The notes under the pieces were generated by a model. That model saw only the letters and a list, made by a program, of their open reading frames with translations. It searched no databases and had not been told where the DNA came from. A program made the position numbers and the translations under genes. Below are positions 1 through 50,703 of a DNA stretch of 50,703 bases, piece after piece. Position 1 is the first letter of the stretch, and the number at the start of each line of letters is the position of its first letter. The DNA is from Maribacter sp. (GTDB lineage Bacteria; Bacteroidota; Bacteroidia; Flavobacteriales; Flavobacteriaceae), in the NCBI GenBank assembly GCA_020629415.1, contig JAHDDL010000028.1, positions 1 through 50,703 on the forward strand, written 5' to 3'.

Positions 1-51
1 ACGACCTGCTGATTACAAATCAGCTGCTCTAGCCAGCTGAGCTACATCGGC
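1..51 (-). tRNA. tRNA-Thr (anticodon TGT), 3' part cut by window edge
   Basis: Read on the minus strand the segment begins GCCGATGTAGCTCAG and carries a D-arm, an anticodon stem and the loop TTTGTAA, which puts TGT at the anticodon and so decodes ACA (Thr). Only the first 51 nt (acceptor 5' strand, D-arm, anticodon arm) lie in the window; the variable loop, T-arm and 3' acceptor strand are to the left of position 1. The gene lies downstream of hpf on the same strand and has its own promoter-like element upstream. In many flavobacteria hpf is followed by a tRNA cluster and then tuf; I infer, but cannot see, that this continues to the left. Confidence 0.93.
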
Positions 52-103
52 TTATTTTACAACTTTTTCTGTCATAAAAAAGCCCGCTATTTCTAACGGA
101 CTG

Positions 104-132
104 CAAATGTATAGTATTTTTTGTTTATTCAA
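104..132 (-). promoter_or_regulatory. Promoter of the tRNA-Thr transcript
   Basis: On the minus strand a perfect Bacteroidota -7 box TACATTTG (104-111) lies about 50 nt before the tRNA, with TTG (130-132, within TTTTG) 18 nt upstream as a -33 element. Spacing is 18 rather than the usual 19 nt. It would let the tRNA cluster be transcribed independently of hpf. Confidence 0.55.
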
Positions 133-154
133 AACAAATTTTAAAAAATTTTTA

Positions 155-457
155 TCAAGCTTGTAATCTTATTTTTTCTTTTTGCTTTATTAGTCTGCGT
201 TCCAGAGAACTACAGGCAGAGTCTACAGCCTCTTCAAAAGATTTACATTGCTTTTTTACTACAAATTTATCTTTAGGAACAGAAATTTTAATTTCCACTA
301 TCTTATTCTCCTTTGCACTGGTATTCTCAACTTTCATATAAACATCTGAGCTAATTACCTTAGAATAAAAGGTTTCCACTTTATCAAGTCTATTTTGAAG
401 AAAATTGATCAACTTTTGGTCTGCATTAAAATTTACCGATTGCGCATTTACTTTCAT
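155..457 (-). CDS. hpf: Ribosome hibernation promoting factor (short HPF/RaiA family)
   Basis: This 100-residue protein matches the short HPF/YfiA type. It starts MKVNAQSVNF, has the beta-strand/helix alternation of the family, and ends in a basic stretch (ERRLIKQKEKIRLQA). Family members bind the 30S decoding region in stationary phase and stop translation by inactivating or pairing ribosomes. No long C-terminal dimerisation domain is present, so it is the short form. It lies 45 nt downstream of the recombinase gene in the same direction and is probably cotranscribed with it; this pair is common in flavobacteria. The start is the first ATG in frame and agrees with the usual N-terminus. The function is assigned from family resemblance and length, with high confidence. 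Confidence 0.9.
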   Translation of the reverse strand: MKVNAQSVNFNADQKLINFLQNRLDKVETFYSKVISSDVYMKVENTSAKENKIVEIKISVPKDKFVVKKQCKSFEEAVDSACSSLERRLIKQKEKIRLQA

Positions 458-502
458 AGTCAGAAATTTTATGGCCTAATAAGATTTAGCCAGATTAAAC
501 AT

Positions 503-1396
503 TTATTTTTTATTCCCCCGCGGATGGGCTTTAGCATGCACTTTCTTTAACTCGGCAATACTATTATGCGTATAAACTTGAGTAGAAGCCAAACTAGAAT
601 GACCCAACAACTCTTTTACCGCATTTAAATCTGCACCTTTGTTTAAAAGATGAGTAGCAAAGGTGTGCCTAAGAATATGCGGACTAGTCTTCACCTTTGA
701 GGAAACCTCTCTAAAATACTTTTTTATTAATCTATAAACAAGTGTTTCATACATTTTATTGCCTGATTTAGTTAAGAACATAGTTTCAACATCTACCACC
801 TCATCAAGGTGTGAGCGAACTTTTAAATACTCTTTAAACTTATCTCTAGTCTCCGTAAACATAGGAATTAGCCTTTCTTTATTTCGTTTGCCCAAAATCT
901 TAATGGTCATTGTTTCAAAATCAACATCTGATACCTTTAACGTAATAACCTCTGCCCTACGCATACCCGTAACATACAACACATGAATTAACAGCTCATC
1001 TCTTTTACCTTCAAAATCTTCTTTATAATCTATTTGAGACAGAACATTTTTCATCTCAATTTCAGAAAAAGGAATTTCCACTTTTTTCGCAGTCTTCAAT
1101 GCCTTGTGCTTATTTAAAGGATTAACATCTGTCACCCCTATTTTCTGAAGAAATTTGAAATATGCTTTTAACGATGCTATTTTTCTATTGATAGACCTAT
1201 TATTGATTTTATTTTCCGATAAATCAACTATCCAGAAACGAACAATATTGTATTCTACAGTATTAATATCCTCTACATCATAATTAGACAAGCAAAATCT
1301 GCCAAATTCAAGTATATCGTTCTCATACGCTTTAATCGTATGTAAAGAATAATTTTTCTCTAACGAGAGATAAGAAATAAATTCGCTTAAATACAT
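503..1396 (-). CDS. xerC: Tyrosine recombinase, XerC/XerD-like
   Basis: The 297-residue protein has the two-domain plan of Xer recombinases: an N-terminal SAM-like core-binding domain (about 1-90, starting MYLSEFISYLSLEKNYS) and a catalytic domain. Visible active-site residues are Arg in TGMRRAE, Lys in the following beta-hairpin (LGKRNKERLIP), HxxR in HILRHTFATHL, His in LLGHSSLASTQ, and the nucleophile Tyr in QVYTH. Length is normal for chromosome-dimer resolution enzymes acting at dif. No integron, phage or transposon features surround it and it sits between rpsU and hpf, a core position, so a housekeeping Xer role is more likely than mobile-element integration. Whether it is XerC or XerD cannot be settled by eye. 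The terminator at 1441-1467 separates it from rpsU. Confidence 0.87.
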   Translation of the reverse strand: MYLSEFISYLSLEKNYSLHTIKAYENDILEFGRFCLSNYDVEDINTVEYNIVRFWIVDLSENKINNRSINRKIASLKAYFKFLQKIGVTDVNPLNKHKALKTAKKVEIPFSEIEMKNVLSQIDYKEDFEGKRDELLIHVLYVTGMRRAEVITLKVSDVDFETMTIKILGKRNKERLIPMFTETRDKFKEYLKVRSHLDEVVDVETMFLTKSGNKMYETLVYRLIKKYFREVSSKVKTSPHILRHTFATHLLNKGADLNAVKELLGHSSLASTQVYTHNSIAELKKVHAKAHPRGNKK

Positions 1397-1440
1397 TACC
1401 TAAAGGTATTAAAGTTTAGAGCCTGTCAAAATTTGAGCAA

Positions 1441-1467
1441 AAAAAAATCCCGCAAATTGCGGGATTT
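1441..1467 (-). terminator. Rho-independent terminator of rpsU
   Basis: A 9-bp GC-rich stem (AAATCCCGC, 1445-1453; GCGGGATTT, 1459-1467) closes a 5-nt loop. On the minus strand it is followed by a run of seven T (1441-1447). It lies 19 nt after the rpsU stop codon and before the recombinase start, so rpsU is a single-gene transcript. Confidence 0.85.
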
Positions 1468-1485
1468 AATATTTATCTTAAAAAA

Positions 1486-1680
1486 CTAAACTTCTTCTTG
1501 ATCTCTTAGACCTTGAATGTATTCTGCTTTTTGTATCTGTGCTCTACGAACAACTGACGGCTTATTGAACTGTTGACGCTTACGTAACTGTCTCATTGTA
1601 CCTGTTTTGTCGAACTTACGTTTAAAACGCTTTAAAGCTCTATCGATGTTTTCTCCTTCTTTTACTGGTATTATTAACAT
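1486..1680 (-). CDS. rpsU: Small ribosomal subunit protein bS21
   Basis: This 64-residue basic protein starts MLIIPVKEGENIDRALKRF and contains the bS21 signature (KRFKRKFDKTGTMRQLRKR), as expected for the family. bS21 sits on the 30S platform next to the 3' end of 16S rRNA. In flavobacteria it is known, with bS18 and bS6, to help sequester the anti-Shine-Dalgarno sequence. The gene has its own promoter (TTG-N19-TATATTTG), an unusually strong SD (AGGAGG) 8 nt before ATG, and an intrinsic terminator, so it is a monocistronic unit. The strong SD in a phylum that hardly uses SDs points to translational autoregulation by bS21 levels, as described for Flavobacterium johnsoniae. Confidence 0.97.
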   Translation of the reverse strand: MLIIPVKEGENIDRALKRFKRKFDKTGTMRQLRKRQQFNKPSVVRRAQIQKAEYIQGLRDQEEV

Positions 1681-1688
1681 GGGCTAAA

Positions 1689-1694
1689 CCTCCT
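1689..1694 (-). promoter_or_regulatory. Strong Shine-Dalgarno of rpsU
   Basis: On the minus strand AGGAGG, inside AGAGAGGAGGTTTAGCCC, lies 8 nt before the rpsU ATG. It is fully complementary to the anti-SD core. Most other start codons examined in the window have A-rich leaders without such a motif, so this one is an exception that probably serves regulation. Confidence 0.88.
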
Positions 1695-1714
1695 CTCTTT
1701 TGTGATTAAGGCTG

Positions 1715-1744
1715 CAAATATACTAACTATATTTAAATAGACAA
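1715..1744 (-). promoter_or_regulatory. Promoter of rpsU
   Basis: A perfect -7 box TATATTTG (1715-1722) and TTG (1742-1744) are separated by exactly 19 nt, matching the Bacteroidota primary sigma-factor consensus. Transcription would start near 1708, giving a leader of roughly 27 nt that contains the SD. Confidence 0.8.
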
Positions 1745-1779
1745 CCAATTATATACTTTTTAAACCAATATCCGCTTAA

Positions 1780-2940
1780 CTATACCGTAGCAGGCTTGTA
1801 TTCTTTTTTATCGATTATGATTTTGGAAATTATTTCACGCAATATTTCTGAAGTACCACCACCAATCGGTCCCAATCTACTATCCCTAAAATTGCGAGCC
1901 ATAGGATAATCTTCAATATAACCATAACCCCCTAAAAATTGCAAACATTCATAGGCCACTTCATCGGCAACTTTCGTAGATTTTAATTTAGAGATTGTCG
2001 CTTCTTTAACTACATATTGACCTTTATCCAAACGATAGGCGACCGAATAATTATATTCTTTGCACATATCAATATCCGCATGTAAATCTACTACACGATG
2101 CCTTAGTGCCTGAAACTTATTAATAGACCTTCCAAAAGCTTCCCTTTCTGACATATATTTTAATGCATAATCCAAAACATGCTCTGACCTTGCATGAGCA
2201 TTCACACCCATTATCAACCGTTCAAGCGCAAAATGCTCCATTATATATGAAAACCCCATGTTTTCAACGCCCATTAAGTTCTCTACCGGGATCTTAACAT
2301 TGTCAAAGGCTAACTCTGCGGTATCAGAAGCTCTCCAACCTAATTTGTTCAATTTATTTGCGGTAACTCCTTTACTACTTCTATCTACAGCAAAAATGCT
2401 AATTCCTTTATTACCCAATTCAGGATTGGTTTTTGCAGCCACTATCATGTAATCTGCATAAACACCATTTGTAATAAACGTTTTAGAACCATTTAGTACA
2501 TAATGATCACCTTGCTTAACCGCAGTTGTCCTCATAGCAGCTACATCACTACCACCAAAAGGCTCTGATATACAAAGACAACCAATCTTATCTCCATTTA
2601 CACTTGGTCGTAAATACTTTTCCTTTAAAAAAGAATCTGCTTCTTTATTTAAATGAGTCATTGCCAAATAAGCGTGCGCCCACATTGCCGCTGCAAATCC
2701 ACCGGAATTTATCTTTTGTAATTCCTCTAAAAAAATAATAGTATAAAATAAATCTAGACCTAGACCACCATCTTCTTCAGGAGTTGCCAGGCCAAAATAG
2801 CCCATATCCCCAAATTTTTTCCATATAAACCTTTCTATAGTTCCAGTTTCTTCCCATTTATCTATATGTGGGACTACTTCTTTATGTAAAAAATCTTTTA
2901 GACTTTCCCTAAATAATTGATGTTCTTCTGTGAAGTACAT
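1780..2940 (-). CDS. Acyl-CoA dehydrogenase
   Basis: The protein has 386 residues from the chosen ATG and belongs to the acyl-CoA dehydrogenase FAD family (alpha-beta-alpha fold). Visible motifs are CISEPFGGSDVAAM (flavin/substrate site), KTFITNG, and near the C-terminus GGYGYIEDYP and GGGTSEI. At the position where medium-chain enzymes have the catalytic Glu (YEGT) there is Gly (IGGGT), so the base is more likely the Glu of LERLI, as in isovaleryl/long-chain-type enzymes; this is inference. The open frame extends to 3015, but the extra 25 residues overlap the upstream gene and are not family-like, so ATG at 2940 (MYFTEEHQLFRE) is preferred. Substrate chain length is unknown; a role in fatty-acid or branched-chain amino-acid oxidation is expected. 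Confidence 0.9.
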   Translation of the reverse strand: MYFTEEHQLFRESLKDFLHKEVVPHIDKWEETGTIERFIWKKFGDMGYFGLATPEEDGGLGLDLFYTIIFLEELQKINSGGFAAAMWAHAYLAMTHLNKEADSFLKEKYLRPSVNGDKIGCLCISEPFGGSDVAAMRTTAVKQGDHYVLNGSKTFITNGVYADYMIVAAKTNPELGNKGISIFAVDRSSKGVTANKLNKLGWRASDTAELAFDNVKIPVENLMGVENMGFSYIMEHFALERLIMGVNAHARSEHVLDYALKYMSEREAFGRSINKFQALRHRVVDLHADIDMCKEYNYSVAYRLDKGQYVVKEATISKLKSTKVADEVAYECLQFLGGYGYIEDYPMARNFRDSRLGPIGGGTSEILREIISKIIIDKKEYKPATV

Positions 2941-2959
2941 ACTTTGCATAGCGTTTTTT

Positions 2960-3829
2960 TTATAATGACAAATATAATGCAATTCTGTTAATACGCTCTG
3001 CCGGAAATTTATCAATTTCTACTAATTCGTTCAAAGATTTGATACTTCCGTTGAGATTACGATAATTTACAATGCCCTCAGCAACGTATTTTTGCAGATA
3101 TATCAATTTAGACAATTCTTCTACCGTTGCAGTATTTACGTTAATTTTTATAATATTTGGCTTCGTTAAAACTTTAAACCGCTCTAAGGCTCTTTCTACA
3201 ACCTCTGGCTCAAGACCATAAACATCATTTAATTGATCATCAATTAAAAAACCACCCAAGCGATCTCTAAATTTTATTATTCTAGCGGACAACTTCTCCC
3301 CTATTCCATTTATCGTTTTTAAATCTTCAGCTGTTGCTGTATTCAGATCTTTCCAAATTATTTCGTCTACTTTATTATTAGATGTAGATGTATTAAAAGT
3401 TTTTCTCCTCTTACCTTGAGTCCATTCTGGAAATTTAAAAAACGGAGCAAGAGCTTTAAGCAATGAATCTGATATTTTTGTAACATCCTGAAATTCTTTT
3501 GCCGAGTTTACATATTTATCTTTCTTTCTAAACTTGTACAATCTATCTATTTCCTCTACAGACATACCAATTGTATAGCCTTTAAAGTCAGTAATAAAAT
3601 TTGGATTAAAAGGATATATACGAACAGAGTCTTTTATTGACGCTAAAATCTTTAAGGAATCAATTTCTGCCTGTAAACCACTTTCAAACTGTAAAGGAGC
3701 AGCTTTACTTAACGTATTTTTATTATAGAAATAATAACCTAATTGAACAGCAATGAGAAAAAATAAGAAAAAGAAAATCCCACTTCGTTCTTCTTTATTG
3801 AACTTAAAGTGGGATTTAAATGAATTCAT
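2960..3829 (-). CDS. Membrane-anchored helix-hairpin-helix protein (ComEA-like)
   Basis: The protein has 289 residues. One N-terminal transmembrane helix (about 17-35, GIFFFLFFLIAVQLGYYF) follows a basic start (FKFNKEERS), so most of the protein should be outside the membrane. Two clear HhH units follow: DLNTATAEDLKTINGIGEKL (about 160-180) and NVNTATVEELSKL (about 230-245). The second lacks the usual GIG turn and has YLQKYVAEGI instead. A weaker third unit is seen around FKGYTIGMSVEEIDRLYKFR. HhH motifs bind DNA backbone non-specifically, and ComEA proteins capture DNA for uptake. Here the protein is larger than ComEA and its role in competence is unproven. It sits 8 nt after the symporter gene and 19 nt before the acyl-CoA dehydrogenase. 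Confidence 0.78.
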   Translation of the reverse strand: MNSFKSHFKFNKEERSGIFFFLFFLIAVQLGYYFYNKNTLSKAAPLQFESGLQAEIDSLKILASIKDSVRIYPFNPNFITDFKGYTIGMSVEEIDRLYKFRKKDKYVNSAKEFQDVTKISDSLLKALAPFFKFPEWTQGKRRKTFNTSTSNNKVDEIIWKDLNTATAEDLKTINGIGEKLSARIIKFRDRLGGFLIDDQLNDVYGLEPEVVERALERFKVLTKPNIIKINVNTATVEELSKLIYLQKYVAEGIVNYRNLNGSIKSLNELVEIDKFPAERINRIALYLSL

Positions 3830-3837
3830 GATGTTTC

Positions 3838-5526
3838 TTAATCTTCTATAGCATCATACTTTAACTTAATTGCACCCAAGTATCTATTCAATTGTTTTTT
3901 AACAATTGGGAACAAGAAGAATAGACCTACCATATTAGGGAATACCATTGCAAATATCATTGCATCAGAGAAATCCCAAATAGATTTCATACTTGCCGCA
4001 GCACCGATAACGATGAATGTACAGAATAATAATTTATAAACAATATCAGCCGTTCTACCACGTCCGAATAAATATTTCCAAGATTGTAATCCGTAATAAG
4101 ACCATGATATCATTGTTGACACAGCAAATAATACCACTGCAATAGTTAAAAATACATTAGAATAAGGAATATATTTAGCAAATGCTACAGCAGTAATACC
4201 AGCACCTTCATAAGCAACACCGTCAATTAAAACTGATCCGGAACCATCACCACCATAAGTAAACGCGCCACCAAAATTGAAAATAATTATTACTATTGCC
4301 GTCATTGTACATATAACAACGGTATCAATAAAAGGTTCCAGTAAAGCTACCAAACCTTCAGATGCAGAATATTTTGTTCTTACCGCAGAGTGCGCAATAG
4401 ATGCCGAACCTGCACCGGCTTCATTTGAGAATGCCGCTCTTTTAAATCCTACCAACAGAACTCCAATAAGACTTCCTACACCAATGGCAGTTGGCTTAAA
4501 TGCTTCTGCAACTATTAAAGAAATTGCATCATCTACAAGTGTAATGTTGCTAAGTATAATATACAAACATGCAACAATATACATTACCGCCATAAACGGC
4601 ACCACTTTTTCCGTTACCTGTGCAATACGCTTAATACCGCCAATAATAATTACCCCAACAAGGATTGCAAGTACCAGACCTACAATAGCACCTGCAGCAG
4701 TACTCTGCCAGTTAAAAAGTTCTTTTATTACAATTGTAGCCTGGTTTGACTGAGCAGCGTTACCACCCCCAAATGAACCACCAATACAAAAAATTGCAAA
4801 AATTACCGCAGCAACTTTACCTACGGTTTCAAAACCTCTTTCTTTAAGACCTTTACTTATATAATACATTGGCCCACCATAAACGGTACCATCTTCACCA
4901 ACATCTCTATATTGAACCCCTAAAGTACATTCAACGAATTTTGATGACATACCCAAAAGACCGCAAACAATCATCCAAAAAGTAGCACCAGGACCACCCA
5001 AGGCAATAGCCAAGGCTACACCTGCAATATTACCGTTACCTACCGTACCGGATACGGCAGTAGCCAATGCCTGAAAATGACTTACCTCCCCTTCTGAACT
5101 TTCATCTCTAATAGTATCTATAATATCGCCATCAACGGCCATATCATTTTCTAAACTAACAAGATGATCCTCAATATCAACATTTGTTAAATCTTGGCCT
5201 TGTGCAATACCATCTTCTCCATAAAGATTTTGTGCACCATGCTTTTCAATATCCTCATATTTACCACGAACGGTATTAATAGCCTTTCCAAAAAACCTTA
5301 TGTTAGGAAAACCAAAATAGACCGTAAAAAATAGTGCACTACCTACCAACAGTACCAATACAAAAGGTATGTCCGGATCGTGCCAAATATTAAAGAAAAT
5401 TACTGCTGAGAAGAAATCTGAAATAGGCTTGAACGCTTGATCTATTTGCTGATCTAAACCTTGTTCTTGAGAATAAATTAAAAATGGAAATAAAAAGGTA
5501 AACAGGGTTAGAAGTTTATACTTCAT
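3838..5526 (-). CDS. Sodium:alanine/amino-acid symporter (AGCS family)
   Basis: The protein has 562 residues with about ten hydrophobic segments. It carries the AGCS hallmarks SHFQALATAVSGTVGNGNIA (conserved loop and TM start), VALAIALGGPGATFWM, YGGPMYYI, and RAAFSNEAGAGSASIAHSA. AGCS carriers import alanine or glycine with Na+ (or H+). Two additions are unusual: an N-terminal signal-peptide-like segment (MKYKLLTLFTFLFPFLIYSQ), and an acidic insertion of some 50 residues (about 95-145) between the first membrane span and the conserved SHFQAL segment. Typical members are about 450-490 residues long. The substrate cannot be told from sequence. The HhH gene follows 8 nt later. Confidence 0.92.
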   Translation of the reverse strand: MKYKLLTLFTFLFPFLIYSQEQGLDQQIDQAFKPISDFFSAVIFFNIWHDPDIPFVLVLLVGSALFFTVYFGFPNIRFFGKAINTVRGKYEDIEKHGAQNLYGEDGIAQGQDLTNVDIEDHLVSLENDMAVDGDIIDTIRDESSEGEVSHFQALATAVSGTVGNGNIAGVALAIALGGPGATFWMIVCGLLGMSSKFVECTLGVQYRDVGEDGTVYGGPMYYISKGLKERGFETVGKVAAVIFAIFCIGGSFGGGNAAQSNQATIVIKELFNWQSTAAGAIVGLVLAILVGVIIIGGIKRIAQVTEKVVPFMAVMYIVACLYIILSNITLVDDAISLIVAEAFKPTAIGVGSLIGVLLVGFKRAAFSNEAGAGSASIAHSAVRTKYSASEGLVALLEPFIDTVVICTMTAIVIIIFNFGGAFTYGGDGSGSVLIDGVAYEGAGITAVAFAKYIPYSNVFLTIAVVLFAVSTMISWSYYGLQSWKYLFGRGRTADIVYKLLFCTFIVIGAAASMKSIWDFSDAMIFAMVFPNMVGLFFLFPIVKKQLNRYLGAIKLKYDAIED

Positions 5527-5612
5527 AAGTTTGTATTTAATTTTTGAGTTAGTTTGTCTAGCAATATCCTAAAAATAATGGATGCAATCAAATATATATG
5601 GTAGAAAGATGA

Positions 5613-6620
5613 TTATTCTATATTAAACATTTCGTTCAATTTCTTAATTTGTTCTGGTCTACCCAGTACAATAACCTTACTTTTAGGCTGTAATTCCATA
5701 TCAGCTTCGGGGTTGATGGTATACTGGCCATCAGGTGAAATGTAACCTATTATAGTACAACCCGTCTTTCTTCTTAAATCCAAATCCCTTAACGAATTAC
5801 ATTCAATCTGATCAGCAAAATCCTCTATGGCAACCTCTTCTAAATTTGTTGTATGCTCACCTTCCATAGAAAGCTTGTCCATAAACGTGATAAGATCTGG
5901 CATAACAACCAAGGACGCCATGTGATCGCCTCCGATCTTATCCGGCATGATTACCTTGTTCGCCCCTGCCAAAAATAATTTCTTTTGAGAATTTACCAAG
6001 GACGCCCTACTGATAATGAATAGATCCTTTTTCATTTGTCTTGCCGACAAAACGACAAAAAGGTTAGCGGCATCATCTGGCAATGTTGCAATTAAATAAC
6101 GTGCCTTTTCAATTCCTGCCTCAAGCAATACATCATCATCATTGGCATCACCTTCAATAAACAAAATATCATCCTCATAGCGTTCTATCACCTCTTTTTC
6201 TTTCTCTATAACCACAAACGGTCTTTTATACGCTTTTAGCCTTTCAGCAGCTTGCATACCATTTCGCCCAAAACCACAGACGATAACATGCTGATTTAAA
6301 TTTGCGATTGCATTTTTCATTTTCTTCTTTTTTAGCAGTTCTACTGAATTTCTGGAAAGTAGATAGTCTGTAACTATCGTTATAGCGAAACCAACTATAA
6401 ATACACTTGTGACTATTAAGATTATTGTAAAGATTTTACCTTCGGGACCCATAGGTCTCACCTCTGAAAAACCAACAGTGGTTACCGTTATAATGGTCAT
6501 ATAGAAAGCATCTACCCAAGAATAATCTGCCACCAAGCGATATCCTAAAACCCCAAAAGCCAAAACCATTAGCATTAAGGTCAATGCTAAATATATTTTA
6601 GACTTAAATAATTTCATCAT
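5613..6620 (-). CDS. Two-TM potassium channel with RCK (TrkA-N/TrkA-C) domains
   Basis: The 335-residue protein begins with a membrane span (about 8-27), a pore helix and a TTVGFSE selectivity filter (TVTTVGFSEV, about 46-55), then a second span (about 63-86). This is the minimal K+ channel pore. A Rossmann-fold RCK domain follows, with the nucleotide-binding glycines GFGRNGMQAAE and the acidic end VVIEKEKE (about 113-145). A C-terminal TrkA-C domain (about 245-335) ends it. The architecture matches MthK/Kch-like ligand-gated K+ channels that tetramerise in the inner membrane. The filter reads TVGFS rather than TVGYG, so ion selectivity may be relaxed. It lies 3 nt downstream of the PspC-like gene and is probably in one operon with it. 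Confidence 0.9.
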   Translation of the reverse strand: MMKLFKSKIYLALTLMLMVLAFGVLGYRLVADYSWVDAFYMTIITVTTVGFSEVRPMGPEGKIFTIILIVTSVFIVGFAITIVTDYLLSRNSVELLKKKKMKNAIANLNQHVIVCGFGRNGMQAAERLKAYKRPFVVIEKEKEVIERYEDDILFIEGDANDDDVLLEAGIEKARYLIATLPDDAANLFVVLSARQMKKDLFIISRASLVNSQKKLFLAGANKVIMPDKIGGDHMASLVVMPDLITFMDKLSMEGEHTTNLEEVAIEDFADQIECNSLRDLDLRRKTGCTIIGYISPDGQYTINPEADMELQPKSKVIVLGRPEQIKKLNEMFNIE

Positions 6621-6623
6621 ATC

Positions 6624-6851
6624 CTAAAGATCAAAAACTGAATTACGTTTCGTATAAATCAAATCTTTTATTCTAAGCCAAAATGCCAGGAACAAATAAA
6701 GTGCGAATCCAAAACCTACGGTGACAAAGGTGAGATAAATAAACGATGTTCTTACAACCCTAGCCCTTATACCCAATCGTTCTGCTATTCGACCACATAC
6801 TTCATACCCTCTTTTCTGAAAATAATGCAGTAATTTGTAAAATGCGCTCAT
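6624..6851 (-). CDS. PspC-domain small membrane protein
   Basis: The 75-residue protein resembles the PspC domain: an amphipathic N-terminus with CGRIAERLGIRARVVRTSF, then one transmembrane helix (about 36-60, FIYLTFVTVGFGFALYLFLAFW) and a short basic tail. PspC proteins in proteobacteria sense envelope stress; in Bacteroidota short stand-alone PspC proteins are common but uncharacterised. It sits 10 nt after the DUF2851 gene and 3 nt before the channel gene, so the three are probably cotranscribed. The usual CGVxxGLA motif appears as CGRIAERLG, which is a fair but not exact match. Confidence 0.75.
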   Translation of the reverse strand: MSAFYKLLHYFQKRGYEVCGRIAERLGIRARVVRTSFIYLTFVTVGFGFALYLFLAFWLRIKDLIYTKRNSVFDL

Positions 6852-6861
6852 GGGTATAAAA

Positions 6862-8136
6862 TTAGACTTTTATATTCATTAATAAAGCTCCCACAGCACA
6901 ATCCAAACATTTATCCTTTGCACAATAATTGGAATATAACTGTAAATATGCCTGAGAGTCCTTAGCATTATCAAGTGTTTCGCCCAGCTTACCAAAGTTA
7001 GCTATAATACTATTTTCTTCCTTTTTTATTTCTGACATCATCTTTAAAAAACTCTCATTTACAAGCCCACCTTTATAACGACTGTAAGCAAATTTTAAAG
7101 GAATAATCGTATTAATCACCAATAAGTTTAAAAATGAGGATGAAATTCTCTTTTTACTCTTTTTTGAAATTTTTCCGAAATTAAAATGGGTCTCCCAATA
7201 TTTAGAGGTTGTTATTGTTAGAATTTTAGCAAAATCAGCCCGTTCGTTTTCTATCAATAAATGAAAAAGGTTATTGTTTTCAGCATAAAGAGCACTCAAT
7301 TGCGCTAACCTTACGGTTGGAAAATTTGATGGTCTAAGGCGAAAAAATTCTGGCGATTTAAATATTGGGGTTAAGCTAAATTTATGTTTTAAAAAGGCAT
7401 ATTCGGCTTTCAACTTATTAAAATAAGCATCATCATTTGTATTATTCAACAAATTTGCCTGACCTAACAACAGGCTTTCCATTAAAAGAGGTTTATGGTA
7501 TAATTTTCTTATAATTGAAAAGTCAATTGATTTTCCCAATTCAACAAAAGATTCTCCATTTATTTTAGACCCAAAGGTTTTCAATAGCATTAAGAACAAT
7601 ACATGTTCCCAATCATTATTGGTTTCTTTTAATAGTTTTTCGATAAAAATCGATTTCTGCTCTAACCGTTCTATAAATAAACGATCTAGCCAATTATTCT
7701 TTATAAAATCATTGACTGTATTAAATTCATTTTCACAATTAATGAACTTATAATTTCTACTATCAAACAATTGTTGATAGGTATGCAAAATTTGTAAGGG
7801 TATAAATTCTTTTAAGGATAAGGTAGGAATTTCAGTGCCGTCTTTTCTAAAAACGGCTACATCATCTTCCCATACCACATGTAAAATTACATTATTATAA
7901 TTTTCATCTTCTTGATGATTATGCGCATACCAATCAGAAGATTTTAAATGAATCTCTACATTGCCTGCCCACAATTGTCCACTCAACTCTATCTGGGCAT
8001 TAAAAAAATCAGGACCACTAAAATGATTATGCATACCTACGGATACCACATGCACTACTTCACCAGATGTAGATACGAGACCGTTCAAGGGATACTTTTT
8101 ATACTTCCAAATAAAATGAAGCAAATCTTCCTTCAT
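6862..8136 (-). CDS. DUF2851 family protein
   Basis: The 424-residue soluble protein begins MKEDLLHFIWKYKKYPLNGL and contains HNHFSGPDFFNAQI, WAGNVEIHLKSSDWYAH and NVILHVVWEDD, which I recognise as the conserved opening of the DUF2851 family, nearly universal in Bacteroidota. The C-terminus has a Cys cluster (CAKDKCLDCAVG) that could bind metal. No biochemical function is established. It heads a probable three-gene operon (DUF2851, PspC-like, K+ channel) and is separated from the upstream rhodanese by an intrinsic terminator. Confidence 0.85.
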   Translation of the reverse strand: MKEDLLHFIWKYKKYPLNGLVSTSGEVVHVVSVGMHNHFSGPDFFNAQIELSGQLWAGNVEIHLKSSDWYAHNHQEDENYNNVILHVVWEDDVAVFRKDGTEIPTLSLKEFIPLQILHTYQQLFDSRNYKFINCENEFNTVNDFIKNNWLDRLFIERLEQKSIFIEKLLKETNNDWEHVLFLMLLKTFGSKINGESFVELGKSIDFSIIRKLYHKPLLMESLLLGQANLLNNTNDDAYFNKLKAEYAFLKHKFSLTPIFKSPEFFRLRPSNFPTVRLAQLSALYAENNNLFHLLIENERADFAKILTITTSKYWETHFNFGKISKKSKKRISSSFLNLLVINTIIPLKFAYSRYKGGLVNESFLKMMSEIKKEENSIIANFGKLGETLDNAKDSQAYLQLYSNYCAKDKCLDCAVGALLMNIKV

Positions 8137-8143
8137 TTTATAA

Positions 8144-8170
8144 AAATAAAAAACCCGCCGTTAAGCGGGT
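8144..8170 (-). terminator. Rho-independent terminator of the rhodanese gene
   Basis: A 6-bp stem (ACCCGC, 8153-8158; GCGGGT, 8165-8170) with loop CGTTAA is followed on the minus strand by a T-rich run. It lies 24 nt after the rhodanese stop and before the DUF2851 start. Confidence 0.75.
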
Positions 8171-8193
8171 CAATTTTCTCAAAAGAAATTATA

Positions 8194-8502
8194 TTATGCC
8201 GTTTCCCCTTCCCAATTCATGAATCCTCCTTGAAGGTTATATGTCTTATCAAAGCCTAAATTGTTCATAATTGCACATGCTTGACCACTTCTGGCACCTG
8301 ATCTACAATACACATAATAATTTTTTGTTTTATCAAGCTTCTCAAGCTCAGCTACAAATTCTTGACCTTTATATATATCAATATTAATTGCATTCGGTAT
8401 AATACCGTCCTCTACTTCTTCCTCTGTTCTTACATCTAGTATTACTGCATTAGAATCTTTCTCTAATTGCTCTTCCCAATCTTGTTGTGATAAATCTGCC
8501 AT
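8194..8502 (-). CDS. Rhodanese-like domain protein
   Basis: This single rhodanese domain has 102 residues: VILDVRTEEEVEDGIIPNAI (CH2A-like motif) and the active-site loop YCRSGARSG with the catalytic Cys at about residue 66. Small stand-alone rhodaneses carry persulfide sulfur between donors and acceptors. There is no signal peptide, so it is cytosolic. It is divergent from marR; a -7-like TATTTTTG is present on its own strand at 8524-8531. The physiological partner is unknown. Confidence 0.88.
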   Translation of the reverse strand: MADLSQQDWEEQLEKDSNAVILDVRTEEEVEDGIIPNAINIDIYKGQEFVAELEKLDKTKNYYVYCRSGARSGQACAIMNNLGFDKTYNLQGGFMNWEGETA

Positions 8503-8614
8503 TGTCTATAAAAATTTATGAAACAAAAATAATTGTTTTTTATTTATTTGGATAACTCTCAAGGATTTAACAAATAATTAATCTAAAGGACCTCTTAGTC
8601 ATTAAAAATAACCA

Positions 8615-8631
8615 TACATTTGTATATACAA
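8615..8631 (+). promoter_or_regulatory. Promoter -7 box with overlapping palindromic operator before marR
   Basis: A perfect -7 box TACATTTG (8615-8622) is overlapped by the 12-bp perfect palindrome TTGTATATACAA (8620-8631), 13 nt before the marR ATG. The -33 position is weak (TTAG rather than TTTG). Placement over the transcription start is what autorepression by a MarR-family dimer would need; that it is the operator is inference. Confidence 0.55.
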
Positions 8632-8644
8632 TTATTGTATCAAC

Positions 8645-9091
8645 ATGAATGTAGAAGAAATCATTAAAACAAACCAAAAGATGCCGTTAGAAAAACGGAC
8701 GCTTATTCATTTGGCATTGGTTATAAATAAAATTGACGAAGAAATAGCAACTGTCCTAAAACCTTTTGATATATCTATTCAACAATTTAATGTTTTAAGA
8801 ATTCTAAGGGGACAGAATGGAAAACCAGCTAATCTCTCTACTATTAATGATAGAATGGTTAAAAAAAGGAGCAATACAACCCGCTTGGTCGATAAACTAA
8901 TTCTCAAGGGTTTTGCTCAAAGAACCATCTGCTTAAATAACAGACGTAAGGTTGAAATTGTAATTACGGAAGGTGGTTTACATATTTTAAATGAAATTGA
9001 TGGAATACTTTTTGAAGCCGAGAAGAGAATACTTAAAGAATTTGACGAAATAGAGTTACACCAGCTCAATGAACTTCTAAATAAATTTTAA
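8645..9091 (+). CDS. MarR-family transcriptional regulator
   Basis: The 148-residue protein has a MarR-type winged helix: an N-terminal dimerisation helix, ISIQQFNVLRILRG, the recognition region NLSTINDRMVKKRSNTTRLV, and the wing (RTICLNNRRKVEIVITEGG), then a long C-terminal helix. MarR dimers usually repress their own operon and neighbouring enzymes until a small ligand or oxidant binds. It is followed after 10 nt by a nitroreductase-family gene and then yceI, its likely targets. A palindrome over its own promoter supports autoregulation. The ligand is not known; only one Cys (RTICLNN, in the wing) is present, so OhrR-like thiol sensing cannot be claimed. Confidence 0.88.
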   Translation: MNVEEIIKTNQKMPLEKRTLIHLALVINKIDEEIATVLKPFDISIQQFNVLRILRGQNGKPANLSTINDRMVKKRSNTTRLVDKLILKGFAQRTICLNNRRKVEIVITEGGLHILNEIDGILFEAEKRILKEFDEIELHQLNELLNKF

Positions 9092-9101
9092 ACTATTTTT
9101 A

Positions 9102-9737
9102 ATGAAAACTATATTAGACAATTTAAACTGGCGCTACGCCACTAAAAAATTCGATAGCACCAAGAAATTAAGCAATGAGAATTTAAACACATTATTAGAA
9201 GCCGCAAGGTTAACAGCTTCTTCATACGGTCTTCAGCCTTATCATATTTATGTTATTGAAAATGAGGAAATCAGAACTCGCCTAAGGAAAGTATCTTATG
9301 ACCAACCTCAAATAACGGATGCGTCCCATCTTATTGTTTTGGCCAACAAACCTACATTTAACGATACTTTTATAGATGATTATATAGAAAACATCATGGT
9401 AGTAAGGGGTTTATCCAAAGATGACCTCAAAGAATTTTCACAAACCATGAAATCTACATTATTGGACTTACCGGACGCTCAGAAAGGTGCATGGACTTCA
9501 AATCAAGCATACATTGTATTGGGTAATTTAATGACCGTAGCGGCAAATATGCAAATAGACGCTTGCCCTATGGAAGGTTTTGACAATGAACAGTACAATG
9601 AAATTTTAGGCCTCTCTGACATAGGTTTGAACGCTGCGGTAGTTTTAGCTGTAGGCTATAGATCTAAAGAGGACGAAACACAAAATCACCGCAAGGTAAG
9701 ATACTCTAAAGAGCAAATTATTACACATATTAATTAA
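9102..9737 (+). CDS. NAD(P)H-dependent oxidoreductase, nitroreductase family
   Basis: The 211-residue protein starts MKTILDNLNWRYATKKFD, a typical nitroreductase (NfsB/FMN-dependent) N-terminus where RYATK contacts FMN. It continues with TASSYGLQPYHIYVI, a conserved FMN/dimer segment, and ends with ACPMEGFDNEQYNEILGL and AVVLAVGYRS, also standard. These enzymes are FMN homodimers that reduce quinones, nitroaromatics or flavins using NAD(P)H. The gene is 10 nt after marR and probably regulated by it, in line with a role in electrophile or quinone stress. Length is normal. Confidence 0.9.
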   Translation: MKTILDNLNWRYATKKFDSTKKLSNENLNTLLEAARLTASSYGLQPYHIYVIENEEIRTRLRKVSYDQPQITDASHLIVLANKPTFNDTFIDDYIENIMVVRGLSKDDLKEFSQTMKSTLLDLPDAQKGAWTSNQAYIVLGNLMTVAANMQIDACPMEGFDNEQYNEILGLSDIGLNAAVVLAVGYRSKEDETQNHRKVRYSKEQIITHIN

Positions 9738-9762
9738 ACACAATCATTTTAAAATTAGACAC

Positions 9763-10344
9763 ATGAAAAAATCATTATTAAGTTTAGTATTCGTTGCCGT
9801 TTTCGGATTTACAGCAACAGCTTCAACCCCTATCGACTCTGAAAAAAAAGAGGTAAAGGTTAGCGAAAGTAAAGTAACTTGGAAAGGTTATAAGGTTACA
9901 GGATCTCACGAAGGTACCATCAATTTAAAATCCGGTCATTTGGAAATGAAAGGTAAAAAATTGATAGGAGGTGAATTTGTTATAGACATGACCTCTATTT
10001 CTTGCTCTGACCTACAGGCCGGGCAAGGTAAAGAGAAGTTAGAAGGTCATTTACAATCCGCAGATTTCTTTGGTGTTGAAAACAACCCGACTTCTAAATT
10101 GGTTTTCACATCCGTTAAGGCAATGAACGACAGCTCATATACGGTTACAGGAGATTTGACCATTAAAGGAATTACAAAACCCGTTACACTTGTTGTATCA
10201 ATGTTTGAAAACAAAGCTTCAGCGACCATGAAGGTAGATAGAACCAAATTTGATATTAAATATGGTTCAGGAAGCTTTTTTGACAACCTAGGCGATAAAG
10301 CCATCTATGATGATTTTGATCTTGTGGTAGACCTAGCACTATAA
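9763..10344 (+). CDS. YceI-family periplasmic lipid-binding protein
   Basis: The 193-residue protein has an N-terminal signal peptide (MKKSLLSLVFVAVFGFTATA). A YceI lipocalin-like beta-barrel follows: VTWKGYKVTGSHEGTI, GGEFVIDMTSISC, LEGHLQSADFFGVENNP, and the conserved GDLTIKGITKPVTL near residue 125-140. YceI proteins bind isoprenoid or other amphiphiles in a hydrophobic pocket and are often induced by stress or low pH. Together with marR and the nitroreductase it may form a stress operon of three genes; the terminator at 10376-10408 ends it. Confidence 0.9.
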   Translation: MKKSLLSLVFVAVFGFTATASTPIDSEKKEVKVSESKVTWKGYKVTGSHEGTINLKSGHLEMKGKKLIGGEFVIDMTSISCSDLQAGQGKEKLEGHLQSADFFGVENNPTSKLVFTSVKAMNDSSYTVTGDLTIKGITKPVTLVVSMFENKASATMKVDRTKFDIKYGSGSFFDNLGDKAIYDDFDLVVDLAL

Positions 10345-10375
10345 TCGTTTTAAAACAATCGAATTACAACAATTT

Positions 10376-10408
10376 AAAATCCCTTTGAGATATATTCAAA
10401 GGGATTTT
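10376..10408 (+). terminator. Rho-independent terminator after yceI
   Basis: A 13-bp perfect stem (10376-10388 with 10396-10408; core TCCCTTTGA / TCAAAGGGA) has a 7-nt loop and is followed by TTATTTTTG. It lies 31 nt after the yceI stop, insulating the trp promoter that starts 20 nt further on. Confidence 0.85.
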
Positions 10409-10427
10409 TATTTTTGATGATCTAAAG

Positions 10428-10458
10428 TTTGAAAGTTTAAATTTCCTTTTTATATTTG
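10428..10458 (+). promoter_or_regulatory. Promoter of the trp operon
   Basis: TTTG (10428-10431) and a perfect -7 box TATATTTG (10451-10458) are spaced by 19 nt, an ideal Bacteroidota primary promoter. The expected start point, 5-7 nt after the box, falls at or next to the ATG of the leader peptide at 10465, so the transcript is essentially leaderless. Confidence 0.85.
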
Positions 10459-10464
10459 AGCTCA

Positions 10465-10521
10465 ATGAAAAATTTAAACGTGAATACTTGGTGGTGGAGC
10501 AACTTACGAAAAACATCGTGA
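10465..10521 (+). CDS. trpL: trp operon leader peptide (18 aa, three consecutive Trp)
   Basis: This short ORF reads MKNLNVNTWWWSNLRKTS and stops at TGA. Three adjacent TGG codons (10489-10497) form the sensing element: when charged tRNA-Trp is scarce the ribosome stalls there. It lies between the trp promoter and an intrinsic terminator 30 nt after its stop, upstream of trpE, which is exactly the arrangement of ribosome-mediated attenuation. The peptide resembles trpL of enteric bacteria in logic, not in sequence. No Shine-Dalgarno is present and the predicted transcription start is at about the ATG, so it may be translated as a leaderless mRNA. It was found by eye from the Trp run; confidence is high. 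Confidence 0.88.
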   Translation: MKNLNVNTWWWSNLRKTS

Positions 10522-10550
10522 GCACAGCATCATTGTAGTAAAACTATATA

Positions 10551-10585
10551 AAGGCTTGTCATCACGACAAGCCTTCTTTATTTTA
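10551..10585 (+). terminator. trp attenuator (intrinsic terminator in the leader)
   Basis: A perfect 10-bp stem (AAGGCTTGTC 10551-10560; GACAAGCCTT 10566-10575) with loop ATCAC is followed by the U-rich CTTTATTTTA. It ends 12 nt before trpE. A competing antiterminator is not clear: the best pairing I see is TCGTGA (10516-10521, at the leader stop) with TCACGA (10562-10567), only 6 bp, which would open the top of the terminator. A fold calculation is needed for the alternative structure. Confidence 0.85.
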
Positions 10586-10596
10586 TAAAAGTATCT

Positions 10597-11994
10597 ATGA
10601 CCTATCAATTTAAGACCTATCATAAAAAAATTCTTGCCGACACGGTTACCCCGGTAAGTGTTTATCTAAAAATAAGAGACCGTTTTCCCAATAGTATACT
10701 TTTGGAAAGCAGCGACTACCATGCAAACAACAACAGTTTCTCATATATCTGTTGTAATCCTATTGCCTCTATTAAAGTAGAAAACGAAGTTATTACCAAG
10801 CAATATCCAGATGGTGTCAATGAAGAAATAAAAATTACACCACAAACTAACGTGGTAGATATTATAGATTCTTTTAGTAAAGCATTTAAAGCGGATGATA
10901 ATGACTATAAGTTTATTAACAATGGATTGTTTGGCTATATGGCCTATGACGCTGTTCGCTATTTTGAAGATATAGACATTTCCGTAAAAGATGACTCTGT
11001 TCAAATTCCAGATATTTACTATGCGGTTTATCAAAATATCATTGCTATCAATCATTATAAAAATGAAGCCTATCTATTTGCGCATTGTTACAATACCGAG
11101 AATAACATACCAGAATTAGAGCAACTTTTAAGTACCAGAAACTTCGCTACCTATAATTTTAAAATAGAAGGTGAAAGAAAATCAAATCTTGCAGATGCAG
11201 AATATAGGGAGCATGTAAAATTAGCTAAAAAGCATTGCCAACGTGGCGATGTATTTCAGCTGGTACTGAGCCGTCGTTTTTCACAAGGTTTTAAGGGCGA
11301 CGAGTTCAATGTGTATAGAGCATTACGTTCTGTAAATCCATCACCCTATTTGTTCTATTTTGATTATGGCGACTTTAAAATTTTTGGTAGTTCTCCAGAA
11401 GCTCAATTGATCGTTAGCGATGGTAAAGCTGAAATTCACCCAATTGCCGGCACTTTTAAAAGAACAGGTAATGATGAGCAAGATGCACAACTTGCAAAAG
11501 AATTGAAGACAGACGATAAGGAGAACAGTGAGCATGTAATGTTAGTAGATCTTGCGCGTAACGATCTTAGTAGAAACGGTAGTGTGGTACAGGTAGAAAA
11601 TTATAGGGAAGTGCAATTTTTCTCTCATGTAATTCACTTGGTCTCCAAGGTTACCGGAATGAAAAAAAGTGATATCCCTACCATGAAAGTGGTAGCCGAT
11701 ACTTTCCCTGCCGGTACCCTAAGTGGTGCACCTAAACACATGGCCATGCAACTTATTGAAAGATACGAGAAAACAAGTAGAGGATATTACGGCGGGGCTA
11801 TCGGTTTTATGGATTTTTCAGGCAATTTCAATCATGCCATTATGATTAGAACTTTTTTGAGCAAGAATCACCAATTACATTATCAAGCCGGTGCAGGATT
11901 GGTAGCTGCATCGAACCCAGAAAATGAATTACAAGAAACATACAATAAACTAGGTGCTTTGACCAAGGCACTGGAAATAGCTGAAGACATATAA
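10597..11994 (+). CDS. trpE: Anthranilate synthase component I
   Basis: The 465-residue enzyme converts chorismate (with ammonia from TrpG) to anthranilate, the first committed step of Trp synthesis. The N-terminal domain carries LLESSD (about 31-36), the motif around the feedback Trp site. The chorismate-binding domain has FGSSPEAQLIV, PIAGTFKRTG, HVMLVDLARNDLSRNG, FPAGTLSGAPKHMAMQLI and YYGGAIGFMDF. Length is normal for stand-alone TrpE, and the LLESSD motif suggests TrpE rather than PabB. It is the first structural gene after the attenuator. Feedback inhibition by Trp is expected from the retained motif. Confidence 0.96.
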   Translation: MTYQFKTYHKKILADTVTPVSVYLKIRDRFPNSILLESSDYHANNNSFSYICCNPIASIKVENEVITKQYPDGVNEEIKITPQTNVVDIIDSFSKAFKADDNDYKFINNGLFGYMAYDAVRYFEDIDISVKDDSVQIPDIYYAVYQNIIAINHYKNEAYLFAHCYNTENNIPELEQLLSTRNFATYNFKIEGERKSNLADAEYREHVKLAKKHCQRGDVFQLVLSRRFSQGFKGDEFNVYRALRSVNPSPYLFYFDYGDFKIFGSSPEAQLIVSDGKAEIHPIAGTFKRTGNDEQDAQLAKELKTDDKENSEHVMLVDLARNDLSRNGSVVQVENYREVQFFSHVIHLVSKVTGMKKSDIPTMKVVADTFPAGTLSGAPKHMAMQLIERYEKTSRGYYGGAIGFMDFSGNFNHAIMIRTFLSKNHQLHYQAGAGLVAASNPENELQETYNKLGALTKALEIAEDI

Positions 11995-12026
11995 AGCCTC
12001 CCCAACCCCTCCAAAAGAGGGGCTTT
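11993..12026 (+). repeat. Palindromic repeat, copy 1 (inverted), trpE-trpG junction
   Basis: Immediately after the trpE stop, CCCCTC (12006-12011) and GAGGGG (12017-12022) form a hairpin with flanking AAAGCC/GGCTTT arms that can pair instead. Read on the other strand it has the same plan as copies 2 and 3 (C-rich arm, T-rich loop, G-rich arm, TTGGGGAGG tail), so it is the same element in opposite orientation. There is no U-run after it, so it is unlikely to be a strong terminator. Confidence 0.65.
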
Positions 12027-12037
12027 AAAATGATATT

Positions 12038-12661
12038 ATGAGTAAAAATATAAAAATTGAAGAGCAACAAAATTCCTCCCCTTCGGGAAGGTCAGGTGGA
12101 GCTACTGTTTTAGTTATAGACAATTACGATAGTTTCACTTATAACCTAGTACATTATTTAGAGGAATTAGGTTGTGAAGTTATCGTAAAACGTAATGACC
12201 AACTTAAGTTAGAAGAGGTAGCTACTTTTAATAAAATTGTGCTATCCCCAGGACCTGGCATTCCTGATGAAGCCGGCCTGCTAAAACAAATTATCAAAGA
12301 ATACGCACCTACCAAAAGTATTTTTGGCGTCTGCCTAGGGCAACAGGCCATTGCCGAAGTATTTGGTGGTTCCTTAATAAACCTGGACAAAGTCTATCAC
12401 GGTATTGCCACAAGCATTAAAATAATTAAAGAGGATATCATTTTTGAAGGAATTCCAAATGAGATAGAGGTAGGCAGATACCATTCATGGGTAGTTGATT
12501 CTGATTTACCGGAAGTTTTGGAAGCAACTTCAGTAGATGAAAACGGACAGGTAATGTCTTTACGTCATAAAACCTATGATGTACGTGCCGTACAGTTTCA
12601 TCCAGAATCTGTTCTTACACCAAATGGAAAAAAAATGTTAGAGAATTGGCTACGCCCCTAG
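12038..12661 (+). CDS. trpG: Anthranilate synthase component II (glutamine amidotransferase)
   Basis: The class I glutamine amidotransferase supplies ammonia to TrpE. Catalytic triad: Cys in FGVCLGQQAIAEVFGG, and His and Glu in VQFHPESVLTPNG. The oxyanion motif SPGPGIPDEAG is present. The conserved core starts at VLVIDNYDSFTYNLV (about residue 24), but the frame begins 23 residues earlier with MSKNIKIEEQQNSSPSGRSG. The segment NSSPSGRSGG is translated from a palindromic repeat (12075-12099), and no ATG, GTG or TTG in frame lies nearer the core. The normal short TrpG N-terminus (a few residues before VLVIDNYD) therefore seems to have been replaced by repeat-derived sequence and a new start. 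The enzyme core is intact. Confidence 0.93.
   Translation: MSKNIKIEEQQNSSPSGRSGGATVLVIDNYDSFTYNLVHYLEELGCEVIVKRNDQLKLEEVATFNKIVLSPGPGIPDEAGLLKQIIKEYAPTKSIFGVCLGQQAIAEVFGGSLINLDKVYHGIATSIKIIKEDIIFEGIPNEIEVGRYHSWVVDSDLPEVLEATSVDENGQVMSLRHKTYDVRAVQFHPESVLTPNGKKMLENWLRP
12075..12099 (+). repeat. Palindromic repeat, copy 2, inside the trpG 5' coding end
   Basis: CCTCCCC (12075-12081), loop TTC, GGGAAGG (12085-12091), then TCAGGTGG. The 7-bp stem has one mismatch. It matches copy 3 in stem, loop and tail. It is translated in frame as SSPSGRSGG, making it a rare coding copy of an otherwise intergenic element. Confidence 0.75.
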
Positions 12662-12732
12662 CCCACAAAAGGAGAATCTAAAACAAATGACTGAAATTAA
12701 TACAAATAAAATTAAATAAGGAGACCTTTATT

Positions 12733-12760
12733 CTTCCCCTTTGGGGAGGTTAGGTGGGGC
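12733..12760 (+). repeat. Palindromic repeat, copy 3, trpG-trpD junction
   Basis: CTTCCCC (12733-12739), loop TTT, GGGGAGG (12743-12749), then TTAGGTGGGGC. It ends 2 nt before the trpD ATG, so its hairpin would sit right at the ribosome-loading region of trpD. Such elements look like the short interspersed palindromes common in flavobacterial genomes; that family link is from memory. Confidence 0.75.
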
Positions 12761-12762
12761 CT

Positions 12763-13758
12763 ATGAAAGAGACATTAAATAAACTTATAAATCACGAAAT
12801 ACTGTCAAAGGAAGATGCAAAACGTATTCTCGTGAATATTGCAAAAGGTGATTACAACACTAGTCAGATTGCGGCATTTTTAACCGTTTACATGATGCGT
12901 AGCATTACTATTGAAGAACTTGAAGGGTTTAGAGACGCACTATTAGATTTGTGTTTGGCGGTAGACTTATCGGCCTATAACCCTATTGATCTTTGTGGTA
13001 CGGGTGGTGACGGTAAAGATACCTTCAACATTTCTACCTTGGCTTCTTTTGTAACCGCAGGTGCAGGCGTAAAAGTTACCAAACATGGAAATTACGGTGT
13101 ATCATCTAAGTGTGGCAGTAGTAATGTAATGGAATTTTTAGGAATAAAATTCAGTAATGAATCAGACTTTTTAGAAAAATGTATTGATGAAGCCGGTATT
13201 TGTGTACTACACGCCCCGCTGTTTCACCCTGCTATGAAAAACGTAGCACCTATTCGTAAAGATTTAGCGGTAAAGACATTCTTCAATATGTTAGGTCCTA
13301 TGGTAAATCCTGCTTTTCCCAAAAACCAAATGGTAGGTGTTTTCAATTTAGAATTAGCTCGCATGTACGGATATCTGTATCAGAAAACCGATAAAAACTT
13401 TACTGTTCTTCATGCATTAGATGGATATGATGAAATTTCCCTTACAGGAAATACCAAAACCATTTCTAATCATACTGAAAGCATGCTAAAACCATCTGAT
13501 TTTGGTGTAAAGCAAATAAAGCAAAGCGATATTGTTGGCGGAGATTCTATAGATTCTTCGGCACAAATTTTCCTTAATGTTCTACAAGGTAAAGGTACAG
13601 AACCGCAAAACAATGTAGTGTGCGCCAATGCAGGTATTGCAATTGCTACGGTAAAGAACTTAACACCTCTTGAAGGTTTTGAAAAAGCCAAGGAATCTTT
13701 ATTAGGAGGACACGGACTAGCGGCATTGAAGAAAATACAAGAACTAAGCAAAAATTAA
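12763..13758 (+). CDS. trpD: Anthranilate phosphoribosyltransferase
   Basis: The 331-residue enzyme transfers phosphoribose from PRPP to anthranilate. Motifs: DLCGTGGDGKDTFNIST (PRPP and Mg site, about 78-94), KHGNYGVSSKCGSSNVMEFLG (glycine loop region; cited here in part), and FNMLGPMVNPAFP. The open frame could start with GTG at 12754, but that falls within the palindromic repeat. ATG at 12763 gives MKETLNKLINHEILSKEDAK, a normal family N-terminus, so it is preferred. About 100 nt separate it from trpG, holding the repeat and an AT-rich stretch without a gene. It is third in the trp order E-G-D-C-F-B-A. Confidence 0.95.
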   Translation: MKETLNKLINHEILSKEDAKRILVNIAKGDYNTSQIAAFLTVYMMRSITIEELEGFRDALLDLCLAVDLSAYNPIDLCGTGGDGKDTFNISTLASFVTAGAGVKVTKHGNYGVSSKCGSSNVMEFLGIKFSNESDFLEKCIDEAGICVLHAPLFHPAMKNVAPIRKDLAVKTFFNMLGPMVNPAFPKNQMVGVFNLELARMYGYLYQKTDKNFTVLHALDGYDEISLTGNTKTISNHTESMLKPSDFGVKQIKQSDIVGGDSIDSSAQIFLNVLQGKGTEPQNNVVCANAGIAIATVKNLTPLEGFEKAKESLLGGHGLAALKKIQELSKN

Positions 13759-13809
13759 GCATATTACTTCATACCTTGAAATGACGAGGTAATAAAGAAC
13801 ATATATTTC

Positions 13810-14589
13810 ATGAATATTCTAGATAAAATAGTAGCCGATAAACGCAAAGAGGTTGAATTGAAAAAATCAATCATTCCGGTGTCGCAATATGAAGCATCTG
13901 TACTTTTTAATCGAAAAACTAACTCTTTAGCTCAAGCACTTAAAAATAGTGATACGGGTATTATTGCTGAATTTAAACGTAGGTCTCCGTCTAAAGAAAG
14001 TATTAACCAGAACGCAAATGTTGGTCAGGTAGCAATGGGTTATGAAAAAGCAGGAGTTTGCGGAATGAGCGTACTAACAGATATTAAATATTTTGGTGGT
14101 GCTATCGAAGATTTAATTTTAGCACGTGCATCGGCTCAACTTCCATTATTGCGAAAAGAGTTTATTATTAGCGAATATCAAATAATTGAAGCGAAAGCAT
14201 ATGGTGCAGATGTTATTTTACTTATCGCAGCAATTCTAACAAAACAAGAAATAAAAACATATTCTGAACTAGCTAAAAGCTTAGGCTTAGATGTTTTATT
14301 AGAGGTACATAATGAACAAGAACTTCATAAATCTATAATGCCAAGCTTAGATATGTTAGGAGTTAACAACAGAAACCTAAAAACTTTCGAGGTTAGTTTA
14401 GATACTAGCAAATCCTTATCGAAGTTGATACCAGATGATTTCGTCAAAGTCTCTGAAAGCGGTATTAGTTCTATCGATGCCATTAAAGAACTAAAACCGT
14501 ATGGATATGAAGGTTTTTTAATTGGCGAGAATTTTATGAAAACGGATGACCCTGGTAAAAGCGCCATTGAATTCATTAAAAACCTTTAG
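13810..14589 (+). CDS. trpC: Indole-3-glycerol phosphate synthase
   Basis: This is a 259-residue (beta/alpha)8 enzyme that closes the ring of CdRP to indole-3-glycerol phosphate. Motifs follow the family order: MNILDKIVADKRKEVELKK at the start, AEFKRRSPSK (catalytic Lys), SVLTDIKYFGG, PLLRKEFIISEYQI (catalytic Lys), DVILLIAAIL, LLEVHNEQEL (catalytic Glu), GVNNRNLKTFEV, and SESGISS. It is monofunctional: TrpF is a separate gene 5 nt downstream, unlike the fused enteric TrpC-F. Confidence 0.96.
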   Translation: MNILDKIVADKRKEVELKKSIIPVSQYEASVLFNRKTNSLAQALKNSDTGIIAEFKRRSPSKESINQNANVGQVAMGYEKAGVCGMSVLTDIKYFGGAIEDLILARASAQLPLLRKEFIISEYQIIEAKAYGADVILLIAAILTKQEIKTYSELAKSLGLDVLLEVHNEQELHKSIMPSLDMLGVNNRNLKTFEVSLDTSKSLSKLIPDDFVKVSESGISSIDAIKELKPYGYEGFLIGENFMKTDDPGKSAIEFIKNL

Positions 14590-14594
14590 AAGTA

Positions 14595-15221
14595 ATGAAA
14601 CTTAAAATTTGCGGAATGAAGTTGAATACTTCCGAAGTCGCACAACTGCGACCAGACTATTTAGGCTTTATTTTCTGGGAACCTTCTTCTCGATTTTTTA
14701 AAGGTGAAATACCAGAACTTCCGCATACTATTAATAAAGTAGGTGTATTTGTTGATGCAGAGATTGATTATGTTAAAGACATGGTCAGCAAACATCAATT
14801 ACAAAGCTTACAATTACATGGACATGAGAGTCCTGAATATTGTACTAAAATTGCAAGTGAATTAAAAAAATTAAATCATAAAGTAGACATCATAAAAGTG
14901 TTCTCTATAAAAGACGAATTTAACTTTGAAGAATTGAAACCCTATGAAAATGTGTGCGACTATTTTCTCTTTGACACCAAAGGAAAACTACCTGGCGGTA
15001 ACGGATACACCTTTAATTGGTCTGTTTTAAAAAACTACCCATCTAACAAACCTTTCTTTTTAAGTGGTGGTATTGGTTTAAATAATCTGAACAAGATCAA
15101 TGAGTTTATGAAAACGCCTGAATCTAAATATTGCTATGCCATTGATGTGAATAGCTCTTTTGAAATAGAACCAGGATTAAAAAATATTGAAGAATTACAA
15201 AAGTTTAAAGAAGCGCTATGA
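14595..15221 (+). CDS. trpF: Phosphoribosylanthranilate isomerase
   Basis: The 208-residue (beta/alpha)8 enzyme isomerises PRA to CdRP. Seen: MKLKICGMK (catalytic Cys in KICGM), [47 protein letters not shown] (general acid Asp), FLSGGIG and [15 protein letters not shown] (phosphate-binding end). It lies 5 nt after trpC, and its end overlaps the trpB start by 4 nt (ATGA), pointing to translational coupling. Confidence 0.95.
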
Positions 15222-16402
15222 ATTATAATGCTGACGAAAAAGGATACTACGGTGAATTTGGTGGTGCCTACATACCAGAAATGCTATACCCAAACGTTGA
15301 AGAGCTACGACAAAATTATTTAAAACTGATGTATGAAGATTCTTTTCAAAAAGAATTCAATCAGCTTTTAAAAGACTATGTTGGTAGACCATCTCCCCTA
15401 TATTTTGCCAAACGTCTTTCTGAAAAGCATGGATGCAAAATATATTTAAAAAGAGAAGACCTTAACCATACCGGTGCACACAAGGTAAATAACACCATAG
15501 GTCAGATTCTAATGGCTCAAAAGTTGGGCAAAACAAGAATTATTGCCGAAACTGGTGCCGGACAACACGGTGTAGCAACAGCAACCGTTTGTGCCCTGAT
15601 GGGTATGGAATGTATTGTTTATATGGGGGAAATAGATATTGCACGCCAAGCGCCAAATGTTGCCCGTATGAAAATGTTGGGCGCCGAAGTTAGACCTGCA
15701 AAATCTGGTAGTAGAACACTTAAAGATGCTACCAACGAAGCCATTAGAGATTGGATCAACAATCCGGTAGACACTCATTATATCATTGGTTCCGCCATTG
15801 GTCCGCACCCATACCCAGATATGGTAACACGTTTTCAATCCGTAATTTCCGAAGAAATAAAATGGCAGTTAAAAGAGAAAGAAGGTCGTGAAAATCCAGA
15901 TTACGTGGTAGCTTGTATTGGCGGTGGCAGTAATGCCGCTGGTACCTATTATCATTTTCTGCACGAGCCTGAGGTTGGCATTATTGCTGTTGAAGCTGCC
16001 GGTAAAGGCGTAGATTCTGGTGAGAGTGCCGCAACGTCCGCTCTAGGTAAAGTAGGAATCATTCACGGTTGTAAAACTATGTTGATGCAAACTATTGATG
16101 GGCAAATTACCGAACCTTACTCTATTTCTGCCGGATTAGATTATCCTGGCGTTGGTCCTATGCATTCTCACCTTTACAAATCTGGTCGTGCAGAGTTTTA
16201 TTCGGCCACAGATGATGAAGCCATGGCTGCGGGATTGGAATTGTCAAAATTAGAAGGTATTATACCCGCTATAGAAACAGGACATGCATTTGCCATTTTT
16301 GAACATAAAAAATTTAAAAAAGACGATGTGGTCGTCATTAGCCTTTCTGGCCGTGGAGATAAAGACCTGAACACATATATTGATTACTTTAAGTTAGCAT
16401 AA
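15218..16402 (+). CDS. trpB: Tryptophan synthase beta chain
   Basis: The 394-residue PLP enzyme condenses indole with serine. Visible: [14 protein letters not shown] near the N-terminus, [13 protein letters not shown] with the PLP Lys (about residue 90), [20 protein letters not shown], the phosphate-binding [10 protein letters not shown], and [12 protein letters not shown] at the C-terminus. Length and motifs are those of the TrpB1 type that works with TrpA in an alpha2-beta2 complex with an indole channel. It overlaps trpF by 4 nt and trpA follows after 7 nt. Confidence 0.97.
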
Positions 16403-16409
16403 CCTTATT

Positions 16410-17174
16410 ATGAGCAATAGAATAACATTAAAATTAAAGGAAGACAAAAAGCTTCTATCTATATATTTTACGGCAGGTTACCCATCATTGAACGATACGG
16501 TAAAAATTATTGAAGAATTAGAAAAGAACGGTGTTGATATGATTGAAATAGGATTACCGTTCAGTGACCCTTTGGCAGACGGACCAACAATTCAGGAAAG
16601 TTCTACCGCCGCCTTAAAAAATGGAATGACCACCGAAATTCTTTTTGAACAACTAAGAGATATTCGTAAAACAGTTTCAATTCCTTTAATTATCATGGGA
16701 TATTTTAACCCTGTATTACAATACGGTGTTGAAGCATTTTGTAAAAAATGTCAGGAGATTGGGATTGACGGACTTATTTTACCCGACCTTCCATTAGATG
16801 TTTATCAAGATGACTATGAAACTATATTTAAAAAATACGGCTTAATAAATGTTTTCCTGATTACACCACAGACAAGTAATGACCGTATTGATCAGATCGA
16901 CAGTGCTTCAGACGGATTTATCTATATGGTTAGTTCAGCAAGCGTTACGGGATCAAAATCTGGCTTTGGTCAAGAACAAGAAAATTATTTTGAGCGCATT
17001 GCCAAAATGAATTTAAAGAATCCACAAATTGTTGGTTTTGGAATTAAAGATGAAGAAACATTTAAGCAAGCGACCAAAACCGCTAAAGGTGCAATTATTG
17101 GTTCCGCTTTTATTAAACATTTGACAGCTTACGGAACAGATAAAACAAATGAATTCATTTCATTAATACGCTAA
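16410..17174 (+). CDS. trpA: Tryptophan synthase alpha chain
   Basis: The 254-residue (beta/alpha)8 protein cleaves indole-3-glycerol phosphate to indole, which is passed to TrpB. Motifs: IEIGLPFSDPLADGPTIQ with catalytic Glu and the nearby Asp, IMGYFNPVLQYG, GIDGLILPDLPLD (second catalytic Asp), FLITPQTSNDRI, YMVSSASVTGSKSG, and VGFGIKDEET. It is the last intact gene of the trp operon; a broken small membrane-protein gene follows at once and then a strong terminator. Confidence 0.96.
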   Translation: MSNRITLKLKEDKKLLSIYFTAGYPSLNDTVKIIEELEKNGVDMIEIGLPFSDPLADGPTIQESSTAALKNGMTTEILFEQLRDIRKTVSIPLIIMGYFNPVLQYGVEAFCKKCQEIGIDGLILPDLPLDVYQDDYETIFKKYGLINVFLITPQTSNDRIDQIDSASDGFIYMVSSASVTGSKSGFGQEQENYFERIAKMNLKNPQIVGFGIKDEETFKQATKTAKGAIIGSAFIKHLTAYGTDKTNEFISLIR

Positions 17175-17175
17175 G

Positions 17176-17405
17176 TTGAAAGAATTTTTAAATAATTGGA
17201 AACTGATTATTCTTTTATGCCTAACCCTAGGTTTAGCCCCATTTTTCCCTGAACCTCATATTTAGGTAAATTAAAATGGATTTTTGGTGGCGCAAATGGA
17301 ATGGTATTTATGGATTGGTTCGATGTCGTTTTACACGGCTTTCCTTTTATACTTCTAATTAGATTAATTATAATGAAAATATTCAGCTCAAAAACTTCAG
17401 ATTAA
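17176..17405 (+). pseudogene. Small integral membrane protein gene, broken by a 1-nt deletion
   Basis: From TTG at 17176 (2 nt after trpA) the frame reads LKEFLNNWKLIILLCLTLGL then APFFPEPHI and hits TAG at 17263. In the adjacent frame the protein resumes at once: GKLKWIFGGANGM, MDWFDVVLHGFPFILLIRLI, and stops at 17405. Adding one base at 17263-17265 (ATTTAGGT to ATTTnnGGT, most simply a TGG Trp codon) restores a 76-residue protein with two membrane helices. I recall similar small proteins of flavobacteria beginning with such an LCLTLGLAPFxPEPHIWGKLKW pattern, of unknown function. With no ATG start and a frameshift, it is probably a decaying gene, unless the base loss is a sequence error. Confidence 0.72.
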
Positions 17406-17456
17406 ATTTCAGTTATCTAAATAGGTGTTGAATACACAAAGTATTTTGAAATAATG

Positions 17457-17488
17457 AAAAAGGTTGCCCAATAGGGCAACCTTTTTTT
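17457..17488 (+). terminator. Rho-independent terminator of the trp operon
   Basis: A perfect 13-bp stem (17457-17469 with 17474-17486; core AGGTTGCCC / GGGCAACCT) with loop AATA runs into seven T. It is the first terminator after trpA and lies beyond the broken small gene, so that gene would be on the trp transcript. Confidence 0.92.
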
Positions 17489-17684
17489 AGTCTATACGCT
17501 ACAAAAAGAATATAACTACTTCACTTTGTATGGGTAACACCAATAAAAACCAACCAACTACCCACCTACACTTTTGAGCATATTTATTTCTAATATAGAA
17601 AACCTTAACAATTGCCATAATCTAATTGAGGCTTAGTTCTCTGTATTTTCCTTACTTTTAAAGAATATATCCACGAGAACGAAC

Positions 17685-19178
17685 ATGAAAAAATTACTTG
17701 CCTTTCTATTATTTATTTCCCTTTATTCTGGATACTCTCAAGACTCCATTTTAATAAAATCCAAAGTAGCGAATGCTATTGGCGAATTAAGGGAATTTGT
17801 AGCAATACCTAATGATGCATTAAATGCAGACGACATAGATTCTAACCTTTTTTGGCTGAGAAAAAAATTCACTGAACGCGGATTTAATAGTACCATTTTA
17901 GAAACCGAAGGGTTACCCTTATTTTTTGCCGCTCTACCCATGGACGACAACAAGCCAACTATTTTGTTCTATATGCATTTAGATGGGCAATCTGTAGACG
18001 CTAAAAAATGGGACCAACCTGATCCTTACAAAGTGGTGCTAAAATCTAAATCTGATAACGGTTGGAAGACCGAATCCTTTTCAGAATTAGATGATGACAT
18101 CAACTATGATTGGCGACTTTTTGGAAGATCTACATCAGATGACAAAGGACCCATTGTTATGTTTTTAAATGCTATTGACGCACTTAAAAAAGATGCTATA
18201 GACATACCTTTTAATGTAAAGGTGATTCTGGATAGCGAAGAAGAAAAAAGCAGCGCTCCGTTACCACAAGCTGTACGTACCTATAAAGATTTATTGAAAG
18301 CTGATTTTTTAGTTATAAATGATGGCCCGGTTCATGTATCTGGAAAACCAACTATAGTTTATGGTTGTAGAGGAATTACAACATTATCCATAACAACTCA
18401 CGGACCTATAAAACCTCAGCATAGTGGTCATTATGGAAATTACGCTCCAAACCCAGGTTTTCAATTAGCACAACTTCTAGCAACTATGAAAGATGCTGAT
18501 GGTAAAGTTCTTATTAAAGGTTATTATGACGGAATCACCTTAGATGATGCAACATTAGAAATTCTAAAGAGTGTACCAGATAATATTGAAGAAATCAATA
18601 AAAACCTAGCAATAGCAAATCCTGAAAAGGTAGGTAGTTTTTACCAAGAATCTCTTCAATACCCTTCCCTAAACATTAGGGGCCTAGGTTCTGGATGGAT
18701 CGGAGAACAGGCAAGAACTATTCTACCCGCTACTGCAACAGCAGAATTAGATTTAAGACTTGTTCCAGAAACTGATGGTAACAGACTTAAAAAATTGGTA
18801 AAAGAACACATCAAAAATCAAGGCTATCATATATTGGACACGGAACCCACTATGGATGATCGTTTGAAATATGATAAAATAGTAACGATTAAAGAAGGCA
18901 CGGTTACAGATGCGTTTCGTACGGATCTAAATAATCCGTTTGGGAACAATATTGTAAAAACAATGGAAAACAAATTTGGAGAAAAACCCGTTCAAATCCG
19001 TATAATGGGCGGTACGGTTCCTATTTCACCATTTATCAATGAACTGAAAATTCCTGCATTCATAATTCCTATGGTAAACCCAGATAACAATCAACATAGC
19101 CCCAATGAGAATTTACAAATAAGGCAGATTGCCTATGGTATAGAAACCTTTTATGCACTTCTAAGTTCCAAATTGTAA
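17685..19178 (+). CDS. Secreted M20-family metallopeptidase
   Basis: The 497-residue protein has a signal peptide (MKKLLAFLLFISLYSGYSQ). The M20 di-zinc site is visible: YMHLDGQSVDA (His and Asp), GRSTSDDKGPIVMFLNA (bridging Asp), DSEEEKSSAPL (catalytic Glu and zinc Glu), a ligand Asp near VINDGPV, and the final His region NNQHSPNENL. A dimerisation domain lies between about 220 and 390. Such enzymes are di- or carboxypeptidases/deacylases; this one is probably periplasmic and could process peptides for uptake. It is monocistronic and stands 280 nt after the broken trp-end gene. I see nothing notable in the stretch 17489-17684. Confidence 0.9.
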   Translation: MKKLLAFLLFISLYSGYSQDSILIKSKVANAIGELREFVAIPNDALNADDIDSNLFWLRKKFTERGFNSTILETEGLPLFFAALPMDDNKPTILFYMHLDGQSVDAKKWDQPDPYKVVLKSKSDNGWKTESFSELDDDINYDWRLFGRSTSDDKGPIVMFLNAIDALKKDAIDIPFNVKVILDSEEEKSSAPLPQAVRTYKDLLKADFLVINDGPVHVSGKPTIVYGCRGITTLSITTHGPIKPQHSGHYGNYAPNPGFQLAQLLATMKDADGKVLIKGYYDGITLDDATLEILKSVPDNIEEINKNLAIANPEKVGSFYQESLQYPSLNIRGLGSGWIGEQARTILPATATAELDLRLVPETDGNRLKKLVKEHIKNQGYHILDTEPTMDDRLKYDKIVTIKEGTVTDAFRTDLNNPFGNNIVKTMENKFGEKPVQIRIMGGTVPISPFINELKIPAFIIPMVNPDNNQHSPNENLQIRQIAYGIETFYALLSSKL

Positions 19179-19281
19179 TATACCGGCATATTGGAAATTA
19201 CTAATAGTCCTTCATATAAATTTTAATTCAAATGTCTTAAACCTGCAAAATTATCGGCATAATAATTGAACTAAGTTTATT

Positions 19282-19719
19282 ATGATATTTAAACTGAACA
19301 TTTTACTTTTTTCGATTTTTAGCTTGATTACCGCATTTACTTTAAACGTTTCTAAGTCAACAGAAGAATATAAGAACTCATTAAAGCGATTTCCGACTAT
19401 GGTAGAATCGCTACAACATGGAGAACAGTTTACTATTCAAATTACCTCTATAGGCTGTTTTCATGGCGAACGCCAAATTATAACCGTATTGAACAAGGAC
19501 GATGTATTAATTGCCCACTTTAAGGATAAGAGAAAAGTTTTATCTCCTTTGGATATTGATAAGTTCATAAGTTTTGAACTTCAATTAAGAAACATAGAAT
19601 TTGGAGGTTGCACAACCATAGACACCTATGTTCTAAGCAACGACTTTGAATCTTTAAAATTTAGCGATAGCACGTGCAGTTGGTCTGGCTATAAAAGACT
19701 TCTAGCGCTATTCAAATAA
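19282..19719 (+). CDS. Hypothetical exported protein
   Basis: I do not recognise this 145-residue protein. It has an N-terminal hydrophobic segment (MIFKLNILLFSIFSLITAF, about 1-19), consistent with a signal peptide or anchor. The rest is soluble, with three Cys in the mature part: GCFHGERQ, GGCTTID and DSTCSWSG. These could form disulfides outside the cytoplasm. Its size, the GCFH motif and the beta-rich pattern recall small periplasmic domains but I cannot name a family. It is 100 nt after the M20 gene and shares its direction. A TAAGTTTA box close to the start may be a promoter. Confidence 0.7.
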   Translation: MIFKLNILLFSIFSLITAFTLNVSKSTEEYKNSLKRFPTMVESLQHGEQFTIQITSIGCFHGERQIITVLNKDDVLIAHFKDKRKVLSPLDIDKFISFELQLRNIEFGGCTTIDTYVLSNDFESLKFSDSTCSWSGYKRLLALFK

Positions 19720-20062
19720 AAAAAGTGCCAAATTAAAAAAATCAAATTTTCAAATCACTGGCTTCAATTAAACTTGCGTCAAATGTGTGGTAACAATACA
19801 TATTATTGAATAATCTTGAAGAAATGTAAGCAAAACATCGCTCTAAAAATTTAAATACGGGATACCGAACCGAGAAATTATCTATTAAATTACCGACCAA
19901 GCACTTGACAATCAATACACTAATCCTACAATAAGTTTAAACCGCAATTCATATAATTATCACAAAAACATCACGGAAGTTATCACAACTTGTTGATATT
20001 CTTGTGACTACCCTGTTACATCAATTTCATTCATTTGTCTGTAACCAAAAAAAACAGGACAT
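19720..20062 (+). other. Intergenic region upstream of the repeat lipoprotein
   Basis: This 343-nt gene-free stretch holds two direct copies of TTATCACAA (19957-19965 and 19980-19988, 23 nt apart). An inverted repeat AAGTT-ATCAC-AACTT (19977-19991) overlaps the second copy. A near-consensus -7 box TATTCTTG lies at 19997-20004, about 60 nt before the lipoprotein ATG. These look like a regulated promoter but no -33 box is clear. No RNA gene or terminator was recognised. Confidence 0.4.
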
Positions 20063-22147
20063 ATGAAACATTTTAACTTTTTATCGATTTTAACGCTCTT
20101 GCTAATTATGGCAAGTTGCTCAGATGACGACAATGCCGTTGCAGATATCATTGTCCCTGCATCTGGCGATATTGCCGGTGGACCGTTCACTATTTGTGTT
20201 GATGGAATACCGGATATGGTAAGTGGAATTACCTTGAACAGTGATACCTCTGCAGGCAGCTTAAGCAGTTGGGTCATAACAGATGATCAAAATAATATTT
20301 TAGGACTTCCTCCTACTTTAGATGCCGTATATAGTGTTGACTTCGATGCTGCCGGGGCAGGAACTTGCCTTATTTGGTATCTACGCTATGAAGAAGGACT
20401 TGTAGGTTTAGAAATGGGCCTGAACACTAACAACCTTGAAGGCTCTTTTGATTTATCTAACTCAATTGAGGTACAACGAAATGAAACCGCTGCCGGTGTT
20501 CTTTCTGGCGGACCATATGAATTTACCGTTGACGGAAATGCAGATTTTGTTACAGATATTTCTTTGAACAGCGAAAACGCAATAGGTACTAATAGCACTT
20601 TTGTCATTACCGACGATGAACTGAATATTCTTGGGTTACCGCCTACCATAGATGCTGTTAAAGAAGTTGATTTTGATATGGCCGGAAGCGGAGTTTGCCT
20701 GATCTGGTATCTTCGTTTTGAAGATGGTCTAATTGGCGCAGAAGCCGGTATGAATGCAGGTGAACTTGAAGGTTGCTTTAGCCTATCCAACTCCATTCAG
20801 GTAACAAGGTTAGATGCCGCTAATGCGGGTACAATTTCCGGAGGACCGTTTAACTTTTGTATTGATGGCGAAGTAGATAATGTATACGGTATTACCTTAG
20901 ACAGTTCTAATGCAAAAGGAAGCAATAGCAGCTGGGTCATTACAGATGACCAAGGAAAAATCTTAGGATTGCCTCCAACATTAGATGCTGTTGAAGGAGT
21001 AGATTTTGATGGCGCAGGTGCAGGCACTTGTCTAATTTGGTATTTACGCTATGAAGGTGAATTAACAGGACTAGCCGTTGATATGAACGCCAATGATCTT
21101 CAGGGAAATTTCAACTTATCCAATTCTATAGAAGTAATACGCAGTAGAACAGAAGCTGGGCAGTTGACCGGTGGTCCCTACAAATTTTATATTGATGGCG
21201 AAGCAGATTATGTTACAGACATAATGCTAGATGCATCTGATGCTTCCGGCACCAATAGCACATGGGTCATTACGGATGAGGATTTAAATATTTTGGGACT
21301 TCCACCAACATTAGATGCCGTAAGAGGTGTTAACTTTGATGGTGCAGGTGCGGGTACATGCCTAATATGGTATTTGAGATATGAAGACGGATTGGAAGGT
21401 GCAACAATGGGGAGCAATGCAGCAGATTTATCCGGTTGTTTTGATCTATCCAACCCAATAGAAGTTCAAAGGATACAAGGTGTAAATGCCGGTACGCTAG
21501 AAGGTGGTCCGTTCAGTTTTTGTGTTGACGGCGAAGTTGACAATGTTTACGGTATTTCTTTGGACAACTCTACCGCTACAGGTTCACAAAGTACATGGAT
21601 CATTACCGATGATCAAGGAAAAATTTTAGGTTTACCTCCAACACTAGAAGCTGTTGAAGGAGTTAATTTTGACGGAGCGGGTGCCGGAACTTGCCTTATA
21701 TGGTACGCACGTTATGAAGGTGAAATCAGCGGATTACAAGTTGATATGAATGCAAATAACGTTTCCGGAAACTTTGCCTTATCAAATCCGTTAACGGTGG
21801 TAAGAACGGAAACGCACGCAGGAACGCTAACCGGTGGTCCTTTTGAATTTATAGTTGATGAAACTTCTGATTACGTAACCGGTATTTCCGTTAACAACGA
21901 AAATGCTTCGGGTGCCAATAGTTCTTTTATAATCACTGACGAAACAGGTAGAATACTAGGCTTACCTCCTACTATTGAAGATCTTAACTCAGTAGACTTT
22001 AATGCAGCTGGCGAAGGAACTTGTTTTATCTATTATATAAGATATGAAGACGGACTGACCGGTATGGAACCCGGTTGGACATTTGATGAATTCAATGGTT
22101 GCTTTGATATTTCCAATTCAATAGAAGTAGTACGAAAGGTTCATTAA
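20063..22147 (+). CDS. Surface lipoprotein made of six ~110-aa tandem repeats
   Basis: This 694-residue lipoprotein has signal peptide and lipobox MASC with Cys at residue 19, followed by SDDD, the acidic pattern that favours export to the cell surface in Bacteroidota. The rest is six repeats. Each opens GGP(F/Y), then VDG, VITD(D/E), ILGLPPT, VxFDxAGxGTCLIWY, EGLxG, and ends LSN.I.V.R. Repeats alternate between A (1, 3, 5) and B (2, 4, 6). A repeats have a Cys near the start (FxxC or FxFC); B repeats have one near the end (GCF[SD][LI]SN); all six share the Cys of G[TV]C[LF]I. Acidic residues are abundant, so Ca2+ binding is possible. I do not know a named family; an adhesin or binding role is a guess. 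Confidence 0.82.
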   Translation: MKHFNFLSILTLLLIMASCSDDDNAVADIIVPASGDIAGGPFTICVDGIPDMVSGITLNSDTSAGSLSSWVITDDQNNILGLPPTLDAVYSVDFDAAGAGTCLIWYLRYEEGLVGLEMGLNTNNLEGSFDLSNSIEVQRNETAAGVLSGGPYEFTVDGNADFVTDISLNSENAIGTNSTFVITDDELNILGLPPTIDAVKEVDFDMAGSGVCLIWYLRFEDGLIGAEAGMNAGELEGCFSLSNSIQVTRLDAANAGTISGGPFNFCIDGEVDNVYGITLDSSNAKGSNSSWVITDDQGKILGLPPTLDAVEGVDFDGAGAGTCLIWYLRYEGELTGLAVDMNANDLQGNFNLSNSIEVIRSRTEAGQLTGGPYKFYIDGEADYVTDIMLDASDASGTNSTWVITDEDLNILGLPPTLDAVRGVNFDGAGAGTCLIWYLRYEDGLEGATMGSNAADLSGCFDLSNPIEVQRIQGVNAGTLEGGPFSFCVDGEVDNVYGISLDNSTATGSQSTWIITDDQGKILGLPPTLEAVEGVNFDGAGAGTCLIWYARYEGEISGLQVDMNANNVSGNFALSNPLTVVRTETHAGTLTGGPFEFIVDETSDYVTGISVNNENASGANSSFIITDETGRILGLPPTIEDLNSVDFNAAGEGTCFIYYIRYEDGLTGMEPGWTFDEFNGCFDISNSIEVVRKVH
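20177..22144 (+). repeat. Six in-frame tandem repeats (A-B)x3, 663-nt super-period
   Basis: Repeat starts (the GGP codons) are at 20177, 20507, 20840, 21170, 21503 and 21833, giving units of 330, 333, 330, 333, 330 and a last one of 312 nt. The A-to-A distance is exactly 663 nt both times, so the array grew by duplication of an A-B pair, not of single repeats. Copies differ at many silent and some coding positions, so the duplications are not recent. Confidence 0.9.
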
Positions 22148-22165
22148 TCTTAATAGCTTTAAATA

Positions 22166-22200
22166 AAAAAGGCTCTGCAGTTTTATTGCAGAGCCTTTTT
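22166..22200. terminator. Bidirectional terminator between the lipoprotein gene and ppc
   Basis: A perfect 14-bp stem (22166-22179 with 22187-22200; core GGCTCTGCA / TGCAGAGCC) and loop GTTTTAT are flanked by A-run and T-run, so the hairpin can stop transcription from both convergent genes. Confidence 0.9.
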
Positions 22201-22218
22201 ACTTTCTATTATTGACTA

Positions 22219-24765
22219 TTATGCCGAATTTCTACTGGCATTGATATTACCATAAAGAGATCTTGTTACAATCTTCTCATACAATTCTTTATACTGGGTA
22301 CCCTCGCCAATTCTTTGAAGTGCATATTGTTGAATTACCAATAGTGGCAATACAATATTCTCACGAATTTTGATAGACTCTCTAGAAATTGCTTCTTTCT
22401 TCATCAATATTTCCATACCTGAAAGTTTTAAAAGCATTGCTTTTGATAATTCATATTCAGCATGGAGAATTTCCCAAAACGCACCATATTCTTTATTCTC
22501 TTTCATATAACTGGTCAATTCAAAATAGCATTTGGTAAGACTCATCATACTATTCATCATCAATGCCTGAAAGAACGGTACGTCCTTATATAATCTTTTA
22601 GCCTCTTCCAATCTACCATCATCTTCCAATGTCTTTAACGCGGTGCCAATACCGTAGTATCCTGGTACATTCTGCTTTAGCTGACTCCAAGAACCAACAA
22701 AGGAAATAGCTCTTAAATCTGAAAGTTCCAGTTTTGCCTTATTTCCCCTTTTACCTGGCCTACTCCCAATATTTGCTTTGGTATAGTATTTTAAGGTGCT
22801 CATGTTCTCTAAGTATGGCATGAACTTATCATGGTGTTTTAGGTCATCATACTTTTTAAAACTTAATTCTGACAGCTCTTCAATCAACTCTCTATCAGCA
22901 TCAGATATAACAATTTCTTTTCCTAAGATAGTATTTGACAGTCCTGCGGTCAAAAGTTGCTCACTATTATAGATAAACTGTTCTTTTGTACCGTATGTAC
23001 TGGTTATGGTCTGCCCTTGAATGGTCAATTGAATTTCGTTGTTGGCAACCTTATTGGTCTGTGCCGCATAAAAACGATGTGTTTTACCACCACCCCTTGC
23101 CGGTGGTCCTCCTCTACCATCAAAGAAAATGGCAGCTATATCATTTTCATCACATACCTGTGACAACTCTTCCTTCGTTTTTAAAATAGACCAGTTTGCC
23201 TTTAAGTAACCACCATCTTTGGTACCATCAGAAAAACCGAGCATAATAGTCTGCTTGTTATTTCTATTTTCTAAATGTGCTTTATACTCCGGTAAACCGA
23301 ATAAAAATCTCATAGTATCTTGAGCAGTATCCATGCCGTTCATAGTTTCGAACAACGGTACAATATCAAAAGTAATTTTCTTATCTGCCCAACCGCACCA
23401 TCTAAACAATGCGTAAACAAATAGAATAGAGAACTTATCTTCAGAGTTACTAATAATATATCTATTACAACCTTCTTCGCCGTTCTTATCCTGTATAGTC
23501 TGTAACTGAAGTATGTTTTTGATGGTATCTTTTACAATATCCTCCTCATAATCATCTGGCACTAACTGCAATTTCTCGTGCAGTAAAATATCGATCAATT
23601 TCTCTTCAGATAATTCACTAAGCTCCTCCTTGATTAAACCGTTCTTTTTCAAAACCTCTACCATGACCTTAGTATGCATACTATGGTCTTGACGAATATC
23701 TATAGTTGCAAAATGTACTTTAAAGATTTTTACTTTATCAATAAATTTCTCTAGATCTTTTAAGTAAAGGCTTTGATATTTATCAATTAAAATTAATCTG
23801 ATTTCTTCTAAAGGCACAATTAAATCTTCATAGCCTATATCCTTGGAACTATCGAACATTGCCGTATACAGATTGGACCTTAATTTTTCTATAGGCCCTT
23901 GTACATCTTTAAAAGTCAATTTATGCACCAACCCTTTTAGATCATTGTAATAGCATTTCATTAAGGTTAAACGAAGCTCGTTCATGACGTCTCTTGTAAT
24001 ATCCGCAGTTACAAACGGGTTACCGTCACGGTCACCACCGGGCCAGAAACCTAATTTTACAATATCATGATTTTCAAATTGTTTAGAACCAGTACTGCCT
24101 TTTATATATGCGTACATATCACCAATAGCATCATAGTATACATGCCTTAGTGTGTAAATAATATTCTTTGCCTCATCTAAAGGGGTAGGTTTCTTGGCAT
24201 TGATCAATGAAGTTAACCCTAATTGTTGCAAGCCTACATCGATCTCATCGATTTTATCTTCTAAAATTAATGTTCTTAGGTTTGTAATAATATCTAAAAC
24301 TGCAGGCGTATAAAATTGAGTTGGGTGCGCCGTAAGAACAATACGCGCGCTAAATGTGCTTAATTTGTCCCATATGGTGTCCCAAGATTTATTTTTTTCA
24401 ACTAATTGAAAATAATCTTTTAAGGACAGGGAACTAGAGTGTTTATGCAGTTTTGGGAAAGCGGCATCTTCTACACTATCATAAAGAACTACTTGGCGCT
24501 CTACATACTGTATGATGCGGAACATAAAATCTATCTGTTCTTTTTCAGATTTTATGGCTACAAAATTTTCGAAAAAATTCTCTAGTATTTCTTTTGGGTT
24601 GAGACCATTGCTCAATCCCTTTTCAGATTGATTGAGCAATAGTGGGATTAACATACCCACATTCTCAATATTCTCATAAGGTAGGTTTAAGAATAGACTA
24701 TTATAGACATTGAATTTATTTTGGACAGACTTCTTAAACTCTGCCAACCTTTCTTGTTGTTGCAT
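22219..24765 (-). CDS. ppc: Phosphoenolpyruvate carboxylase
   Basis: The 848-residue enzyme carboxylates PEP with bicarbonate to oxaloacetate, refilling the TCA cycle. Visible: VLTAHPTQF (catalytic His), FWPGGDRDGNPFVTADITRDV (about 240-260, quoted in part), the MLGFSDGTKDGGYLKANW segment, FFDGRGGPPARGGG (Arg/Gly loop at the active site), the GSRPGKR segment, and SFVGSWSQLKQNVPGYYGIG. Length is in the lower range for the family (typically 880-930). The C-terminus ends RNSA, not the usual QNTG, so the allosteric/C-terminal site may differ. It is a single gene ended by a bidirectional terminator. In its leader an inverted repeat GCCGTA-CCAT-TACGGC (24783-24798) is present. Confidence 0.95.
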   Translation of the reverse strand: MQQQERLAEFKKSVQNKFNVYNSLFLNLPYENIENVGMLIPLLLNQSEKGLSNGLNPKEILENFFENFVAIKSEKEQIDFMFRIIQYVERQVVLYDSVEDAAFPKLHKHSSSLSLKDYFQLVEKNKSWDTIWDKLSTFSARIVLTAHPTQFYTPAVLDIITNLRTLILEDKIDEIDVGLQQLGLTSLINAKKPTPLDEAKNIIYTLRHVYYDAIGDMYAYIKGSTGSKQFENHDIVKLGFWPGGDRDGNPFVTADITRDVMNELRLTLMKCYYNDLKGLVHKLTFKDVQGPIEKLRSNLYTAMFDSSKDIGYEDLIVPLEEIRLILIDKYQSLYLKDLEKFIDKVKIFKVHFATIDIRQDHSMHTKVMVEVLKKNGLIKEELSELSEEKLIDILLHEKLQLVPDDYEEDIVKDTIKNILQLQTIQDKNGEEGCNRYIISNSEDKFSILFVYALFRWCGWADKKITFDIVPLFETMNGMDTAQDTMRFLFGLPEYKAHLENRNNKQTIMLGFSDGTKDGGYLKANWSILKTKEELSQVCDENDIAAIFFDGRGGPPARGGGKTHRFYAAQTNKVANNEIQLTIQGQTITSTYGTKEQFIYNSEQLLTAGLSNTILGKEIVISDADRELIEELSELSFKKYDDLKHHDKFMPYLENMSTLKYYTKANIGSRPGKRGNKAKLELSDLRAISFVGSWSQLKQNVPGYYGIGTALKTLEDDGRLEEAKRLYKDVPFFQALMMNSMMSLTKCYFELTSYMKENKEYGAFWEILHAEYELSKAMLLKLSGMEILMKKEAISRESIKIRENIVLPLLVIQQYALQRIGEGTQYKELYEKIVTRSLYGNINASRNSA

Positions 24766-24782
24766 ATATCAAAAAACTTTAC

Positions 24783-24798
24783 GCCGTACCATTACGGC
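24783..24798 (-). repeat. Short inverted repeat in the ppc leader
   Basis: GCCGTA, loop CCAT, TACGGC: a perfect 6-bp stem 18 nt before the ppc start codon. It may be an operator or RNA hairpin. The remainder of the gap 24766-25062 is AT-rich and contains a terminator at its right end; I see no other gene there. Confidence 0.35.
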
Positions 24799-24996
24799 AA
24801 ACTTTCTAAAATTCGAACATAAATATCGCTATTCCTAGATAATTTAGAGCATCCTTTTTGTGAAATATCATATTCGTAGAAGTATACCACAAAATTGTCT
24901 GTATTGACAACAAATAATTCAAAATACGGTACAAGCTATCTATCTTTACAGTGTAAATAAGTAATAAAATTTTTCATTTTCATATAGTGTTCTCGT

Positions 24997-25029
24997 AAAA
25001 GAGTCTTGTCTTAAAAGCAAGACTCTTTT
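24997..25029 (-). terminator. Terminator of the UDG-family gene
   Basis: A 12-bp stem (AAAAGAGTCTTG 24997-25008; CAAGACTCTTTT 25018-25029) lies 33 nt after the stop codon of the minus-strand UDG-family gene. T-runs are present on both sides, the longer on the plus side. Confidence 0.7.
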
Positions 25030-25062
25030 TAGTTTGTAGAAATTTTAAAAATATTTTTACAT

Positions 25063-25731
25063 CTAAAAGTGAACTTGGTATTGAAGAACCCTAAAATCCA
25101 AGGTATTGAACTTAGGGTTTTCCCTTTTCATTCTCTTATAACTTTCAAGACTACCCACAGCCCTATTGGCGGCACCAGAAGGAGCTATCAAAGAAACTGT
25201 CTTAATGGTAGTTTTGGTAATGGGATGCACAAACTTATGAATTCGTGGCACGTCATTGGAAATAATATGCAGTGCAACATTATTTTCGCGCAAATGTTTT
25301 CTGAACAAAAACTCAGGACCATTTTTACTGTTGCCTCCTGTAAACAATAAGGTTGTTACCTTAGGATACTTTTCTAGATAGCCCAATACATTTCGTAATT
25401 CAACATTCTGCATACCAATATCCGAGGCATCTATTTTTTCTCTTTCGGCAGAAGCTACAATATCACAAACACCAATTTTTCTTGCTTTTAAAAATGATTT
25501 ACGTTGCTCTATGGCCTCATAGGTTGTTTCATATTTAAGATGTAAACTGAATATTCTGTCTAAAATGGGCCAAAGCTGACCATCACAGCTTCCGTAACAA
25601 AAATTTACATCGCCCTCTTTTAAATCTCCCGTGGTAAAACGTGGGGGCGGCAACGTACCTACAATTAATTTTTCAGTAGATTCATTAATAAACGGCTCAT
25701 ACGGATGCGTGTGTTGAAATTTCTTTTGCAT
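25063..25731 (-). CDS. Uracil-DNA glycosylase superfamily protein
   Basis: The 222-residue protein starts MQKKFQHTHPYEPFI and shows the signature of a UDG-like family found in Bacteroidota: LIVGTLPPPRF (position of the catalytic loop), NFCYGSCDGQLWPIL, GVCDIVASAERE, TLLFTGGNSKNGPEFLF, and SLIAPSGAANRAVGS near the C-terminus (equivalent to the DNA-intercalation/HPSP-like loop). UDG-fold enzymes remove uracil or damaged bases from DNA. The usual catalytic Asp/Asn of the first loop is not obvious here, so substrate and even activity are uncertain. It is divergent from the bTHX gene, with about 80 nt between. Confidence 0.8.
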   Translation of the reverse strand: MQKKFQHTHPYEPFINESTEKLIVGTLPPPRFTTGDLKEGDVNFCYGSCDGQLWPILDRIFSLHLKYETTYEAIEQRKSFLKARKIGVCDIVASAEREKIDASDIGMQNVELRNVLGYLEKYPKVTTLLFTGGNSKNGPEFLFRKHLRENNVALHIISNDVPRIHKFVHPITKTTIKTVSLIAPSGAANRAVGSLESYKRMKRENPKFNTLDFRVLQYQVHF

Positions 25732-25814
25732 TAGTGTTTTATTCTCTTGAGCTTATTTTACAGCCAAATCTTCTCTAATTTACCAACTTAAACAGAAATC
25801 AAAGAAAACGAGAT

Positions 25815-25943
25815 ATGGGAAAAGGAGATAAGAAATCTAGAAAAGGAAAAATATCCAATAACTCTTACGGGACTAGAAGACCCCGTAAAATTAAAAAGAG
25901 ACCTACGGTAGAAGAAAAAATAAAAATTAATAAAAAGAAATAA
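25815..25943 (+). CDS. Small ribosomal protein bTHX
   Basis: A 42-residue, very basic ORF starts MGKGDKKSRKGKISNNSYG and continues TRRPRKIKKRP, ending in KINKKK. The MGKGDxK(S/T)(R/K)(R/K)GK start and the (S/G)YGxxRP(R/K)K block are the hallmark of the THX (bTHX) family, a tiny peptide of the 30S head known from Thermus and widespread in Bacteroidota. Short genes like this are often missed. It starts 83 nt from the divergent UDG-family gene and ends 2 nt before the convergent lipoprotein gene. Confidence 0.85.
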   Translation: MGKGDKKSRKGKISNNSYGTRRPRKIKKRPTVEEKIKINKKK

Positions 25944-25945
25944 AC

Positions 25946-26311
25946 TTAATTATCAATTTTGAATGTCAAGTCTACTTGGTTCTCTTCATCTAAAGAAATC
26001 TCATACGTATAAAAACCAATTGGCAAAGTATCCATAGACATTTCTACAGGTACATAATTTAAGCTAGTAGAATCTGTAAGTATTGATAATGCAGTATACG
26101 CATAAGCTCTTTCAAACTCCTTGTATTCTGAAAATTCACCTGCCTCAATATTCTCATAAACGGTATCATTTTCTACAATGCGTACTTCGCTAAAAAAAAG
26201 TTCCGTACTGTTTTGAACGCGAATATTGACCAAGTTAACTTCATCATCCCTATCTGTACAAGAGAATAGAACACCAAGACATATAACAGCAAACAAAATA
26301 ACCCTTTTCAT
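25946..26311 (-). CDS. Hypothetical lipoprotein
   Basis: The 121-residue protein from ATG at 26311 begins MKRVILFAVICLGVLFSC, a lipoprotein signal peptide with lipobox LFSC. It is followed by TDRDDEV, again an acidic tether typical of surface-exposed lipoproteins in this phylum. The mature part is beta-rich (NIRVQNSTELFFSEVRI, YTALSIL, GFYTYEISLDEE) and may form a small Ig-like sandwich. No named family is recognised. The frame is open to 26347 but the upstream residues give no signal peptide, so the inner start is preferred. It lies 46 nt after yaaA in the same direction. Confidence 0.8.
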   Translation of the reverse strand: MKRVILFAVICLGVLFSCTDRDDEVNLVNIRVQNSTELFFSEVRIVENDTVYENIEAGEFSEYKEFERAYAYTALSILTDSTSLNYVPVEMSMDTLPIGFYTYEISLDEENQVDLTFKIDN

Positions 26312-26357
26312 AGACGTACTTTTATATACTAAAGAACGAAAAAGCAATGATTATATT

Positions 26358-27119
26358 TTATCTAATAAAGACAGGTTCATTTTCTTTCAAAGTATGTTCT
26401 TTACTAAATTGGTAATCATCTAAATTGAACCCTTTTATATCTTCTAAAGTTCTGGCATCAGTATCTATGATATATCTTACCATTGCTCCCCTAGCTTTTT
26501 TAGCAAAGAAGCTTATAATCTTCAATTTATCGTTCTTCCAATCTTTGAATACGGGAGTAATTATTTCTGCCTTTATTTTTTTAGGTTTTAAGGCACTGTA
26601 ATATTCATTACTAGCTAGGTTCACTAAAAGCTCGCCATCTGCCATCTCATTGTTTAAATGATCGGTAAGTCTCTCTCCCCAATATTCGTACAAGTTTTTC
26701 TTTCTTCCTATTTTTAAGGAAGTACCCATTTCTAAACGGTAAGGTTGCATTAAATCTAACGGTTTTAAGATACCGTACTGCCCAGACAAAATTCTTAGAG
26801 TCTGTTGTAGTTTCTCTATTTTTTCTTCTGTCAACGTATATGCATCCAAACCTTGATAAACATCTCCGCTAAAAGCATAAACCGCTGGTCTTGCATTTTG
26901 TGGTGTAAAGGGTACGGTAAAATCTTGATTACGTTGCCAATTCAATTCTGCCAAATTATCTGAAATGGACATCAGCTCAGCAAGTGCTTTCGGTTTCTTT
27001 TTCTTAAGAACTTTGTTCAGCTTTTCGGCATCATCAATAAATTCTGGAGAAGTATATGTAATAGTTGGCAAATCACTTTCATAATTTAAGGACTTGGCCG
27101 GAGAAATAACAATTTTCAT
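26358..27119 (-). CDS. yaaA: Peroxide stress protein YaaA (DUF328)
   Basis: The 253-residue protein begins [18 protein letters not shown], the conserved start of the YaaA/DUF328 family. Other family blocks are [59 protein letters not shown] and [10 protein letters not shown], with [16 protein letters not shown] near the end. In E. coli YaaA lowers intracellular iron during H2O2 stress and binds DNA. Length is normal. A -7-like TATTTTTG (27139-27146, minus strand) lies just before the start. Confidence 0.94.
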
Positions 27120-27210
27120 AGTACAATTTTAATATTCCCAAAAATAAACAGGATAAATTGGAAGACCTACAAAAGACAAAAAAGAGTTTAAATAGTGGTA
27201 TTGGCCAAAC

Positions 27211-28242
27211 TTATTCTGTGCTATTTTTACTGTAACCTCTCCATTTTTCTATGGCACTCGTCATATCCTCCGGCACTTCAGAATCAAAACTCATTTGCTC
27301 TCCCGTAACAGGATGAACAAAGCCTAATGTTTTGGCATGCAAAGCTTGTCTTGGTAGTAATTTAAAGGTATTTTCAACAAATTGCTTGTACTTTGTAAAG
27401 GTTGTCCCCTTTAATATCTTTTCACCACCATAGCGTTCATCATTGAACAAAGTGTGCCCAATGTATTTCATATGCACCCGTATTTGATGTGTTCTTCCGG
27501 TCTCTAATTTACAGGATACCAAAGTAACGTAACCTAATCTTTCCAATACCTTAAAATGGGTTACCGCTTCCTTACCTTCTTCCCCTTCTGGAAAAACGTG
27601 CATCTGTAAGCGGTTTTTAGGATTTCTACCTACATTGCCAACAATGGTGCCTTCGTCCTCTTCTATATTTCCCCAAACTAAAGCAACATACTCACGCTCA
27701 GAAGTTTTATCAAAAAATTGTTTTGCCAAATGTGTCATGGCCGCTTCTGTCTTAGCAACTACCAACAGACCCGAAGTATCTTTATCTATACGGTGTACCA
27801 AACCTGGTCTTTCATTACTGTTAGATGGTAAGTTATCTGTATGATAAATCAAGGCATTGATCAACGTTCCTGAATAATTACCATGACCCGGGTGCACTAC
27901 CATGCCGGCGGGCTTGTTTACAACCATTAAAACATCATCTTCATACACAATATCTAACGGTATATCTTCCGGAACCAACAAAAATTCATGTGGCGGATGT
28001 TCAAACAACACCTTTACCTCATCACCTGCTTTTACCTTGTAATTAGATTTTACAATTTTATCATTGACCCAAACATGACCGTCTTTGGCAGATTGTTGTA
28101 TTTTATTCCGTGTGGCATTTTCAATGAAATTCATTAAAAATTTATCTACTCGCAAAGGAACTTGACCTTTAGATGCTATTACTTTATGATGCTCAAAAAG
28201 TTCGCCATCTTCATTTTCTGGGCGCTCAATATTCTCCTCCAT
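27211..28242 (-). CDS. rluD: RluD-type 23S rRNA pseudouridine synthase
   Basis: The 343-residue protein has an N-terminal S4 domain (about 20-80: LRVDKFLMNFIENATRNKIQ) and a catalytic domain with RPGLVHRIDKDTSGLLVVAK, where Asp in HRIDKDTSG is the nucleophile, followed by ETGRTHQIRVHMKYIGHTLF. RluD makes pseudouridines in helix 69 of 23S rRNA. The subfamily (RluD vs RluC/A) is inferred from S4 plus length. Its ATG directly follows the stop codon of the PASTA gene (TAG-ATG), so the two are translationally coupled. Confidence 0.9.
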   Translation of the reverse strand: MEENIERPENEDGELFEHHKVIASKGQVPLRVDKFLMNFIENATRNKIQQSAKDGHVWVNDKIVKSNYKVKAGDEVKVLFEHPPHEFLLVPEDIPLDIVYEDDVLMVVNKPAGMVVHPGHGNYSGTLINALIYHTDNLPSNSNERPGLVHRIDKDTSGLLVVAKTEAAMTHLAKQFFDKTSEREYVALVWGNIEEDEGTIVGNVGRNPKNRLQMHVFPEGEEGKEAVTHFKVLERLGYVTLVSCKLETGRTHQIRVHMKYIGHTLFNDERYGGEKILKGTTFTKYKQFVENTFKLLPRQALHAKTLGFVHPVTGEQMSFDSEVPEDMTSAIEKWRGYSKNSTE

Positions 28243-28833
28243 CTAATCTTCAGATTCCGCTTTAATTATTGCTCTTTCAGTAATACTACCATTACCACAA
28301 ACCAACTCTATCTTAGATGTTTTAGGTAATTTATCACCAGGCTTTATATCTTTTCCCTTATATTTTATACGATATACCATATCCTTGCCCAATTCATCTA
28401 CGTAGGTAACGCGCTGTACATCAAGACCTACAGCTTTCAACATAGAAGAGGCATTTCGTTTGGTTACCTGAATAATCTTTGGAACGGTTACTTTTTTGTA
28501 TCCTGAGGGATTTACGGTGAAATATATTTTTCTATTCTCCTTAACTTTTGATCCCGCACTAGGATTCTGTTCAATAATTGAAAACCTTGGGTAATCTGGA
28601 TTATAGTTTGCCGAGTCTAAAACTTCATATCGTAAACCGGCTTCTTCTATTGATTTTCTCATATCCATCACAGATTTTTTAGAAAAATCCGGTACTTCCA
28701 CAAACTCGCCATGATTGGTGGTACTATTTAAATATCTTAAAACGATAAAAATCGTAATAATTAATACCAAAACTGCAAGACCCAACTGAATAAAGAAGGT
28801 TTTGCTTTTTAAAAAATTGAAAAAATTCCTCAT
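28243..28833 (-). CDS. Membrane-anchored PASTA-domain protein
   Basis: The 196-residue protein from ATG at 28833 (MRNFFNFLKSKTF) has one transmembrane helix (about 14-36, FFIQLGLAVLVLIITIFIVL). Two PASTA repeats follow outside the membrane: EVPDFSKKSVMDMRKSIEEA ... IIEQNPSAGSKVKENRKI and VPKIIQVTKRNASSMLKAVG ... KPGDKLPKTSKIELVCG. PASTA domains bind peptidoglycan fragments and usually sit on PknB-like kinases or PBPs, but here there is no kinase or transpeptidase. The neighbour ddl (divergent) makes D-Ala-D-Ala, so a cell-wall link is plausible. The frame extends to 28911, but the extra residues precede the -7 box and lack family character. Confidence 0.85.
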   Translation of the reverse strand: MRNFFNFLKSKTFFIQLGLAVLVLIITIFIVLRYLNSTTNHGEFVEVPDFSKKSVMDMRKSIEEAGLRYEVLDSANYNPDYPRFSIIEQNPSAGSKVKENRKIYFTVNPSGYKKVTVPKIIQVTKRNASSMLKAVGLDVQRVTYVDELGKDMVYRIKYKGKDIKPGDKLPKTSKIELVCGNGSITERAIIKAESED

Positions 28834-28851
28834 ACCTATTATTTGACCCGA

Positions 28852-28859
28852 CAAATATA
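28852..28859 (-). promoter_or_regulatory. -7 box of the PASTA-rluD operon
   Basis: On the minus strand a perfect TATATTTG lies 18 nt before the preferred PASTA start codon. No good -33 TTTG is found at 19 nt. Its position supports the start at 28833 over the longer frame. Confidence 0.5.
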
Positions 28860-29007
28860 GTAAATGCCCCCATACCATTTTGCAGCATTGGTTTATACTT
28901 GTTGGGATCATAAAAAATTCTTGTTATTTGTTGAATGCCCAATGTTTTCTTTTTTATTTTATTTCAATGCTTCATCTTTGCTTTAACATTCTTAATAGAC
29001 CATACAT

Positions 29008-29982
29008 ATGAAAAAAAATATAGCAATTATCATGGGCGGTTATTCTAGCGAATATAAAATATCGCTCAAAAGTGGAAATGTGGTCTATGATTTTCTTAAT
29101 AAAGATAAATTCAATCTGTATAGAATACATATCTTTAAAGATAAATGGGTCTATATTGATGAAAAGGACAATGAGACACCTATAGACAGGAATGACTTCT
29201 CCATTCCTTTAAAAGGAGCATCTATTACTTTTGATTGTGTTTTTAATGCCATACATGGCTCACCGGGGGAAGACGGACTCATGCAAGCTTATTTTGAACT
29301 ATTGGGCATTAAGCACACTTCTTGTAATTTCTACCAAGCCGCCCTTACTTTTAACAAGCGCGATTTATTGAGTGTCTTAAAACCTTATGGAATTAAAGCT
29401 GCACCATCTTACTACCTAAATCTAGGTGATGAAATAAATGAATCCGAAATCATTGACAAGGTCAAATTACCCTGCTTTGTAAAGGCAAATAAATCTGGTA
29501 GCAGTTTTGGCATTACCAAAGTCTATAAAGCAGAAGAGCTTAAAGGCGCCATTGAAACAGCCTATAAAGAAGATGATGAAATTATCATTGAAGGTTTTCT
29601 TGATGGCACAGAGGTTTCTGTAGGCGTATTAAAATTAAATGGGAAAACCACAGTATTTCCTATTACAGAAATAGTATCGGAAAATGATTTCTTTGACTAC
29701 CAAGCAAAATACGAAGGCAAATCTCAAGAAATAACTCCGGCAAGAATAAATGCTGAACAATTAGAAAAAGTAACCAAAGCATCTAAAAGAATATATGATG
29801 TGCTTAAAATGAAAGGCTTTTCTAGAAGTGAATTTATATTCATTGGTAACGAACCATATTTATTGGAAATGAACACAACACCAGGTTTAACTACTGAGAG
29901 TATTTTACCGCAGCAAGCTAAGCAGGCCGGTATTGAATTAAGTATGTTATTTGAGTACGCCATTAACGAGGCATTGTCATAA
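29008..29982 (+). CDS. ddl: D-alanine--D-alanine ligase
   Basis: The 324-residue ATP-grasp enzyme joins two D-Ala for peptidoglycan. It begins MKKNIAIIMGGYSSEYKIS, with GG-SSE binding the first D-Ala (usually GGxSxE). FNAIHGSPGEDGLMQ follows, then ATP-grasp segments LPCFVKANKSGSSFGITK (phosphate-binding loop), EIIIEGFLDGTEVSVG, the metal and substrate region SRSEFIFIGNEPYLLEMNTT (Glu and Asn for Mg2+) and PGLTTESILP. Length is normal. It is divergent from PASTA-rluD and followed by coaD, a gene order I recall as common in flavobacteria. Confidence 0.95.
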   Translation: MKKNIAIIMGGYSSEYKISLKSGNVVYDFLNKDKFNLYRIHIFKDKWVYIDEKDNETPIDRNDFSIPLKGASITFDCVFNAIHGSPGEDGLMQAYFELLGIKHTSCNFYQAALTFNKRDLLSVLKPYGIKAAPSYYLNLGDEINESEIIDKVKLPCFVKANKSGSSFGITKVYKAEELKGAIETAYKEDDEIIIEGFLDGTEVSVGVLKLNGKTTVFPITEIVSENDFFDYQAKYEGKSQEITPARINAEQLEKVTKASKRIYDVLKMKGFSRSEFIFIGNEPYLLEMNTTPGLTTESILPQQAKQAGIELSMLFEYAINEALS

Positions 29983-30010
29983 TTTGACTATATTTAAGAA
30001 TTAAATTACC

Positions 30011-30027
30011 CGCAGGCAAAGCCTGCG
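30011..30027 (+). repeat. GC-rich inverted repeat between ddl and coaD
   Basis: CGCAGGC (30011-30017), loop AAA, GCCTGCG (30021-30027), in the context ACCCGCAGGCAAAGCCTGCG. The stem is strikingly GC-rich for this DNA and is not followed by a T-run, so it looks like an interspersed palindromic repeat and not a terminator. Confidence 0.6.
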
Positions 30028-30107
30028 AGGTATTGATAAAAAACAACAAATAATTTGACCAAAACATCGGATTATTTTAAATCTCGATTATCGAGTAAAA
30101 TACACAT

Positions 30108-30560
30108 ATGAGACGCGCAATTTTTCCAGGTTCTTTTGACCCTTTAACTTTAGGACATCATGATATAATTATGCGTGGCATAACTTTATTTGACGAGGTC
30201 ATTATTGCCATTGGAAAAAATGCCGATAAAAAGTACATGTTCAGCTTAGAACAGCGTATACAATTTATAGAGGAAGCCTTTAAAGATGTTCCTTCAATTA
30301 CTGTGAAATCATATGTAGGACTCACTGTAGATTTTTGTAAGAAAGTCGATGCCAACTTTATTTTAAGAGGATTACGAAATCCGGGCGATTTTGAATTTGA
30401 GAAGGCAATTGCACATACCAATAGAAAATTATCTGAGATAGAAACCGTGTTTCTATTGACCTCATCGGGCAAATCATACATAAGCTCGTCTATAGTTAGA
30501 GACGTTATACGCAATGGAGGTGACTATACAGGTTTAGTACCCAATTCTGTAAGAAAATAA
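30108..30560 (+). CDS. coaD: Pantetheine-phosphate adenylyltransferase
   Basis: The 150-residue enzyme adenylates 4'-phosphopantetheine, the penultimate step of coenzyme A synthesis. The nucleotidyltransferase motif TLGHHDI (T/HxGH) is in FPGSFDPLTLGHHDIIMRG. The substrate-binding RGLRNPGDFEFE and the closing motif YISSSIVRDV (ISSxxxR) are present. Length is normal. It stands alone downstream of ddl. Confidence 0.96.
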   Translation: MRRAIFPGSFDPLTLGHHDIIMRGITLFDEVIIAIGKNADKKYMFSLEQRIQFIEEAFKDVPSITVKSYVGLTVDFCKKVDANFILRGLRNPGDFEFEKAIAHTNRKLSEIETVFLLTSSGKSYISSSIVRDVIRNGGDYTGLVPNSVRK

Positions 30561-30683
30561 GTGTATTTCGTCGGCCTGACAACAGATAAACCACTTTCAA
30601 CCACAACTTTTCGCAAAAACACAACAATTTAGGTGGGCAAACTACAATTTTCCTATAAATTCGTAAGAAAATTCTTTCCACCA

Positions 30684-32531
30684 ATGATTAGATCAAAAAA
30701 TAGTTCATCGTTTTCTTTAGATTGGATCAAACAAATTCCATCATCTATTGTTATTGTAGATACTAATTTTAAGTTAATTAGTGCATCGCCAAGATGGGAG
30801 GCTGATTTTCAACTCGATCTAGAGCCAATAAAGGGTAAATATTTTGTTGACTTGTTTCCTGAGTTGGCACAAGAACTTAAAACAAGATTAAAATATAGTT
30901 TAGACGGCCTTCGTGATATTAAGTTTAAACACAATGCCAATAAATGTAAGTATGCATCAAAAGATTCTATTTGGCATTTAAACCCTTGGAAAGATGGTTA
31001 TGGCAATATCATTGGCGTAATCATAAAAATTGACCCCATAACCAAGACCCAAGAACTGGAATTGGAACTACATAGAACCAAACTAATTCTTAATAATAAA
31101 ACTACAGTCGCTAAGATTGGTAGTTGGGAATTGGACACTATAAATAATTCTTTGCTTTGGACACCTATAGTCAACAAAATCTATGGTCTTCCGGCAAATT
31201 TTGAACCAACTTTGGAAACGGCTATAGATTTTTATGAAGATGAATCTAAAAAAGTAATACAAAAAGTTGTTGATGAGGCAACCACCTTAGGCAAACCTTG
31301 GAATGTAAAAGCACAATTAATACAAAAAGACGGTACGGTAATTTGGGTCAATACTATTGGAAGACCTAAGTTTAAAGACGGTGTTTGCACTAGAATAATT
31401 GGTACCATACAACAAGTAGACGAAGAAAATAAAATTGAGGTCAAAAATACCATACTTGAGACAGAGCTTAGCGAATATCCTTTATTTGAAAAAGTGCCTT
31501 TTGGCCTTGCCATTATAGATTTTAAAAACGGAAGTTTTTTAAATGTAAATGAACAATTTGCAAAACTCTCAGGTTTTGAAAAAGAATATTTTATAAATAA
31601 AAACTTTAAGGAATTTATAGGTAAAACATTTTTAAAAAAAGAAACGGACATTGTAAATCAATTAAAGGAAAAAGAATCTTTTGATCCTATAGATTTTACT
31701 TTTATAAATAAATTAGGCCATACGTTAAACCTTAAGGTAACCGGAAATCTTGTAAACGGGCTGAATAATAGGACAAGTATTTTATGTACTATTCAGAATA
31801 TTACCACGCAAAACCAGTTAGAAAAAAAGTTAAAAAACACCATTAATGCAGCTAAAGAAAAAAATGAACAGCTTTTAAACTTTGCCCATATGGTATCACA
31901 TAATTTAAAAACACACGCAACAAACTTTTCATTGTTGTTGAATTTTTTAAATGATGAGACAGGTTTGGTTCAACGTAACAAATATATGAACATGCTATTC
32001 AGCGCTTCGGATAACTTATCTGAAACCATCAAGGGACTAAGAGAAATAGTAGCCGTAAAATCCAGTATTAATGAAGAGAAAAAATTACTGTCTCTCAACG
32101 AAAGTTTATTTGTAGTTGAACAGAATGTTGCCGGTCTATTAAAAGAAACCAATGGTAAAATCATTAACGAAATACCAGAAACAACCCAGGTAAAAGCCCT
32201 ACCCGCCTATCTAAACAGTATTTTGACCAATTGTATTACAAATTCCATTAAGTATAGATGTGAGGAAAAGAAACCGATAATAATACTTAGCGTAGAAGAA
32301 GATAAAAACTACACGATACTAAATGTTGAAGATAACGGACTAGGTATTGACATGGAAAAATATGGAGATCAAATTTTTGGGCTCTATAAAACCTTCCATA
32401 GGAATAAAGATTCTAGAGGAATTGGGCTGTACATAACCAAAAATCAAATGGAAGCAATGAACGGAAAAATTACCGTTGATAGTATTCCTAACCAAGGAAC
32501 TACTTTTAAGTTCTATTTCAACAAAAAGTAA
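30684..32531 (+). CDS. PAS-domain sensor histidine kinase (first of a tandem pair)
   Basis: The 615-residue soluble kinase has no transmembrane segments. Three PAS-like domains are seen: about 12-115 (SIVIVDTNFKLISASPRW), 135-250 (KIGSWELDTINNSLLW ... IWVNTIGRPKF) and 265-380 (PFGLAIIDFKNGSFLNVNEQ). The phospho-acceptor His is at about 406 in AHMVSHNLKTH, a variant H-box without the usual RTP. The ATPase domain has the N-box ILTNCITNSIKYR, G1 VEDNGLGIDMEKYG and G2 RGIGLYITKNQ. GTG at 30633 would add 17 residues. ATG at 30684 is preferred because the paralogue downstream aligns from the same Met (MIRSKN vs MIKVPQ). The signal is unknown; it must be cytosolic. Confidence 0.87.
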   Translation: MIRSKNSSSFSLDWIKQIPSSIVIVDTNFKLISASPRWEADFQLDLEPIKGKYFVDLFPELAQELKTRLKYSLDGLRDIKFKHNANKCKYASKDSIWHLNPWKDGYGNIIGVIIKIDPITKTQELELELHRTKLILNNKTTVAKIGSWELDTINNSLLWTPIVNKIYGLPANFEPTLETAIDFYEDESKKVIQKVVDEATTLGKPWNVKAQLIQKDGTVIWVNTIGRPKFKDGVCTRIIGTIQQVDEENKIEVKNTILETELSEYPLFEKVPFGLAIIDFKNGSFLNVNEQFAKLSGFEKEYFINKNFKEFIGKTFLKKETDIVNQLKEKESFDPIDFTFINKLGHTLNLKVTGNLVNGLNNRTSILCTIQNITTQNQLEKKLKNTINAAKEKNEQLLNFAHMVSHNLKTHATNFSLLLNFLNDETGLVQRNKYMNMLFSASDNLSETIKGLREIVAVKSSINEEKKLLSLNESLFVVEQNVAGLLKETNGKIINEIPETTQVKALPAYLNSILTNCITNSIKYRCEEKKPIIILSVEEDKNYTILNVEDNGLGIDMEKYGDQIFGLYKTFHRNKDSRGIGLYITKNQMEAMNGKITVDSIPNQGTTFKFYFNKK

Positions 32532-32645
32532 AAATTCATCATTTAAAAAGAATAATAATTGTTATACAACGTAAATGACAACATTCACAACAATAATATA
32601 GCCAAATACGACATTCCCACTACCTTTGTAAGAAATTACATCGGT

Positions 32646-34499
32646 ATGATAAAAGTTCCCCAAATATCAAATGCTTCGTACCTAATTAGACAATTGCCAA
32701 CACCAACGGCGTTTATTGACACTAATTACAATATTGTTCAGACATCTGACAAGTGGTCTAGCATTTTTGACAAGAATGAATCGTGTAGCGACTCCAAAAG
32801 CTTATTTGCTGTATTCCCCAATTTAAGCCATAAATGGAAAATGGTATTAAATAATTGTTTTAAAGGAAATCCGCAACCCATGGGCATTCATCAATCTATT
32901 GACTGTACAGGTCATGAACAATGGTTTGAATGGACAAATGCACCATGGTATGATACGAACGAAAATATAGTAGGCGCAATAATTCAATTAAGTAATATTA
33001 CCGAAGCTGTCAACAATGAGCTAGAACTCAATAAAAAGGAATTACTTTTAGAGCAGCAAGCAGAAATCACCAAAATTGGTCGATGGGAATATAATATTGC
33101 CGAGAACAAATTATTCTGGTGTTCCACTACAAAATCTATTCATGAGGTTTCACCGGGTTTTCTACCAAATATTGAAACAGCCCTATTTTACTATAAAGAG
33201 GGCTATAGTAGAAACGCAATATCCATGGCGCTGTTTGAAGCGCAGAACAATGGTAAAGCCTGGAGTAATCTAAAACTTCAAATTATAACGGGCTCAGGAA
33301 AAGAAAAGTGGGTTATGGCCGGGGGAAAACCTATTTATAATAAAGGTAAAATGGTGGGTCTCATAGGTACTTTTCAAGATATTCACGAGCAAGTAGAAGC
33401 GGACATCAAGACTATAGATAACGAAAAATTATTAAGAACCTTGATCGACAATTTACCGGTCAATGTTTATATTAAAGATACCGAATCAAGAAAAGTCTTA
33501 ATCAACAAAGCAGAATGTGAATATTTAGGTGTCAACAACCCAAAAGACATCATTGGAAAAAATGATTTTCAACTGTATTCATATGAAGTTGCCAAAAAGT
33601 CAAGAGAAGAAGATTTAAAGGTTATGAACACCTTAAAACCAGTTATTGGAAAAGAAATAGTTAGAACTACTTTAAGCGGCAAGGAAACCTCTTTTTTAAG
33701 CTCTAAAATTCCACTTTTAAACAACAAGGGTATTGCATATGGTATAGTAGGCATCAGTTTGGACATTACACCTTTAAAGGAAAAGGAAAAAGAGCTTAGA
33801 AATATTATAAACATTGCATCTGTACAAAATAAAAAGCTTTTAAATTTCGCTCATATAGTTTCACACAACCTTCGTTCACACTCTGCCAATTTCTCAATGT
33901 TACTAAGCTTTTTAGAAAGCGAAAGTGATGAAAACGAAAAAAAGAGTATAATTAAAATGCTAACCAAAGCATCTAACAATCTTTTGGAGACACTAGATAA
34001 TTTAAACGAAGTGGTATCAATTAATACCAACACCAATATTGCCATCCAAAAAATGAACTTGAACAACAAGGTAGTTGATGTTTGCAAAAACCTTTCTCCT
34101 TTTATTTTAAACAGTAAAAGTAAAATTGAAAATATTATTCCTACGGATTTTGAAATTAAAACGGTACCTGCATATTTAGACAGTATTCTAACCAACTTTA
34201 TTTCTAATGCAATAAAATATAAACACCCAGAGAGACAAGGGCATATCATTCTAAGCGCTGAGAGGAAAGCGGGCTATGCAATTCTTTCCATAAAGGATAA
34301 CGGTCTAGGCATTGACCTGGAAAAATATGGAGAAAAGTTATTTGGAATGTATAAAACCTTTCATGACCATAAAGATGCCAGAGGAATAGGTCTGTACTTA
34401 ACAAAGAATCAAATAGATGCCATGAACGGTAAGGTAGAAGTTAGCAGCGAAGTAGGTAAAGGAACAGAATTTAAAATTTTTTTTAATGAAAAAAATTAA
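32646..34499 (+). CDS. PAS-domain sensor histidine kinase (second of a tandem pair)
   Basis: This 617-residue paralogue of the upstream kinase has the same plan: PAS-like segments at about 10-120 (TAFIDTNYNIVQTSDKW), 140-250 (KIGRWEYNIAENKLFW ... WVMAGGKPIYN) and 260-380 (LIDNLPVNVYIKDTESRKVL, a clear PAS_4/9 start). The phospho-acceptor His is at about 407 in AHIVSHNLRSH. N-box ILTNFISNAIKYK, G1 IKDNGLGIDLEKYG and G2 RGIGLYLTKNQ follow. The frame is open upstream to TTG at 32559, but ATG at 32646 matches the paralogue start. It overlaps the response-regulator gene by 14 nt, so the two are coupled. No membrane segment or HAMP is seen. Confidence 0.87.
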   Translation: MIKVPQISNASYLIRQLPTPTAFIDTNYNIVQTSDKWSSIFDKNESCSDSKSLFAVFPNLSHKWKMVLNNCFKGNPQPMGIHQSIDCTGHEQWFEWTNAPWYDTNENIVGAIIQLSNITEAVNNELELNKKELLLEQQAEITKIGRWEYNIAENKLFWCSTTKSIHEVSPGFLPNIETALFYYKEGYSRNAISMALFEAQNNGKAWSNLKLQIITGSGKEKWVMAGGKPIYNKGKMVGLIGTFQDIHEQVEADIKTIDNEKLLRTLIDNLPVNVYIKDTESRKVLINKAECEYLGVNNPKDIIGKNDFQLYSYEVAKKSREEDLKVMNTLKPVIGKEIVRTTLSGKETSFLSSKIPLLNNKGIAYGIVGISLDITPLKEKEKELRNIINIASVQNKKLLNFAHIVSHNLRSHSANFSMLLSFLESESDENEKKSIIKMLTKASNNLLETLDNLNEVVSINTNTNIAIQKMNLNNKVVDVCKNLSPFILNSKSKIENIIPTDFEIKTVPAYLDSILTNFISNAIKYKHPERQGHIILSAERKAGYAILSIKDNGLGIDLEKYGEKLFGMYKTFHDHKDARGIGLYLTKNQIDAMNGKVEVSSEVGKGTEFKIFFNEKN

Positions 34500-34890
34500 T
34501 GATATCACTATAATTGATGACGACGCTATTACCGTGTTCGGTTTACGAAAATTAATATCATCAAGTGTTGACTGTAGCTCAATAGAATCATATGATAACG
34601 GCAAAATAGCATTAGACGCAATGACGGAGTTTTTTGAAAATGGACAAAAAATTCCACAAGTCATTTTTTTAGATATCAATATGCCTATAATGGATGGATG
34701 GGAGTTTTTAGAAGCTTTTATTAAAATTCCTATTAAAGATAAAATTAGAATAAATATCGTTACTTCTTCAATTGATCCTTTTGATAAAAAGCAATGGGAA
34801 AATTATAAAAGTAAAAGCCATCATTTAATTACCTTCAATCAAAAACCTATTGATAGAAATAAAATATCAGAAATTACACAAGTAGCTTAA
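34486..34890 (+). CDS. Single-domain response regulator (CheY-like)
   Basis: The 134-residue receiver domain alone: acidic pocket IIDDDAIT (Asp11-13), phospho-acceptor Asp63 in FLDINMPIMDGWEF, Thr/Ser switch at IVTSSID, and the conserved Lys in FNQKPIDR. No DNA-binding or enzyme output domain is attached, so it must act by protein contact or as a phosphate shuttle. Its ATG lies inside the end of the second kinase gene (14-nt overlap), so it is the evident partner of the kinase pair. This receiver subgroup is common next to HNLR-type kinases in flavobacteria. Confidence 0.9.
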   Translation: MKKINDITIIDDDAITVFGLRKLISSSVDCSSIESYDNGKIALDAMTEFFENGQKIPQVIFLDINMPIMDGWEFLEAFIKIPIKDKIRINIVTSSIDPFDKKQWENYKSKSHHLITFNQKPIDRNKISEITQVA

Positions 34891-34958
34891 GGCAATAAAA
34901 GTATTGATTATTTTTACATTCAGTTCATGGTATTAATTGCCTTTGTAATTGTCTGTTT

Positions 34959-36698
34959 ATGAAAAATATATCATTCATCTTTTTAGCACTATTAATTTTC
35001 TCTTGTGAAAGTAAAGTTGTGAATACTAAAACAGATTTTCTTACTCCTTTTGAAGTTTCAAACAAAAAAGAGACTGCAACCTATAACGAGGTCATAGATT
35101 TTTACATAAAACTATCCAAAGAATTTTCATCGATCAATATACAAACCATTGGCAATACTGACAGCGGTGAGCCTTTGCATGTTGTCACCTATAGTCCAAA
35201 AGGAGATTTTGATTACAAAAAACTTAGCGAGACCAATACCATGATGTTAATCAACAATGGTATACACCCTGGTGAAAGTGACGGTATTGATGCTACAATG
35301 TTGTTATTTAGAGATTTGGCCGGCAATGAAATTAAAACACCACAGAAAACTATAATAGCTACAATTCCTATATATAATGTAGGAGGGGCGCTCAATAGGA
35401 ACAGTACTACTCGTGCCAACCAAAACGGACCATTGGAATATGGTTTTAGAGGCAATGCAAAAAACTACGATTTAAATAGAGATTTCATTAAAACCGATAC
35501 CAAGAACGCCAAGACATTTGCAAAAATTTTTCATCTCATAAATCCTGATATTTTTATAGACAACCATGTAAGCAATGGTGCGGATTACCAATACACACTT
35601 ACACATTTATTTACGCAACATAATAAATTGGGCGGTGAATTAGGTGAATACGTTCATGGCTCATTAATGCCTCAACTACAAGATTCTTTATCAAAAGCCA
35701 ATTGGGATATTACCCCATATGTTAATGTATTCAATAGTCCACCTGAAAATGGTTTTCAACAATTTATGGACCACCCAAGATATTCTACAGGTTATACCAC
35801 ATTATTCAATACCGTAGGCATGATGGTAGAGACACATATGTTAAAACCATACCACATGCGTGTAGAAGGTACCTATCAACTAATGAAAAACATGATTTCC
35901 ATTGCCGAAAACGATGGCAGTAAAATAAAAAACTTAAGAAATGCGGCATTTTCAAAGAACAGCAAAAAAGAACATTACCCTATTTCCTGGACAGTTGACG
36001 CTACCAAAAATTCCAAGTATATATTCAAAGGCTATCGGGCAGATACAATTATTAGTGATGTTACAGGATCAACTAGACTTAAATACAACCGAAATTTTCC
36101 GATTGAAAAAGAAGTAATCTACCAAGATTATTATATGGCTACAGACTCCGTTAAAATTCCTAAAGCGTATGTATTGGGCAAACAGTGGGAAAATATTATA
36201 GAAAAATTAAATCTGAACAAAATTACGTATTCCACGCTTAAAAAAGATTCGGCCATAACAGTAGAGAGCTATAGGATAAATGAATACCAGACTTACACAT
36301 CACCTTATGAAGGACATTACCCACATTACAATACAACCGTAACTAAAACCGAGGAGAATAAAGTTTTCTTGGTAGGAGATATTATTATACCAACAGATCA
36401 GCCAGGTTTTAGATATATTTTAGAAACTTTAGAACCTTCTGCCGTAGATTCATTTTTTAATTGGAATTATTTTGACACCATTCTTCAACAAAAAGAAGGT
36501 TTCTCTCCATATGTTTTTGAAGATACCGCACTAAAACTTTTAGAGACAGATTCTATTCTTAAGGCAGAATTTGATCATAAAAAAATGCATGAACCAGATT
36601 TCAACCAAAACTGGTACATGCAATTAGATTGGCTTTTTAAAAAAAGTAACCTTTATGAAAAGGCACATTTACAATATCCGGTCTATAGAATAAAGTAA
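34959..36698 (+). CDS. M14-family zinc carboxypeptidase, exported
   Basis: The 579-residue protein has an N-terminal lipoprotein-type signal (MKNISFIFLALLIFSC, lipobox IFSC). The M14 fold is indicated by NNGIHPGESDGID (HxxE zinc ligands in HPGE), the substrate Arg/Asn region NYDLNRDFI, DIFIDNHVSNG (third zinc ligand His), and VETHMLKPYH with the presumed catalytic Glu. The region after about 330 is an added C-terminal part of unknown function. These enzymes cut C-terminal residues from peptides, or amide bonds in cell-wall or conjugate substrates. The gene is monocistronic, convergent with the NUDIX gene, which ends 6 nt away. Confidence 0.88.
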   Translation: MKNISFIFLALLIFSCESKVVNTKTDFLTPFEVSNKKETATYNEVIDFYIKLSKEFSSINIQTIGNTDSGEPLHVVTYSPKGDFDYKKLSETNTMMLINNGIHPGESDGIDATMLLFRDLAGNEIKTPQKTIIATIPIYNVGGALNRNSTTRANQNGPLEYGFRGNAKNYDLNRDFIKTDTKNAKTFAKIFHLINPDIFIDNHVSNGADYQYTLTHLFTQHNKLGGELGEYVHGSLMPQLQDSLSKANWDITPYVNVFNSPPENGFQQFMDHPRYSTGYTTLFNTVGMMVETHMLKPYHMRVEGTYQLMKNMISIAENDGSKIKNLRNAAFSKNSKKEHYPISWTVDATKNSKYIFKGYRADTIISDVTGSTRLKYNRNFPIEKEVIYQDYYMATDSVKIPKAYVLGKQWENIIEKLNLNKITYSTLKKDSAITVESYRINEYQTYTSPYEGHYPHYNTTVTKTEENKVFLVGDIIIPTDQPGFRYILETLEPSAVDSFFNWNYFDTILQQKEGFSPYVFEDTALKLLETDSILKAEFDHKKMHEPDFNQNWYMQLDWLFKKSNLYEKAHLQYPVYRIK

Positions 36699-36704
36699 TA
36701 GACG

Positions 36705-37295
36705 TTAATCTTTCCCAAATAAAATTTTGATGTTGGCATAAGAATTTTCTAGTGCTTTTTCTATTTTATCAGGCCCTTTCCATCTTACCTTAAAGATACC
36801 CTCCTTTTTTTCAGGTTTTAATTTGCCCTCAAAATTAGTACGCATCTCATACCAATAAACCTGCTTTAGTTTATTAACGCCATTACGCTTAAATATATGA
36901 TATGTTGTTCTAATGTAACGATCTATAACAAGACCTTTTACACCGGTTTCTTCTTCTACTTCACGAACGGCACATTCCTCAATAGATTCCCCTTTGTCCA
37001 ATTTGCCCTTAGGTAAATCCCATTTATCGTTTCGGTAAATAAAAAGTACTTTCCCCTCTCTATTTTTAACGACACCCCCACCGGCAATAACCAAAGGAAC
37101 GACTTGAGTGAATTTTTTTAAAATTTCATCGTAATTAGGATGATAAATAAACGCTTCCCTCAACTTCTCCTTTCTCAATGAAGTAATTGCCTCCTCAATA
37201 GATTCTTGATTTAAAGAATAATACTCTCCATTTGTTGTGTCAGAGAGTTTATTTGTCAAAATCAAAGGCAATTCATTAACAAAAACTTTATACAT
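36705..37295 (-). CDS. NUDIX hydrolase
   Basis: The protein has 196 residues from ATG at 37295. A complete Nudix box starts at GKLDKGESIEE and ends REVEEETG (form Gx5Ex7REUxEExGU), preceded by YRNDKWDLPKGKLD, and a distinctive N-terminal region (about 1-70) starting MYKVFVNELPLILT. Nudix enzymes hydrolyse nucleoside diphosphate derivatives; this DLPKGKLDKGE type resembles diadenosine polyphosphate or diphosphoinositol hydrolases but the substrate is unknown. The frame can start further upstream at 37322, which would overlap pyrE; the inner start, 7 nt from the pyrE ATG, is preferred. Confidence 0.87.
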   Translation of the reverse strand: MYKVFVNELPLILTNKLSDTTNGEYYSLNQESIEEAITSLRKEKLREAFIYHPNYDEILKKFTQVVPLVIAGGGVVKNREGKVLFIYRNDKWDLPKGKLDKGESIEECAVREVEEETGVKGLVIDRYIRTTYHIFKRNGVNKLKQVYWYEMRTNFEGKLKPEKKEGIFKVRWKGPDKIEKALENSYANIKILFGKD

Positions 37296-37298
37296 TTG
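37291..37298 (+). promoter_or_regulatory. -7 box of pyrE, overlapping the NUDIX start codon
   Basis: A perfect TACATTTG lies 4 nt before the pyrE ATG at 37303. Transcription would start at or just past the ATG, giving a leaderless or near-leaderless mRNA. Its first bases include the start codon of the divergent NUDIX gene. No good -33 element is found at 19 nt, so the promoter is tentative. Confidence 0.4.
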
Positions 37299-37302
37299 CG
37301 TT

Positions 37303-37947
37303 ATGGTTTTAGACAAAAACACTGCAAAAAAAACAGCAGAGCTTCTCTTGCAAATTAATGCAATAAAATTGAAACCCGAAAATCCTTTTACATGGGCCTC
37401 GGGCTGGAAATCTCCTATATATTGCGATAATAGAATTTTACTTTCTTATCCTATTATAAGAAACTACGTTCGTGATGAAATGGCAAAGCAGGTAGAGCAA
37501 CTTTACGGCAAGCCAGATTGTATTGTAGGTGTAGCTACAGGCGCAATTGGAATTGGAGCTTTAGTTGCCGACAAACTTAATTTACCGTTTGTTTACGTTA
37601 GGCCTGAACCTAAATCACATGGTCGACAAAATCAAATAGAAGGTCATTTAGAAGCCCACCAAACAGTAGTGGTTATAGAAGATTTGATCAGCACCGGAAA
37701 AAGTAGCCTTAACGCTGTAAAAGCACTAAAGGCGGTAGATGCCAAAGTAAAGGGTATGTTGGCAATTTTTACATATGGTTTTGAAACTGCCGATTCTAAC
37801 TTTAAAGAAGAACATACAAAGTTGCATACTTTAAGTAGTTATGATTATTTAATTGAACAGGCATCTGACACAGGCTACGTCAAAGAAGAGCAACTAATTA
37901 CATTAAAGCAATGGAGGAAAGATCCTTCAAAATGGACAAATAAATAA
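37303..37947 (+). CDS. pyrE: Orotate phosphoribosyltransferase
   Basis: The 214-residue enzyme makes OMP from orotate and PRPP in pyrimidine synthesis. Motifs: NPFTWASGWKSPIYCDNR (substrate region), FVYVRPEPKSHGRQNQIEG (flexible catalytic loop with Lys and Arg/His) and VVVIEDLISTGKSSLNAV (PRPP-binding motif). The open frame begins at 37237, but the first 22 residues are antisense to the NUDIX gene and not family-like; MVLDKNTAKKTAELLLQ is the normal start. The SRPBCC gene follows after 2 nt. Confidence 0.95.
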   Translation: MVLDKNTAKKTAELLLQINAIKLKPENPFTWASGWKSPIYCDNRILLSYPIIRNYVRDEMAKQVEQLYGKPDCIVGVATGAIGIGALVADKLNLPFVYVRPEPKSHGRQNQIEGHLEAHQTVVVIEDLISTGKSSLNAVKALKAVDAKVKGMLAIFTYGFETADSNFKEEHTKLHTLSSYDYLIEQASDTGYVKEEQLITLKQWRKDPSKWTNK

Positions 37948-37949
37948 CT

Positions 37950-38342
37950 ATGTTTATAGAAACACCAAAGGCAGAAATATCAAAAAATAAAGAAGAAACC
38001 TTTAACTTCTTGAACGACCTGCCTAATTTTAGATTGTTAATGCCTGAAAATATTGACAAATTCGAAGTTTTAAATGAAAATAGATTTCTTTTCGCACTAA
38101 AAGGAATGCCAGAAATTGTATTGGAGAAAAAAGAGCAAACACCGTTCAACCAAATTGTTTTAGGTGCTGCAAGTGAAAAACTACCATTTACCTTAACTGC
38201 GGATATTATAGAAATAGATGCCGATAAAAGCGAGGTTGTTCTAAGTTTTAAAGGTGAATTCAATGCAATGATGGCCATGATGATCAAAAAACCGATTACA
38301 AATTTCATCAATACCCTATCAACAAATTTGGGCAAAGTCTAA
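37950..38342 (+). CDS. SRPBCC-fold (polyketide cyclase/START-like) protein
   Basis: The 130-residue protein looks like a small SRPBCC/START-like domain: an N-terminal strand (MFIETPKAEISKN), helix EETFNFLNDLPNFRLLMPEN, beta-sheet with internal repeats, and a long C-terminal helix (NAMMAMMIKKPITNFINTLS). Such folds form a hydrophobic pocket for lipids or other ligands. It follows pyrE by 2 nt, so it is cotranscribed, and this pairing is frequent in flavobacteria as far as I recall. Its 3' end overlaps the convergent birA gene by 4 nt. The ligand is unknown. Confidence 0.75.
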   Translation: MFIETPKAEISKNKEETFNFLNDLPNFRLLMPENIDKFEVLNENRFLFALKGMPEIVLEKKEQTPFNQIVLGAASEKLPFTLTADIIEIDADKSEVVLSFKGEFNAMMAMMIKKPITNFINTLSTNLGKV

Positions 38343-39070
38343 TACAACAAACGTATTTCCTTTAACCCATATTCCAATAAATTACCATTTTCATGTTTTA
38401 CCACTAATTTACCGCCAATAGAAACTTCTTCTATTGTGCCGGTAAAGCGTGAATCATCTTCTTTTAGAAAAGTACTGACCTTACCTATTCTGAACAGTTT
38501 AGAATGATACTGAGCATATAATTCTTCCTCTAAACTATCTATAGGTTTGTTTAAATACAAATGCAACTGTTCAATTATTGAATAAAATACCGAATCTAGA
38601 TTAAAATCAGTGCCCACAATATTTTTCATAGAAGATGCATTTGGTGCATTTCTAAATACTTCTTGGTTAACATTTAATCCAAATCCTATAATTGTGCGCT
38701 TAATTTTTGAACCCGACAAAATATTTTCTATTAAGATACCTCCTATTTTAGAATTACCTGACAGAATGTCGTTAGGCCATTTTATACTTAAATCAGGTAT
38801 TGCCAACCGGTTTAAAGCATCTATTATTGCAAGTGACACACAAACACTTATTAAAAAAACACGTTGTAAGGGCACATTGATATCATTTTTCAATACGCTG
38901 AAAGCTAGATTCTTATAAGGCTCAGACTCCCATTTAGCACTCATTTGCCCCCTACCGGAAGTTTGGTTTGCAGTACTAATTACAGTAAAATCTTCCAATA
39001 CTTTATTAAATGACAAATCTTTTAAATAGGTGTTCGTAGATTGCGTGGCATCAAGTTTGATTATTTGCAT
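38339..39070 (-). CDS. birA: Biotin--[acetyl-CoA-carboxylase] ligase
   Basis: The 243-residue enzyme lacks an N-terminal helix-turn-helix, so it is a class I (non-repressor) BirA. It has SGRGQMSAKWES (GRGxxxxxW biotinyl-AMP loop), LSIKWPNDILSGNSKIGGIL with the catalytic Lys, and GFGLNVNQ. A short C-terminal SH3-like domain follows (TGTIEEVSIGGKLVV). It attaches biotin to the biotin carboxyl carrier protein. It is divergent from rsfS with a gap of 93 nt. Confidence 0.93.
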   Translation of the reverse strand: MQIIKLDATQSTNTYLKDLSFNKVLEDFTVISTANQTSGRGQMSAKWESEPYKNLAFSVLKNDINVPLQRVFLISVCVSLAIIDALNRLAIPDLSIKWPNDILSGNSKIGGILIENILSGSKIKRTIIGFGLNVNQEVFRNAPNASSMKNIVGTDFNLDSVFYSIIEQLHLYLNKPIDSLEEELYAQYHSKLFRIGKVSTFLKEDDSRFTGTIEEVSIGGKLVVKHENGNLLEYGLKEIRLLY

Positions 39071-39136
39071 TTACTGTTCTTATTGTGAATCTTTAATGTA
39101 TTGTTAAAAACTAGTCCTAAAAGAACAAAAAAATAA

Positions 39137-39144
39137 TAACTTTG
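39137..39144 (+). promoter_or_regulatory. -7 box of the rsfS-ftsH operon
   Basis: A perfect TAACTTTG lies 19 nt before the rsfS ATG, giving a leader of about 12-14 nt. There is no clear TTTG at the -33 position. Confidence 0.5.
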
Positions 39145-39163
39145 TAAAAACTAAAATTTTTGA

Positions 39164-39538
39164 ATGCAGGAAAATAAAACTAGCAAAGATGAGTTAATTG
39201 CATTAATAATTCAGGGAATTGACGAAGTAAAAGGTCACAACATCAACCTATTAGATTTAAGAGAAATTGAGAATACCGTTTGTGATTACTTCATAGTTTG
39301 TAACGGTACTTCGAATACGCATGTAAATGCTATTGTAGGTTCTATTCAAAAAACAGTAAGTAAAGCGATTCAAGACAAACCTTGGCACGTAGAAGGCGAA
39401 GACAATGCCGAATGGGTACTTATGGACTACGTTAATGTAGTTGTTCATATCTTCCAAAAGCAAGTAAGAGAATTTTATGATATAGAAGGTTTATGGGGAG
39501 ATGCAAAATTCACAACTATAGAAAGTAGCGTAAATTAA
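39164..39538 (+). CDS. rsfS: Ribosome silencing factor RsfS
   Basis: The 124-residue protein is of the RsfS/DUF143 family: DELIALIIQGIDEVKGHNI, then LREIENTVCDYFIVCNGTSN (the conserved D-x-F-V-I-C segment), and WHVEGEDNAEWVLMDYVNVVVHIF (WxxxG...W.L.D...VVHIF). RsfS binds uL14 and blocks subunit joining during starvation. It is the first gene of a cluster with ftsH 12 nt downstream. Confidence 0.95.
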   Translation: MQENKTSKDELIALIIQGIDEVKGHNINLLDLREIENTVCDYFIVCNGTSNTHVNAIVGSIQKTVSKAIQDKPWHVEGEDNAEWVLMDYVNVVVHIFQKQVREFYDIEGLWGDAKFTTIESSVN

Positions 39539-39550
39539 TAAAAAATTAAA

Positions 39551-41554
39551 ATGGCAAAAGAAAACAAAACAAATCCGAAAAAACCAAAGTTTAGTTCTTG
39601 GTGGATTTATGGATTGGTAGCAGTATTACTTATTGGATTTCAATTATTCAATAGTGATGACCTAGCTAGCACACAAAAAACGACTACTTCAGAATTACAG
39701 CAGTATTTAAGAAATGGTGATGTCAAAAAAGTATTGATCATTACCAACACCAATCAAGCAAAGGTTTTTTTAACCGATGATGCTATTGCAAAAGAAGTTC
39801 ACAAAGATGTGAACGAGAAGTCTTTTCTTCCATCATCCGGCAATGTACCTCAGTACACTTTAGATTATGGTGACCTTCAAATATTTCAGAATGAAATCAC
39901 TGAAATCAAAAAAGAAAACAATTTAGATACAATCATTGAATTTGGTAAGGAATCTACTGCTATTTTAGATTTCTTGTTATCGCTTTTACCGTTTGTATTG
40001 ATTATAGGTATTTGGATCTATTTAATGCGTAGAATGTCTGGCGGCGGCGGCGGCGGTGCCGGAGGTCAGATTTTTAATATAGGCAAGTCTAAAGCAAAAT
40101 TATTTGACGAAAAGACAGATACAAGAACTTCATTTAAAGACGTTGCCGGATTAGAAGGTGCAAAAGAAGAAGTTGAAGAGATCGTAGAATTCTTAAGAAA
40201 CCCGGACAAGTATACCTCATTAGGTGGTAAAATACCAAAAGGTGCATTACTTGTAGGACCTCCAGGTACTGGTAAAACACTATTGGCCAAGGCCGTTGCT
40301 GGTGAAGCTAAGGTTCCTTTCTTCTCGTTATCCGGTTCAGATTTCGTAGAAATGTTCGTAGGTGTTGGTGCATCTAGAGTACGTGACTTGTTCAAGCAAG
40401 CAAAAGACAAATCTCCTGCCATTATATTTATTGATGAGATCGATGCCATTGGTAGAGCAAGAGGTAAAAACAATTTTACGGGATCTAATGATGAACGTGA
40501 AAATACATTGAACCAGTTATTGACCGAAATGGATGGTTTTGGCACCAATACAAACGTAATTGTACTTGCAGCAACCAACCGTGCAGATGTATTGGATAAA
40601 GCATTAATGCGTGCCGGTAGATTTGACAGACAAATCTACGTGGATCTTCCAGATATTCGTGAGCGTAAGGAAATTTTTGAAGTTCATTTAAGACCTATCA
40701 AAACTGCAGAAACGTTAGATTTAGATTTCTTGGCAAGACAAACGCCTGGTTTCTCTGGTGCAGATATTGCAAATGTTTGTAACGAAGCTGCGCTAATTGC
40801 AGCTCGTAATGAGAAAAAAGCGGTTACAAAGCAAGATTTCTTAGATGCGGTCGATAGAATCGTTGGTGGTCTAGAAAAGAAAAATAAAATTATTACTCCT
40901 GGTGAGAAAGAAACCATTGCTTATCATGAGGCTGGTCACGCAACCACTAGTTGGATGTTGGAGCACGCCGCTCCTTTAGTAAAAGTTACCATAGTACCAA
41001 GAGGACAATCATTAGGTGCTGCATGGTATTTACCGGAAGAGCGCTTAATTGTTAGGCCAGAACAAATGTTGGACGAAATGTGTGCAACTATGGGCGGTAG
41101 AGCTGCTGAAAAAGTGATTTTCAATAAAATTTCTACAGGCGCCTTAAGTGACTTGGAGAAAGTAACCAAGCAGGCTAGAGCAATGGTTACTATTTATGGA
41201 CTTAATGATGAAATTGGTAATATCACCTATTATGATTCATCTGGTCAAGATTCTTACGGTTTCTCAAAACCTTACAGTGAAGACACTGCGCGTAAAATAG
41301 ATGCAGAAATTTCAAAAATAATTGAAGAGCAGTATCAACGTGCTATCAAGGTTTTAACTGAGAATAAAGATAAACTTACCACTTTAGCTGAAAGATTATT
41401 AGAGAAAGAGGTTATCTTTAAGGAAGATTTAGAAAAAATCTTTGGCAAGCGAAATTTCGAAAAGGATATTTTAGCTTTAGAAAACGAGAAGAAACTTAAG
41501 GAAGAAGAGGACAACAAATCTACGGAAGAGCAAGAAATTACAGAGAATAAGTAA
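39551..41554 (+). CDS. ftsH: ATP-dependent zinc metalloprotease FtsH
   Basis: The 667-residue protein has two membrane helices (about 16-33 and 140-158) enclosing a periplasmic domain, a Gly-rich linker (SGGGGGGAGGQ), then the AAA+ domain: Walker A VGPPGTGKTLL, Walker B AIIFIDEIDAIG, the second-region-of-homology ATNRADVLDKALMRAGRFDR, and the pore motif around VEMFVG. The C-terminal protease has the zinc site HEAGH. The tail is highly charged (EENKKLKEEEDN-like). FtsH degrades unfolded or regulatory membrane proteins, and is central to quality control. Confidence 0.97.
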   Translation: MAKENKTNPKKPKFSSWWIYGLVAVLLIGFQLFNSDDLASTQKTTTSELQQYLRNGDVKKVLIITNTNQAKVFLTDDAIAKEVHKDVNEKSFLPSSGNVPQYTLDYGDLQIFQNEITEIKKENNLDTIIEFGKESTAILDFLLSLLPFVLIIGIWIYLMRRMSGGGGGGAGGQIFNIGKSKAKLFDEKTDTRTSFKDVAGLEGAKEEVEEIVEFLRNPDKYTSLGGKIPKGALLVGPPGTGKTLLAKAVAGEAKVPFFSLSGSDFVEMFVGVGASRVRDLFKQAKDKSPAIIFIDEIDAIGRARGKNNFTGSNDERENTLNQLLTEMDGFGTNTNVIVLAATNRADVLDKALMRAGRFDRQIYVDLPDIRERKEIFEVHLRPIKTAETLDLDFLARQTPGFSGADIANVCNEAALIAARNEKKAVTKQDFLDAVDRIVGGLEKKNKIITPGEKETIAYHEAGHATTSWMLEHAAPLVKVTIVPRGQSLGAAWYLPEERLIVRPEQMLDEMCATMGGRAAEKVIFNKISTGALSDLEKVTKQARAMVTIYGLNDEIGNITYYDSSGQDSYGFSKPYSEDTARKIDAEISKIIEEQYQRAIKVLTENKDKLTTLAERLLEKEVIFKEDLEKIFGKRNFEKDILALENEKKLKEEEDNKSTEEQEITENK

Positions 41555-41595
41555 AATTGCAGTACTTTAGATTAGCAATTATTTCAATAACGTAA

Positions 41596-42207
41596 ATGGG
41601 GTTTTTAGATATTTTATTTGGTGGTGGCAAGAAGAAGGTTTCGAAAGAAACTACAGAAACGCGCGGAGATCATATGCCAGATTTGAATATTCCTGTTGAC
41701 GAAAAATTTACTATTCATTTTAAGCAAAATGGCGGAAAGTTTATTTATTGCGATTCTGATGCCGAAGTTTCAAAAGCAATTCAAAATATAATAACTGAAA
41801 ATAATTGGGAAAGCGAGCCTTTCTTCGTTCTAGATGAAAGGCTAGCCCAAAAATTTTCAAAAGAGCCCATTACTTTTACAGACCAAGCAAGATCAAGCGA
41901 AGTATTCTTTACTACTTGTGAGCACTTAATTGCACAAAACGGCAGTATACTTGTTTGCTCCAATCAATTATTGGAGAAAAAAGTAAACGAACTACCTAGT
42001 AATGTAGTAGTTTTTGCAACCACCAGTCAGCTGATCGAGTCTATAGGCGAAGGACTAAAGACCATAAAAAAGAAATACGGTCAAAAAATACCGGCTAATA
42101 TAACTACACTAAAACACTTTAAAGCTACCCCAGAAAACTCAGATGATTTTCTAACATATGGTAGTAGTACTAAAAATCTTTATCTTTTACTTTTGGAAGA
42201 TTTATAG
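41596..42207 (+). CDS. LUD-domain protein (LutC/DUF162-like)
   Basis: The 203-residue protein resembles the LUD (lactate utilization) domain family: an N-terminal MGFLDILFGGGKKKVSK, core KFIYCDSDAEVSKAIQNII, then FTTCEHLIAQNGSILVCSNQ, VVVFATTSQLIESIGEGLK and STKNLYLLLLEDL. Family members include LutC/YkgG of lactate oxidation, but here no lutA or lutB is nearby, so a lactate role cannot be inferred. It is placed between ftsH and cdsA and is probably cotranscribed with them; in flavobacteria this position seems conserved. Confidence is moderate for the family, low for function. Confidence 0.75.
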   Translation: MGFLDILFGGGKKKVSKETTETRGDHMPDLNIPVDEKFTIHFKQNGGKFIYCDSDAEVSKAIQNIITENNWESEPFFVLDERLAQKFSKEPITFTDQARSSEVFFTTCEHLIAQNGSILVCSNQLLEKKVNELPSNVVVFATTSQLIESIGEGLKTIKKKYGQKIPANITTLKHFKATPENSDDFLTYGSSTKNLYLLLLEDL

Positions 42208-42208
42208 T

Positions 42209-43012
42209 ATGAAAGAAATTCTAAGAAGGTCACTAACTGGGGCTGTGTACATAATCTTATTATTGTCAGCAGTCTTTTTAAGTTCTGATGCCTTTGACTT
42301 TTTATTTATGACCTTTGGGTTGGCTTGTTTATATGAGTACAAAAAATTAGTTCACTTAAGAGGATATCATATTTTTGCTGCTTATTTAGCCATATGGTGG
42401 GCATTTATATATTTGGTAAAAGATCAACAGGTCATTAATATATTAATGGTAATTACCATTGTTGTAGATATTTATTTGCTCATTAACCTATTCACGAAAA
42501 AGCCTATTAAATTCAATACTCCAATGAAATTTATTGTCGGTCTTTTCTATATTGGCGGAGGGTGTATTTTTTTAACTATGATACCTTATAAAAATGATGC
42601 TTTCGCCAAACTGTTGATAATGGGTATTTTCATTTTAATTTGGGTAAATGACTCATTTGCATACCTAGTGGGCAAAAGCATAGGAAGAACTAAACTTTTT
42701 CCTTCAGTTTCTCCTAAAAAAACTATTGAAGGTACTCTTGGAGGCTTTATATTTGCACTGGCTGCAGCTTATTTAATGGCAACTTTTGAAGCGCTGATCA
42801 GTCCAATACAATGGATGATTCTAGCAACTGTAATTGTCGTTGCAGGTAGCTTGGGCGATTTAATTGAATCTAAATTAAAAAGGGCGGCCGGCGTTAAGGA
42901 TAGCGGAGCCATTTTACCAGGTCACGGAGGCATGTTAGACCGTTTAGATAGCTTGGTCTTTGCCGCACCATTTGCATATTTAACTTTAAATATATTCAGT
43001 TATGTTTCATAG
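42209..43012 (+). CDS. cdsA: Phosphatidate cytidylyltransferase
   Basis: The 267-residue polytopic membrane enzyme (about 7-8 hydrophobic segments) makes CDP-diacylglycerol from phosphatidate and CTP. The C-terminal signature GSLGDLIESKLKRAAGVKDS plus LPGHGGMLDRLDS is complete, including the metal-binding Asp residues. The open frame begins at 42158, but that lies inside the LUD gene; ATG at 42209, 1 nt after its stop, gives the normal start MKEILRRSLTGAVYI. It overlaps psd by 11 nt, indicating coupled translation of two consecutive phospholipid genes. Confidence 0.95.
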   Translation: MKEILRRSLTGAVYIILLLSAVFLSSDAFDFLFMTFGLACLYEYKKLVHLRGYHIFAAYLAIWWAFIYLVKDQQVINILMVITIVVDIYLLINLFTKKPIKFNTPMKFIVGLFYIGGGCIFLTMIPYKNDAFAKLLIMGIFILIWVNDSFAYLVGKSIGRTKLFPSVSPKKTIEGTLGGFIFALAAAYLMATFEALISPIQWMILATVIVVAGSLGDLIESKLKRAAGVKDSGAILPGHGGMLDRLDSLVFAAPFAYLTLNIFSYVS

Positions 43013-43685
43013 GGAGGGACAAAAAATTATATTACTTACTTTTTGTTTAGTTGGGATTAGCGTATTGCTAGCTCATTTTTTTATTGATATAGCATGGTTG
43101 AAATTGACAGTTCAATTGTTAGGCTTAGTGCTATTGATCATAATTCTCCAGTTTTTCAGAAACCCGAAAAGATTAGCGGTGAAGAACTTTGATGAAATTT
43201 TATCTCCGGTAGATGGCAAAGTCGTTGTTATAGAAGAGGTTTTTGAAAAAGAATTTTTTAAGGAAAAAAGAAGACAGGTTTCTATATTCATGTCTCCCGT
43301 GAACGTACATGTTACCAGATACCCGGCTAGTGGTAGTATAACATTTTCCAAATATCACCCTGGAAAATTCTTAGTTGCTTGGCACCCAAAATCCAGTGAA
43401 GAAAACGAAAGAACTACCGTTGTTATCAAAACTCCTAAATTTGGTGAAATTCTATATCGCCAAATTGCAGGTGCCCTGGCTAGGCGTATTGTCAATTACG
43501 CCGAAAAAGGAGAAAGCGTTCAGCAAGGTGATGACGCAGGATTCATAAAGTTTGGCTCTAGAGTAGATTTATTTTTACCTTTAGATTGCCAGATAAATGT
43601 CAAGTTAAATCAGAAAGTTAAAGGCGCGGAAACTTGTATAGCTACTTTTGTCGATCCAAACGAGCATGAAGAAATTACGTATTGA
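43002..43685 (+). CDS. psd: Phosphatidylserine decarboxylase (small, archaetidylserine type)
   Basis: The 227-residue membrane enzyme makes phosphatidylethanolamine. After two N-terminal hydrophobic segments (about 5-45) the core contains FRNPKR, LSPVDGKVVVIEEVFE, SIFMSPVNVHVTRYPASG, GKFLVAWHPKSSEENERT and the self-cleavage site FIKFGSRVDLF, where GS is the expected cut giving a pyruvoyl group. Short PSDs of the Psd-A type are usual in Bacteroidota. It overlaps cdsA (11 nt) and the ACBP gene (20 nt). Confidence 0.95.
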   Translation: MFHREGQKIILLTFCLVGISVLLAHFFIDIAWLKLTVQLLGLVLLIIILQFFRNPKRLAVKNFDEILSPVDGKVVVIEEVFEKEFFKEKRRQVSIFMSPVNVHVTRYPASGSITFSKYHPGKFLVAWHPKSSEENERTTVVIKTPKFGEILYRQIAGALARRIVNYAEKGESVQQGDDAGFIKFGSRVDLFLPLDCQINVKLNQKVKGAETCIATFVDPNEHEEITY

Positions 43686-43920
43686 ATTTGAGGAAAAAGT
43701 TGCTTTGGTCAATAGCTTTACCGAACCAATACCTGCGGACATTTTACTAAAATTGTATGCCTACTACAAAATAGCCAATGCAAATTTTGACAACCCAGGT
43801 AGCAAAACCCCTCTAATCAATGCCTTTAAGGCAAATGCTTTGATTCAAGCTAAAAACATGAGTAAGAAAAAGGCCATGCAATCTTATATTGATTTGGTTA
43901 ACAAAGAACTAAAAAAATAA
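43666..43920 (+). CDS. Acyl-CoA-binding protein
   Basis: The 84-residue protein from ATG at 43666 has the four-helix ACBP fold: FEEKVALVNSFTEPIPADIL, KLYAYYKIANANF (ACBP signature with the Tyr/Lys that hold the CoA), TPLINAFKANALIQAKNMSK (instead of the usual RAKWDAWNAL), and AMQSYIDLVNKELKK. The signature Trp pair is replaced (AFKANALIQ), so it is a divergent member. It carries long-chain acyl-CoA in the cytosol. It overlaps the end of psd, so it is the last gene of the cdsA-psd cluster. A TTG at 43648 would add six residues; ATG is preferred. Confidence 0.85.
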   Translation: MKKLRIEFEEKVALVNSFTEPIPADILLKLYAYYKIANANFDNPGSKTPLINAFKANALIQAKNMSKKKAMQSYIDLVNKELKK

Positions 43921-44120
43921 CCTTAGATTGTTTAATGGGTAGATAACGTTATTACTTCTTCCTAAGACACAACTCTTTATCAATTTACAGATTATTAGGT
44001 TAAATTAACGTTGGGTCTATTTCATTTAAATCTGCAAATAATTTATCATTGTATTTATGTGCTAATTCTTATAGAATGGCCGTAAAACAATATTCTAGTT
44101 AAATTGATTGCCATTAAAAA

Positions 44121-44885
44121 TCAATGATATAAATCTTCTAAATCCGCATCACAAAGGGAACAGATAAGATCCTCCAATTTCTCACATACATCTTTAAAAT
44201 AACGTTCTCCCTTTTCAGCAGTAGCATACTCCGGATTACCTATACCTGTGTCACTACTAACTTTAGACCATTGGCGTTCTGCCCAAGCCCAACCCTCATT
44301 ATAAGCTTTGATCTTAAATTTTTTAGCACTACCACTACCCCATGTTTCTTTCGCCAATACCAGTTCTGGTCTTAAATAAAGCATGAGGCTAGTCTCCATC
44401 TCATCTGCATGATCACCTTTTTCCTTGAAATATTTAGATTTATCTAACATTGGTGGAAAAAAGCAGAAGCTGATGAACATCTTTGGAAACATTAAACCCA
44501 GTTCCCTAACAATCGGTTTAAAGTTATTTCCACCATGCCCATTGAACAATAGTAGCTTTCTAATTCCCTGTCTATCCAAAACAGTTACCAAGTCTTTCAA
44601 TATTGCCAATTGGGTAGACGGATTTAAATTCATATCCAAATAAATATCCTTTTGCCCTGTATTGACACCGTAAGGTATAGTGGGCAAAATAATTACTTTT
44701 TTACCCTTTTCCCATGCAATCTTACCCGCAGCTTCAACCATATTTTCAGCTTGGTAGTTATCTGTGCCATATGGCAAATGATAATTATGCGCTTCTGTTG
44801 CACCCCACGGTAATACCGCCAGTTCTATATTTTCATCCTTTAAATGATTCCAATTTGTTTCTGCTAGTATATATGGTCGTATCAT
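44121..44885 (-). CDS. Creatininase-family amidohydrolase
   Basis: The 254-residue protein contains the creatininase signature: VLPWGATEAHNYHLPYGTDN (metal ligands Glu, His, Asp), the GHGGNN motif in LLFNGHGGNN, and KGDHADEMETSLML (His, Glu ligands). The family includes creatininase and enzymes acting on cyclic amides, such as mycofactocin MftE and formamide hydrolases; the substrate here cannot be named. Length is typical. The preceding 200 nt (43921-44120) show no gene. There is no neighbour in the same operon that would define a pathway. Confidence 0.87.
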   Translation of the reverse strand: MIRPYILAETNWNHLKDENIELAVLPWGATEAHNYHLPYGTDNYQAENMVEAAGKIAWEKGKKVIILPTIPYGVNTGQKDIYLDMNLNPSTQLAILKDLVTVLDRQGIRKLLLFNGHGGNNFKPIVRELGLMFPKMFISFCFFPPMLDKSKYFKEKGDHADEMETSLMLYLRPELVLAKETWGSGSAKKFKIKAYNEGWAWAERQWSKVSSDTGIGNPEYATAEKGERYFKDVCEKLEDLICSLCDADLEDLYH

Positions 44886-44910
44886 AGTATTAAAGATACT
44901 ATATACGCAT

Positions 44911-44938
44911 AAAAAAACCCTTGAATAAATTCAAGGGT
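44911..44938 (-). terminator. Rho-independent terminator of the Lmo0937-like gene
   Basis: A perfect 9-bp stem (ACCCTTGAA 44917-44925; TTCAAGGGT 44930-44938) with loop TAAA is followed on the minus strand by seven T. It lies 30 nt after the small gene's stop codon and just upstream of the creatininase start. Confidence 0.82.
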
Positions 44939-44967
44939 CTGTATATTATTTACATAATGTAATGTAA

Positions 44968-45147
<180 letters not shown>

Positions 45148-45275
45148 TTAGATTGTTTATATGACAAAGTTAAAGGCATTAGCCCTATACCCTTAACTCA
45201 AACGAATTGATTACTAGCTCTAAATCAACGCCATACCATCAACACACTGCACTACAAGTACTAAAAACCAACCAC

Positions 45276-46166
45276 TTACATTAAATTTTCCTTAAAAAAA
45301 TCAATGGTTCGCGACCATGCCAATTCTGCTGCCGGTTCGTCATACCTTGGAGTAGACGTATTATGAAAACCATGATTAACATTTGGATAGAAATAGGCTG
45401 TATTTTCTTTACCCAACTCATTAAGCTTTTTTTCATATTCAGGCCATCCGGCATTTACCCGTTCGTCCAAACCTGCGTATTGCAGTAATAAAGGAGCGAT
45501 TATATCTTCTATTCCTTCCTTAGGCTGACCACCATAAAATGGAACCGCAGCTGCCAATTCTGGCACTTTTACTGCCATCATATTAGAGATCCATCCACCA
45601 AAACAAAAACCTACAACCCCTATCTTACCTGTGCACCCTTCATGATTCTTTAAATAGTTGAATGCCGCAATAAAATCCTCAAGCATTTCATTTCTGTCTC
45701 TTTTACGTTGCATTTCCCTACCTTCATCATCATTACCCGGATAACCACCTAACGGACTCAAAGCGTCTGGGGCAATCGTGATAAAACCCGCCAGGGCAGC
45801 TCTTCTTGCCGTATCCTCAACATACGGATTTAAACCTCTATTTTCATGTACCACCACTATACCCGGTAACTTTTCGTCAGCTAATTTTGGTTTTGAAAGT
45901 AACGCCTTAATCTCACCACCGCCTTTTGGCGAATCATAGGTAATAAAACCAGAATCAAGATCAGGGTTGTTTTTATCGACCAATAACGTAGTTTCGTAAT
46001 TAGGCATTAAAAAACTCATTAACGAAGGTACCGTAATACCTCCTACCGCATACATTGATAGTTTTTGCACAAAGTCTCGTCGTTCTAGTTTATTATGGGC
46101 ATAGGCATCGTAGAGATCGAACACTTCTTGTTTAATATCCTCTTTTCTTAATGATTTCATTTTCAA
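45276..46166 (-). CDS. Dienelactone hydrolase family protein
   Basis: The 296-residue alpha/beta hydrolase contains the dienelactone-hydrolase catalytic triad: Cys in VGFCFGGWI (nucleophile), Asp in AGLDERVNAG and His in VNHGFHN. Upstream, IVVVHENRGLNPYVEDTARR is the conserved oxyanion/helix segment. The N-terminal 40 residues carry RRDFVQKLSMYAVGG, which resembles a twin-arginine (Tat) signal followed by a hydrophobic stretch (AVGGITVPSLMSFL), so export is likely. The substrate is unknown; in this family it ranges from dienelactones to other esters. An alternative start two codons on (46160) cannot be excluded. Confidence 0.88.
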   Translation of the reverse strand: MKMKSLRKEDIKQEVFDLYDAYAHNKLERRDFVQKLSMYAVGGITVPSLMSFLMPNYETTLLVDKNNPDLDSGFITYDSPKGGGEIKALLSKPKLADEKLPGIVVVHENRGLNPYVEDTARRAALAGFITIAPDALSPLGGYPGNDDEGREMQRKRDRNEMLEDFIAAFNYLKNHEGCTGKIGVVGFCFGGWISNMMAVKVPELAAAVPFYGGQPKEGIEDIIAPLLLQYAGLDERVNAGWPEYEKKLNELGKENTAYFYPNVNHGFHNTSTPRYDEPAAELAWSRTIDFFKENLM

Positions 46167-46230
46167 AGCTTTTTGGTTCTATTTAAAATTACAAAAAGCA
46201 CTTGAGTGCGTCCATGATTTTAACAATAGA

Positions 46231-46266
46231 AAAAGCCTCACTCCCAAAAAATGGGAATGAGGCTTT
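46231..46266 (-). terminator. Rho-independent terminator of valS
   Basis: A 15-bp stem (46232-46246 with 46252-46266; core GCCTCACTCCCA / TGGGAATGAGGC) with a single mismatch and an A5 loop is followed on the minus strand by a T-rich run (TTTTTCT). It lies 19 nt after the stop codon of the valS C-terminal frame. Confidence 0.88.
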
Positions 46267-46284
46267 GTTATATATTAAAAAATA

Positions 46285-47400
46285 TTAGCCTAAACTTGCT
46301 AAACTCTTTTCTAAAGTTTCAATTTTAGCCTCGGCATCAGCTAATTTTTGACGCTCAATTGCTATTACCTTTTCAGGGGCATTATTGACAAAACGCTCAT
46401 TAGATAATTTCTTCTGAACAGACTGTAAGAATCCTTTGGTATATTTCAACTCTTCATTAATCTTCACAATTTCAGCCTCAATATCTATAGCACCTTCCAT
46501 AGGCACAAAGTATTCGTTACTCTTTACCCTAAATGTCAATGCACCTTCTAACTGCTCTTCTGTATAAGCAATATCAGAAACATTGGTAAGTTTTGATATG
46601 ACAACATCAAAACGATCGCTCACCTTTTCGGTATTTAAAACAGATAATTCCAATGCTTCTTTCATAGGAATATTCTTGTTCTTTCTTATAGTTCTAATCC
46701 CGGCAATAACCTCAGCGGCAAAATCGAACTCTTCCAATAATTGTTCATCTATTTTACCTATTGTTGGCCACTTTGCAATCACCAATGCTTCGCTCTCGCT
46801 TCTTTTTGAAATATGCTGCCACACCTCCTCGGTCAAAAATGGCATGAACGGATGTAACAATTTCAAGTTCTGCTCAAATAGCTGAATTACCTTATCAAAA
46901 GTAATTTTATCAATAGGTTGCTGGTATGCAGGTTTAATAATCTCCAATAAAGAAGAACTATAATCATCCCAAACCAATTTATAAATTGACATTAAAGCAT
47001 CGGAAATACGGAACTTGCTAAAGTGATCCTCAATCTCTACCAAGGTCTTGTTCAATTTAGACTCGTACCACTCTAAACCAAGTTTTGATGCTTCGGGCTG
47101 TGGTATATCTGCAACTTCCCAACCTTTAACCAATCGGAAACCGTTCCAAATTTTATTGGCAAAGTTTTTTCCTTGCTGACACAGATCTTCATCGAACATT
47201 AAATCGTTACCTGCCGCCGAACTTAGCAACAAACCAACGCGTACGCCATCCGCTCCATAATCTTCAATTAATTTTAATGCATCTGGCGAGTTCCCCAAAG
47301 ATTTAGACATCTTGCGGCGCTGCTTATCCCTTACCAAGCCTGTGAAATAAACATTCTCAAAAGGTTTCTTACCTTTAAACTCATACCAGGCAACTATCAT
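46285..47400 (-). CDS. valS: Valyl-tRNA synthetase, C-terminal part (separate frame)
   Basis: This 371-residue frame holds the second half of ValRS. It opens [14 protein letters not shown], then [13 protein letters not shown], the catalytic KMSKS loop ([13 protein letters not shown], about 32-44), the alpha-helical anticodon-binding domain (about 100-260) and a C-terminal coiled coil (about 300-371, [15 protein letters not shown] ... [11 protein letters not shown]) typical of ValRS. It lacks the HIGH half of the active site and cannot be an enzyme alone. In intact ValRS the residues before MI(V/M)A are FFWVAR, here split off. With the upstream frame it makes about 874 residues, the expected length. 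The pair spans 46285-48910 and is best read as one broken gene, or possibly a split enzyme. Confidence 0.9.
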
Positions 47401-48910
47401 TCACCCAGAAGAATAGAATATCCGGACCCGTAACCAAATCGTTGGTAGGATAGTAATAATTAACCTCTTCATTATCCGGATCCATAATGCCTCCAAATAC
47501 ACTCATAGGCCATAACCAAGATGAAAACCAAGTATCTAGCACATCGGCATCTTGCCTTAAATCACTTTCCTGCAAATCTGAATTGCCAGATTTCTCCTTT
47601 GCCAGTTCTAAGGCCTCCTTTAAATTAGCGGCAACCACAAAATCTTCTTGACCGTCACCAAAATAGAACGCCGGTATCTGTTGTCCCCACCACAATTGTC
47701 TAGAGATGTTCCAATCACGAACGTTCTCCATCCAATGGCGATATGTATTTTCAAATTTCTTTGGATGCAGTTTTACATCTCCACTTTCCAACACTGCTTC
47801 TAAAGCGGGTTTTGCCAAATCTTCCATTTTTAAAAACCACTGATCAGACAGTTTAGGTTCTATGACAGCTTTGGTTCTTTCTGAGGTACCTACTTTATTG
47901 ATATGGGTTTCGGTTTTTACCAAAATACCCTTTTCCTCCAATTCTTTTGAGATTTCTTTTCTAACTACAAAGCGATCTTTACCCTCGTAATGCATACCAA
48001 AACTATTTAAGGTGGCATCATCATTAAAGATATCTATAGTCTCCAAGTTATGCTTTTCGCCTAGCGCTTTGTCATTTATGTCATGCGCAGGTGTCACCTT
48101 TAAACAACCGGTCCCGAACTCCATATCAACGTATTCATCTTCTATAATAGGTATTACCCTATTACAAATAGGCACAATAACGTTTTTACCTTTTAAATGA
48201 GTAAAGCGCTCATCGTTAGGGTTAATACATATAGCAGTATCACCCAAAATAGTCTCCGGTCTTGTAGTAGCAATGGTCACTTTTTCATCTGAACCTTCTA
48301 TGGCATATGACAAATAGTACAACAAACCTTGTTTTTCTTCATACACCACTTCTTCATCAGACAATGTTGTTTGCGCCTCTGGATCCCAATTTACCATACG
48401 ATAACCGCGATAAATCAACCCTTTATTATAAAGGTCTATGAACACTTTTATAACACTATCATATCTTTCTTGATCCATAGTGAACGCGGTACGGTCCCAA
48501 TCACAAGAACAGCCCAATTTCTTTAACTGCTCTAGTATGATACCTCCATACTGGTGTGTCCAGTCCCAAGCATGTTTCAAAAACTCTTCCCTTGTAAGGT
48601 CATTTTTATTGATACCTTGCTCTTTTAATTTAGCCACCACTTTTGCCTCTGTAGCAATAGATGCGTGATCCGTACCAGGTACCCAGCATGCATTTTTACC
48701 TAATAAACGAGCTCTTCTGATCAATACATCTTGTATAGTATTGTTCAGCATATGCCCCATATGAAGAATACCGGTTACGTTTGGTGGTGGTATTACAATA
48801 CTATAAGGTTCCCTATCATCGGGAACCGAATGAAAATATCCGTTTTTCATCCAATACTCATACCATTGAGATTCTGTGGACTGCGGATTATATTTTGAAG
48901 GAATTTCCAT
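47381..48910 (-). CDS. valS: Valyl-tRNA synthetase, N-terminal part (frame broken)
   Basis: The 509-residue frame starts [20 protein letters not shown], contains the HIGH motif [17 protein letters not shown] (about 40-56), the tRNA-editing CP1 domain (about 190-340, [20 protein letters not shown]), and [18 protein letters not shown]. It runs through [10 protein letters not shown] and then reads a non-homologous tail NDSCLV and stops, while the homologous sequence continues in the +1 frame. Charging tRNA-Val with valine needs both halves. No second valS is in this window. ValRS is normally essential, so either the break is an error in the sequence, another copy exists, or the halves assemble. 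Confidence 0.9.
47396..47404 (-). other. valS frame break (apparent 5-nt loss in the FFWVARMI motif)
   Basis: On the minus strand the gene reads TGG GTG A ATG ATA GTT. Family members have GTG GCN (A/C)GN ATG (V-A-R-M), so 5 of the 6 bases for Ala-Arg are missing between 47401 and 47402. To continue, a ribosome would have to shift by +1 at GTG-A-ATG or reinitiate on the overlapping ATG (47398-47400), whose frame overlaps the upstream one by 20 nt. Confidence 0.8.
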
Positions 48911-49054
48911 ATTTGGAACAGTTTTTGAATAAATAAATATGTGGTTATTAAAAATAAAGCCGAACTGACATTCTAACGGTCATTTCAGCTAAATTTTACC
49001 TAAAATTAAATACGAAACAAAAATAAGTAACGTTAGAGTATAACAAAAGGATTT

Positions 49055-49084
49055 TGAGGTTGATCTGAAAAGATTTAATTTTGA
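49055..49084 (+). promoter_or_regulatory. Promoter of the DUF1573 gene
   Basis: TTG (49055-49057, within TTTTG) and a perfect -7 box TAATTTTG (49077-49084) lie 19 nt apart, the ideal Bacteroidota spacing. Transcription would begin near 49090, about 14 nt before the ATG. The divergent valS starts 193 nt away; no second promoter is clear in the gap. Confidence 0.75.
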
Positions 49085-49103
49085 AATCCACCCAAAATTA
49101 AAA

Positions 49104-49496
49104 ATGATGAAAAAAATAGTACTTGTATTATTTGTAGGCTTACTAGGATTTAGCTTGACCGCTCAAGACACTGCGGCCAAAATAGAGTTTAAGTCAGAAA
49201 CGGTTGATTATGGTGAAATAGCAAAAGGTTCTGACGGAGTTAGAGTTTTTGAATTTACCAATACCGGTACTGCTCCGCTTATTGTAAGTAAAGTAAGTTC
49301 TAGCTGTGGATGCACAATTCCAAAAAAACCGGAAGATCCAATTTTACCAGGTAAAACAGGTGAAATTCAAGTTAAGTATGATACTAACAGAGTTGGACCT
49401 ATTCGTAAAGCGATTACGGTAATATCTAACGCAGATACACCAACAAAAGTTTTAAAGATCAAAGGGGAAGTAAAAGCTTCTACCGGTACCAAATAA
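49104..49496 (+). CDS. DUF1573 domain exported protein
   Basis: The 130-residue protein has a signal peptide (MMKKIVLVLFVGLLGFSLTA, cut after about TAQ) and a DUF1573 domain of ASH/Ig-like type: FKSETVDYGEIAKGS, EFTNTGTAPLIVSKVSSSCG and CTIPKKPEDPILPGKTGEIQ, ending in VKYDTNRVGPIRKAITVIS. The GCxCG-like pair (SSCGCT) is the family hallmark, perhaps for metal or disulfide. Found in many copies across Bacteroidota, its function is not established. It has its own strong promoter and terminator. Confidence 0.92.
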   Translation: MMKKIVLVLFVGLLGFSLTAQDTAAKIEFKSETVDYGEIAKGSDGVRVFEFTNTGTAPLIVSKVSSSCGCTIPKKPEDPILPGKTGEIQVKYDTNRVGPIRKAITVISNADTPTKVLKIKGEVKASTGTK

Positions 49497-49515
49497 AAAT
49501 TACTGTTGTAAAATT

Positions 49516-49546
49516 AAAAGCCCAACTGAAAAGTTGGGCTTTTTTT
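49516..49546. terminator. Bidirectional terminator after the DUF1573 gene
   Basis: A perfect 12-bp stem (AAAAGCCCAACT 49516-49527; AGTTGGGCTTTT 49532-49543) with a GAAA tetraloop and flanking A- and T-runs lies between the convergent DUF1573 and protease genes (ends 49496 and 49550). It probably serves both. Confidence 0.9.
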
Positions 49547-49549
49547 GTC

Positions 49550-50703
49550 TTATTGATCATCGAAAAGGGGTTTTAACTCAAAGCTGAACAACAAATCATT
49601 GTCATAACGCTCTACCAAAACCTTTATCCTATTATCTTTGTTTACATTGAGCATGTGCATAATCTCTTGTAATTTGTATCTATGAATACGCTTACCATTT
49701 ACTGCTAAAATTACATCGCCCTCACGTAACCCTGCTGAATGTGCCGGACTCCCTTGACGAATTCCCGATACAATTATCTCTGGCACCAAACTCAACCTTG
49801 TAGCTCCTTGAAGCAAGATTTGAACATCTCCATAAGATTTTGCATTACTATTTACAATACCGTTAGCATCGGTAATTCTTTCTGAAACATACCGCATACC
49901 GGCATGTTGAAGATCAATACCACTTACATTATACTGAAATAGTTTACCAAAGTTTGAATTCTTGGTAAGTATGAGCTTTTCATTAGCATAATCAAACACC
50001 ACATGAAAGCGCTTTATAATCTCCCCACCAAGACTGCCATTTCTACCACCAAAATCGGAAATAGAATTAAATGTTTCCATATCAGGAAATGCCGCCTTGG
50101 CATCGCTCAAAATAAAATCAGAAATCTTTAAATGATTTATTTTGGTTCTCTTTCCAAAAATATCTCCTGCCAAACCTTTGCCAAGAAAATCCTGATAGTG
50201 TTTTTTTGGAAGTTGAATTCTCTCATCTTCAAACAACCAAACCGCGTCACTACTACCCGTATCCAACAATAACTTGACAGGAATTTCATCGGTTTTATTG
50301 ATCATCACATGAGCATCTAAATATGCCTTCCTTCTAATTACCGACATATCCACTACCCTAGTATGCTTAGACGTTTTATATGTATAAAGCGCTGGATCAT
50401 AAAACTTAATGGTCTTTTTGATATAGTTGACATCCACAACAAAATCCCTAAACAAATCATACCCAATAATACCATGCACAGGAATACCTAGACTTGGAGA
50501 AAAATTAATTCCAGCATCCATCACTACATAAATATTTTGATAAAGGTTCTTTACACCACCCAGTTCCACTCTATTATTGGTAGACTTTAATGCGTTAATG
50601 GGATCACCTTCCCCTAAACCGTTAATGGTTATCTCCGTAACATTATTTAACTGAATGGAATCTTGATCCGCCAAATTGAACAGTATGGGCGTGCCCACAC
50701 CAG
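49550..50703 (-). CDS. Retropepsin-like aspartyl protease with PDZ domain (N-terminus outside window)
   Basis: At least 384 residues are visible. The frame runs off the right edge with no start codon inside; the visible start reads xCT-G-VGTPILFNLAD, which fits a DTG active-site motif (DTGVGTP) with its Asp just outside. A second such motif, LLLDTGSSDAVWL, lies at about residue 146, so both aspartyl-protease lobes seem present. The C-terminal 90 residues form a PDZ domain (VPEIIVSGIRQGSPAHSAGL, REGDVILAVNGKRI). This architecture is known in Bacteroidota as aspartyl-protease/PDZ proteins that act outside the cytoplasm. GTG at 50698 is not taken as a start because the homologous sequence continues upstream. 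Confidence 0.85.
   Translation of the reverse strand, partial: GVGTPILFNLADQDSIQLNNVTEITINGLGEGDPINALKSTNNRVELGGVKNLYQNIYVVMDAGINFSPSLGIPVHGIIGYDLFRDFVVDVNYIKKTIKFYDPALYTYKTSKHTRVVDMSVIRRKAYLDAHVMINKTDEIPVKLLLDTGSSDAVWLFEDERIQLPKKHYQDFLGKGLAGDIFGKRTKINHLKISDFILSDAKAAFPDMETFNSISDFGGRNGSLGGEIIKRFHVVFDYANEKLILTKNSNFGKLFQYNVSGIDLQHAGMRYVSERITDANGIVNSNAKSYGDVQILLQGATRLSLVPEIIVSGIRQGSPAHSAGLREGDVILAVNGKRIHRYKLQEIMHMLNVNKDNRIKVLVERYDNDLLFSFELKPLFDDQ

Follow-up and report, generated by a model that had tools for sequence, protein, structure and literature searches.

The valS gene of a draft Maribacter sp. genome, which runs from 48910 to 46285 on the minus strand of the window analysed here (a stretch of 50,703 nt that is the whole of contig C12, in an assembly of 81 contigs and 3.895 Mb), is split into two reading frames of 509 and 371 amino acids, and this break is probably a local consensus or contig-join error in the draft rather than a new kind of enzyme. 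The support for this reading is that no second copy of the gene was found, that the genome of the same species carries the gene intact, and that the lesion is both private to this genome and isolated within it. With a private lesion in a single-copy and apparently essential gene, an intact conspecific and an otherwise clean draft, a local error is the simplest explanation. We infer that the lesion is absent from the cells, and the origin of the error is likewise a matter of deduction.

The valS locus and its lesion

The two frames (Table 1) overlap by 20 nt, with the ATG of the C-terminal frame at 47398-47400, and thus take the place of the single end-to-end open frame of 876 amino acids seen in the conspecific. 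The class I synthetase profile of Pfam is divided between them: the first frame matches its positions 1-348, and the second, which also bears both the anticodon-binding domain and the ValRS tRNA-binding arm, matches 346-412. The N-terminal piece corresponds to residues 1-504 of the conspecific ValRS (99% identity) and the C-terminal piece to residues 499-876 (98% identity); the N-terminal piece alone scores 655.3 bits against the valS model TIGR00422, above its curated cut-off of 612.1 bits. An earlier sequence-only reading of the locus had placed both frames, their overlap and the ATG, every one of these coordinates correctly, and the 5-nt loss that it described within the FFWVARMI motif is borne out by alignment with relatives.

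Table 1. Positions of the valS frames and of the two private changes in the window
Feature	Position	Strand	Description
valS N-terminal frame, 509 aa	47381..48910	-	6 out-of-frame residues follow 503 native ones and run to a TGA
valS C-terminal frame, 371 aa	46285..47400	-	contains KMSKS, the anticodon-binding domain and the tRNA-binding arm
Site of the 5-nt loss	47402..47403	-	relative to the same species and to all 117 relative loci compared
Private substitution, Gly510 to Trp	47388	-	Gly in all 117 scored rows (1 of 118 unscorable)

Bases are present opposite the 5-nt gap in 117 of 117 relative loci, a set that includes repeats of the same genome and comprises 104 distinct aligned stretches. 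The net difference in length is exactly 5 in 113 of these loci and is 3 or 7 in the remaining four (L035, L046, L051 and L052), where the 5-nt gap is present as well and the net figure is altered by a further alignment gap of 2 nt towards the edge of the region under comparison. The loss lies outside any homopolymer and, by eye, is not accompanied by microhomology, and so is not a typical sequencing slip. A second change, the replacement of Gly510 by Trp, lies 14 nt from the loss and is also private to this genome; it is newly recognized here, having been overlooked in the earlier reading. Of 118 rows, 117 were scorable, again counting repeats of the same genome, and none of them departs from Ala504, Arg505, Met506 or Gly510; in the present valS Ala504 and Arg505 are missing and residue 510 is Trp. 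The distant solved ValRS 1GAX, from Thermus, keeps the Arg, Met and Gly and replaces the Ala with Ser. The rest of the gene appears normally constrained: against the conspecific, 36 of its codons differ synonymously and 5, among them that of Trp510, nonsynonymously, so that the break is either very recent or not real.

Collinearity of the window with a conspecific genome

The window is collinear with the genome of the same species (G060), to which it is 98.4% identical along its full 50,703 nt, and G060 presents its intact 876-aa valS at the corresponding place. Six gaps interrupt this alignment, five of them located between genes and the sixth being the 5-nt loss in valS. A chimeric contig was first suspected, as the last 6.6 kb of the window is 97.4% identical to a different species (G011), against mostly 77-85% in the remaining aligned blocks, but a chimera is ruled out by the collinearity with G060 and by the same step in the identity of G060 to G011.

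A block of approximately 9.8 kb that includes valS is about 95-99.6% identical between G060 and G011, another Maribacter species, in 500-nt bins; it occupies 44102-50703 and, with the window numbering carried past its end by means of G060, extends to about 53.9 kb. It is flanked by sequence of 79-88% identity in the 2.5 kb to the left and 76-90% to the right. This block, which the window shares, has the look of an old interspecies exchange, and on the sequence comparisons it is such a putative exchange, not a chimera, that underlies the step in identity. The gene beside valS, at 45276-46166, encodes a member of the dienelactone hydrolase family (Pfam DLH) whose N-terminus is YqhI-like; a 2026 paper ties such enzymes to the breakdown of PET in Maribacter dokdonensis (PMC13188925). 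Farther away, at 20063-22147, a frame of 694 amino acids displays internal repeats about 65-68% alike (aligned with G060), and its only Pfam match is a weak one to DUF3846.

Accuracy of the assembly

The quality of the draft was assessed against G060 in the window and in contigs C76 and C13 by means of 255 reference ORFs (277.9 kb), each at least 95% aligned; ORFs below this limit, among them those interrupted by N gaps, were excluded. Eight of the 255 were flagged, valS among them, and the break in valS is the sole convincing coding frameshift of the set, no other convincingly frameshifted gene being found among these ORFs and two small ones being ambiguous. The frameshifts at C76 264753 and C13 58932 lie upstream of the presumed true start, and the 132-aa ORF at C76 158483, which stops early and shows no indel, is tentatively taken as spurious or overcalled. 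Ten small gaps without a stop were seen at C76 160157, nothing more than a stop in roughly the final two codons at C12 37595 and C76 182340, and an alignment edge with about 870 extra nt in this genome at C76 175175.

Private nonsynonymous changes are not in excess (44 here, 47 in G060 and a further 41 unpolarised), and radical private changes in 44 ORFs number 5 here and 4 in G060. The edges of N gaps are clean, with 22 mismatches and 2 unaligned among 1800 positions (1.2%, compared with 1.8% elsewhere). A generally low quality of the assembly finds no support in the ORF scan, the counts of private substitutions or the clean gap edges, and no convincing error of a similar kind was found elsewhere in the window, C76 or C13. 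Because the assembly is clean where sampled, a high general error rate does not explain the lesion, which must be either a local fault or real; the earlier remark that a 5-nt loss is unusual for an error is fair on the same grounds.

The leuS gene also seems broken, into frames of 833 and 171 amino acids. Contigs C76 and C13, 312.8 kb in total, contain ten 100-N gaps, however, and two of them fall within the span of leuS, which is therefore not counted as a second lesion. These two gaps are found in L134 (G000:C76:35001-55000) as N runs at 11975 and 13615, where G060 spans about 394 nt and about 103 nt, respectively; as these spans differ from 100 N, the gap lengths in the draft are placeholders.

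A local error as the preferred reading

One of the 5 radical private changes in the 44 ORFs falls within 15 nt of the sole convincing coding frameshift, a proximity expected by chance at about 0.3% by a simple area estimate (44,178 bp) that was made after seeing it. This coincidence suggests that the loss and the Gly-to-Trp change are probably one faulty stretch, or one event. As an error, the 5-nt loss and the adjacent altered letter would together form a single faulty stretch of about 20 nt, which may have arisen, for instance, through faulty joining, gap filling or the low-quality end of a read, and the living population would most likely carry one intact 876-aa valS, as the conspecific does. 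The main weakness of this reading is that the assembly comparisons gave no direct sign of error and that errors seldom take the form of 5 nt lost outside a repeat. Among the explanations proposed beforehand, namely an error, a pseudogene beside a second valS, and a working split or recoded synthetase, the error fits best; the second gene was not found, and nothing positive emerged for a split or for recoding. If the break is an error, an essential gene may look broken in an otherwise clean draft, and claims of gene loss need to be backed by reads; were the lesion true, it would be remarkable for a cell to live on a synthetase that is severed within its nucleotide-binding fold.

Copy number and dispensability of valS

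A search with the valS profile detected no second valS in this genome, which is 94.95% complete with a contamination of 0.07. The matches to the model are the two pieces only, together with matches below the cut-off that coincide in place with what are presumably IleRS, LeuRS and MetRS. Each of the 8 other genomes of the genus that were searched yields one match above the cut-off. Across the order, where up to 3 candidates per genome were scored, intact ValRS is matched at E<=1e-60 in 276 of 296 genomes (the present one included), and in 225 of the 226 whose completeness is 90% or more and contamination 5% or less, which makes it hard to regard the gene as dispensable.

Two full-length copies occur in none of the 276 matching genomes, among the matches listed at E<=1e-60. 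Two matches were listed for six genomes (the present one, G090, G125, G168, G273 and G320), but on closer look all are pieces rather than full copies. The pieces sit on separate contigs in G090 and G320, and both lie inside one open frame of 913 amino acids in G273. Frame breaks on one contig, at sites other than the present one, are found in 2 of the 275 other matching genomes, G125 and G168, among the matches listed, and consist by eye of a 1-nt gain and a 1-nt loss, respectively. The first of these, at L198 (G125:C1), belongs to a single-contig genome whose valS is broken just before KMSKS, with one extra base by eye. The two cases show that such breaks occur in public assemblies, not what causes them.

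These results bear on the possibility that the lesion is real. A very recent loss-of-function mutation, present in part of the population or in dying cells and taken into the consensus, would agree with the accuracy of the assembly elsewhere and with the constraint still visible in both halves of valS, and a single complex mutation could account for both private changes, which are 14 nt apart. Such a mutation is nonetheless unlikely: no second valS was found and nearly all good genomes of the order have one, so that mutant cells should not come to dominate a culture or community, and the mutant lineage is on this account one without a future. It is also quite improbable that a functional valS resides elsewhere, whether in the portion of the genome that the draft lacks or on an unbinned element, and that the present copy is a fresh pseudogene. 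The incompleteness of the genome and its 81 contigs leave room for such a gene, as does a size about 0.3 Mb smaller than the rounded 4.2 Mb of the conspecific, but neither the matching genomes of the order nor the 8 others of the genus offer a precedent for two copies.

A working split or recoded synthetase

A putative two-piece ValRS, in which the 371-aa frame is translated by termination-reinitiation at the overlapping ATG and the halves assemble, is very doubtful. The overlap of the frames and the clean division of domains between them are consistent with such an arrangement, but the restart ATG is the codon for Met506 of the motif, a residue present in all 117 scored rows, and 85 of the 117 relative loci already have, in the shifted frame, the TGA that ends the first frame here and spans codons 511 and 512 (the first shifted-frame stop comes later in the other 32). 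Neither signal, therefore, shows adaptation or an evolved split. The cut passes through the catalytic fold and is attended by the loss of Ala504 and Arg505 and the change of Gly510, of which the Arg and Gly are kept even in 1GAX, and the split is shared by none of the 117 relative loci, with the conspecific intact. A naturally split synthetase would be expected to share its split with relatives and to retain a complete set of conserved catalytic-fold residues, and the present locus does neither. There is accordingly very little likelihood that the cells truly carry the lesion and live on a reinitiated two-piece ValRS, with Trp510 as an accompanying adjustment. The literature look-up was limited and gives no grounds for calling a split ValRS unreported.

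Programmed +1 recoding that fuses both frames into one protein is the least credible of the alternatives, for although skipping one base just past the break would enter the second frame, the RNA at the junction has no stable structure (z -0.22, with 77 of 200 shuffles folding at least as well), inspection of the junction by eye reveals no slippery or stop-stalled site, and two invariant residues would still be missing from the product, which would bear Trp510.

Comparison with known systems

Naturally split class I synthetases exist, as exemplified by the LeuRS of Aquifex, and the present locus resembles that enzyme in that two polypeptides would jointly cover one synthetase. It differs in that the cut runs through a catalytic motif with loss of residues, and in that the split is private to one draft assembly and bears no sign of selection. 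The frame-broken valS genes of G125 and G168 are similar in presenting two frames on one contig, although their breaks lie at about residues 530-541 and at residue 256, respectively, and are by eye single-base changes. Compared with bacterial ValRS in general (TIGR00422), the valS described here has the same domain order and the HMGH and KMSKS motifs, whereas its frame is broken by 5 nt and a Gly that is invariant in the scored rows is now Trp. Its closest counterpart is the intact ValRS of the conspecific, with which both pieces share 98-99% protein identity.
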